Origin: Trueperaceae bacterium | GTDB taxonomy: Bacteria; Deinococcota; Deinococci; Deinococcales; Trueperaceae | Direction: 5' to 3' | Assembly: GCA_007130355.1 (NCBI GenBank) | Contig: SLSQ01000050.1 | Location: 1 to 37,211 of the forward strand | DNA length: 37,211 bases | Part shown: positions 1-37,211 of the stretch, piece after piece | How the letters are laid out: each line of letters starts with the position of its first letter | Numbering within the stretch: position 1 is the first letter of the stretch | Notes under the pieces: model-generated | Database searches by the model: none | What the model saw: only the letters and a program-made list of their open reading frames with translations | What the model was told of the DNA's origin: nothing | Translations under genes and position numbers: made by a program

Positions 1-824
1 AGCAGCGCGCAGCCGGCCGCCAGCGGACCGTCCGATCGGGCCGGACCGCCGGCGCCCTGGTAGCCCGCCAGGAACGCGGCGCGCAGCTCCGGACGGCCCG
101 GCCAGACGGTCGTCGCGAGGCGCGCCAGGTCGGTCTCGGGAAGGTCGGCCCGGGCGTGCTCGAGGTCGACGATCCCGCGGAGCTCCGCTCCCTGAACCAA
201 CCAGTTCCACGGCCCGAAGTCGCGGTGGCAGGCGGTCCGCGCGCGACCGGCGGCGAGCGCCGGCAGGCGGTCGAGGAGCCTCGGGCCCACCGGGCCGACC
301 AGCTCGGCGGCGGTCCGTCGCAGCTTCCGGATCCGCAGGGCGTACGCCTCGGCGACGTCACGGGCGTCGGCGGCGAAGGCGGCGAGCGCCGCGTCGGACC
401 GATGCAGCCGTGCCGACCAGCGGCCGGCGGCGGCGTGCACGGCCTCGTCGTCGGGGCCGCAGGCGTCGGGGCCGCAGGCGTCGGGGCCGAGGCCGGATCG
501 GTGCGTACCGGAGCCGGGAGCGCCGGCGAGCGGGCGCCCGGGGAGTTCGGACAGGAGGAGGAGCGGAGGGTCGTCGCGAACGGCGAGCAGGGTGGGCAGG
601 AGCTCGATGCCGGCCCGAGTCCAGCCGCGGAGCGCGTCCCGCTCGCGGCGGTGCTTGTCGCGCGTCCGGTGCCGCTTCGCGAACGCGCCGCCCCCTTCGA
701 ACCGGAGGTGGAGGACGCGCGCGTCGCCGTGGCCTCCGGAGCGGTCCTCCCAGCCACGCAGCGCACGGCCGGCGAGGAGGGCCGCGTCGGCGGCGAGGTC
801 GTGCGCGTCGGACGGGGCGGGCAC
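1..824 (-). CDS. Aminoglycoside/choline kinase-like phosphotransferase (APH family), C-terminus cut by window start
   Basis: Reverse-strand reading frame open from a GTG at 824 to the window edge. It contains the kinase motif HRDFGPWNWL and IVDLEHAR. It is absent from the ORF track because its stop lies outside the window. Confidence 0.8.
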   Translation of the reverse strand, partial: MPAPSDAHDLAADAALLAGRALRGWEDRSGGHGDARVLHLRFEGGGAFAKRHRTRDKHRRERDALRGWTRAGIELLPTLLAVRDDPPLLLLSELPGRPLAGAPGSGTHRSGLGPDACGPDACGPDDEAVHAAAGRWSARLHRSDAALAAFAADARDVAEAYALRIRKLRRTAAELVGPVGPRLLDRLPALAAGRARTACHRDFGPWNWLVQGAELRGIVDLEHARADLPETDLARLATTVWPGRPELRAAFLAGYQGAGGPARSDGPLAAGCAL

Positions 825-914
825 CGGTGTGGTAGCGTACCCCTTCGGACGACGCGGCCGCGACCCATCTATCGCGGGTTCGGTCGGGTCTCCACGATTT
901 GAAGGGAGCACGTC

Positions 915-1184
915 ATGGCCATGGACGCCGCAGCGAAACTCGAGGTCGTGCGCAAGTACGGCGAAAGCGAGACCGACACCGGCAGCACGCGGGTGCAGGT
1001 CGCCCTCCTGACCGCCCGCATCCAGGAGCTCTCCGAGCACCTGCAGCGGAACAAGAAGGACCACCACGGTCGCCGCGGCCTGCTGGTCATGGTCGGGAAG
1101 CGCAAGCGCCTCCTCTCGTACCTCGAGAAGACCGACTTCGAGGGCTACAAGAGCCTGATCGCCGATCTCGGCCTGCGTCGCTGA
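915..1184 (+). CDS. rpsO: 30S ribosomal protein S15
   Basis: 89 aa [36 protein letters not shown]...[24 protein letters not shown] matches S15. A GGGAG Shine-Dalgarno precedes it and pnp follows. Confidence 0.97.
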
Positions 1185-1241
1185 CTTCGGTGCGACCGGA
1201 CGCGTTCGCGACGTCCCGTGCGCGTCGCTCGGCGTCGCCCT

Positions 1242-1272
1242 GCGGCGGAACGGTTCCGGACCGTTCCGCCGC
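1242..1272 (+). terminator. Perfect 13-bp hairpin between rpsO and pnp (terminator or RNase processing site)
   Basis: GCGGCGGAACGGT-TCCGG-ACCGTTCCGCCGC is an exact inverted repeat. There is no U-tract. Confidence 0.6.
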
Positions 1273-1385
1273 GCACGTATACCGGCACGGTCCCCACGGG
1301 TCGCCGGCCTCCGAACCCCTCGCCCGATTTTGATCCCCGGCCCCGCTATCGGCCGGAACCCGGAACCACCGGCGAAGGAGATCAC

Positions 1386-3602
1386 GTGAACATTCCATCT
1401 GGACACAGATACGTCACCGAACTGGGCGGCCGCGAACTGGTCATCGAGACCGGCAAGTACGCCAAGCAGGCGTCGGGCAGCGTCACGGTCCGCTACGGCG
1501 ACACGATGGTGCTCGTCACCGCCGAGATGCAGGACGACCCGAAACCGATCCCGTTCCTGCCGCTCACCGTCGAGTACGAGGAACGGCACTACGCCATCGG
1601 TAGGATCCCGGGCTCGTTCCTGCGCCGCGAGGGGCGTCCGGGTGCCCAGGCGACGTTGAACGCACGGCTCACCGACCGTCAGATCCGGCCGCTGTTCCCG
1701 AAGCAGTTGCGGAACGAGACGCAGGTGATCGTGACGGTCCTCTCCGCCGACCAGAAGAACGACGCCGGTCCGCTCGGCGCGATCGGCGCCTCGGCGGCGC
1801 TCGCGCTGAGCGACGTGCCCTGGGAAGGTCCGACCGCCTGCCATCACGTCGGGTACCTGAACGGCGCGTACGTCATGGCGCCCACCTTCCAGCAGCTGCA
1901 GGAAAGCGACCTCGAGCTCACCGTCGCGGCGACCGCCGACGCGGTGCTGATGGTCGAGGCGGCCGCGAACGAGCTGCCCGAGGAGGTCATGGTCGGCGCG
2001 ATCGAGTTCGCGCAGCGCGAACTGCGGCCGGTGATCGACCTGATCGCGCGCATGCGCGACGAGCTCGGCAAGGAGAAGAAGTCGTTCGTCCCGGCGCTCG
2101 ACGTCGACCCGGCCGACGTCGACGCCGTCACCGAGGCGGCCGAGCGCGCCGGCCTGGCTCAGGTTCTGCGCACACCCGGCAAGCACGACCGCAGCACCGC
2201 GATCAAGGAGGTGCGCGACCGGATCCTCGACGCGATGATCCCCGATCCGGAGGCCGAAGGGGCCGCCGCCCGCCGCGCGGAACTGAAGTCCGCCTTCGGA
2301 ACCGCCGAGAGCCGCGTCATGCGCCGCATGGTGCTCGACGAACGGGTCCGCACCGACGGCCGGCGGCCGGACGAGATCCGGCCGATCTGGATCGAGACCG
2401 GCGTGCTGCCGATGGCGCACGGCTCCGCCGTGTTCACCCGCGGCGAGACGCAGGTGCTCTCGGTGAGCACCCTCGGAACCGGTCGCGACAACCGCCTGGT
2501 CGACGACCTGGGCCTCGACGACACCGAAGAGTTCATGCTGCACTACAACTTCCCGCCGTACTCGACCGGCGAGGTGAAGCGGATGATGGGCGTGTCGCGT
2601 CGCGAGCAGGGCCACGGCAACCTGGCCCGGCGCGCGATCGTCGGGCAGCTGCCCGACAAGGAGTCGTTCCCGTACGTGATCCGCTCGGTCGGCGAGACGC
2701 TCGAGTCGAACGGTTCGTCGTCGATGGCGACCGTCTGCGCCACCAGCTTGTCGCTGATGGACGCCGGCGTACCGCTCGAGGCGCCGGTCGCAGGGATCGC
2801 CATGGGCCTGATCAAGGACGGCGATCGCCACGAGATCCTCTCCGACATCCTCGGCAGCGAGGATGCGCTCGGCGACATGGACTTCAAGGTGACCGGCACC
2901 GAGCGTGGCGTGACCGCCCTGCAGATGGACATCAAGGTGCGCGGGATCGACGCGGAGGTGATGAACCACGCGCTCGATCAGGCGCGCGCCGGCCGGCTGC
3001 ACATCCTGGGCCTGATGAAGGAGGCGCTGCCGGAGCCGCGCCGCGACCTGAACCCGCGCGCCCCGCGGATCGAGACGGTCCGCATCCCCTCCGACAAGAT
3101 CGGCACCGTGATCGGACCGGGCGGGAAGCAGATCCGCGAGCTCGAAGCGCTCGGCGCCAAGGTCGAGATCGAGGAGGACGGTCAGGTCCGGATCTACACC
3201 GACGACGGCGAGGTCGCCGCCGAGGTGAAGCGCCGGATCGAGGCGCTGACCGAGTCGCCGGAGGTCGGCAAGACGTACGAGGGCAAGGTCGCCAAGATCG
3301 TCGACTTCGGCGCCTTCGTGACCCTCTTCCCCGGCACCGACGGACTGCTGCACATCAGCCAGATCGCCGAGGGGCGCGTCGAATCGGTCTCGGAGCACCT
3401 GAACGAGGGCCAGCCGTTGACGGTGAAGATCAACGCCATCGACGACCGCGGCAAGATCGACCTGGTCCGCCCGGAGCTCGAAGGGGTCGTGCCCCCGCGC
3501 GCGCCCCGTCGTGGCGGCGGCGACCGGCCCCCGCGCGGTGGCGACCGCGGACCGCGCGACCGTGGCCCCCGCGGCGGTGGCCGCGGACCGCGCGACGGCT
3601 GA
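1386..3602 (+). CDS. pnp: Polyribonucleotide nucleotidyltransferase (PNPase) with Arg/Gly-rich C-terminal tail
   Basis: GTG start after AAGGAG. Two RNase PH domains are followed by KH (IPSDKIGTVIGPGGKQIRELE) and S1 (GKTYEGKVAKIVDFGAFVTLFPGTDGLLHISQIAEGRV). The tail is RGG-rich. Confidence 0.97.
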   Translation: MNIPSGHRYVTELGGRELVIETGKYAKQASGSVTVRYGDTMVLVTAEMQDDPKPIPFLPLTVEYEERHYAIGRIPGSFLRREGRPGAQATLNARLTDRQIRPLFPKQLRNETQVIVTVLSADQKNDAGPLGAIGASAALALSDVPWEGPTACHHVGYLNGAYVMAPTFQQLQESDLELTVAATADAVLMVEAAANELPEEVMVGAIEFAQRELRPVIDLIARMRDELGKEKKSFVPALDVDPADVDAVTEAAERAGLAQVLRTPGKHDRSTAIKEVRDRILDAMIPDPEAEGAAARRAELKSAFGTAESRVMRRMVLDERVRTDGRRPDEIRPIWIETGVLPMAHGSAVFTRGETQVLSVSTLGTGRDNRLVDDLGLDDTEEFMLHYNFPPYSTGEVKRMMGVSRREQGHGNLARRAIVGQLPDKESFPYVIRSVGETLESNGSSSMATVCATSLSLMDAGVPLEAPVAGIAMGLIKDGDRHEILSDILGSEDALGDMDFKVTGTERGVTALQMDIKVRGIDAEVMNHALDQARAGRLHILGLMKEALPEPRRDLNPRAPRIETVRIPSDKIGTVIGPGGKQIRELEALGAKVEIEEDGQVRIYTDDGEVAAEVKRRIEALTESPEVGKTYEGKVAKIVDFGAFVTLFPGTDGLLHISQIAEGRVESVSEHLNEGQPLTVKINAIDDRGKIDLVRPELEGVVPPRAPRRGGGDRPPRGGDRGPRDRGPRGGGRGPRDG

Positions 3603-3620
3603 ACCGAACGGACCCGAAGC

Positions 3621-3645
3621 TCGCACCGTCCGGACGACGGTGCGA
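3621..3645 (+). terminator. Perfect 10-bp hairpin between pnp and rnj
   Basis: TCGCACCGTC-CGGAC-GACGGTGCGA. There is no U-tract. Confidence 0.4.
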
Positions 3646-3801
3646 CCCGAGCGTCCCGACGTCCCGACGAAGGCGTCCGACCCGCCGCCGTTCCGGCCCC
3701 GCGCCGGCACGACGGTCCCTCTGAATATCGACGCGCCCGCCGCGCGCACGTCCCGGCACCCCCGACGACGCACCGCGGCACGAGGCGCCCCGCGAGGAGC
3801 C

Positions 3802-5463
3802 ATGGCACGAAAGAACGAGAAGTCCCTCCGCATCATCCCGTTCGGCGGGATGGGCGAAATCGGCAAGAACATGTTCGCCTTCCAGTACCGCGACGAGATC
3901 CTGATGGTCGACGGCGGGCTCGCCTTCCCGGACGCCGAGATGCTCGGCGTCGACATCCTGGTCCCCAAGATCGACTGGGTCGTCGAGAACGCCTCGAAGA
4001 TCAAGGGCTGGGTCCTCACCCACGGGCACGAGGACCACATCGGCGGCCTGCCGTACATGCTCAAGCAGCTGCCGAAGAAGATCCCCATGTACGGCGCGAA
4101 GCTGACGCTCGGCCTGCTGCGCGGCAAGTTCGACGAGTTCAAGCTCAAGGAGAGCGACGTCGACCTGCGCGAGATCACGCCCGACGACCGCGTCAAGATC
4201 AGCGACTGCTTCACCGTCGACTTCTTCCGTATGACGCACTCGATCCCCGACAACAGCGGCCTGGTGATCCACACGCCGATGGGACGGATCGTGCACAGCG
4301 GCGACTTCAAGCTCGACTACCACCCGGCCGACGGCAAGACCAGCCACCTCGCCAAGATCGCCGCCGCCGGCGTCGACGGCGTGCTGCTGCTCCTCTCCGA
4401 CTCCACGAACGGCGAGCGTCCCGGCTTCACCCCGAGCGAACGGGACGTGATGAACGCGGTCGACGACCTCGTGGCCGACGCGCCCGGGCGCGTGATCGTC
4501 ACCACCTTCAGCAGCCACGTGCACCGTCTGCAGAACTTCATCCGCGTCGCGGAGAAGCACGACCGTCGCGTGGTGGTCGAGGGCCGCTCGATGGTCAAGA
4601 ACACCAAGATCGCGCAGGAGCTCGGGTACCTGGAGACGAAGCGCCCGCTGCTGTCGATGGAGCAGGTGGACCAGCTCCAGAACGACAAGATCATGGTGCT
4701 CTGCACCGGCAGTCAGGGCCAGCCCATGGCCGCCCTGTCCCGGCTCGCCGGCGGCACGCACCGCAAGCTGAGCCTGCAGAAGAACGACACGATCATCATG
4801 AGCAGCAACCCGATCCCCGGCAACGAAGAGGCGGTCAACCGGGTGGTCAACCAGCTCTACGAGCGTGGCGTTCGGGTGCTCTACCCGCCCAAGTACAAGG
4901 TGCACGCCTCGGGCCACGCCAGCCAGGAGGAGCTCAAGTTGATCCTGGACCTGGCCCGACCGAAGTTCTTCATCCCCTGGCACGGCGAACCGCGCCACCA
5001 GGTGAACCACGGCTGGCTGGCCGAGAGCATGCCGCGCCCCCCGAAGAAGATCGTCATCCCCAAGAACGGCGACGTGCTCGAGCTGAGCAAGGACGACCTG
5101 AAGGTCGTCGGCGAGGTCGACGCCGGCATCGTGTACATCGACTCGATGGGCCGCAGCGCCGACGAGATCGGCGAGCCGATCATCCGCGACCGTCAGACCC
5201 TGAGCAACGAGGGCGTGGTCGTGATCATGGCGCTGGCGGGCAAGAAGCCTTCGGTCACGGTGATCGTGCGCGGCGTCGCCGGAAGCGGCAACGGCCTCAC
5301 CAAGGAGATCGAGAAGATCGCCCTGGACGGGGTGAAGCGCGGCATCCGCGAGAAGAAGCGTCTGAACGACATTCGCGACGACATCTTCTACCCGGTCCGC
5401 CGGCACCTTCGGAAGACGACCGGACGCACGCCGTTGATCGTGCCGACGGTGATCGAAGGCTGA
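3802..5463 (+). CDS. rnj: Ribonuclease J
   Basis: ATG after GAGGAG. MBL/beta-CASP features include THGHEDHIGGLPYMLK, HSIPDNSG, CTGSQGQPMAALSRLA and HASGHASQEELKLILDLARPKFFIPWHGE. Confidence 0.95.
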   Translation: MARKNEKSLRIIPFGGMGEIGKNMFAFQYRDEILMVDGGLAFPDAEMLGVDILVPKIDWVVENASKIKGWVLTHGHEDHIGGLPYMLKQLPKKIPMYGAKLTLGLLRGKFDEFKLKESDVDLREITPDDRVKISDCFTVDFFRMTHSIPDNSGLVIHTPMGRIVHSGDFKLDYHPADGKTSHLAKIAAAGVDGVLLLLSDSTNGERPGFTPSERDVMNAVDDLVADAPGRVIVTTFSSHVHRLQNFIRVAEKHDRRVVVEGRSMVKNTKIAQELGYLETKRPLLSMEQVDQLQNDKIMVLCTGSQGQPMAALSRLAGGTHRKLSLQKNDTIIMSSNPIPGNEEAVNRVVNQLYERGVRVLYPPKYKVHASGHASQEELKLILDLARPKFFIPWHGEPRHQVNHGWLAESMPRPPKKIVIPKNGDVLELSKDDLKVVGEVDAGIVYIDSMGRSADEIGEPIIRDRQTLSNEGVVVIMALAGKKPSVTVIVRGVAGSGNGLTKEIEKIALDGVKRGIREKKRLNDIRDDIFYPVRRHLRKTTGRTPLIVPTVIEG

Positions 5464-5470
5464 CGACGGG

Positions 5471-6154
5471 TCAGTCGACCCGCCCGGACGCGCGCTCGTC
5501 GTCCGCCCAGGCGACGAGCGCGAGCAGCGCCGGCACCGTTTCGGCCCGCCCCTCCTCGATCAGGTCCCCCGCGTGCAACAGCGCGTCGGCCGGCCGGTCG
5601 TGGGCATCGCGGCCGACGGCGTACACCGGCGTGCCGTCGCGCCACAGGGCCACCGCGGCGGCACACGGCACGGCGTAGAGCACGTCGACCTCGCGCGGGT
5701 CGGGTCGGAAGCCGGCGAGCGGCCGGGACGTGCGCATCGCGAACGTCTCGTGCAGTTCCCGATCGTTCGTCCCGTCCCCGTAGCGACGATCGCTGCGGAA
5801 GGTACCGAGCGCGTGCAGGTCCGTGACCTCGACCGGGAGGCCGAGCTCCTCCTCGACCTCGCGCAGCGCCTGCGGCCAGAACTCGCCGGACCGGAGGTGC
5901 CCGCCGACGGTCACGTCGAGCTTTCCGGCGCCGGTGTCCTTGTACGGCGAGCGGCGCTGGACCAGCACGCGCCCCTCGGGATCGACGATCCACAGGTGGA
6001 ACGCCCGGTGCAGGTCGCCGTCGCGGTGCACCTCGCGCCGCGACTTGACGACGCCGGTCGGGCGCCCCTGATCGTCGACGACGTCGAGCGGCTCGTCGGC
6101 ATCCTGGCGCGCCAGCGCCTCCCCTCGTTCCCGCAGCGGATCCGGTTTCGACAC
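5471..6154 (-). CDS. NUDIX hydrolase (IDI/YfcD-like)
   Basis: Leaderless GTG start. Nudix-like box is GGHLRSGEFWPQALREVEEELGL, with FHLWIVDPEGRVLVQRRSPYKDTGAGKLDVTVGGH. Confidence 0.85.
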   Translation of the reverse strand: MSKPDPLRERGEALARQDADEPLDVVDDQGRPTGVVKSRREVHRDGDLHRAFHLWIVDPEGRVLVQRRSPYKDTGAGKLDVTVGGHLRSGEFWPQALREVEEELGLPVEVTDLHALGTFRSDRRYGDGTNDRELHETFAMRTSRPLAGFRPDPREVDVLYAVPCAAAVALWRDGTPVYAVGRDAHDRPADALLHAGDLIEEGRAETVPALLALVAWADDERASGRVD

Positions 6155-6210
6155 GACGTCAGCCTATCGAGACGCGGCGACCGGCGCCACCACGGATCGT
6201 GTGCCCTGCG

Positions 6211-7692
6211 TCACGACGGCGCCGGGGCCGCCGCCCGCTCCAGGCGCGTCACGAACCGGTCCAGGTCGTCGGGGCGGGTGCGGTGGTTGCAGAGCGCGAC
6301 GCGGATGCACGGACGACCGCGCAGCGTGGTCCCGGAGGGGACGAAGTCGCCCTCCTCCTGCAGCTCGTCGACCAGCGTCCGGTTCGCCGCGTCGATCGCG
6401 TCCCGATCGGCCCCCTCCGGCAGGACGCGAAGGCAGACGATATCGGCCTCGACCGGCGCGACCCGCTCCAGGACCGGGCTCGCGTCGACCCGCGCCGCGA
6501 GGTGCCGGGCCTGGTCCGCGTTCCGTTCGAGCACCCGTGCGAAGCCGTCGGTTCCGTACGCCAGGAAGCCCATCCACACCTTCAGCGCCTTGAAGCCGCG
6601 GGTCAGCTGGGGTCCGTACTCCGACAGCCAGGTCGAGCGGCCGGCCAAGCCCCTTCCGGACCGGGCCAGGTACGGCGGCATCACCGAGAACGCCTCACGG
6701 TGCGCCACCTCGTCCCGCACGAGCACCGCCCCCGCCTCGAACGGCGCGTGGAGGCCCTTGTGCAGGTCCAACGCGACCGAGTCGGCCCGCTCGATCCCCG
6801 CGATCTTCGGGCGAAGCCGTGCGGACAGGCCGTACGGCGCGCCGATGGCGGCGTCGACGTGGAACCAGAGGCCCTCCTCGGCGCACAGATCGGCCACGGC
6901 GTGCAGGTCGTCGAAGGCGCCGGTGTTCACCGTCCCCGCCGTGGCCACGACCAGCCACGGCCGCCGCCCCGCCGCCCGGTCGTGGGCGACCGCCCGTCGG
7001 AGCGCGGCCACGTCGATGCGGAACGCCTCGTCGGTCGCGACCGGGTGAAGGGCGCGGCTGCCGTGCCCCATCAGTTCCAGCGAGCGCGCGTGGCACGAGT
7101 GCACCTCGCCCGAGGCGTACGCGACGAGCGGCTCCCGCAGGCCTTCGATCCCTTGAACACGCACGTCCGGGACGTGGGCGTGCCGCGCCACCGCCGCACC
7201 GATCAGGTTGGCGACCGACGCGCCGCTGGTCATCACGCCGCTCGCCGACTTCGGCAGACCGATCATCTCCTTGCACCAGTCCAGCACCTGCCGCTCGACG
7301 CGTGCGGCGCCGATCTCGGTCCCGCCGAGGTTCGACGCGTCGATCGCCGCGAGGAACTCGGCGAGCGCGCCGATCACCGTTCCCGAACCCATGTAGTACG
7401 CCCAGAACCGTGGGTGGTCGTTCCCCATCCGGTACGGCACCACTCGCTCGCGGAACGCGGCGTAGGCGGCCTCGGCGCCCAGCGGGGTCCGGGGCGCCGG
7501 GCCTTCGAAGGTCGCCGCCACCTCGTCCGGCATCTTCGTCCAGACGGGCCGGTCCCGCACCGTGCGCAGATCGTCGAACGCGTCGTCGATCATTCGGTGC
7601 GCGAGCGCGCGCGTCCGGTCCCAGTCGCTGGGGTCGAGGGTCGGGCCGGCCCCGTCGCCTTCGGGTTCCTCGGTACGCCACGGTCGGTTCAT
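6211..7692 (-). CDS. Group II PLP-dependent (aromatic L-amino-acid-type) decarboxylase
   Basis: GVMTSGASVANLIGAAVAR, FHVDAAIGAPYG and the Schiff-base lysine motif SVALDLHKGLHAPFEAGAVLVRD. Shine-Dalgarno is AAAGGCGAGGA. Confidence 0.88.
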   Translation of the reverse strand: MNRPWRTEEPEGDGAGPTLDPSDWDRTRALAHRMIDDAFDDLRTVRDRPVWTKMPDEVAATFEGPAPRTPLGAEAAYAAFRERVVPYRMGNDHPRFWAYYMGSGTVIGALAEFLAAIDASNLGGTEIGAARVERQVLDWCKEMIGLPKSASGVMTSGASVANLIGAAVARHAHVPDVRVQGIEGLREPLVAYASGEVHSCHARSLELMGHGSRALHPVATDEAFRIDVAALRRAVAHDRAAGRRPWLVVATAGTVNTGAFDDLHAVADLCAEEGLWFHVDAAIGAPYGLSARLRPKIAGIERADSVALDLHKGLHAPFEAGAVLVRDEVAHREAFSVMPPYLARSGRGLAGRSTWLSEYGPQLTRGFKALKVWMGFLAYGTDGFARVLERNADQARHLAARVDASPVLERVAPVEADIVCLRVLPEGADRDAIDAANRTLVDELQEEGDFVPSGTTLRGRPCIRVALCNHRTRPDDLDRFVTRLERAAAPAPS

Positions 7693-8012
7693 GGGAATCC
7701 TCGCCTTTCGCTCGGACGTCCGGCACGACCAGGCGCCGTCCGTCGCAGGTCGTCGCGTGCCGCGGTGCGTACGTCGTTCAGCCTACGACGCGACGTCCGT
7801 CGTGCGTTCCGGCCGAACCGGATCGGCGTCGCGGTCCGATGCACGATCGTTCACGACGTGCGAACGTGCGGAGGAGGCCGCGTCCGATACGTCGGTACCG
7901 ACTGGAGGCGACGCCATGGACCGAAGCGAACGTTCCCGAACTCTTCGTCGACGTCGGAACCTCCTCGCCCGGGTCCTCGCGGCCAGGGCCGTCGGTCGCG
8001 CGCCTCGCCGCC

Positions 8013-8041
8013 TTGACCTGGTCGCGGAGCGCGAGTATGCT
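8013..8041 (+). promoter_or_regulatory. Sigma-70-like promoter of tRNA-Pro
   Basis: TTGACC (8013-8018), 17-nt spacer, TATGCT (8036-8041), ending 12 nt before the tRNA 5' end. Confidence 0.85.
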
Positions 8042-8053
8042 TGGCGTCCGCGA

Positions 8054-8130
8054 CGGGGTGTAGCGCAGCCTGGTAGCGCACTTGACTGGGGGTCAAGTGG
8101 TCGCTGGTTCAAATCCAGTCACCCCGACCA
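8054..8130 (+). tRNA. tRNA-Pro (anticodon GGG), encoded CCA
   Basis: 77 nt. Acceptor CGGGGTG/CACCCCG, anticodon arm CTTGA-CTGGGGG-TCAAG, T arm GCTGG-TTCAAAT-CCAGT (with one mismatch), then ACCA. Confidence 0.95.
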
Positions 8131-8159
8131 ACGACGGCCGTCCCCCACGGCCTTGGCGA

Positions 8160-8195
8160 CGTGCAACGACCCCGTTCCGGCGGGGTCGCTGCACG
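8160..8195 (+). terminator. Long hairpin (14 of 15 bp) downstream of tRNA-Pro and upstream of kaiB
   Basis: CGTGCAACGACCCCG-TTCCGG-CGGGGTCGCTGCACG. There is no U-tract. Confidence 0.55.
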
Positions 8196-8258
8196 TGGCG
8201 CGTCGTGCTCCGGCCCCGTCCGACGTACGCGCGTCGTGGGGCGTGGTACGGCTGGAGC

Positions 8259-8561
8259 GTGCCGTCGTTCCGGTTCGAGCTGTACGTCGCAGGCGATGCG
8301 CCCCGGTCCCGCCTGGCGATCCGGGCGCTGACGGACCTCTGCGAGGAACACCTTCCCGGACGCTACGAACTGTCCGTGATCGACGTGACCGAACACCCGG
8401 AGCTCGCCGAGCGCGCCCACGTCCTGGCGACGCCGACGCTGCTGCGGCTGAGCCCGACGCCGCGGGTCCGGATCATCGGCGATCTCCGGCTGACCGCGAA
8501 GGTGCTGGCGGGCCTCGGCCTCGACGGCGCGACCGCGAACGACGATGGGGAGGTACCGTGA
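8259..8561 (+). CDS. kaiB: KaiB-like circadian clock/timer protein
   Basis: MPSFRFELYVAGDAPRSRLAIRALTDLCEEHLPGRYELSVIDVTEHPELAERAHVLATPTLLRLSPTPRVRIIGDLRLTAKVLAGLGLD carries the KaiB hallmarks LYVAG, VIDV, ILATPTL-like and RRIIGDL-like. Confidence 0.93.
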   Translation: MPSFRFELYVAGDAPRSRLAIRALTDLCEEHLPGRYELSVIDVTEHPELAERAHVLATPTLLRLSPTPRVRIIGDLRLTAKVLAGLGLDGATANDDGEVP

Positions 8562-10090
8562 GCGACCGAGCAGCACCGGACCGTACGTCCGCCCGGCGAT
8601 CGCCCAGCGGCATCCCTGGGCTCGACCTCGTGACCAAGGGCGGCTTGCCCGCCGGACGGTCGGTGGTCGTGGCCGGTACTTCCGGGAGCGGCAAGACCGT
8701 GTTCGCGTCCCAGTTCCTCTCGGCCGGGATCCGCGACCACGACGAGCCCGGCGTGTTCGTCACCTGCGAGGAGCCGCCGGCCGGGATCCGGGACAACGTC
8801 GCGAGCTTCGGGTGGGACGTCGCCCGCTGGGAGCGGGACGGCGCCTGGCGCTTCGTCGACGCCACCCGTCAGCTCGACGGCATGCCGGTCCACGCCGGCG
8901 GCTACGACCTGACGGCGCTGCTGGCCCGGATCGAGGACGCCGTCGCCCGCGTCGGGGCACGCCGCGTCGTCGTCGACTCCCTGGACGCCCTCTTCACGCA
9001 GTTCGCGGGCGACGCCACCTTCCGGCACGAGCTGCACCGCGTTCTCGGCCTGCTGAACTCGTTGGGCGTGACCACCGTGCTCACCGCCGAGCGGGACCAC
9101 GACTACGGACCCAACTCCCGGCGCGGGGTCGAGGAGTTCGTCGCCGACAACCTGATCCTGCTCCGCAACGTCCTGAGCTCGGAGCGTCGTCGGCGCTCGC
9201 TCGAAGTGGTGAAGTTCCGCGGCGCGACGCACGATCGGGGCGAGTTCGGGTTCTCGATCACCCCGGACGGGATCTCGGTCATTCCCCATCTCGACATCCG
9301 GGACGACCGCGCGATGTCGGTCGAGCGCGCGTCGCTGGGGAACGCCGACCTCGACGCCATGTGCGGCGGCGGCGTCTTCCGGGATTCGGTGACGCTCGTG
9401 TCGGGCGCGGCCGGCAGCGGCAAGACGCTGCTCACGGCCTCGTTCGTGGCGGCGGGCGTCGCGGCGGGCGAACGGTGCCTGGTGTTCGCCTTCGAGGAAC
9501 GTCGCGAGCAGTGGCACCGCAACGCGCAGGGCTGGGGCTTCGACTTCGTCCGAATGGAGCGGGACGGCCTGCTCGACATCGTGAGCGACTACCCCGAGGT
9601 CGCGACCCTCGAGGACCACCTGGTGGCGATCACGTCGGCGATCGAGGCGTTCGGACCGCAGCGCGTGGCCGTCGACAGCCTTTCGGCGCTCGAGCGCGTG
9701 GCCACTCCGGACGCGTTCCGCAAGTTCGCCGTGAGCCTCAGCGCCTACCTGAAGCACCACGGGATCACCAGCCTGTTGACGTCGACCACGCCCACCTTCC
9801 TCGGTGGCGCGTCGCACACCGAGGCCCACCTGTCGACGGTGACCGACCTGATCATCCTGCTGCGCCACGTCGAGGTCGGCGGAGCGCTGCAGCGGGGCCT
9901 GACGGTCCTCAAGATGCGGGGGTCCCGCCACGACCACGACGTCCGCGCGTTCTCGGTGGACGCGCACGGGATGCATCTGGGAGCTCCGTACGACCGCACC
10001 TTCGGCCTGCTGGAGGACGGGCCGAGCGCGCACCCGCGCACGACCCCCGACGGATCCAGGGCGCCGGAGGCGGACGAACCTGATCCATGA
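8558..10090 (+). CDS. kaiC: KaiC-like double P-loop ATPase/autokinase
   Basis: GTG overlaps the kaiB stop (GTGA). CI Walker A is GTSGSGKT with CEE; CII Walker A is GAAGSGKT with FEE. The phosphosite segment SHTEAHLSTVTDLIILLRHVE and KMRGSRHDHDVR are present. Confidence 0.94.
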   Translation: MSDRAAPDRTSARRSPSGIPGLDLVTKGGLPAGRSVVVAGTSGSGKTVFASQFLSAGIRDHDEPGVFVTCEEPPAGIRDNVASFGWDVARWERDGAWRFVDATRQLDGMPVHAGGYDLTALLARIEDAVARVGARRVVVDSLDALFTQFAGDATFRHELHRVLGLLNSLGVTTVLTAERDHDYGPNSRRGVEEFVADNLILLRNVLSSERRRRSLEVVKFRGATHDRGEFGFSITPDGISVIPHLDIRDDRAMSVERASLGNADLDAMCGGGVFRDSVTLVSGAAGSGKTLLTASFVAAGVAAGERCLVFAFEERREQWHRNAQGWGFDFVRMERDGLLDIVSDYPEVATLEDHLVAITSAIEAFGPQRVAVDSLSALERVATPDAFRKFAVSLSAYLKHHGITSLLTSTTPTFLGGASHTEAHLSTVTDLIILLRHVEVGGALQRGLTVLKMRGSRHDHDVRAFSVDAHGMHLGAPYDRTFGLLEDGPSAHPRTTPDGSRAPEADEPDP

Positions 10091-10935
10091 GCCGACGGAC
10101 CGATGCCCCCGGCCCCGCGCAACTCAGGGCCATCTACCAGCGGATGACGGACGGCATCCTCATCGTGGGCGACGACGGCACCATTCTGGCGGCCAACCCT
10201 GCGGCGCGGCGCATGCTCCCCGACGGTGGATCCGGGCCGACCGGCGCCGTCTTCGGCTTTCCCATCGCCGACCGGAACGCCGTCGTGATCGAGCTCCTCG
10301 GCGCGGGCGGCAGGGTGCGGACCGCGGAGATGCGCGTGTCGACCCTCGACTGGCACGGCCGGCCGGCCCGGCTCCTGATCCTGCGCGACATCACCGAACA
10401 GACGGAACTGATGCACCGGCTGCACCTCGCGGCCAACTACGATCCGGTCACCGGCCTGCCGAACCGGCTCCTCTTCGAGGAGTACATCGGCCAGGCGATC
10501 CGCGAGGCGCGCCGCCACGGCCATCGGGTCGGCCTGCTGTTCGTCGACTTCGACGGCTTCAAGCGCGTCAACGACACCTTCGGGCACGACGTCGGCGACC
10601 TCCTGCTCCGTCGGATCGGACGCCGGCTGCACCGGGCGCTGCGAGAGGGGGACAGCGTGGCGCGCTTCGCCGGCGACGAGTTCCTGATCACGCTGACGCA
10701 GGTGAAGGACGTGCACGAGGCGAGCGTCGTCGCCGCCAAGGTGCTCGCGGCGTTCGAGGCTCCCTTCGAACTGGACGAGCACACCGTCGCCACCACGGCG
10801 AGCATCGGCGTCGCCTTCTTTCCCGACGACGCGGCGGACGCCTCGGAGCTGCTCCGTCGCGCCGACGGCGCCATGTACCGCGCCAAGGCCGAGGGCGGAG
10901 ATCGGTTCCGGACCTGTCTCGCCTCCGACGAATGA
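10087..10935 (+). CDS. PAS-GGDEF diguanylate cyclase (AGDEF variant, RxxD I-site)
   Basis: ATG overlaps the kaiC stop (ATGA). N-terminal PAS domain. GGDEF domain has DPVTGLPNRLLFEEYI, DFDGFKRVNDTFGHDVGD and REGDSVARFAGDEF. Confidence 0.93.
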   Translation: MSRRTDAPGPAQLRAIYQRMTDGILIVGDDGTILAANPAARRMLPDGGSGPTGAVFGFPIADRNAVVIELLGAGGRVRTAEMRVSTLDWHGRPARLLILRDITEQTELMHRLHLAANYDPVTGLPNRLLFEEYIGQAIREARRHGHRVGLLFVDFDGFKRVNDTFGHDVGDLLLRRIGRRLHRALREGDSVARFAGDEFLITLTQVKDVHEASVVAAKVLAAFEAPFELDEHTVATTASIGVAFFPDDAADASELLRRADGAMYRAKAEGGDRFRTCLASDE

Positions 10936-11074
10936 CGGGCGGTCGGCACGGCCGGATCGAACCCCGCCCCGGACCGTGGGCCGCTCGACCCCCGTCGGTG
11001 CGAGAACTGACCATCGTTTCGCTGGCACCTCCGCGTAGCATGGCCGGACGGGCAGGCCGAAGCGGAGGGGACGC

Positions 11075-12043
11075 ATGTTCTCGCACATCCTGGTTCCACT
11101 CGACGGGTCGAAGCTCGCGGAACGCGTGCTTCCGCACGTCCGCGCGTTCGCTCGCCTGAACGGCGCCCGCGTCACCCTCGCCCACGTCCTCGAACCGCCC
11201 ACCCTGGCCGGTCGGCGCGAGCCGACCGATCCGGTCCGGTGGCAACTCGCGGCGCACGAGGCCGAGCGGTACCTCGCCGACGTGCGCGACCGGCTCGGGA
11301 GCGACGTCTCTTCGGCCGAGTGCCGGATGTTCGAGGGGCGAACGGCGTCCAACATCGTCGGGTTCGCCCAGTCGGAAGCGGTCGACCTGATCGCGCTCGG
11401 CAGCCACGGCGAGGGCGGCCTGACGGGCTGGAACCTCGGCGCGACCGTGCACAGCGTCGCGCTGCACGCCCGAACGAGCGTGCTGATGGTGCGTGCCTAC
11501 GGGGCCGCCCCGAGCGCGGACGCACCGTCGCGCTACCGGCGCCTGCTGGTCCCGCTCGACGGCTCGCGCCGTGCCGAGATCGTCCTGCCGACCGTCCACG
11601 GACTCGCCGACGGCCACCGGTGCCGTCTGATGCTGGCGCACGTCGTCGAGCGCGCACCCAGCGCGAGCCGCTTGCCGCTTCCGGAAGCGGAAGCGGGCCT
11701 CGAGCGACGGTTCCTCGAGATGCGGCGACGGCGAGCCGAGCGGTACCTCGCCACGGTCCGAGAAGAACTTGCGGGCGTCGGCCACGACGTGGACGCGCGC
11801 ACGGAGATCGACGGCGACACCGTCGCCCGGCTCCACGACCTGGCGGACGCCGAAGACGCCGATCTCGTCGTCGTCAGCGCCCACGGCGCGTCCGAGAGCC
11901 ACCGGTGGCCGTTCGGCAGTTCGGTGCTGAACCTCCTCGTGTACGGCACCACGACGCTCCTCGTGGTCCAGGACCTGCACGGGCACGAACTGGTGCCCAG
12001 CGCCGCAGAGATCGCGGCCCAGGAACGGCACGGCCACGGATGA
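11075..12043 (+). CDS. Tandem universal stress protein (two UspA domains)
   Basis: Shine-Dalgarno GGAGGGG. MFSHILVPLDGSKLAERVLPHVRAFA and YRRLLVPLDGSRRAEIVLPTVHGLA repeats, with Usp nucleotide-loop patterns GSHG-N9-GA and SAHG-N9-GSS. Confidence 0.92.
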   Translation: MFSHILVPLDGSKLAERVLPHVRAFARLNGARVTLAHVLEPPTLAGRREPTDPVRWQLAAHEAERYLADVRDRLGSDVSSAECRMFEGRTASNIVGFAQSEAVDLIALGSHGEGGLTGWNLGATVHSVALHARTSVLMVRAYGAAPSADAPSRYRRLLVPLDGSRRAEIVLPTVHGLADGHRCRLMLAHVVERAPSASRLPLPEAEAGLERRFLEMRRRRAERYLATVREELAGVGHDVDARTEIDGDTVARLHDLADAEDADLVVVSAHGASESHRWPFGSSVLNLLVYGTTTLLVVQDLHGHELVPSAAEIAAQERHGHG

Positions 12044-15000
12044 GCCACCACGACCGGGCCTCGGGGGACGACGGCCCGGCACGCGACGCACCGCCCGAGG
12101 AGGCCGGAAGGGCGCGCGCGACCGCCCACCCGGTCGTGGCGCGACCGCGCCGTGCGCACCGGGCCGTCCGCCGGTCGGCGCCCCTCCGCGAGCGAATCCG
12201 TGCCGTGTTCGACGCCCTTCCGGTCGAGCCGTCCGCCCTGTCCTCGCGCACGCAGTGGCTCCTCGACAACGACTACCTGATCCTGCGGGCCCTGCGTCAG
12301 ACCGAGGACGACATGCCGCGGGCCTACTACGCGACGCTGCCCACGCTGGCGAACGGCACCCCGCGGGTCGAGGCGCTCGCGGGCGCGATCGTGGCGTGGA
12401 GCGAGCACCGGCTGGACCTGGCGCGGGTACGCCGCTTCGTGGAGGGACACCAGGAGGTGGCGCCGCTCACCCTCGGGGAGCTGTGGGCGCTGCCCACCTT
12501 CCTGCGGATCGTGGCGCTCGAATCGCTCGCCGAAGCGGCTCCGAACGCGCACGAGGCGGCCCGGGTCGAGGTCGAACACGACGAGACGCTGCCGGCGACG
12601 ATCCTGTCCCTGCACGCGCTCGACACGCACGATTGGACCGCGTTCGTGGAGGCCACGAGCCTCATCGAACGTCGCCTCCGCCAGGATCCGGCGGGAGCGT
12701 ACCTCCGCATGGACGAAGCGACGCGCGACCGCTACCGAGCGACCATCGAACGGCTCGCCGTGCGCTCCGGCCGCAGCGAGGAGGCGGTCGCGGCGGAAGC
12801 CGTGGCCCTGGCGAGGTCGGCGGCCGCCCGACCGGACGGGCGCCCCGAACGCGCGCACGTGGGGGCGTACCTGATCGGGTCGGCCGTATCGGAGTTCGAG
12901 CGGACGGTGGGCGCCCCGCCGACGCTCCGCATGCACCTCGAGCGTGGCGCGCGCCGCTGGGCGGCGCCCCTGTACGCGGCGGCCACGTCGCTCCTCGCCG
13001 TCCTCCTGATCGCGGCGACGACGGCCGTCGCGCTCCGTTGGGGCGCGCGCGTCGAGGCGCTGGCCCTGACGGCCGCCGTGGCGGTCCCGGCGTGGGTCGC
13101 GGCGGAGGCCGCGCTGCGCCGGCTGGTGACGCACCTCCTCCCGCCCACGCGGCTTCCGAAGCTCGAGCTTCGCGCCGGCGTGCCGCCCGACGCCCGCACG
13201 CTGGTCGCCGTGCCGGCGCTGTTCACGAGCGAAGCGGGGATCCACGATCTGTTCGCGAGGATCGAGCGGCACTACCTGGGACACCGCGATCCGCGTCTCG
13301 CCTTCGTGGTCCTGGGCGACGTGCCCGACGCCGCCGACCGGGTCGTGCCCGAGGACGCCGCCCTGCTGGACCGGGCCGAGGCCGAACTCGCCGCGCTCCG
13401 GGCCCGGCATCCCGAGGGGCGGTTCCTGCTGCTGACGCGGGAGCGGCGCTGGAACGCGTCCGAGGGCGTCTGGATGGGCTGGGAGCGCAAGCGCGGCAAG
13501 CTCACCGAACTGAACCGGCTGATCGTGCACGGCGTGCGCGGCGGCTTCCTGTTCCACGGCGACCGCGCCGAAGCGTTCGCCGGGTTCCCGTTCGTGATCA
13601 CGTTGGACGCCGATACGGTGCTTCCCCCAGGCAGCGCCTTCCGCCTGATCGGCACCCTCGCGCACCCCCTGAACCGGGCTTCGTTCGACGCGGCGAACCG
13701 TCTGCGGCACGGCTTCACGATCCTGCAGCCCCGGATCGAGGCCCACCCCGACGATGCCGACCGGACCCGGTTCGCACGGCTCTTCTCGCACGGCCGAACC
13801 GTCGATCTGTACGCGCACGCGGTGTCCGAGCCGTACATGGACCTGTTCGGCGAAGGGATCTACGCCGGGAAGGGCATCTACGACGTCGCGGCGTTCGAAC
13901 GCACGGTCGGCGACGTTCCTCCGGAGAACGCGATCCTCAGCCACGACCTGCTCGAGGGCGGGCTGGGCCGCGCGGGCCTCGTGAGCGACGTCGTCGTGCT
14001 CGAGAGCCAACCCCAGCACTACCTCGCCCACGCGCGGCGGCTGCACCGGTGGATCCGGGGCGACTGGCAGCTCCTCCCCTGGGCCGGCCGGCGGGTGCCC
14101 GGCCCCGAAGGACGCGTGCCCAATCCGTTGAGCCATACGGCACGATGGGTGCTTCGGCAGAACCTGGTGCGCAGCCTGCACCCTCCGTCCCTGCTGGCGC
14201 TGTTCGTCGTGGGGTGGACCGTCGCGCCGGGTCCGGCGTGGGCCTGGACCGGGCTCGCGCTCGCCCTCTCGGCCGCACCGTTGCTGCAGGTACCCCGGGC
14301 CCTCGTGCGCCTGGCGCGGCCCCGTCGCGCGGCCCGGCTCCCGCACGCCGCGGATCGGGACCTGCTCCGCTGGGCGGTCGACCTCGCCTTCCTCGCCCAC
14401 GCCGCCTGGGTGGCCGCGGCCGCCGTGACGACCACCCTCTGGCGCCTGCGAGTCTCGCGCCGGCACCTGCTGCGCTGGACGGAGTCGTCGCAGGACGCGC
14501 GGGACGCCTCGCGTCGCCGGAACGCGCTCGCACGCTGGCGTGCCATGAGCGCCGCCCCCCTCGCCGCCACGGTCGTGGGCGCGCTGATGCTCGGGGCGCG
14601 CCCCGAAGCGTGGCCGGTCGCCGTCCCGTTCCTGCTCGCCTGGGCCCTCTCCCCCCAGCTCGCGTACCTCCTGGATCGTCCCGTCCCGATCCAGGACCGG
14701 GCGCTGACCCCGGAACGGCGGCGCTGGCTGGCCACGATCGCGCGGAGGACCTGGCTCTACTTCGAACGGTTCATCGGGCCGGACGATCACTGGCTCCCGC
14801 CGGACCACTTCCAGGAGTCGCCGCGCGGCGAGGTCGCGCACCGCACCTCCCCCACGAACGTCGGGCTGCTGCTCGCGACCACCGTCGGCGCCCACGATGC
14901 GGGCTACCTGGGGGCGCGCGACCTGCTGCTCCGCCTCGGCAACACGTTCGCGACGCTGGACCGGCTGGAACGCCACCGCGGCCACTTCCTCAACTGGTAC

Positions 15001-18000
15001 GACACCCGCACCCTCCGGCCGCTGCACCCGAAGTACGTCTCGACGGTCGACAGCGGCAACCTCCTCGGCCTCCTCGTGGTGGTGCGGCAGGCGTGCCTCG
15101 AGGTCCCGGACGGCACGGTGCTGCGCTGGCGCCGGTTCGACGGCCTCCGCACCCTCGCGGACCTCCTGAAGGAAACGGTGGAGACGCTCGAGGACGACGG
15201 CGAACTCACGCGCTCGATCGTCGCCTTCCGGGAGCGGATCGACCGGACCGAAGGCCGGCCGGAGCGGTGGTCGCCGCTCGTCGACGAGCTGGCGTCGGAG
15301 GCCCTGCCCGAGCTCGAGCGGACCCTCCTGGAGCGCGTGCGTACCGCGGCCGGCGGCGTCGGGCACGAACGACTCGCCGACCTCGGCATCTGGTTGGGGC
15401 GCCTGCAGCAGCAACTGGACACGATGCGGGACGGACGCGACGCCCTGCTCCCGTGGCTCCGGCCCGACGCCCGCGTGTCGGCGCTCGATCCGGTCGTGGA
15501 CGAGATTCCGCTGCAGCTCGCCTTCCGCGACCTGCCCGCGGCGTACCGGACGATCCGCGAGGCGTTGGACGCGCTCGCACCGGCGAACGCCGTGGAGTCC
15601 GCACGCCGGACGCGCTTGCGCTCAGCGCTGGACGCGGCCGACGAGGTCGCCGAGCGTATCCGTCGGGACGCCGATGCGGTCGCGGCGAACGCCGAGAGGA
15701 TCCTGCAGGAGACGCACGTCGACTTCCTGTTCGACACGGAACGAAAGCTGTTCCGCATCGGCTACCACGTCGACGACGACCGCGAGGACGTGCACGCGTA
15801 CGACCTGCTGGCCTCCGAGGCCCGCATCGCCTCCTTCATGGCGATCGCCCTCGACCGGGTGGCGCCCGAGCATTGGCTCCACCTCGGTCGGCCGACGGCG
15901 CTGGTGGACGGTCGGCAGGTGCTCCTGTCGTGGAGCGGCACGATGTTCGAGTACCTGATGCCGACCCTGTTCATGCGCACCCCCGAGCGCAGCCTCCTGG
16001 CGCACGCCTGCCGCACGGCGATCGACCGCCAGATCGCCTTCGGCAGGGCGCACGGCGTGCCCTGGGGAACCTCCGAATCGGGCTACGCGCGCACGGACGC
16101 GCAGGAGAACTATCAGTACCGTGCCTTCGGCGTGCCCGACCTCGCCCTCTCCCACGAGGCGACCGGCCGTCAGGTCGTCGCGCCGTACGCGACGCTGATG
16201 GCGCTGCCGTGGACGCCGCACGAAGCGGCCGAGAACCTCGAGCGGCTGGTCGCGGCCGGAGCCATGGGGCGCTACGGCTTCTACGAGGCCCTGGACTACG
16301 CGCACGCGCGTCTGGCGCCCGGCGAGCGCTACACCGTGGTGCGGTCGTTCATGGTCCACCACCACGGGATGGCCTTCATGGCGCTCTGCAACCTGCTGCA
16401 CGACGGCCGCTTCGTCGAACGCTTCCACGCCGACGCACGGGTCCGGACGCACGAGGTGCTGCTCTACGAGGGCCTCGCGCCGGGCCCGCCCGACGAACGG
16501 ATCGAACGGGACGAACGCACGGAGGATCCGCGACCGCGCTTCCACGCTCCGCCCGTCGAGCCTTGGGAGGTACCGGTCCGCACCCGCAGCCCCGAGGTGC
16601 ACGCCCTCTCCAACGGCCGCTACACCCTCTTCATGAGCAACTCGGGAGCCGGCGCCAGCCGCTGGGAAGGACTGGACCTGACGCGCTGGCGCAGCGACCC
16701 GACCTGCGACGCGTGGGGCCAGTGGATCTACGTCCAGGACCTCGACCTGGACCGGACCTGGTCGGCGACCCCGAAACCGGTCGACGCCCCAGGCCAGCAC
16801 CCGCGGGTGACGTTCCATCCCCACCAGATCACCTTCCACCGTCGGGACGGGGACGTGACCACGCGCCTCGAGGTGATCGTCCCGCCCCAGGACGACGCGG
16901 AGATCCGCCGCGTCACCCTCGTCAACCACGGGGACTCGGTCCGACGCCTGGCCGTGACCAGCTACGGCGAGGTCGCCCTGGCCCCGCACGGCGACGACCT
17001 GCGCCATCCCGCGTTCGCCAAGATGTTCGTCGAGTGCTCGTGGCGCGCCGAGGACGACGGGCTGCTGTTCCGCCGTCGCCTGCGCAGCACGACCGACGCG
17101 CCCGCCTACCTCGTCCACCGTCTGGTCCACGATCGCGGCGCGCACCCGCCGCCGGAGATCGAGACCGACCGGGAACGGTTCCTCGGCCGTCACGGCCACC
17201 CAGGGGATCCCGCAGGACTGCGCGCGACCCGACTCTCGGGCACGCTCGGCGCGACGCTCGATCCGGTGTTCGCCCTGCGCACGCGGGTCGAGATCCCGGC
17301 CCACGCCACCGTGCGCCTGTCGTTCGTGACGGCGGCCGGTGGTTCGGCCCGCACCGTGCTCGACGTAGCGCACCGCTACGGACGCCGGGACCGGATCGAG
17401 GCGGCCTTCCTGGACGCCGCCGCGCGGCAGGGCCAGGTGGCGGCCCAGGTGGGGCTCGACGCGGCCGAGTCGGCCAGCGCGGACCGGCTCCTCTCCCGCC
17501 TGCTCTACCCCGACGCCGCGACACGCTCCGACGCCGCGATCCTGCGGAGCAACGTCTCGGGCCCGTCGGGCCTGTGGGTGCACGGCATCTCCGGCGACCA
17601 CCCGATCGTGCTGCTGCGCCTCCGTACGGAGGAGGACGTCGCCACCGTCCGCACCCTCCTGAAGATCCATCGCCTCTGGCGCAGCCAACGCTTCGTCGTG
17701 GACCTCGTGGTCCTCAACGAACTGGACCGTGGGTACGTCCAGACCACGCGCGACGCGGTCCGGCGGCTCGTCGTCGCCGCTGGCGACGAGGTCTGGCAGG
17801 ACCGGCCCGGCGGCATCTTCCTGCTGTCGTCGGCGCAGTTGGACGAGGCCGGCCGGGTCCTGCTCCAGTCGGCGGCCCGGGTGGTCGTGAACGTCGGCGA
17901 CGGATTCGTGCTCGCTCCGTTCCCGAGCGCCCCGGAGGACGGCCTGCCGGCCCTCGCTCCGTCGCACCACCGGCCCGACGCCGCGCCGGACACGCCTCCG

Positions 18001-20457
18001 CTCCCGCGTCCGACCGACCTTCTGTGCGACAACGGCTGGGGCGGCTTCTCGCCGGACGGCCGCGCCTACGTGACCTACCTGCAGGAGCAGGCGACCCCCG
18101 CGCCCTGGATCAACGTCCTGGCCAACCCGGACTTCGGCTGCCTGATCAGCGAGTCCGGTTCCAGCACGACCTGGTCGGCCAACAGCGGCGAGAACCGGCT
18201 GTCGCCGTGGTCCAACGACCCGGTGGCCGATCCCAGCGGCGAGGTGCTCTACCTGCGCGACGAGGAGACCACCGAGACGTGGACGCCCACCCCGCAGCCG
18301 ATGCCCGGCGGCCTTCCGTACCTCGTGCGCCACGGGCAGGGACGCACCACCTTCGAGCACCGCAGCCACGGCCTCGATCAGCGCATGGAGGTGTTCGTGC
18401 TGGACGACGCTCCGGTCAAGGTCGTCCGCCTGCGCCTCTCGAACCTGCTGACGCGGCCGCGACGCATCACGGCGACGTACTACCTCGAGTGGGTGCTCGG
18501 CCATGCGCGCGAGACCAGCGCCACGAGCGTGATTCCCGAATACGACGCGGACCTGGGGGCGCTGCTGGCGCGCAATCCGTTCCGCGACGCCTACGCCGGG
18601 CAGGTCGCGTTCCTGGCCGGGAACCGGAGCCCGCACGGCGTCACCTCCGACCGTCGGGAGTTCCTCGGTCGCGACGGCAGCACGCGACGGCCGGCGGCGC
18701 TGCGGCGGATCGGCCTGTCGGGCCGCGTCGAGGCGGGAAGCGATCCGTGCGCCGCGCTGCAGCTCCACGTCGACCTGGCGGCCGGCGCGAGCGACGAGGT
18801 CGTGTTCCTCGTGGGGGTGGGCGAGGACCGCGAGGAGGCGAAGGAGCTCGTGCGTCGGCACCGCAGCAGCGAGGCGGTGGCCCTGGGCCTCGAGCGGGTG
18901 ACGGAGGCCTGGGAGCGACGTCTCGGGACGATCCACGTGCGGACGCCCGACCCGTCGATGGACCTGATGCTGAACGGTTGGCTGCTGTACCAGAGCCTCG
19001 CCTGCCGCATGTGGGGCCGGACCGGGTTCTACCAGTCGAGCGGAGCGTTCGGGTTCCGCGACCAGCTGCAGGACTCGATGGCGCTGCTGCACGTCGATCC
19101 GGCCACCGCCCGCGCGCAGCTGCTGGAGGCGGCGCGCCACCAGTTCGAGGAGGGCGACGTGCTGCACTGGTGGCTCCCGCACGAGGGCCGCGGCGTGCGG
19201 ACCCGCATCTCGGACGACCTGGCCTGGCTCCCGTTCGTGACGGCGCACTACGTCGACGGGAGCGGCGACGCGGCGGTCCTGGACGAACGGGTGCCGTTCC
19301 TGCACGCGCCGGAGCTCGGACCGGACGAGCACGAACGTTTCGACCGTTTCCCCGCGACGGACGAGTCGTTCCCGCTCTACGTCCACGCCTGCCGCGCCCT
19401 CGAGCGAGCCGCCACCCAGGGCGCGCACGGCCTTCCGCTGATGCAGGGAGGGGATTGGAACGACGGCATGAACCGGGTCGGGGTCGAGGGACGCGGCGAA
19501 AGCGTGTGGCTGGCCTGGTTCCTGATCGCGACCCTGGAGCGGTTCGCGCCGCTGTGCGACGCGCGCGACGAGCCGCACCGCGCCGAGCGCTACCGTGAGC
19601 AGGCGGGCGCCTACCGACGCGCCATCGAGGCGCACGCCTGGGACGGCGATTGGTACCTCCGCGCCTTCTACGACGACGGTACGCCGCTCGGCAGCCACGC
19701 GGGCGACGACGCGCGCATCGACGCCATCGCGCAGGCGTGGTCGGTGCTGGCGGGACCGACCGACCCGGAACGCAGCGCTCGGGCGATGGCCTCGGTGCAC
19801 GAGCACCTGGTGCGCGACAAGGACGGGCTGGTGCTGCTCCTGGCCCCGCCCTTCGACCGGGGTCGGCACGATCCCGGCTACATCAAGGGGTACCCGCCGG
19901 GCGTACGCGAGAACGGGGGGCAGTACACGCACGCCGCGCTCTGGTTCGCCTGGGCGTGCGCCGCGTCCGGCGACGGAGACCGGGCCCACGATCTGTTCGG
20001 TCGGCTCAACCCGCTGCGGCACGCCGCCGACGCCGCCTCGGCCGCGCGCTACCGGCTGGAGCCGTACGTCGTGGCCGCCGACGTGTACGGGGTCGCTCCG
20101 CACGCCGGCCGCGGCGGCTGGAGCTGGTACACCGGCTCGGCGGCGTGGATGTACCGGCTGGGCGTCGAGGCGATCCTCGGCCTGCGGCGCGAGGGGACGT
20201 CGCTGGCGTTCGAACCGTGCATTCCGGCGGCGTGGCCCGGCTTCGAGATCCGGTACCGCTACGGCGCCACCGAGTACCGGATCCAGGTCGTGAACCCGGA
20301 CGGGGCCACCCGCGGCGTCGTCGGGCTCGAGCTCGACGGCGTCGCTCTGCCCACCCTGCGACTGCCGCTGGTGGACGACGGCGTCGCGCGTTCGGCGATC
20401 GTGCGCATGGGCGCCTCGGGTGCGTCGGGACCGATGGGAACGGCGGGCGCGGCGTAG
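12040..20457 (+). CDS. Cyclic beta-1,2-glucan synthase-like (NdvB/ChvB type) giant glycosyltransferase/GH94 protein
   Basis: ATG overlaps the usp stop (ATGA). About 2805 aa. GT segment has VITLDADTVLPPGSAFRLIGTLAHPLN and RRLHRWIRGDWQLLPW. Duplicated glycan-binding modules each contain LSNGRYT/NSGAGASRWEGL-like or SGSSTTWSANSGENRLSPWSNDP. GH94 segment has GGDWNDGMNRVGVEGRGESVWLAWFLI and GWSWYTGSAAWMYRLGVEAILGLRREG. Confidence 0.93.
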   Translation: MSHHDRASGDDGPARDAPPEEAGRARATAHPVVARPRRAHRAVRRSAPLRERIRAVFDALPVEPSALSSRTQWLLDNDYLILRALRQTEDDMPRAYYATLPTLANGTPRVEALAGAIVAWSEHRLDLARVRRFVEGHQEVAPLTLGELWALPTFLRIVALESLAEAAPNAHEAARVEVEHDETLPATILSLHALDTHDWTAFVEATSLIERRLRQDPAGAYLRMDEATRDRYRATIERLAVRSGRSEEAVAAEAVALARSAAARPDGRPERAHVGAYLIGSAVSEFERTVGAPPTLRMHLERGARRWAAPLYAAATSLLAVLLIAATTAVALRWGARVEALALTAAVAVPAWVAAEAALRRLVTHLLPPTRLPKLELRAGVPPDARTLVAVPALFTSEAGIHDLFARIERHYLGHRDPRLAFVVLGDVPDAADRVVPEDAALLDRAEAELAALRARHPEGRFLLLTRERRWNASEGVWMGWERKRGKLTELNRLIVHGVRGGFLFHGDRAEAFAGFPFVITLDADTVLPPGSAFRLIGTLAHPLNRASFDAANRLRHGFTILQPRIEAHPDDADRTRFARLFSHGRTVDLYAHAVSEPYMDLFGEGIYAGKGIYDVAAFERTVGDVPPENAILSHDLLEGGLGRAGLVSDVVVLESQPQHYLAHARRLHRWIRGDWQLLPWAGRRVPGPEGRVPNPLSHTARWVLRQNLVRSLHPPSLLALFVVGWTVAPGPAWAWTGLALALSAAPLLQVPRALVRLARPRRAARLPHAADRDLLRWAVDLAFLAHAAWVAAAAVTTTLWRLRVSRRHLLRWTESSQDARDASRRRNALARWRAMSAAPLAATVVGALMLGARPEAWPVAVPFLLAWALSPQLAYLLDRPVPIQDRALTPERRRWLATIARRTWLYFERFIGPDDHWLPPDHFQESPRGEVAHRTSPTNVGLLLATTVGAHDAGYLGARDLLLRLGNTFATLDRLERHRGHFLNWYDTRTLRPLHPKYVSTVDSGNLLGLLVVVRQACLEVPDGTVLRWRRFDGLRTLADLLKETVETLEDDGELTRSIVAFRERIDRTEGRPERWSPLVDELASEALPELERTLLERVRTAAGGVGHERLADLGIWLGRLQQQLDTMRDGRDALLPWLRPDARVSALDPVVDEIPLQLAFRDLPAAYRTIREALDALAPANAVESARRTRLRSALDAADEVAERIRRDADAVAANAERILQETHVDFLFDTERKLFRIGYHVDDDREDVHAYDLLASEARIASFMAIALDRVAPEHWLHLGRPTALVDGRQVLLSWSGTMFEYLMPTLFMRTPERSLLAHACRTAIDRQIAFGRAHGVPWGTSESGYARTDAQENYQYRAFGVPDLALSHEATGRQVVAPYATLMALPWTPHEAAENLERLVAAGAMGRYGFYEALDYAHARLAPGERYTVVRSFMVHHHGMAFMALCNLLHDGRFVERFHADARVRTHEVLLYEGLAPGPPDERIERDERTEDPRPRFHAPPVEPWEVPVRTRSPEVHALSNGRYTLFMSNSGAGASRWEGLDLTRWRSDPTCDAWGQWIYVQDLDLDRTWSATPKPVDAPGQHPRVTFHPHQITFHRRDGDVTTRLEVIVPPQDDAEIRRVTLVNHGDSVRRLAVTSYGEVALAPHGDDLRHPAFAKMFVECSWRAEDDGLLFRRRLRSTTDAPAYLVHRLVHDRGAHPPPEIETDRERFLGRHGHPGDPAGLRATRLSGTLGATLDPVFALRTRVEIPAHATVRLSFVTAAGGSARTVLDVAHRYGRRDRIEAAFLDAAARQGQVAAQVGLDAAESASADRLLSRLLYPDAATRSDAAILRSNVSGPSGLWVHGISGDHPIVLLRLRTEEDVATVRTLLKIHRLWRSQRFVVDLVVLNELDRGYVQTTRDAVRRLVVAAGDEVWQDRPGGIFLLSSAQLDEAGRVLLQSAARVVVNVGDGFVLAPFPSAPEDGLPALAPSHHRPDAAPDTPPLPRPTDLLCDNGWGGFSPDGRAYVTYLQEQATPAPWINVLANPDFGCLISESGSSTTWSANSGENRLSPWSNDPVADPSGEVLYLRDEETTETWTPTPQPMPGGLPYLVRHGQGRTTFEHRSHGLDQRMEVFVLDDAPVKVVRLRLSNLLTRPRRITATYYLEWVLGHARETSATSVIPEYDADLGALLARNPFRDAYAGQVAFLAGNRSPHGVTSDRREFLGRDGSTRRPAALRRIGLSGRVEAGSDPCAALQLHVDLAAGASDEVVFLVGVGEDREEAKELVRRHRSSEAVALGLERVTEAWERRLGTIHVRTPDPSMDLMLNGWLLYQSLACRMWGRTGFYQSSGAFGFRDQLQDSMALLHVDPATARAQLLEAARHQFEEGDVLHWWLPHEGRGVRTRISDDLAWLPFVTAHYVDGSGDAAVLDERVPFLHAPELGPDEHERFDRFPATDESFPLYVHACRALERAATQGAHGLPLMQGGDWNDGMNRVGVEGRGESVWLAWFLIATLERFAPLCDARDEPHRAERYREQAGAYRRAIEAHAWDGDWYLRAFYDDGTPLGSHAGDDARIDAIAQAWSVLAGPTDPERSARAMASVHEHLVRDKDGLVLLLAPPFDRGRHDPGYIKGYPPGVRENGGQYTHAALWFAWACAASGDGDRAHDLFGRLNPLRHAADAASAARYRLEPYVVAADVYGVAPHAGRGGWSWYTGSAAWMYRLGVEAILGLRREGTSLAFEPCIPAAWPGFEIRYRYGATEYRIQVVNPDGATRGVVGLELDGVALPTLRLPLVDDGVARSAIVRMGASGASGPMGTAGAA

Positions 20458-20612
20458 GGCGACGGCGGACGCTTACGCCGCGCTTACGTGACCTGGCCTA
20501 CCTTGGGAGCGCATCGCGCCGAAGGTGGGCACGTGCGCGGCGTGCGCCCTGGACCCGGACCGGGCGGCGCCGGCGGCGGAGATCCGACAGGTGCGGAGGG
20601 GTCGCGCCCGCC

Positions 20613-20717
20613 ATGCGGGAGGTCCGTCACTACTACGAGGGGGCGTACGAGTCGATCGCCGAGGAGAGGCCGTACTTCAACGACCAGCGGCTGTTCCACG
20701 AGACCGCCTCGTTCTGA
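20613..20717 (+). CDS. Candidate 34-aa small protein of unknown function
   Basis: MREVRHYYEGAYESIAEERPYFNDQRLFHETASF. Its composition is not the Arg/Ala/Pro-rich pattern of shadow ORFs. It has an upstream GCGGAGGGG and an upstream promoter-like element. Confidence 0.45.
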   Translation: MREVRHYYEGAYESIAEERPYFNDQRLFHETASF

Positions 20718-20799
20718 GGCCCCGAGACTCCGTCGTTCCGGCGCCAGGAGCGGCGCTTGGACGTTCGCACCGGTCGGGTCCGGGTACCGTGGACCCGTC

Positions 20800-21540
20800 A
20801 TGGCCGCCGACGCAGACCCGTCCGATTCCGACCGACCCCACCAGGCCGCCCGCGGACGCGTCCCGCGCGGCCTGGTCGTCGGCGCCTGGGCGGTCGTCGT
20901 GGCAGCGTTCTGGGCGACGGTCCTGGCGACCGACGGCGGTCCGCTCGACACGCTCGCGGCCGGACTCGACGTCGCCGCTGCCGGAGCCTGGGCGCCGTGG
21001 GCCTTGCTCGCTGCCTACGCGCTTCGGCCGCTGCTGCTGATCCCGATCACCGTGATCAACCTGGCCAGCGGGTTCTTCCTGGGCGCCTGGCCGGGGCTGG
21101 CGGTCGCCATGACGGGAACGCTCCTGTCCGCCTCGATCGGCTACGGCCTCGGGGCCGGCTTGCGTTCGTCCCACGACGTCGAACGGTGGGCCGGTCGCTG
21201 GCGGTTCGTCACGATGCTGCGCCGCCGCGGGTTCGAGAGCGTCGTCGCCGGCGGGCTCATGTACCTCCACGCCGACATGGTGAACCTTCCGGCGGGCCTT
21301 CTGCGCATTCCGGTCCCACGCTTCCTGGCGGGGATCGTGATCGGGAACGCGCTCATGTTGACGACCGCCGTGCTGACCGGGGCGGCGGTCGACGGAACGC
21401 TCGCGGACGCCCGGTTCGAGGTCGACGTCGGCTTGCTGGCGGCGGCGGGCGCCCTGTTCGCGTTCAGCCTCGCCCTGGCCGCTGTGCTCCGCAAGCGGCT
21501 GCGGCCGGTTCCGCACGAGGCGCCTGGACCCGGCGCCTGA
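20800..21540 (+). CDS. VTT/TVP38-DedA-like integral membrane protein
   Basis: Multiple hydrophobic segments with LRPLLLIPITVINLASGFFLGAWPGLAVAMTGTLLSASIGYGLG and the PAGLLRIPVPRFLAGIVIGNA pattern. Confidence 0.82.
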   Translation: MAADADPSDSDRPHQAARGRVPRGLVVGAWAVVVAAFWATVLATDGGPLDTLAAGLDVAAAGAWAPWALLAAYALRPLLLIPITVINLASGFFLGAWPGLAVAMTGTLLSASIGYGLGAGLRSSHDVERWAGRWRFVTMLRRRGFESVVAGGLMYLHADMVNLPAGLLRIPVPRFLAGIVIGNALMLTTAVLTGAAVDGTLADARFEVDVGLLAAAGALFAFSLALAAVLRKRLRPVPHEAPGPGA

Positions 21541-21572
21541 CCTTCGGCTCCCGGCCCCGGTCCTCCTCCGTT

Positions 21573-21602
21573 CGGACCAGGGCCGTCTCGGCCCTGGGTC
21601 CG
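21573..21602 (+). terminator. Hairpin between VTT protein and ABC operon
   Basis: CGGACCAGGGCCG-TCT-CGGCCCTGGGTCCG, with a single-nt bulge. Confidence 0.5.
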
Positions 21603-21637
21603 AGGCGCCCGCCGGTACGGGCGACTAGCGTAGGGCC

Positions 21638-22660
21638 ATGACCCGAACCACGAACCCGCCCGCACCTCCCGCACCGACCCCGGACGCCGCTGCGACGCCC
21701 GTCGTCTCCGTCCGGAACCTCTCGAAGCGGTACGGCGCCGTCGACGCTCTCGACGGCCTGGACCTCACGGTCCCGCCGCGGAGCGTCGTCGGCTTCCTCG
21801 GTCCGAACGGTTCCGGCAAGACCACCGCCATGCGGATCCTGACCGGACTGGCCCGTCGGACCGACGGCCACGTCGCCCTGTTCGGACTGGACCCCGAGAC
21901 GGACGGTCCGCGCATCCGCTCCCGGATCGGCTTCCTGGCGCAGGAGCCACGCTTCTACGAGCACCTCACGCCGCGCGAGACGCTGGCGCTCTGCCTCGGG
22001 CTTCACGGAAGGCCGACGGGGGGACGGGCGTCCGACCGCCTCGACGAGGTCCTGGAGCGCGTCGGCATCGCGGACGCCGCGGACCGTCCGGTGCGCGGCT
22101 TCTCCGGCGGGCAGCGGCAACGGCTCGGGATCGCGCAGGCGATGGTGCACGAGCCGGAGCTGCTGATCATGGACGAACCGGCCGCCGCGCTCGATCCGGC
22201 CGGCCGCGCCTCGGTGCTCGAGATCCTGCAGGGGCTGCGGGCGCGCACCACCATCCTGTTCTCGACGCACATCCTGGACGACGTCCAAAGGATCGCCGAC
22301 CGGGTGACGGTCATTTCCGCGGGGCGGACCCTGGCCGAGGGCGCGACCGACGACCTTCGCGCCGGCTCGGACGGTACGCGGTTCGACCTTCGGCTCCGCG
22401 GGCCGGTGGCGGAGGTGGTCCGCACGCTCGAGCAGGAGCCGTGGACGATCGGGATCGAGGTCGTGCCCGACGGGGACGCCACCGACCTGCTCGTCACCGT
22501 CTCCGATCCCGACGCGGCCGAAGCCCAGTTGCTCCGGAGGACGCTCGAGGACCCCGAGGTCCGCGTGGTCGCCTACGGTCGGCACGCGTCGAGCCTGGAA
22601 CGGGTGTTCCTCGATCTGATCGCCCGCGACGGCGACGTGCGCCGGGAGGGGTCGGCGTGA
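21638..22660 (+). CDS. ABC transporter ATP-binding protein
   Basis: Walker A GPNGSGKTT, signature FSGGQRQRLGIAQAM, Walker B LLIMDEPAAALDPAG. Leaderless start. Confidence 0.95.
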   Translation: MTRTTNPPAPPAPTPDAAATPVVSVRNLSKRYGAVDALDGLDLTVPPRSVVGFLGPNGSGKTTAMRILTGLARRTDGHVALFGLDPETDGPRIRSRIGFLAQEPRFYEHLTPRETLALCLGLHGRPTGGRASDRLDEVLERVGIADAADRPVRGFSGGQRQRLGIAQAMVHEPELLIMDEPAAALDPAGRASVLEILQGLRARTTILFSTHILDDVQRIADRVTVISAGRTLAEGATDDLRAGSDGTRFDLRLRGPVAEVVRTLEQEPWTIGIEVVPDGDATDLLVTVSDPDAAEAQLLRRTLEDPEVRVVAYGRHASSLERVFLDLIARDGDVRREGSA

Positions 22661-23427
22661 CCGGCGAACCGCGCTTCGGACCGCTCTCCGGCTTCACGGC
22701 GCTGTTCGCGAGCGAACTGCGACCGTGGATCCGTACCCGACTCGGTTGGGTCCAGGCCGCGATCTGGACCGCGATCCTGGTGGGCGGCATGGCGATCCCC
22801 CTCGTCGCCCTGCGCGACCTCTCCGACGGCGCGCCGGGAGGACCGGCGCTCAGCGCGACCGAGCTGCACTTCGCGCTCGGCGCGCTGGTGCCCGCGATCG
22901 GCGCGGTGATCCTGGCGCACGGCGCGATCCTCGGCGAACGGCAGGCCGGCACCGCCGCCTGGATCCTCTCCAAACCGGTGTCGCGCGCCTCGTTCCTGCT
23001 CGCGAAGTGGGCGGCGTTCGCGGTCGGTCTGCTCGTGACGGCGCACCTGATCCCGAGCACCCTCGGCTGGATCGTGCTGTCGACGATCGCGGACGAACCC
23101 CTCGCCCTCGGCCGCTTCGCAGCGGCGGCCGGAATGGCCGCGGCGCCGACCCTCTGGGCGCTCGGCCTGACGCTGTTCGTAGGCACGCTGCTGCCCAGCC
23201 GCGGCGCCGTTCTTGCGATCGGGCTGGCCGTCCTGGTGGGCGGCGACGTCGCGATGACGCTCGTCCCGGCCCTGGCCGAGGCCGGCCCCTGGCTGCTGGG
23301 GCGCATGGCGGTCGTCGTCGCCCAAGGGGGTCCGCTGGTGTCGCCGTGGCCGATCCTCGCCACGCTCGCCGGCGCCATCGTGCTCCCGCTGCTGGCGGTG
23401 GCCGCCTTCCGGCGGCAGGAGGTGTGA
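22657..23427 (+). CDS. ABC transporter permease (ABC-2 type)
   Basis: GTG overlaps the ATPase stop (GTGA). Polytopic, with GERQAGTAAWILSKPVSRASFLLAKW typical of ABC-2 permeases. Confidence 0.87.
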   Translation: MTGEPRFGPLSGFTALFASELRPWIRTRLGWVQAAIWTAILVGGMAIPLVALRDLSDGAPGGPALSATELHFALGALVPAIGAVILAHGAILGERQAGTAAWILSKPVSRASFLLAKWAAFAVGLLVTAHLIPSTLGWIVLSTIADEPLALGRFAAAAGMAAAPTLWALGLTLFVGTLLPSRGAVLAIGLAVLVGGDVAMTLVPALAEAGPWLLGRMAVVVAQGGPLVSPWPILATLAGAIVLPLLAVAAFRRQEV

Positions 23428-23492
23428 CCCGCGGCGGCCCACCGTGGGGCAGCGTCCCGACGTGGGCCGCCGGCAGACCGTACGATCGCGGC

Positions 23493-24455
23493 ATGTCCCC
23501 GCGTCGCCTTCTTCTCGCCCTGGCGCTCGTCGCCCTCGCGTTGGCCGCCTGCGTCCCGGCCGCCGACCTGAGCCCCATCCCCGAGGACCGTGCCGCGGTT
23601 CTGCCCGGCGCCCGCACCGGCACGGTCGATCACGATCGCTTCCGCACCGCCTACGAGGTCGCCGGCGACGGTCCCGCGGTGGTGCTCGTCCACGGCGTCG
23701 GCGGCGGCTCGAGCGTGTTCCAGTGGCGCCGGAACGTCGCGGCCCTGACGGAGGCCGGCTTCCGGACGTACGCGCTCGACCTGCACGGGTTCGGACGCTC
23801 GACCGGGCCGCAGGGCCTCCTGACGAACGACCTGCTCGTCTCCCAGATCGCGATGTTCCTCGACGAGGTGGTCGAGGAGCCGGCGGTGGTGGTGGCGAAC
23901 GGGCTCTCCGCGGCGTTCGCCATCCGGGTGGCCAGCGAACGGCCGGACGCCGTGGCCGGCCTGGTGCTGGTGGGCCCGACCGGGTACGAGCGGCTGGCGC
24001 GGCCGCCCGGTCCCGAGCGCGTCCTGGCGTTCGAGCGCCTCGCCGGACTGGCGGGCGAGGCGCTGTACGCGGTGCTGCTCGAGGAGGGGGTGCAGCGACT
24101 GTTCCTGCTCGACGCCTACGCCGGCCGGGATTCGCTCGACGCGGAGATCCGTGCCACCTACGACCGCAACCTGCGTACCCCGTTCGCGAAGTGGGCGGTC
24201 CTCTCGTTCGTCACGGGCAACCTCGATCAGGACGTGTCGCAGCTCTGGCCCCGCCTCGACCTCCCGAGCCTGATCGTGTGGGGCGCGGACGCGACCACGA
24301 CGCCGATCGCGGACGCGGAGCCGTTCGTGCGCGACCGACCGGAGGTCCGGCTGCTGCCGCTGGCGAACGCGAAGTTGCTGCCGAACGAGGACCGCGCCGA
24401 CGCGTTCGACGCGGCCCTCCTCGCGTTCCTGCGGTCGTTCGACTTCGGCCGCTAG
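23493..24455 (+). CDS. Alpha/beta-hydrolase-fold lipoprotein
   Basis: Signal peptide with lipobox MSPRRLLLALALVALALAAC; VVLVHGVGGGSSVFQWRRNVAALTEAGFRTYALDLHGFGRS; NGLSAAF nucleophile elbow. Confidence 0.85.
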   Translation: MSPRRLLLALALVALALAACVPAADLSPIPEDRAAVLPGARTGTVDHDRFRTAYEVAGDGPAVVLVHGVGGGSSVFQWRRNVAALTEAGFRTYALDLHGFGRSTGPQGLLTNDLLVSQIAMFLDEVVEEPAVVVANGLSAAFAIRVASERPDAVAGLVLVGPTGYERLARPPGPERVLAFERLAGLAGEALYAVLLEEGVQRLFLLDAYAGRDSLDAEIRATYDRNLRTPFAKWAVLSFVTGNLDQDVSQLWPRLDLPSLIVWGADATTTPIADAEPFVRDRPEVRLLPLANAKLLPNEDRADAFDAALLAFLRSFDFGR

Positions 24456-24460
24456 TCGCC

Positions 24461-25357
24461 CTACGCTTCGGGCCCGAGGGCGCCGAGGAACCGATCGACG
24501 GCGTCGGCGACCGCTTCGGGACGTTCGACGCAGATCTGGTGGCCGGCCCCGGCGATCTCCTCGTAGCGCGCCCCGGGGATCGCGGCCGCGAACGCCCGCA
24601 CCTCGTGCGGCGGGGTCGAGCGGTCGGCGTCGCCGCACAGCACCAGGGTCGGGGCCGTGACCTCCCGGAGCCGGGAACGTAGGTCCTCGTCGCGCAGCGC
24701 GCGGCAGCAGGCGGCGTACCCCACGGCCGGCGTACGTGCGAGCAGGGTCCGGATCCCGTGCGCGGTGGCCGGTTCGCGCGAGGCGAACTCCGGGTGGAAC
24801 CAGCGCGCGAAGATCTCCGGCGCCGCCGCCTCCATCCCGTCCCGCAGCGTCGTCTCGATCCGGTGGTTCCAGTCCGCTTCGGTGCCGAGCTTCGCGCCGC
24901 TGTCCATCGCCACGAGCGCCGCGATCCGCTCGGGCGCGTCGAGCGCGAGCCGGAGGCCGATCTGGCCTCCGAGCGAGAGTCCGGCGATCGTCGCACGGCG
25001 GACGCCTTCGACGTCGAGCGTCGCGAGGACCACCGACGCGAGGTCGGCGATCGTGGTCGGTTCGCGGGGAGCGTCGCTCAGTCCGTGCCCGGGCAGGTCG
25101 AGGAGGATCGTGGCGCGTCCCGGGAGCCGCGCTGCGACGGCGTCCCAGATCCGGTGGTCGGTGCCGAGGGAGTGGAGGAACACGACCGGCTCGAACGGCC
25201 CCGGCTCGCTCGGTCCCGACCGGCTCAGGTGCACGACGGCGTCGCCGGCCCGAACGAAGCGGCGGACGGCGCCGACCGCTTCGGCCCGGTGTCCACGGAC
25301 CTCTCCGGCGTACCGGTCGTGCGGCGGGTCGGAACGGTCGTACGTCGGCGGGCTCAT
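24461..25357 (-). CDS. Alpha/beta hydrolase, 3-oxoadipate enol-lactonase (PcaD)-like
   Basis: Leaderless ATG at 25357. FLHSLGTDHRIWD, LLDLPGHGLSD, IAGLSLGGQIGLRLALDAPERI, LVLCGDADRSTPP and IAGAGHQICVERPE give a complete triad. Confidence 0.88.
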   Translation of the reverse strand: MSPPTYDRSDPPHDRYAGEVRGHRAEAVGAVRRFVRAGDAVVHLSRSGPSEPGPFEPVVFLHSLGTDHRIWDAVAARLPGRATILLDLPGHGLSDAPREPTTIADLASVVLATLDVEGVRRATIAGLSLGGQIGLRLALDAPERIAALVAMDSGAKLGTEADWNHRIETTLRDGMEAAAPEIFARWFHPEFASREPATAHGIRTLLARTPAVGYAACCRALRDEDLRSRLREVTAPTLVLCGDADRSTPPHEVRAFAAAIPGARYEEIAGAGHQICVERPEAVADAVDRFLGALGPEA

Positions 25358-25822
25358 GGGCCGAGGGTAGCGCGCGACGCGGCGGTCCGGTGCGGCCCCG
25401 GCTCGTAGCGGCATCGACCTCACGCCCACCCTCGGCGCGAACCGGCCCACGACCCGTTCCTGCCCACCGCTGCGCGGATCCCGCCCCAGCGGGCCACGAC
25501 CGGTTCCCCAACGCGCACCGACGTGCGCCCTCGGGACCCGTACGCTCGACCCATGGCGTCGTCGTCCTCGCCTCGTGCACGCGCCCGTCGTCGCGGGTTC
25601 CCCTACCGCGTCGCGAGCGGGGCCGTGGCGTTCCTCGCCGTCGCCGCCACGGCGTGCGTGCCGGCACACGATGCGTTCGACCGTCCGAGCCCGACCGTCC
25701 CGCACCACGACCGCGTCCGCAGCGGCGCCGATCGCCCCGCCGGACCTGCTACCGTCGACGGGTCCCGGAGGCACGCTCCGCCGCACCGACGGTCCGCACA
25801 TGGAAGGACGGTGACGCACCCG

Positions 25823-26134
25823 ATGCCGCACGAACCGAACGCCGCCCCGAACGGCGGCGACCTCCTCGAGTCCTACGTGATCGATCGGATCGAGGACGGG
25901 GCCTGGGCGGTGCTCGAGGATCCGCACGGCCGTACGATCGACCTGCCGCGCGCCTGGCTCCCGACGGACGCCGAGGAGGGCACGACCGTCCGCATCGAGG
26001 TGGTCCACGAGGCCGACGGCTCCTCCACGCACCGCTGGACGATCGACGTCGCCGCCGGGCGGGAGCGGTCCGAACGGATCCGGTCGCTCCGGGACGCGCT
26101 GAAGCGGGCACCGTCCGGCGACCTCGACCTTTGA
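25823..26134 (+). CDS. DUF3006-like protein; the same frame is open upstream to a leaderless ATG at 25553 (see findings)
   Basis: SYVIDRIEDGAWAVLEDPHGRTIDLPRAWLPTDAEEGTTVRIEV...RSERIRSLRDALKRA fits DUF3006. It lies just before a ComEC-type MBL gene. Alternative starts are GTG 25811 and ATG 25553. Confidence 0.72.
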   Translation: MPHEPNAAPNGGDLLESYVIDRIEDGAWAVLEDPHGRTIDLPRAWLPTDAEEGTTVRIEVVHEADGSSTHRWTIDVAAGRERSERIRSLRDALKRAPSGDLDL

Positions 26135-26148
26135 CCGGACCGAGCGCC

Positions 26149-27261
26149 GTGCGACCGAACGGTGCGGCCGCCCCGCGACGCGACGCCGTGCTCCGGCTCC
26201 TGGCGGCGATCGTGGGCCTGGCCGCGGCGACGCTCGTCGCGGCGCTCGAACTGATCGTCCTCGATGTCGGTCAGGGTACCGCGGTGCTGGTACGCGCTCC
26301 GGACGGACGAACGGCCCTGATCGACGCCGGACCGGCGAGCGCGGACGTCGCCGCACGGCTGCGCGGTCTCGGCGTCGATCGTCTCGACCTGGTGGTCGCG
26401 AGCCACGCGCACGCCGACCACATCGGCGGCATGCCCGACGTGCTCCGCACCTTCCGCCCGACCTGGCTGCTCGACAACGACCTGCCGCACGACACGCGCA
26501 CGTACGAGCGTACGCTCGAGGCCGCGCTCGAGGCGGACGTCGGCCTGCTCGCGCCGGAGCGCCGTACGATCACGCTCGGCGACGTCGAGCTGCACGTCCT
26601 CCCGCCGCCGGGCGTCGCTGCCTGGGGCCAGAACGACAACAGCGTGGGCGTGCGCGTCGAGTACGGCGCGTTCTCGGCCGTCCTCCCCGGCGATGCGGAG
26701 CCGGACCAGTGGGCGTGGTGGCTCGACCGCCACGGCGACCTGCTCGGGTCGGTCTCGGTGCACCTCGCCGCGCACCACGGCAGCCGAAACGGCGACACCG
26801 CCGAGGCGCTCGCGCGCCTGACGCCGGAGCTGGTCGTCGTTTCGGCCGGGCGCGAGAACCGCTACGGCCATCCTCACCCCGAGGCGCTCGCGCGCTACGA
26901 CCGCTTCGCCGGCTCGGTGCTGCGCACCGACCGGCACGGGACGGTCACGATCCAGGCGGAGCGGGACGGGAGCTTCGAGGTGACGGTCGAACGAACGCCG
27001 CCGGCGCCCGACCCCTCCCCCGAACCGGCCGCGCCCGCCGACGCCGAACCGGCGCCGGATCGCTGCGTCGATCTGAACCGGGCGCCGCCGGAACGCCTCA
27101 CGGAGATCGTGCACGTCGGTACGGACCGCGCCCATGCGATCGTTGCCGCCCGCGAGCGCGCGCCGTTCGCCGCGGTCGACGACCTGACGAGGGTCTCGGG
27201 GATCGCGGCCGGCCGGCTGGCCGACATCCGCGACGAGGGCCTCGCCTGCGTGCGCCCCTGA
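26149..27261 (+). CDS. Exported ComEC/Rec2-type metallo-beta-lactamase protein with C-terminal ComEA-like helix-hairpin-helix
   Basis: N-terminal hydrophobic segment LRLLAAIVGLAAATLVAALELIVLDVGQG; SHAHADHIGGM; AAHHGSRNG; linker PAPDPSPEPAAPADAEPAPD; HhH-like DLNRAPPERLTEIVHVGTDRAHAIVAARERAPFAAVDDLTRVSGIAAGRLADI. Alternative TTG at 26131. Confidence 0.85.
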   Translation: MRPNGAAAPRRDAVLRLLAAIVGLAAATLVAALELIVLDVGQGTAVLVRAPDGRTALIDAGPASADVAARLRGLGVDRLDLVVASHAHADHIGGMPDVLRTFRPTWLLDNDLPHDTRTYERTLEAALEADVGLLAPERRTITLGDVELHVLPPPGVAAWGQNDNSVGVRVEYGAFSAVLPGDAEPDQWAWWLDRHGDLLGSVSVHLAAHHGSRNGDTAEALARLTPELVVVSAGRENRYGHPHPEALARYDRFAGSVLRTDRHGTVTIQAERDGSFEVTVERTPPAPDPSPEPAAPADAEPAPDRCVDLNRAPPERLTEIVHVGTDRAHAIVAARERAPFAAVDDLTRVSGIAAGRLADIRDEGLACVRP

Positions 27262-27335
27262 ACCCGGGCACGGTCCGCGCCCCCGACCGCGCCGCCTCCC
27301 CCCGCTTCCCACCGACCGAGACCGAGGAGCGCACG

Positions 27336-28559
27336 ATGCACGAACCCCGCAGGTACGAGCTGTACGGACAGGCGTTCCAGGCGGACGCCCACGCGACCTA
27401 CGCCGCCATGCGCGAACGCGACCCGGTGCTGCGGCAGCCCGGGATCGACGGGCGCACGCCGATCTGGTTCCTGACCCGCTACGAGGACGTGGAGCGGATG
27501 CTCACGGACGAGGAGGCGTTCAGCCGCGATCCGAACCGGGCCGGCGTGTCGCTGCCCCTGTCGCCGGTCGAGGAGCTGCTCACCGACCACATGCTCAACG
27601 CGAGCGGCGACCGGCACCGCCGCTTGCGGACGCTGGTGCAGCAGGCGTTCACGCCGAAGCGCGTGCGCGAGATGCGCCCGTTCGTGCAGGACCTGGCCGA
27701 CCGGCTCCTCGCCGCGCAGGCACCGAACGGCCGCATGGACCTGATCGCCGACTACGCCTTCCCCCTTCCGATCGCGGTGATCCTCGAGCTCCTCGGGGTT
27801 CCGAACGCGGATCGCGACCGCTTCCGGACGTGGTCGGATTCGATCGTCACTCCGGCCCTGACCGAGGCGGAGCAGGCGGACGCCCGCACGAAGTTCGAGG
27901 CGTTCGTCGCGTACCTGGGCGACCTCTTCGCCCGTCGCCGCCATGAACCCGGGAACGACCTGATCTCGGCGCTACTGACCGCCGAGTCGGAGGGGGACCG
28001 TCTCTCCACCCCCGAGCTGTACGGCACGGTGGTGCTGCTGATCGTGGCCGGCCACGAGACGACCGTGAACCTGATCGCCAACGGGCTCCTGGCGCTGCAC
28101 CGCGAACCTGCGGCGCGCACGGCGTTCGAGTCGGCCGCCGCCCGTGAGGATCGCGACGAGGTCGCCGCCTTCGTCGAGGAGTCGATCCGCTACGACGGTC
28201 CGGTGTCGCGCGCGCTCAACCGCTGGGCGGTCCGGGACGTGACGGTCGGGGGCCGGACGATCCGGCGCGGCGAGATCGTGATCGGAGTGCTGGCCGCGGC
28301 GAACCGGGATCCGGAGCGCTTCGACGCGCCGGACGCCCTCGTGCCCGGCCGTCCGGAGGCGAGGGCCCACCTCGGGTTCGGCAAGGGGATCCACTACTGC
28401 CTGGGCGCACCCTTGGCGCGGCTGGAGGGCGAGATCGCGCTCGCGAGCTTCGTCCGGGCGCTGCCGGGCTGGCGGCTCGACCTGCCCGCCGACGGCGTGC
28501 CGCGCTACCGGCCGCAGCCTGGGTTCCGTTCGATCGCCGAACTCGACGTGCGTTGGTGA
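27336..28559 (+). CDS. Cytochrome P450
   Basis: I-helix VAGHETT, ExxR-type EESIRYDGP and heme loop HLGFGKGIHYCLGAPLARLEGEIAL. Confidence 0.96.
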   Translation: MHEPRRYELYGQAFQADAHATYAAMRERDPVLRQPGIDGRTPIWFLTRYEDVERMLTDEEAFSRDPNRAGVSLPLSPVEELLTDHMLNASGDRHRRLRTLVQQAFTPKRVREMRPFVQDLADRLLAAQAPNGRMDLIADYAFPLPIAVILELLGVPNADRDRFRTWSDSIVTPALTEAEQADARTKFEAFVAYLGDLFARRRHEPGNDLISALLTAESEGDRLSTPELYGTVVLLIVAGHETTVNLIANGLLALHREPAARTAFESAAAREDRDEVAAFVEESIRYDGPVSRALNRWAVRDVTVGGRTIRRGEIVIGVLAAANRDPERFDAPDALVPGRPEARAHLGFGKGIHYCLGAPLARLEGEIALASFVRALPGWRLDLPADGVPRYRPQPGFRSIAELDVRW

Positions 28560-29722
28560 CGTCGGACGGTTCGGCCGCGTCGGCCGGCCCGAACGTGCCG
28601 GTCTGGGATCCGGACGGCGCGCTGGCCCTGCCGCGCCTGCGAGGCGACCTCGCCGCCGACGTCTGCGTGATCGGCCTGGGCGGGGCGGGCCTGACGGCCG
28701 TGCTGCGCCTGCGCGAACGAGGCCTCCGGGTCGTCGGACTCGACGCAGGACCGGTCGCGGGCGGCGCGGCCGGTCGGAACGGAGGGCTGCTCCTCGCCGG
28801 CACCGCCGCGCCCTACCACCGGGCCGTCCGGGCGCTCGGGCGCGAACGGGCCCGTGCGCTGTACCGACGCACCGCGCGCGAGATCGGCGCGGTCCTCGAG
28901 GCCGCCCCGGGGACCGGATCGCGCCCCGGCTCGCTACGGATCGCGGCCAGCGCCGAAGAGCTCGCCGACGGCGTGGCGCAACGGCGCGCCATGCGGGCGG
29001 ACCGCCTTCCGGTCGAACCGTACGAGGGCCCGGAGGGTCGCGGCCTGCTCTTCCCCGAGGACGGAGCGGTCGACCCGCTACGGCGCTGTCGCGCCCTGGC
29101 ACGCGCGGCCGTCCGCGAGGGAGCCGACCTGAACGACCGGTCGCCCGTCACCTCCGTCGACGCTCCGGACGACCGGAGCGCGCGGGTGGTCCGTACGCCG
29201 CACGGACGGGTCCGCTGCCGCCAGGCGATCGTGGCGATCGACGGCGGGCTGGCACGGCTGCTGCCCGAGCTGGCCGGCACGGTGCGGACGGTACGGCTCC
29301 AGATGCTGGCGACCGCGCCGACCGATCGGCCGGCGCTGCCGCGACCGGTCTACTACCGCTACGGTTTCGAGTACTGGCGCCGTACGCCGGACGGGCGCAT
29401 CGCGCTCGGCGGCTTCCGCGACGTGGGGGGCGCGGGCGAGTCGACGGACGACCCGACCCCGGGCGACGTGGTGCAGGAGCGGCTGACCCGGTTCCTGCGC
29501 GAGCACCTGCGGGTGGAGGCCCCGGTCACGCACCGGTGGGCGGCGTCGGTCGGCTTCGGTCCGGGCACGCTGCCGTTCGTGGGCGAGGTGCGTCCGCGCG
29601 TGTGGGCGACGGGCGGGTACGACGGGACCGGCAACCTGATCGGCGCGGTCGCCGGTCGGGCGTTGGCCGACCGCCTGGCGGGCGACGACCCGGTCGAACT
29701 CCGCTGGCTCGGCGCGCGCTGA
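28556..29722 (+). CDS. FAD-dependent oxidoreductase (DAO/PuuB-like)
   Basis: GTG overlaps the P450 stop (GTGA). Rossmann motif VCVIGLGGAGLTAVLRLRERGLRVVGLDAG; GGAAGRNGGLLL; C-terminal WATGGYDGTGNLIGAVAGRALAD. Confidence 0.9.
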   Translation: MTSDGSAASAGPNVPVWDPDGALALPRLRGDLAADVCVIGLGGAGLTAVLRLRERGLRVVGLDAGPVAGGAAGRNGGLLLAGTAAPYHRAVRALGRERARALYRRTAREIGAVLEAAPGTGSRPGSLRIAASAEELADGVAQRRAMRADRLPVEPYEGPEGRGLLFPEDGAVDPLRRCRALARAAVREGADLNDRSPVTSVDAPDDRSARVVRTPHGRVRCRQAIVAIDGGLARLLPELAGTVRTVRLQMLATAPTDRPALPRPVYYRYGFEYWRRTPDGRIALGGFRDVGGAGESTDDPTPGDVVQERLTRFLREHLRVEAPVTHRWAASVGFGPGTLPFVGEVRPRVWATGGYDGTGNLIGAVAGRALADRLAGDDPVELRWLGAR

Positions 29723-29932
29723 CCGGACTGCGGCCGTTCAGCGCGGCTCCGGGCCGGGCGTCCGGAACAGCACCTCCCGAGCGAAGCGATCGGTCCACGC
29801 CGGCCCGAAGCCGGCGCGCAGCATGCCCGCCGCAGCGCGGGGCGGACCGTCCCCTCCGCTTCGAACCCCGTGCTGGACGCGGTCCGGCGCCGCCGGTCTC
29901 CGTCCACAGGCATACCCCCCACTTCCCAACAG

Positions 29933-29952
29933 ATATCCCCATGGGGTATCGT
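29933..29952 (+). promoter_or_regulatory. CsoR/FrmR-family-like operator palindrome overlapping a -10 element upstream of DUF302
   Basis: ATATCCCCATGGGGTAT (29933-29949) overlaps TATCGT (29947-29952). A further ATACCCC half-site lies at 29912. Confidence 0.55.
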
Positions 29953-29969
29953 GACGACCGGAGGTGACC

Positions 29970-30368
29970 ATGAACGAACGTCCACTGACCGCGCACGTTC
30001 CGGCTCCGGTCGACGCCACGCAGGAGCGCCTCGCGGCGGCGCTCCAGGAACGCGGCTTCGGCGTCCTGACCGAGATCGACGTCCAAGGGATCCTGAAGGC
30101 GAAGCTCGGGGCCGACCACGAGGCCCACCGCATCCTCGGCGTGTGCTCGCCCGGGATCGGCAAGGCGGTCCTCGACCACGACCGCGCCCTCGCCACCCTC
30201 CTGCCGTGCAGCGTCTCGCTGCGCGCGGCGGACGGCGGGACCGAGATCCGAATCCAGGACCCGGTCGATCTCTTCGAACGGATGGCGCCCGAGGCGGCGA
30301 CGGCGCTCGCCGAGGTCCTGGGCGACGCGCGGACCCGGCTCGGCGAGGCGCTGGACGCCCTGGGTTGA
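29970..30368 (+). CDS. DUF302 family protein
   Basis: Shine-Dalgarno GGAGGTGA. LQERGFGVLTEIDVQGILKAKLG...ILGVCSPGIGKAVLDHDRALATLLPCSVSLR...IQDPVDLF is typical of DUF302. Confidence 0.92.
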   Translation: MNERPLTAHVPAPVDATQERLAAALQERGFGVLTEIDVQGILKAKLGADHEAHRILGVCSPGIGKAVLDHDRALATLLPCSVSLRAADGGTEIRIQDPVDLFERMAPEAATALAEVLGDARTRLGEALDALG

Positions 30369-30384
30369 CCTCGCGGCGAAGGGG

Positions 30385-30407
30385 GACCCGCGCTCCGGCC
30401 GCGGGTC
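30385..30407 (+). terminator. Hairpin downstream of DUF302 gene
   Basis: GACCCGCG-CTCCGGC-CGCGGGTC is a perfect 8-bp stem. Confidence 0.45.
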
Positions 30408-30535
30408 GTAAGCGTGCGGCCGGCGGGGCGGGCGTCGGCCCGGGCGCGACCGTCCGGCGGGCCGTGCGGTAGCGTGTGCGGCCTGTCGCATCGTGCCCGA
30501 TGCCTTCCGCGCCCTTCGCCCGACCGGAGCCCCGA

Positions 30536-32131
30536 ATGTCCGAACCCGTCCCGCTGCCGCCCGAGATCGCCCGTCGCCGGACGTTCGCGATCATCTCGCA
30601 CCCCGACGCCGGCAAGACCACGCTGACCGAGAAGCTCCTCCTCTACTCGGGGGCGGTCCGCGAGGCGGGCGCCGTCACCGGGAAGCAGGGGGCGAAGCAC
30701 GCCGCCAGCGACTGGATGTCGATGGAGCAGGAGCGCGGCATCTCGATCACGAGCGCGGCGCTCCGGATCGAGTACGACGGGCACGTCCTGAACTTGCTCG
30801 ACACGCCCGGGCACCAGGACTTCAGCGAGGACACCTACCGGACGCTGACCGCCGCCGACTCGGCGGTGATGCTGCTCGACGCGGCCCGCGGCGTGCAGGC
30901 GCAGACCGAGAAGCTGTTCGCCGTCGCGCGCCGGCGCGGCCTGCCGGTGTTCACCTTCGTGAACAAGCTCGACCGCCCGGCGCGGGATCCGATCGAGCTG
31001 CTCGACGAGCTGCAGACGGTGCTCGGCCTCGAGAGCGCGCCGGTCACCTGGCCGATCGGGGACGGGCCGGAGTTCCGCGGCGTCTACGAGGTCCCGACCC
31101 GCCGCGTCCACCTGTTCGAACGGACCGCCGGCGGCAGCCGACCCGCTCCGGTCGCCACCTCCGGGGTCGACGACCCGGCGCTGCGCGAACTGATCGGCGA
31201 CCGTCTGCACGACGTGCTGCAGGAACAGGTCGAGTTCGTCGACGGGGTCCTGCCGCCCCTCGATCCGGCGGCGGTGACGGCGGGCGAGATCACGCCGGTC
31301 TTCTTCGGCAGCGTGCTCACGAACTTCGGCGTCGAGCCGTTCCTGCGCAGGTTCCTCGAGCTCGCCCCGCCCCCCGGCGGCGTCGACCTGGTCGACGGGC
31401 GCATCGAACCGACCGATCCCGACTTCGCCGCCTTCGTCTTCAAGCTCCAGGCGAACATGGACAAGCAGCACCGCGACCGCACCGCCTACGTGCGGGTGGT
31501 GTCCGGCCGCTTCGAACGGGGCATGCACGTGCACCACGCCCGCAGTGGGCGGGAGCTGAAGCTCGCGCGGGCGCACCACCTGTTCGGCCAGGAGCGCGAG
31601 ACCGTCGAAGAGGCGCTGCCCGGCGACGTGCTCGGCCTGATCGTGCCGGGCGCCTTCCGGATCGGCGACGTGCTCTCGACCGTTCCGGGCCGACGCCTGC
31701 GCGACTTCCCCCGCTTCGCTCCGGAGTCGTTCGCCACCGTCCGCCCGGTCCAGGCCGACAAGCGCAAGGGGTTCCGCAAGGGCCTCGAGCAGCTCGCCGA
31801 CGAGGGCGTGGTGCAGGTGTTCCTGCCGGCGCAGGGGGCGCGCGACCCGATCCTGGGTGCGGTCGGACCGCTGCAGTTCGACGTCTTCCGCCACCGGATG
31901 CGGGAGGAGTACGGCGTCGAGGTCGCCCTGACCTCCGAGCCGCACGGGATCGTGCGCTGGCTCTCGAAGGAGCCCTCCCCCGCCCCGCGGTCGGCCAAGC
32001 TCGCCGTCGACGCCGACGGTCAGATCGTCGCCCTGTTCCGGAGCGCCTACGACGAACGCTGGTTCCGCGACGACCATCCGGACGTGACCGTCCGGGAGCT
32101 TCCCGAGGCGCAGGAGGTCGTGCGGCTCTGA
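30536..32131 (+). CDS. prfC: Peptide chain release factor 3
   Basis: [64 protein letters not shown] and [33 protein letters not shown] are RF3-specific. Confidence 0.96.
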
Positions 32132-32178
32132 ACCGCCGCGCTCCCCACGGCGATGCCCACGCAGGAACGGACCCCACG

Positions 32179-32646
32179 ATGAGCGAACCGACGACGCCCC
32201 CGCCCGAGCCGACCGTCGTGATCAGCGACCTCGACGGCACGCTCGCGCACGTCGACCACCGTCTGCACCACATCCTCGAACCGCCGGCCGACTGGGAGGC
32301 GTTCTTCCTGGCGTGCGGCGACGACCCGCCGATCGAGCGGACGATCGCGGTCCTCCGGCACCTGCACGCGGCCGGTTACGAGATCGTCATCGTGAGCGGC
32401 CGCGGCGACGTCGCCCGCGACGCGACGGTCGCCTGGCTCGAGCGGCACCGCGTGCCGTGCGATCGTCTGTTCCTGCGCGCCCGCGACGACGACCGCCCCG
32501 ACGACGCGATCAAGCGGGACCTGGTCGAAGCGCACGGCCTCACGCCGGAACGGACCCTCGTGGTGCTCGAGGACCGGGCGTTCGTGGTCCGCTTCTGGCG
32601 CGAGCGCGGCTACCACGTGTTCCAGGTGGCGGACGGCGACTTCTGA
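32179..32646 (+). CDS. HAD-family phosphatase, T4 polynucleotide-kinase 3'-phosphatase-domain-like
   Basis: ISDLDGTLAHVDHRLHHI...DWEAFFL, YEIVIVSGRGDVARDATVAWLERHRVP, and C-terminal VVLEDRAFVVRFWRERGYHVFQVADGDF, which resembles the T4 Pnkp C-terminus (...WQVASGDF). Confidence 0.85.
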   Translation: MSEPTTPPPEPTVVISDLDGTLAHVDHRLHHILEPPADWEAFFLACGDDPPIERTIAVLRHLHAAGYEIVIVSGRGDVARDATVAWLERHRVPCDRLFLRARDDDRPDDAIKRDLVEAHGLTPERTLVVLEDRAFVVRFWRERGYHVFQVADGDF

Positions 32647-32698
32647 ACGGCAGGTCGCGCCCCGCGAGGACCGTCGCCGCCGTCGGCGTCCCGGATCC

Positions 32699-33358
32699 TC
32701 AGGGGCCGCGTGCGGGCGCGCCGAGCGCGGCGCGGACCTCCTCGGCGACCGGCTCCACGTCGGGCGACAGCCCCTCCTCGTGGAGCACGATCCGGCCCTC
32801 GCCGTCGATCACGATGATCAGGTTCGAGTGCGCGAAGCCGCCCTCCTGGAGCGGCCGGTACTGCACGCCCAGCATCGTGGCCAGCATGCGGATCTGCAGT
32901 TCGTCGCCGATCAGGAAGCGCCAGTCGTCCCGGTCGTAGCCTCGCTCCTCGGCGTAGCGTCGTAGCGCCTCCGGCGTGTCCGCGCCTGGGTCGAAGGTGA
33001 CGGCCAGGACCGGCAGGTCGAGGCCCGTCGCCTCCTGCAACCGGCGCGCCTTGTGGAGCAGGATCGGGCAGGCGGTCGCGCACGAACCGTAGAACATCGT
33101 GATCATCGCCGGTCCGCCCGCCAGGTCGGGCAGCCGCAGCTGTTCGCCGTGGGCGTCGGTCCAGACGGCGTCCAGGTGGTGCAGCGAGCCGTCGTGCGTG
33201 GGAGCCGTCGCCGGGAGTTCCTCGTGGTGCCCGTGACCGGCGCTCGAACCGTGACCCACGTCGTGAGCGTCGGCGAGACCGGTTCCGACCGTCCCGACCG
33301 CGAACGCGGTAGCGAGCACGACCGCCGAGGTGCGAATCCACCGTTCGAAGCTGCGCAT
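32699..33358 (-). CDS. SCO1/SenC-family copper chaperone, exported, with His-rich N-terminal segment
   Basis: Signal peptide; HDVGHGSSAGHGHHEE; FYGSCATACPILL (CxxxC); GFAHSN. Confidence 0.9.
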   Translation of the reverse strand: MRSFERWIRTSAVVLATAFAVGTVGTGLADAHDVGHGSSAGHGHHEELPATAPTHDGSLHHLDAVWTDAHGEQLRLPDLAGGPAMITMFYGSCATACPILLHKARRLQEATGLDLPVLAVTFDPGADTPEALRRYAEERGYDRDDWRFLIGDELQIRMLATMLGVQYRPLQEGGFAHSNLIIVIDGEGRIVLHEEGLSPDVEPVAEEVRAALGAPARGP

Positions 33359-33363
33359 GCCGA

Positions 33364-34209
33364 TCACTCCCCGTTCCCGGGCGCATCGAAGGCGCACCGG
33401 AAGCCGAGCCGGGACGATCCGCGCTCGGCGACGAAGTTCATGCGGACGACGTGCCGCATCAGCGCCACCTGGTCCGCGAGGTCGTTGCCGGTGGTCAGGC
33501 GGGCGGCCGCCCCGCAACCGAGGCCGAACGGCGTGCCGTCGTCCTCGCCCGGGAGCACCGTCTCGAAGTCGTGCACCCACTCGAGCACCAGTCCGTGCAG
33601 GTCGTGGACCCCGAACGGGTTCGGCGCGCCCTGCCCGACCGGCCGGACCGACGCCTCGGGCGACGAGTACCAGGCGAACTGCGCGACCGCCTGGGCGACG
33701 TCGCGGCGCGCGCCGGCGCCGGCGACGTACTCCCATTCGTACTCGGTCGGGAGGCGCCCGCCGACCCAGTCGCAGTACGACGCGGCGGCGTACCAGGAGA
33801 CGTGCGTGACCGGAAGGTCGGGGGCCGCCGCGGGCGCCGATCCGAGCTCGGTCGTGCCGGCCCAGTGCGCCAGGTAGCCGGCGTTCGCGAACACGCTCGG
33901 GACCGCGTCGCGGCCCCAGTTCGGACGCGCCTCGACGAACGCCAGGAACGCCGCGTTCGTGACCGGCGTGGCCGCGAGCGCGAACGGTGCGACGGCGACC
34001 TCGGCGGCGTCGAGGACCAGGACCGTCTCGAACGTCCCGCCGGGAATCGCGATCCGGTCGGTCGCTCCGGGTGCGGACGCGGCCTCCTGCGCGAATGCCG
34101 ACGACGCGAACGTCGCGAGGATCGTGGCGGCGAGCGCGCCGAGCGCGGTGCGCGTGGGCCGGGATCGGTCGGATCGAGGGCGGGCGGATCGGAGCGTTCG
34201 GGCGGTCAT
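33364..34209 (-). CDS. nirV: NirV-like formylglycine-generating-enzyme-fold (SUMF1) exported protein
   Basis: Signal peptide ending SSAFAQE. IAIPGGTF, VTHVSWYAAASYCDWVGGRLPTEYEWEYVAGAG and LGFRCAFD are SUMF1 features. Located directly downstream of nirK. Confidence 0.8.
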   Translation of the reverse strand: MTARTLRSARPRSDRSRPTRTALGALAATILATFASSAFAQEAASAPGATDRIAIPGGTFETVLVLDAAEVAVAPFALAATPVTNAAFLAFVEARPNWGRDAVPSVFANAGYLAHWAGTTELGSAPAAAPDLPVTHVSWYAAASYCDWVGGRLPTEYEWEYVAGAGARRDVAQAVAQFAWYSSPEASVRPVGQGAPNPFGVHDLHGLVLEWVHDFETVLPGEDDGTPFGLGCGAAARLTTGNDLADQVALMRHVVRMNFVAERGSSRLGFRCAFDAPGNGE

Positions 34210-34231
34210 CGCCGGGTTCCTTTCCAAGGCT

Positions 34232-34260
34232 CGTCCCGCCGCCGGTTCGGCGGCGGGACG
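34232..34260 (-). terminator. Perfect 13-bp hairpin in the nirK-nirV intercistronic gap
   Basis: CGTCCCGCCGCCG-GTT-CGGCGGCGGGACG. There is no U-tract. Confidence 0.5.
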
Positions 34261-34319
34261 GGGAGGGCGGTACGGCGCGTGGCGGTCGGCGCGCTCGGCG
34301 CAGGGGCGCTGCGGCGTCC

Positions 34320-35432
34320 CTATTCGGCGCGAAGGACCCCGACGGCGCCCTTCTCCTTGTCGGCGAACTCGTGGTCGACCAGGTAGTACTCGCCCGCTTC
34401 GGGAACGATGAACTCGACCACCGCGCCCATGCCGGCTCCGACCAGGACGCTCTGCATGGCGTACATGTCGTTGCGCGGGTCGCCTTCGTAGTAGACGACG
34501 TCGAAGATGGCGCCGATCACGTGGAAGGTCGAGGTGTCGCTGGGGCCGACGTTCAGGAAGTGGATGCGGACGCGGTCGCCGACATCGGCTTCGAGCGGGC
34601 GGTCGCTGAGGGCGTTGCGGTGTCCGTTGAAGACGACGTGGCTCGGGTTCTTGTTCATGGCGGCCTGCGCGTCGAACTGGAAGCCGCCGTTCCCGCCGCG
34701 GGTCAGGTAGAACTCGCTCTGGACGACGACGTACTCGCGGTCGACCTGCGCGTCGGTCGGGAAGCCGTCCTTGGGCGAGACCACGACCAGGCCGTACTGG
34801 CCCATGGCGGTGTGCATCAGGACCATCGGAGTTCCGCAGTGGTAGATGTACGTGCCCGGGTAGTTCGCGACCCACTCGAAGCGGATCGACTCGCCGGGGG
34901 CGATGGTGCGCCACTTGTCGTTGGCGGCGACGGTGCCGGAGTGGAAGTCCATCGAGTGCGGCATCGGGGCGACCGCCTCTTGCACCGACTGCGGGTTGAA
35001 CTCGGCCAGCTGCGTCAGGAAGTCGGAGCCCTCTTGCTCGGGATCGGCGACCACGACGGTCTCGTCGCTGCGGTTCTTCATGGTGAAGATCACGCGGTCG
35101 CCTTCACGGACGTGCAGGACGGGGCCGGGTACGGCGCCGCCGTACGACCAGGAGGCGAAGCGCACGCCGGGCGCGATCTCGATGTCGGCGGCGAAGGTGT
35201 CGATGCGGACCTCGTGCGTGGTGGTTCCTTCGTGCTCGAGCGGGGAGAGGAACGGCGCCATCGAGAGGCCGGGTCCGACCACGGGCGGTCCGTCGTACGG
35301 CTCGGTGAACACTTCGGCTTCGGGCATTCCGAACTGCATGCCGTCGACCTCGAACGGTTCCTGGGCGTGCGCGGCGAAGGCGATCGAGAGGGCGGCGAGG
35401 GCGGTCAGGGCGGTGCGGGCGGTGCGGAACAT
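34320..35432 (-). CDS. nirK: Copper-containing nitrite reductase
   Basis: Signal peptide AAHAQE. T1/T2 Cu ligand motifs MPHSMDFHS, TYIYHCGTPMVLMHTAMGQYG and YYLVDHEFADKEKGAVGVL. Shine-Dalgarno GGAGGAG. Confidence 0.93.
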   Translation of the reverse strand: MFRTARTALTALAALSIAFAAHAQEPFEVDGMQFGMPEAEVFTEPYDGPPVVGPGLSMAPFLSPLEHEGTTTHEVRIDTFAADIEIAPGVRFASWSYGGAVPGPVLHVREGDRVIFTMKNRSDETVVVADPEQEGSDFLTQLAEFNPQSVQEAVAPMPHSMDFHSGTVAANDKWRTIAPGESIRFEWVANYPGTYIYHCGTPMVLMHTAMGQYGLVVVSPKDGFPTDAQVDREYVVVQSEFYLTRGGNGGFQFDAQAAMNKNPSHVVFNGHRNALSDRPLEADVGDRVRIHFLNVGPSDTSTFHVIGAIFDVVYYEGDPRNDMYAMQSVLVGAGMGAVVEFIVPEAGEYYLVDHEFADKEKGAVGVLRAE

Positions 35433-35477
35433 CGTCTCCTCCTTCGGTCCCCGGCGGGCGCGCGGTCGCGCTCGCTG

Positions 35478-35507
35478 CTTAACGAGGACATCTATGTCGG
35501 AGTTTAG
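35478..35507. promoter_or_regulatory. 30-bp dyad in the nirK/dinB divergent intergenic region, candidate operator
   Basis: CTTAACGAGGACAT-CT-ATGTCGGAGTTTAG has CTnAAC-N4-GACAT mirrored as ATGTC-N4-GTTnAG. Confidence 0.5.
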
Positions 35508-35589
35508 CGGTCCACCTTCGAGCCACCGAGGGACAGACGTCCTCGCGGAGGCCGGTGCGCGTCACCGGCGACCCGTCGTACGCTCGGGC

Positions 35590-36078
35590 ATGGTCGAAGC
35601 CGATCCGATCGTCCCCGTCGTCCGCGACCTCCTGCGCGAAGGCGTCCACGGCACGGACGACGCCGCGCCCGACTGGTTCGCCGGCGCGCCCGCCCTCGTT
35701 CCTGCCCTCCGCGCGATCGACGCCGAGCGAGCGTCGACACCGCTCCGCCCCGGAGGGCCCACCCTCGCGGCCCACGCCGGCCACGTGGCCTGGTTCCTGG
35801 GTACCCTCGCCGCCTTCGCCCGCGGCGAGCGGCCCCCGATCGACTGGGCCGCGAGCTGGCGCGTACGCACGGTCGACCGGAACGGTTGGAACGCCCTCCT
35901 CGACGACCTCGCCGGCCACGCCGACGAACTCGACGCGCACCTGGCCGCCGGCGCGCTCGCCGGCACCGACGACGAGCGCCTCCGCCCGGTCGTCGCGACC
36001 GTGGCGCACGTCGCGTACCACCTCGGCGCCGTCCGCACCGCGCTCGCGGCGACCGCCCCGGACACGACCGACGGCTGA
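35590..36078 (+). CDS. DinB-like four-helix protein
   Basis: TLAAHAGHVAWFLGTLAAFARG and RPVVATVAHVAYHLGAVRTAL give the His pattern of the DinB/YfiT-like superfamily. Leaderless start. Confidence 0.75.
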   Translation: MVEADPIVPVVRDLLREGVHGTDDAAPDWFAGAPALVPALRAIDAERASTPLRPGGPTLAAHAGHVAWFLGTLAAFARGERPPIDWAASWRVRTVDRNGWNALLDDLAGHADELDAHLAAGALAGTDDERLRPVVATVAHVAYHLGAVRTALAATAPDTTDG

Positions 36079-36111
36079 CACGCGACGACCGTCCCCGCTG
36101 GGGCATGGGAA

Positions 36112-36143
36112 CGGGCCGGAACCGATCGCTCGGTTCCGGCCCG
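36112..36143. terminator. Bidirectional terminator-like hairpin between convergent dinB-like gene and catalase
   Basis: CGGGCCGGAACCGA-TCGC-TCGGTTCCGGCCCG is a perfect 14-bp stem, followed on + by T-containing CTTCGCTTCGTGCTTCG. Confidence 0.75.
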
Positions 36144-36210
36144 CTTCGCTTCGTGCTTCGCGCGCCGACGATGACCGCGCGTGCGGCCCGCGGCGGCGCT
36201 CAGGTCCGGG

Positions 36211-37211
36211 TCAGTCGGCCGCCTGCGCCCGGACGCGCTTCAGGGCCTCCTCGACGCGGCGAGCGTAGTCCTCGTCGGCTCGGCGCAGGTGCGAGATCCA
36301 GCGCTCCTGCACCTCCGGGCGGGCCTGACCGATGCCGCCGGCGGTTCGGGCCGCGACCCGGTCGCGGTGGTCCTCGTCGAACATCCGGTACAGGTTGCCG
36401 GCCTGCGTGTAGTCGTCGTGATCGGTATGGGCGTCCCAGCGGTCGACCACCGCCTGGCCCAGGTCCCAGGCCGGATCGCGGACCTCCGGATCCTCCTGCG
36501 GCGCGCCCTCGACGCTGTTCGGGTGGTAGTTCGGGTGCCCGTGCGGGTTCGGCTGGGCCATGTACCCGTCACGCGTGTACGTCGCCGTCTCGCTGCGCGG
36601 CCGGTTCACGTCCAGCTTGTCGTGGTTCACGCCCAGCCGGTACAGCTGCGTATCGGCGTAGCTCATCAGGCGCGCCTGCAGCATCTTGTCGGGGCTCGGT
36701 CCGATGCCCGGCACCAGCGCGCTCGGCTTGAACGCCGCCTGCTCGACCTCGGCGTGGTAGTCGACCGGGTTGCGGTTCAGGGTGAGACGCCCGACCTCGA
36801 TCAGCGGGAACTCGCCGTGCGGCCACACCTTGGTCAGGTCGAACGGGTTCCAGCGGAACGACTCGGCCTGCTCCTGCGTCATGACCTGGATCTTGAGCGT
36901 CCAAGACGGAAAGTCGCCGCGGTCGATCGCCTGGACGAGGTCCGCCTGGTGCGACTCGCGGTCCACCCCGACGACCTGGGCGGCCTCGTCGTCCATCAGG
37001 TTGCGGACGCCCTGATCGCTCTTCCAGTGGAACTTGACCCACACCCGCTCGCCGGCATCGTTCACCATCGAGTAGGTATGGCTCCCGAACCCGTGCTGGG
37101 TCCGGTAGCTGGCGGGCAGGCCGCGATCGCTCATCAGGATCGTGACCTGGTGCAGCGACTCGGGCGACATCGACCAGAAGTCCCACTGCATGTCCATGTC
37201 GCGCAGGTTCG
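36211..37211 (-). CDS. Catalase (clade with conserved heme motif RLMSYADTQLYRLG), N-terminus beyond window end
   Basis: MDMQWDFWSMSPESLHQVTILMSDRGLPASYRTQHGFGSHTYSMVN and LMSYADTQLYRLGVNHDKLDVNRP. Confidence 0.96.
   Translation of the reverse strand, partial: NLRDMDMQWDFWSMSPESLHQVTILMSDRGLPASYRTQHGFGSHTYSMVNDAGERVWVKFHWKSDQGVRNLMDDEAAQVVGVDRESHQADLVQAIDRGDFPSWTLKIQVMTQEQAESFRWNPFDLTKVWPHGEFPLIEVGRLTLNRNPVDYHAEVEQAAFKPSALVPGIGPSPDKMLQARLMSYADTQLYRLGVNHDKLDVNRPRSETATYTRDGYMAQPNPHGHPNYHPNSVEGAPQEDPEVRDPAWDLGQAVVDRWDAHTDHDDYTQAGNLYRMFDEDHRDRVAARTAGGIGQARPEVQERWISHLRRADEDYARRVEEALKRVRAQAAD

Follow-up and report, generated by a model that had tools for sequence, protein, structure and literature searches.

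A Trueperaceae kaiB-kaiC-diguanylate cyclase operon carries a PAS domain that accompanies kaiBC across phyla

The PAS domain of the predicted diguanylate cyclase encoded behind kaiB and kaiC in a Trueperaceae genome is of a Kai-associated type, i.e. it travels with kaiBC across phyla on differing output domains. This shared domain, missed by an earlier sequence-only reading of the same DNA, is a more informative link than the theme of a GGDEF gene in synteny with kaiBC. That the operon would be a reduced form of a signalling system, KaiB-KaiC-PAS-output, that is widespread, with c-di-GMP as its output here and the PAS as the reading element, is a proposition that we regard as evenly balanced.

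The window, i.e. the whole stretch of 37,211 nucleotides that was analysed, is contig C61 of a Trueperaceae-type MAG of 2.5 Mb in 343 contigs, 80.7% complete. The features discussed below are the following:

8259 to 8561, + strand: kaiB, 100-aa KaiB, GTG start (PF07689, E=1e-23)
8558 to 8561, + strand: overlap GTGA of the kaiB stop and the kaiC start, read from the sequence, with GGGGAGG close upstream
8558 to 10090, + strand: kaiC, 510-aa double-domain KaiC, GTG start (two PF06745 domains, E=2.8e-107)
9818 to 9838, + strand: KaiC CII phosphosite codons T421 (9818-9820), S426 (9833-9835) and T427 (9836-9838), matching T426/S431/T432 in the 1u9i alignment
10087 to 10090, + strand: overlap ATGA of the kaiC stop and the dgc start, read from the sequence
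10087 to 10935, + strand: dgc, 282-aa predicted PAS-GGDEF diguanylate cyclase, ATG start (PF00990, E=7.4e-49)
10108 to 10422, + strand: Kai-associated PAS domain of dgc (residues 8-112), from genome-wide searches
10432 to 10902, + strand: GGDEF domain of dgc (residues 116-272; PF00990)
10642 to 10653, + strand: product-inhibition I-site RxxD (REGD), from the sequence; RxxD is also present in Trueperaceae relatives
10669 to 10683, + strand: active-site motif AGDEF, from the sequence

All three genes were confirmed by translation and Pfam profile search, and the two 4-nt overlaps that the sequence-only reading had described are directly legible in the DNA. Its conclusion that these overlaps make one translational unit fits the window but does not extend to the relatives, where dgc starts 1-2 nt past the kaiC stop. 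A good Shine-Dalgarno sequence (GGGGAGG) precedes kaiC, while dgc has only a distant GGAGG, which would fit re-initiation. Upstream of kaiB lies a tRNA-Pro gene (8054-8130), and a universal stress protein gene (11075-12043) stands downstream of the operon. A strong hairpin with near-complementary arms, one mismatch and no T run is found between tRNA-Pro and kaiB (8159-8196); no comparable hairpin occurs within the 200 bases that precede kaiB in three relatives (L039, L041 and L048).

The kaiB-kaiC-PAS-GGDEF trio recurs in four other Trueperaceae contigs, L038 (G017), L039 (G014), L048 (G111) and L041 (G031), the kaiC of the last being internally disrupted or mis-assembled and left out of the trees; a fifth contig, L040 (G025), ends inside kaiC. 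Identity between the window and these trio relatives is 65-69% for KaiC and 48-53% for the cyclase. At E<=1e-40 KaiC matches were obtained in 7 of 112 Deinococcota genomes, all from the family of the window. The genes flanking the trio are mostly not common to the relatives, tblastx matches in the flanks being scattered short pieces, with the exception of one GH94-type gene, inverted in L048. Chance adjacency is thus rejected, since the trio is conserved while its flanks are reshuffled, and the operon is a real and conserved unit, probably a functional one. The conserved synteny that the sequence-only reading had proposed to look for was found in Trueperaceae and also in Thioalkalivibrio. As to the flank itself, the operon is followed by a long gene (window 12058-20454) whose domains are of GH94 and glucoamylase type, and which stands inverted beside the operon in L048 (3874-7125); this gene is a possible c-di-GMP target.

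Trueperaceae KaiCs form one clade (support 100), in a class with Halorhodospira, Thioalkalivibrio, Fimbriimonadaceae and many gammaproteobacteria. Trueperaceae and Thioalkalivibrio KaiCs were joined at 80 in a quick tree and not joined in a careful one, and the PAS tree has too few columns to place the Trueperaceae trio relative to that of Thioalkalivibrio.

To follow the PAS domain we used residues 1-112 of the cyclase as query. With a threshold of E<=1e-5, each of the 22 whole genomes behind the KaiC loci, from several phyla, gave one or two matches, and in 19 of the 22 the best one lies at the kai locus (coordinates compared by hand; the exceptions are G115, G118 and G129). Among 61 genomes of Trueperaceae and relatives, the PAS was found only in G000, G014, G017 and G031, with weaker matches in G032 and G035, two Trueperaceae whose related PAS-GGDEF genes (L192 and L193) have no kaiBC alongside. 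In 399 Pseudomonadota genomes, KaiC occurs in 34, the PAS in 34 and both in 24 (Fisher p=6e-23, a value that ignores the relatedness of genomes by taking them as independent). For the KaiC class close to that of the window, the PAS is present in all 23 Pseudomonadota genomes, with the best match at the kai locus in 22. Over the Pseudomonadota genomes with KaiC, 45 of the 49 PAS matches lie within 10 kb of kaiC, 43 being downstream and 42 on the same strand.

Local domain scans showed the output genes at these loci to be PAS-HK, REC-PAS-HK-REC, PAS-GGDEF, PAS-GGDEF-EAL and PAS-REC. PAS-GGDEF is present in 14 of 24 Pseudomonadota loci of the close class, usually alongside kinases; PAS-GGDEF without a kinase in the same operon was found in Trueperaceae and Thioalkalivibrio. 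On the PAS tree, built from few columns, about six or seven changes of the GGDEF label have to be assumed, of which at least two are forced by well supported branches, so outputs were probably exchanged or recruited more than once. This distribution suggests a KaiBC timer able to serve different kinds of signalling output.

Seven PAS genomes without a KaiC match were opened (G135, G189, G190, G318, G327, G330 and G505). In G327 and G330 (L206 and L207) a KaiB gene stands directly before PAS-HK with a 4-nt overlap, read as ATGA in L206, and no KaiC was found in either genome at E<=1e-60. In G318, on short contigs, KaiB stands before PAS-GGDEF; PAS-HK occurs in G190 and G135, where the fetched stretch contains no KaiB, and G189 and G505 show other PAS arrangements. 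Several gammaproteobacterial loci carry a second KaiB immediately before the PAS-output gene. By gene order only, these loci point to KaiB as the putative partner of the PAS protein. In L162, L164 and L167 the second KaiB gene, behind kaiC, overlaps the PAS-GGDEF gene by 4 nt.

We tentatively go further, with a proposal that we hold as possible rather than probable: the PAS would be a dedicated KaiB/KaiC-reading adaptor, an interchangeable plug on histidine kinase, diguanylate cyclase and receiver modules across phyla, allowing one KaiBC timer or switch to drive different outputs, c-di-GMP alone in Trueperaceae. As to mechanism, our evenly balanced main reading is that KaiC would run, with no KaiA, a slow ATP-dependent cycle of autophosphorylation and dephosphorylation whose setting would come from ATP/ADP or another input, and that KaiB would bind KaiC when it is in one particular state. 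The PAS of the cyclase dimer would read the KaiB/KaiC state by direct contact and, via a short helical linker, switch the GGDEF dimer on or off, giving as output a slow change in c-di-GMP, with the I-site as its upper limit. Histidine kinases, alone or beside a cyclase, would receive the signal from the same PAS in relatives. That the timer would gate the cyclase is our inference.

The encoded Kai proteins themselves are intact. KaiB is full length, PF07689 spanning residues 8-87, and the solved KaiBs nearest to it include 8fwj, 5jwq and 2qke. KaiC matches the NCBIfam KaiC model PRK09302 above cut-off and aligns with Synechococcus KaiC (1u9i) over residues 16-477 (462 residues, E=1.4e-138). 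Both ATPase sites are kept, with Walker A sequences GTSGSGKT and GAAGSGKT, and the catalytic Glu pairs E71/E72 and E313/E314 align with E77/E78 and E318/E319 of 1u9i. The C-terminal tail of KaiC is short, unlike the Rhodobacter extension, and the alignment to the 568-aa chain 8dba stops at query residue 481; the KaiC2-type C-terminal extension, which makes hexamer-hexamer contacts, is thus lacking in the 510-aa window KaiC.

The sequence-only reading had noted neither kaiA nor a SasA-like kinase in the window, and this absence holds for the whole, ~81% complete genome. In it PF07688 (KaiA) has no match, a KaiA3-like C-terminal domain gives no profile match at E<=0.1, and a SasA-type kinase is absent because there is only a single KaiB-type domain; KaiA, KaiA3 and a SasA-type kinase were thus searched for and set aside. 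A convincing KaiA3-like match is also absent from the kaiBC-bearing relatives of the window genome. Many proteobacterial loci have a ~280-aa receiver protein directly before kaiB, whose C-terminal domain aligns end to end with that of KaiA, at a sub-threshold E of 0.32-0.42; KaiA3 orthologues have been published for Bradyrhizobium (PMC11372060). The window KaiC groups with a class whose proteobacterial members mostly carry such a KaiA3-like gene.

An hourglass by analogy with Rhodobacter was also considered. The KaiA-free timer reconstituted from that bacterium works only with a long extension at the C-terminus of its KaiC (PMC11372060); since the window KaiC lacks it and sits in a class in which most proteobacterial members come with a KaiA3-like gene, the analogy is unsupported. 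Of the timer-to-second-messenger module put forward by the sequence-only reading, the link from KaiBC to c-di-GMP survives as the best inference, with its conserved synteny, while the hourglass part does not.

KaiBC could also act as a stress or metabolic ATP-sensing switch instead of a timer, energy state being coupled to c-di-GMP without daily timing. We consider this unlikely, but it draws on several facts: KaiBC homologues have been implicated in the stress response in Legionella and Pseudomonas (PMC11372060), the window genome has neither KaiA nor KaiA3, and its KaiC is without an extension of the kind needed by the Rhodobacter timer. On the other hand the T/S/T phosphosites and both ATPase sites, which a slow timer needs, are kept, although they are compatible with a switch too.

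Concerning the cyclase, every kai-linked copy in Trueperaceae combines AGDEF or GGDEF with RxxD, and the AGDEF variant has been shown to be active in VCA0965, according to the available text of the article (PMC3974145). A degenerate cyclase is therefore rejected, both A-site and I-site being intact, and the predicted product of dgc probably makes c-di-GMP. An AlphaFold model from a four-sequence alignment (mean pLDDT 80.6) comprises a PAS-like domain, a helix and a GGDEF domain; in Foldseek its best solved match is the PAS-GGDEF-EAL protein PA0861, followed by other cyclases. Pfam gives a weak PAS match, at or barely over the cut-off. With 21 GGDEF domains in the window genome, the kai-linked cyclase has many counterparts; a search for PilZ receptors in this ~81% complete genome gave none. 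These last points speak against our main reading, as do the related PAS-GGDEF genes of G032 and G035 that have no kaiBC alongside.

The cyclase and its PAS may conversely lie on the input side. PAS domains are usually sensors, and this one could serve as a small-molecule sensor for a metabolic or redox signal, c-di-GMP or the drawdown of GTP then setting the state of KaiBC. This is an improbable direction in our judgement, even though manipulation of c-di-GMP moves the phase and period of the Synechococcus clock, apparently indirectly (PMC13001216), and the histidine kinase of the Rhodobacter kaiBC operon has been proposed to relay a redox signal to KaiBC (PMC5520375). In vitro, the same study saw neither the phosphorylation of KaiC nor the binding of KaiB respond consistently to c-di-GMP (PMC13001216). 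Moreover, no cofactor signature was identified in the PAS of the cyclase, and its presence on several output types agrees equally well or better with a reader on the output side.

Neighbouring genes may have shared regulation in common and nothing more, and operons often co-regulate proteins that do not touch; but an operon that only co-regulates KaiBC and the cyclase, with no functional contact between them, is very improbable here, given the family-wide conservation of the trio independent of its flanks and a PAS type that tracks kaiB/kaiC specifically across phyla despite differing output domains.

The association of kaiBC with a signalling gene is not new. According to the available text of De Luca et al. 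(2011, PMC3164672), almost every kaiC-kaiB cluster outside cyanobacteria is directly followed by a gene for a histidine kinase or a GGDEF/EAL protein, and the window operon likewise has its signalling gene immediately downstream of kaiC. It resembles those clusters, as far as that text presents them, in the clustering of kaiB and kaiC, a phosphosite-competent KaiC and a signalling gene directly downstream; it differs by its GGDEF-only cyclase, its occurrence in Deinococcota, its 4-nt overlaps and the lack of a kinase. The shared PAS is not described in the available text, and no description of a Kai-linked PAS or of the Trueperaceae operon was found in the literature searched.

Rhodopseudomonas palustris and Rhodobacter sphaeroides have kaiC-kaiB-PAS/HK operons (PMC4794148; PMC11372060), which share with the window a KaiA-less KaiBC and a PAS signalling protein in the operon. 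R. sphaeroides KaiC is of the KaiC2 type, with the C-terminal extension needed by the KaiA-free timer, and the output is a kinase; the window differs in these respects. The KaiA3-KaiB3-KaiC3 systems (PMC11372060, including Bradyrhizobium) are close in that the loci nearest to the window KaiC mostly have an upstream REC protein with a KaiA-aligning C-terminus, whereas the window genome has no KaiA3-like gene and the match of the REC protein to KaiA is sub-threshold here. With the cyanobacterial SasA/CikA-RpaA pathway the likeness may be one of analogy, a KaiB/KaiC state being read by an output protein; in contrast, the window has no KaiB-domain kinase, and a second messenger would take the place of phosphotransfer. 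The kaiB-kaiC-PAS-PAS-GGDEF operons of Thioalkalivibrio (L051 and L052) are alike as trios with 4-nt overlaps and no operon kinase, but carry an extra PAS domain.

A PAS that tracks kaiB/kaiC while its output domain changes is a concrete, small candidate reader of the KaiBC state outside cyanobacteria, and the three-gene operons of Trueperaceae and Thioalkalivibrio offer the simplest setting for testing it, with no more than three proteins, ATP and GTP involved and a product that can be measured. If the proposal is true, Kai timers would be linked directly to the main bacterial lifestyle second messenger.

Other KaiC genes occur in the family. A second double-domain KaiC of the window genome (G000:C67; L042 3056-8301) overlaps an upstream GGDEF-EAL gene by ATGA, with no KaiB detected beside it within the stretch read. 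Other Trueperaceae (L043 and L044) have a different, longer KaiC in kaiC-kaiB-GGDEF clusters, and the GGDEF gene of L043 also matches PAS and EAL. The downstream protein of L043 and L044 has an xAIRSxxxDAxVV-like N-terminal motif also present on kinases beside KaiC elsewhere, so output exchange may have happened in the longer-KaiC class too.

Follow-up and report, generated by a model that had tools for sequence, protein, structure and literature searches.

In S. elongatus, the kinase of the KaiC CII domain is held off by a buried A-loop (residues 488–497), and KaiA stabilises the exposed state (PMC6378743, PMC11372060). It was previously shown that Rhodobacter sphaeroides has a KaiB-KaiC hourglass that lacks KaiA, for which an exposed A-loop was predicted and KaiA-independent phosphorylation set by ATP/ADP was proposed, with KaiB aiding the return (PMC10076222). 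KaiA was also lost in Prochlorococcus MED4, where KaiC has an altered A-loop and phosphorylates without KaiA (discussed in PMC5520375). Synechocystis KaiC3 was thought to be KaiA-independent until the chimeric regulator KaiA3 was found, and the gene order kaiA3-kaiB3-kaiC3 has been reported from some further prokaryotes (PMC11372060). Schmelling et al. 2017 described the triad of phosphorylation sites in KaiC3 proteins and predicted KaiA-independent phosphorylation from altered A-loops, and KaiC3 proteins have been shown to phosphorylate without S. elongatus KaiA (PMC5520375). At issue is how simpler KaiBC timers and the self-sustained KaiABC clock are related.

Here, we analysed a stretch of 37,211 nucleotides (the window) from a Trueperaceae bacterium whose draft genome comprises 343 contigs and is 80.7% complete. 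RNase J of this genome has about 43% identity to that of several phyla and favours none of them. The window carries a kaiB-kaiC operon that continues into a gene for a PAS-GGDEF protein (Table 1); the interval given for KaiC in the preliminary description, 9403–10090, corresponds to the CII half of the gene alone. The PAS-GGDEF gene is followed by a gene for a two-domain universal stress protein (11075–12043; Pfam Usp), and a reading frame for a very large glucan synthase/phosphorylase-like protein lies near the kai operon (11239–20457); genome G062 has, in the opposite orientation, a frame for a similar C-terminal part in the vicinity of its own kai operon (near the high end of locus L095). 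A further protein of the source genome, KaiC2-like but very divergent, ends in a long, charged extension that resembles a coiled coil (G000:C67:26579-27979; L003, L004), and its gene is followed by a KaiB-like thioredoxin-type reading frame. A KaiB-domain search at E ≤ 0.001 found none in this genome besides the window kaiB.

Table 1. Coordinates of the kai operon, the adjoining tRNA gene and the KaiC elements discussed in the text.
Feature	Position in window	Strand	Description and basis
tRNA-Pro (GGG)	8054..8130	+	ARAGORN; directly upstream of kaiB
kaiB	8259..8561	+	100 aa, GTG start, 4-bp overlap with kaiC; Pfam KaiB PF07689, E 1.3e-23
kaiC	8558..10090	+	510 aa, GTG start, two-domain ATPase/kinase, KaiC3-type; Pfam KaiC PF06745, two stretches, E 2.8e-107
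CI catalytic Glu pair E71/E72	8768..8773	+	sequence; invariant in alignment A3
CII catalytic Glu pair E313/E314, then clade-specific R315	9494..9499	+	invariant in A3
Phosphorylation triad T421, S426, T427 (= S. elongatus T426, S431, T432)	9818..9838	+	PDB alignment, homologue alignment; codons 9818-9820, 9833-9835 and 9836-9838
Degenerate A-loop, residues 478-491 (YDRTFGLLEDGPSA replacing FRxVxGILxGNP)	9989..10030	+	alignment; pLDDT <50 from residue 482
C-terminal peptide, residues 492-510, without KaiC3 tail helix motif	10031..10087	+	alignment comparison
PAS-GGDEF protein, 282 aa	10087..10935	+	Pfam GGDEF, E 7.4e-49; start overlaps kaiC stop (ATGA)

Window KaiC shares 45–47% identity with S. 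elongatus KaiC (PDB 1tf7, 2gbl, 7s65), together with its fold, catalytic residues and three phosphorylation sites. In a phmmer search against PDB chains, the alignment spanned the length of the protein (E = 1.4e-138), and SHTEAHLSTVTDLIILL of window KaiC matched SITDSHISTITDTIILL of S. elongatus KaiC residue for residue. The cyanobacterial motif given in the preliminary description was correct, as SHT-EAHLS-T in the window aligned with SIT-DSHIS-T in S. elongatus, and its further claims of a full phosphorylation triad and of paired Glu residues in CI (TCEE) and CII (FEE) were likewise borne out. CI and CII each carry a P-loop, a Glu pair and a truncated Walker B, and Pfam PF06745 matches the protein twice, which identifies it as a KaiC; KxR is also present in both domains (K219-R221, K452-R454). 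The structural alignment that had been suggested was run: an AlphaFold model of window KaiC (mean pLDDT 82) superposed on S. elongatus KaiC entries with Z of 45–47 and an rmsd of mostly about 2 Å, most alignments stopping at model residues 476–488.

Among 94 homologues, the equivalents of T426 and S431 were each retained in 92 and that of T432 in 83, with Ser in a further 10; one orthologue from the window clade (L095) has Ser at the T426 place. Judged from the alignments, the conservation of the triad and Glu pairs is far beyond chance, yet it is expected from homology and normal for the KaiC family. Intact sites combined with KaiA-independence are already the published expectation for KaiC3 homologues (PMC5520375) and are not special to window KaiC.

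Regulation of S. elongatus KaiC depends on KaiA acting through the A-loop and the C-terminal tail, both of which are lost in the window. Across 80 related loci, the sequence after CII carries an A-loop consensus (F-x-x-[VI]-x-G-I-[LIM]-x-G) and, in most cases, a helix with the motif [ED]x(0-3)Rxxx[LM]F beyond it; both elements are missing in window KaiC and in three full-length orthologues. A frameshift or assembly error behind the odd C-terminus was ruled out, as three independent genomes lack the same elements. Within the clade, pairwise identity was 70–82% in the CII core but only 17, 25, 8, 42, 8 and 8% over the 12 A-loop columns, compared to a mean A-loop identity of 65% and a minimum of 33% in 718 pairs of relatives with similar CII core identity, so that constraint on this loop has been lost in the clade alone. 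From residue 482 the AlphaFold model had pLDDT below 50 and no secondary structure, and this part is predicted to be disordered; in a control model of Roseiflexus KaiC (L008) built with the same alignment rows, the A-loop and tail reached a pLDDT of about 60–68 and residues 495–506 formed a helix. The peptide beyond the A-loop, whose sequence had been given correctly beforehand, is not conserved within the clade. The preliminary statement that this C-terminus bears no similarity to the A-loop and tail region held for the family consensus and the tail motif but went slightly too far in one respect, since residues 482–490 (FGLLEDGPS) are a weak remnant of the xGILxGNP of relatives.

A scan of genomes yielded the 80 kaiC loci, which were 52–59% identical to window KaiC and came from Chloroflexota, Pseudomonadota, Acidobacteriota, Nitrospirota, Cyanobacteriota, Bacteroidota, Planctomycetota and other phyla. 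Closer orthologues (68–69%) were confined to the window's own family, where they occurred in 4 of 38 other genomes (one of them partial); none was found in four congeners or in 72 other searched genomes of the class. In the tree, window KaiC nested in the KaiC3-type group, apart from KaiC1 and from KaiC2-like rows (branch support 100* for each), and its Ser-Thr pair and T426 equivalent agree with this grouping. Support for the KaiC3 backbone was modest (83), and the exact place of the clade among KaiC3s is unsure because it sits on a long stem and the amino-acid composition of the window row is unusual. Window KaiC differs from the KaiC2 of Rhodobacter sphaeroides, which has two Ser sites and a coiled-coil extension of ~50 residues that makes a dodecamer: it has S426-T427 rather than Ser-Ser and, beyond the A-loop, 19 residues that form no coiled coil and are predicted to be disordered. 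The Prochlorococcus MED4 protein is a KaiC1 of an independent lineage that keeps a recognisable A-loop.

We searched for KaiA domains in the window's genome and in the four relatives with orthologues (drafts, 72–96% complete), and PF07688 was absent from all five, whereas it was found in S. elongatus and cyanobacterial relatives as positive controls. Pfam KaiA barely detects divergent KaiA3-like proteins; it was thus rejected as the sole probe and superseded by dedicated profiles, A1 and A2. Profile A1 alone was also rejected as evidence of KaiA3, since many of its matches, including some in the window's genome, were to receiver domains only. KaiA3-like C-terminal domains were scored with A2, run on kai loci and on whole genomes. 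This search found the domain in nearly all tail-bearing relatives and in none of the five clade genomes, one of which is 96% complete. Window KaiC is unlike a KaiA-regulated KaiC in having lost the A-loop consensus and the KaiA-binding segment, and a KaiA or KaiA3 gene was seen in 0 of 5 clade genomes; as all five are incomplete, its absence is probable rather than proven. The earlier proposal of KaiA-independence thereby gains strong comparative support (no KaiA or KaiA3-like domain found, no docking helix, no A-loop consensus), although an unrelated protein could take the role of KaiA. Among the closest described systems, the Synechocystis KaiA3-KaiB3-KaiC3 system (PMC11372060) belongs to the same KaiC subgroup by sequence and tree and shares the T-S-T triad and the adjoining kaiB; the window differs in lacking KaiA3, the tail helix and the A-loop consensus and in having a PAS-diguanylate cyclase in its operon.

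Among KaiC3 relatives, presence of the tail, scored by an objective motif, followed presence of the regulator. A total of 59 loci had both tail and KaiA3-like domain and 22 had neither, while one had the tail only (a draft Microcystis) and two had the domain only, both of these carrying a variant tail, EIEVIRHLF. The Fisher P of 6.6e-17 is too strong because the rows are related; on the KaiC tree the tail state changed seven times, and four of four independent pairs on well-supported branches were concordant with the regulator (sign test 0.125). The association thus appears from these comparisons to be a strong pattern with limited independent evidence, and it was not found in the literature that we searched. 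In most relatives the KaiA3-like gene lies directly upstream of kaiB.

KaiA3-like domains upstream of kaiB were seen in Chloroflexota, Magnetococcales, Nitrospirota, Planctomycetota, Bacteroidota, Acidobacteriota and others (including L121, L122 and L119), and were often fused to a receiver domain; this distribution is broader than the synteny given in PMC11372060. Some genomes (L073, L087) hold two full kai clusters, every cluster with its own KaiA3-like gene, and in these genomes one KaiC of the pair has a deviant A-loop (NIQNI[IV]LG). Eighteen tail-less KaiC3s from several lineages (L018, L019, L023, L027, L028, L036, L039, L040, L042-L044, L048-L050, L057, L065, L066, L085) have an intact A-loop consensus and no KaiA3-like domain in the genome.

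By sequence comparison, then, the catalytic and phospho-acceptor residues are retained, the regulator-linked helix and the A-loop consensus are gone, and searches of the window's genome and its sisters' found neither KaiA nor a KaiA3-like domain. We favour, with somewhat more confidence than doubt, a KaiA-free KaiC3-type KaiBC timer in which no buried A-loop restrains the CII kinase and c-di-GMP is the likely output. S. elongatus KaiC truncated before the A-loop reportedly becomes constitutively phosphorylated (work by Kim et al. in 2008). By analogy with the S. elongatus A-loop and with Rhodobacter KaiC, the kinase of window KaiC would be expected to be on by default and to respond to ATP/ADP. 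The phosphorylation, timing and output that we infer for the window KaiBC would run as follows: lacking a stable A-loop that could be buried, KaiC would by default have an active CII kinase and exchange nucleotide, its phosphorylation would follow ATP/ADP, and KaiB, by binding CI once KaiC is phosphorylated, would bring about the return. The outcome would be an hourglass or metabolic switch, not a self-sustained oscillator, and the co-encoded PAS-diguanylate cyclase would carry the output as c-di-GMP. Overall, the window KaiBC probably acts as a simple timer that senses energy, and not as a full clock.

Clade-specific changes in CII fall at positions conserved in every sampled relative. They include T285A, which affects the P-loop, S315R at the residue that follows the Glu pair (a column that is 100% Ser in relatives) and E389K. 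These changes may lower CII kinase activity, and the predicted kinase is possibly weak; with T285A and S315R beside the active site, kinase activity cannot be assumed. Together with the loss of the C-terminal regulatory parts, they lend some weight to a KaiC that no longer cycles, in which a weak or dead CII kinase would leave a CI-driven ATPase or scaffold that gates, with KaiB, the PAS-diguanylate cyclase or other partners. We regard this as unlikely, since the S426/T427 pair, the Glu pair, the P-loop lysine and KMR are retained in four of four clade KaiCs, which would be unexpected had the chemistry gone. Clustering of clade-specific changes in the A-loop and its contact loops (the 422 loop and the 438–444 loop) was rejected (4/18 compared to 26/211 elsewhere, P = 0.27); the A-loop may thus have been lost through general divergence and not as part of a tuned switch. 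KaiB fold-switch residues were also rejected as support, as 21 of 77 relatives share the Gly that replaces D91 in the clade, and G89 is retained in the window.

Less probable still is continued control by a KaiA-like activator that was missed by the profiles or lies in an unassembled part of the genome, and that the degenerate C-terminus binds in a new way. The genomes are incomplete, KaiA3-like domains are divergent enough to be barely detected by Pfam KaiA, and the Synechocystis KaiC3 history is a precedent (PMC11372060). However, the KaiA3-specific profile drew a blank even in the 96% complete genome, the tRNA-Pro gene occupies the position directly upstream of kaiB where most relatives have the regulator gene, and the C-terminal peptide varies within the clade, unlike a binding site. 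The least probable reading, in our judgement, is that of an ordinary KaiC3 whose A-loop and tail are variable ends lost without functional meaning: end regions vary in many proteins, the tail is absent from eighteen other KaiC3s and clade-specific changes are spread over the whole protein, but in many phyla the tail comes and goes with the regulator gene, and the other tail-less KaiC3s seen still have the A-loop consensus, which is lost only in the window clade, so that both behave as functional elements.

The output assigned to the KaiA-free timer was deduced from the overlapping PAS-GGDEF gene, which is kept in the clade operons: the kaiB-kaiC-PAS-GGDEF order is conserved in four genomes, i.e. 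in all clade operons that were readable, with the same layout in L089, L090 and L095. The downstream gene encodes a GGDEF domain with the active-site motif of a diguanylate cyclase, reading AGDEF, a variant that occurs in active diguanylate cyclases. Five residues ahead of this motif stands REGD, a product-binding I-site. The c-di-GMP made by this predicted cyclase is the likely output of KaiBC. In at least 38 relatives, the gene immediately downstream of kaiC encodes a distinctive PAS domain (FG[FY]P ... AEMRV ... LRDITER; window 10117–10416). It was usually joined to a histidine kinase as effector, and a GGDEF effector was seen in the window clade, Rhodocyclaceae, some Magnetococcales and a Thioalkalivibrio. 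With the same PAS type joined to either effector after kaiC, the unit resembles an output cassette of the kai system whose effector can be exchanged.

A wider scenario, which we advance tentatively and with doubt outweighing confidence, is that KaiC3s of many phyla dock a co-encoded KaiA3-like regulator via a short C-terminal helix, and that the window clade discarded regulator, docking helix and A-loop together, leaving an unrestrained, energy-following KaiBC timer wired to c-di-GMP. The clade is a natural loss experiment, in which the catalytic core was kept and KaiA control was removed at the regulator, the dock and the loop. The tail motif predicts which bacterial KaiC3s have a KaiA-like partner, and reading about 15 residues could sort KaiBC systems outside cyanobacteria into KaiA3-type and KaiA-free ones, a division that is testable with purified proteins.
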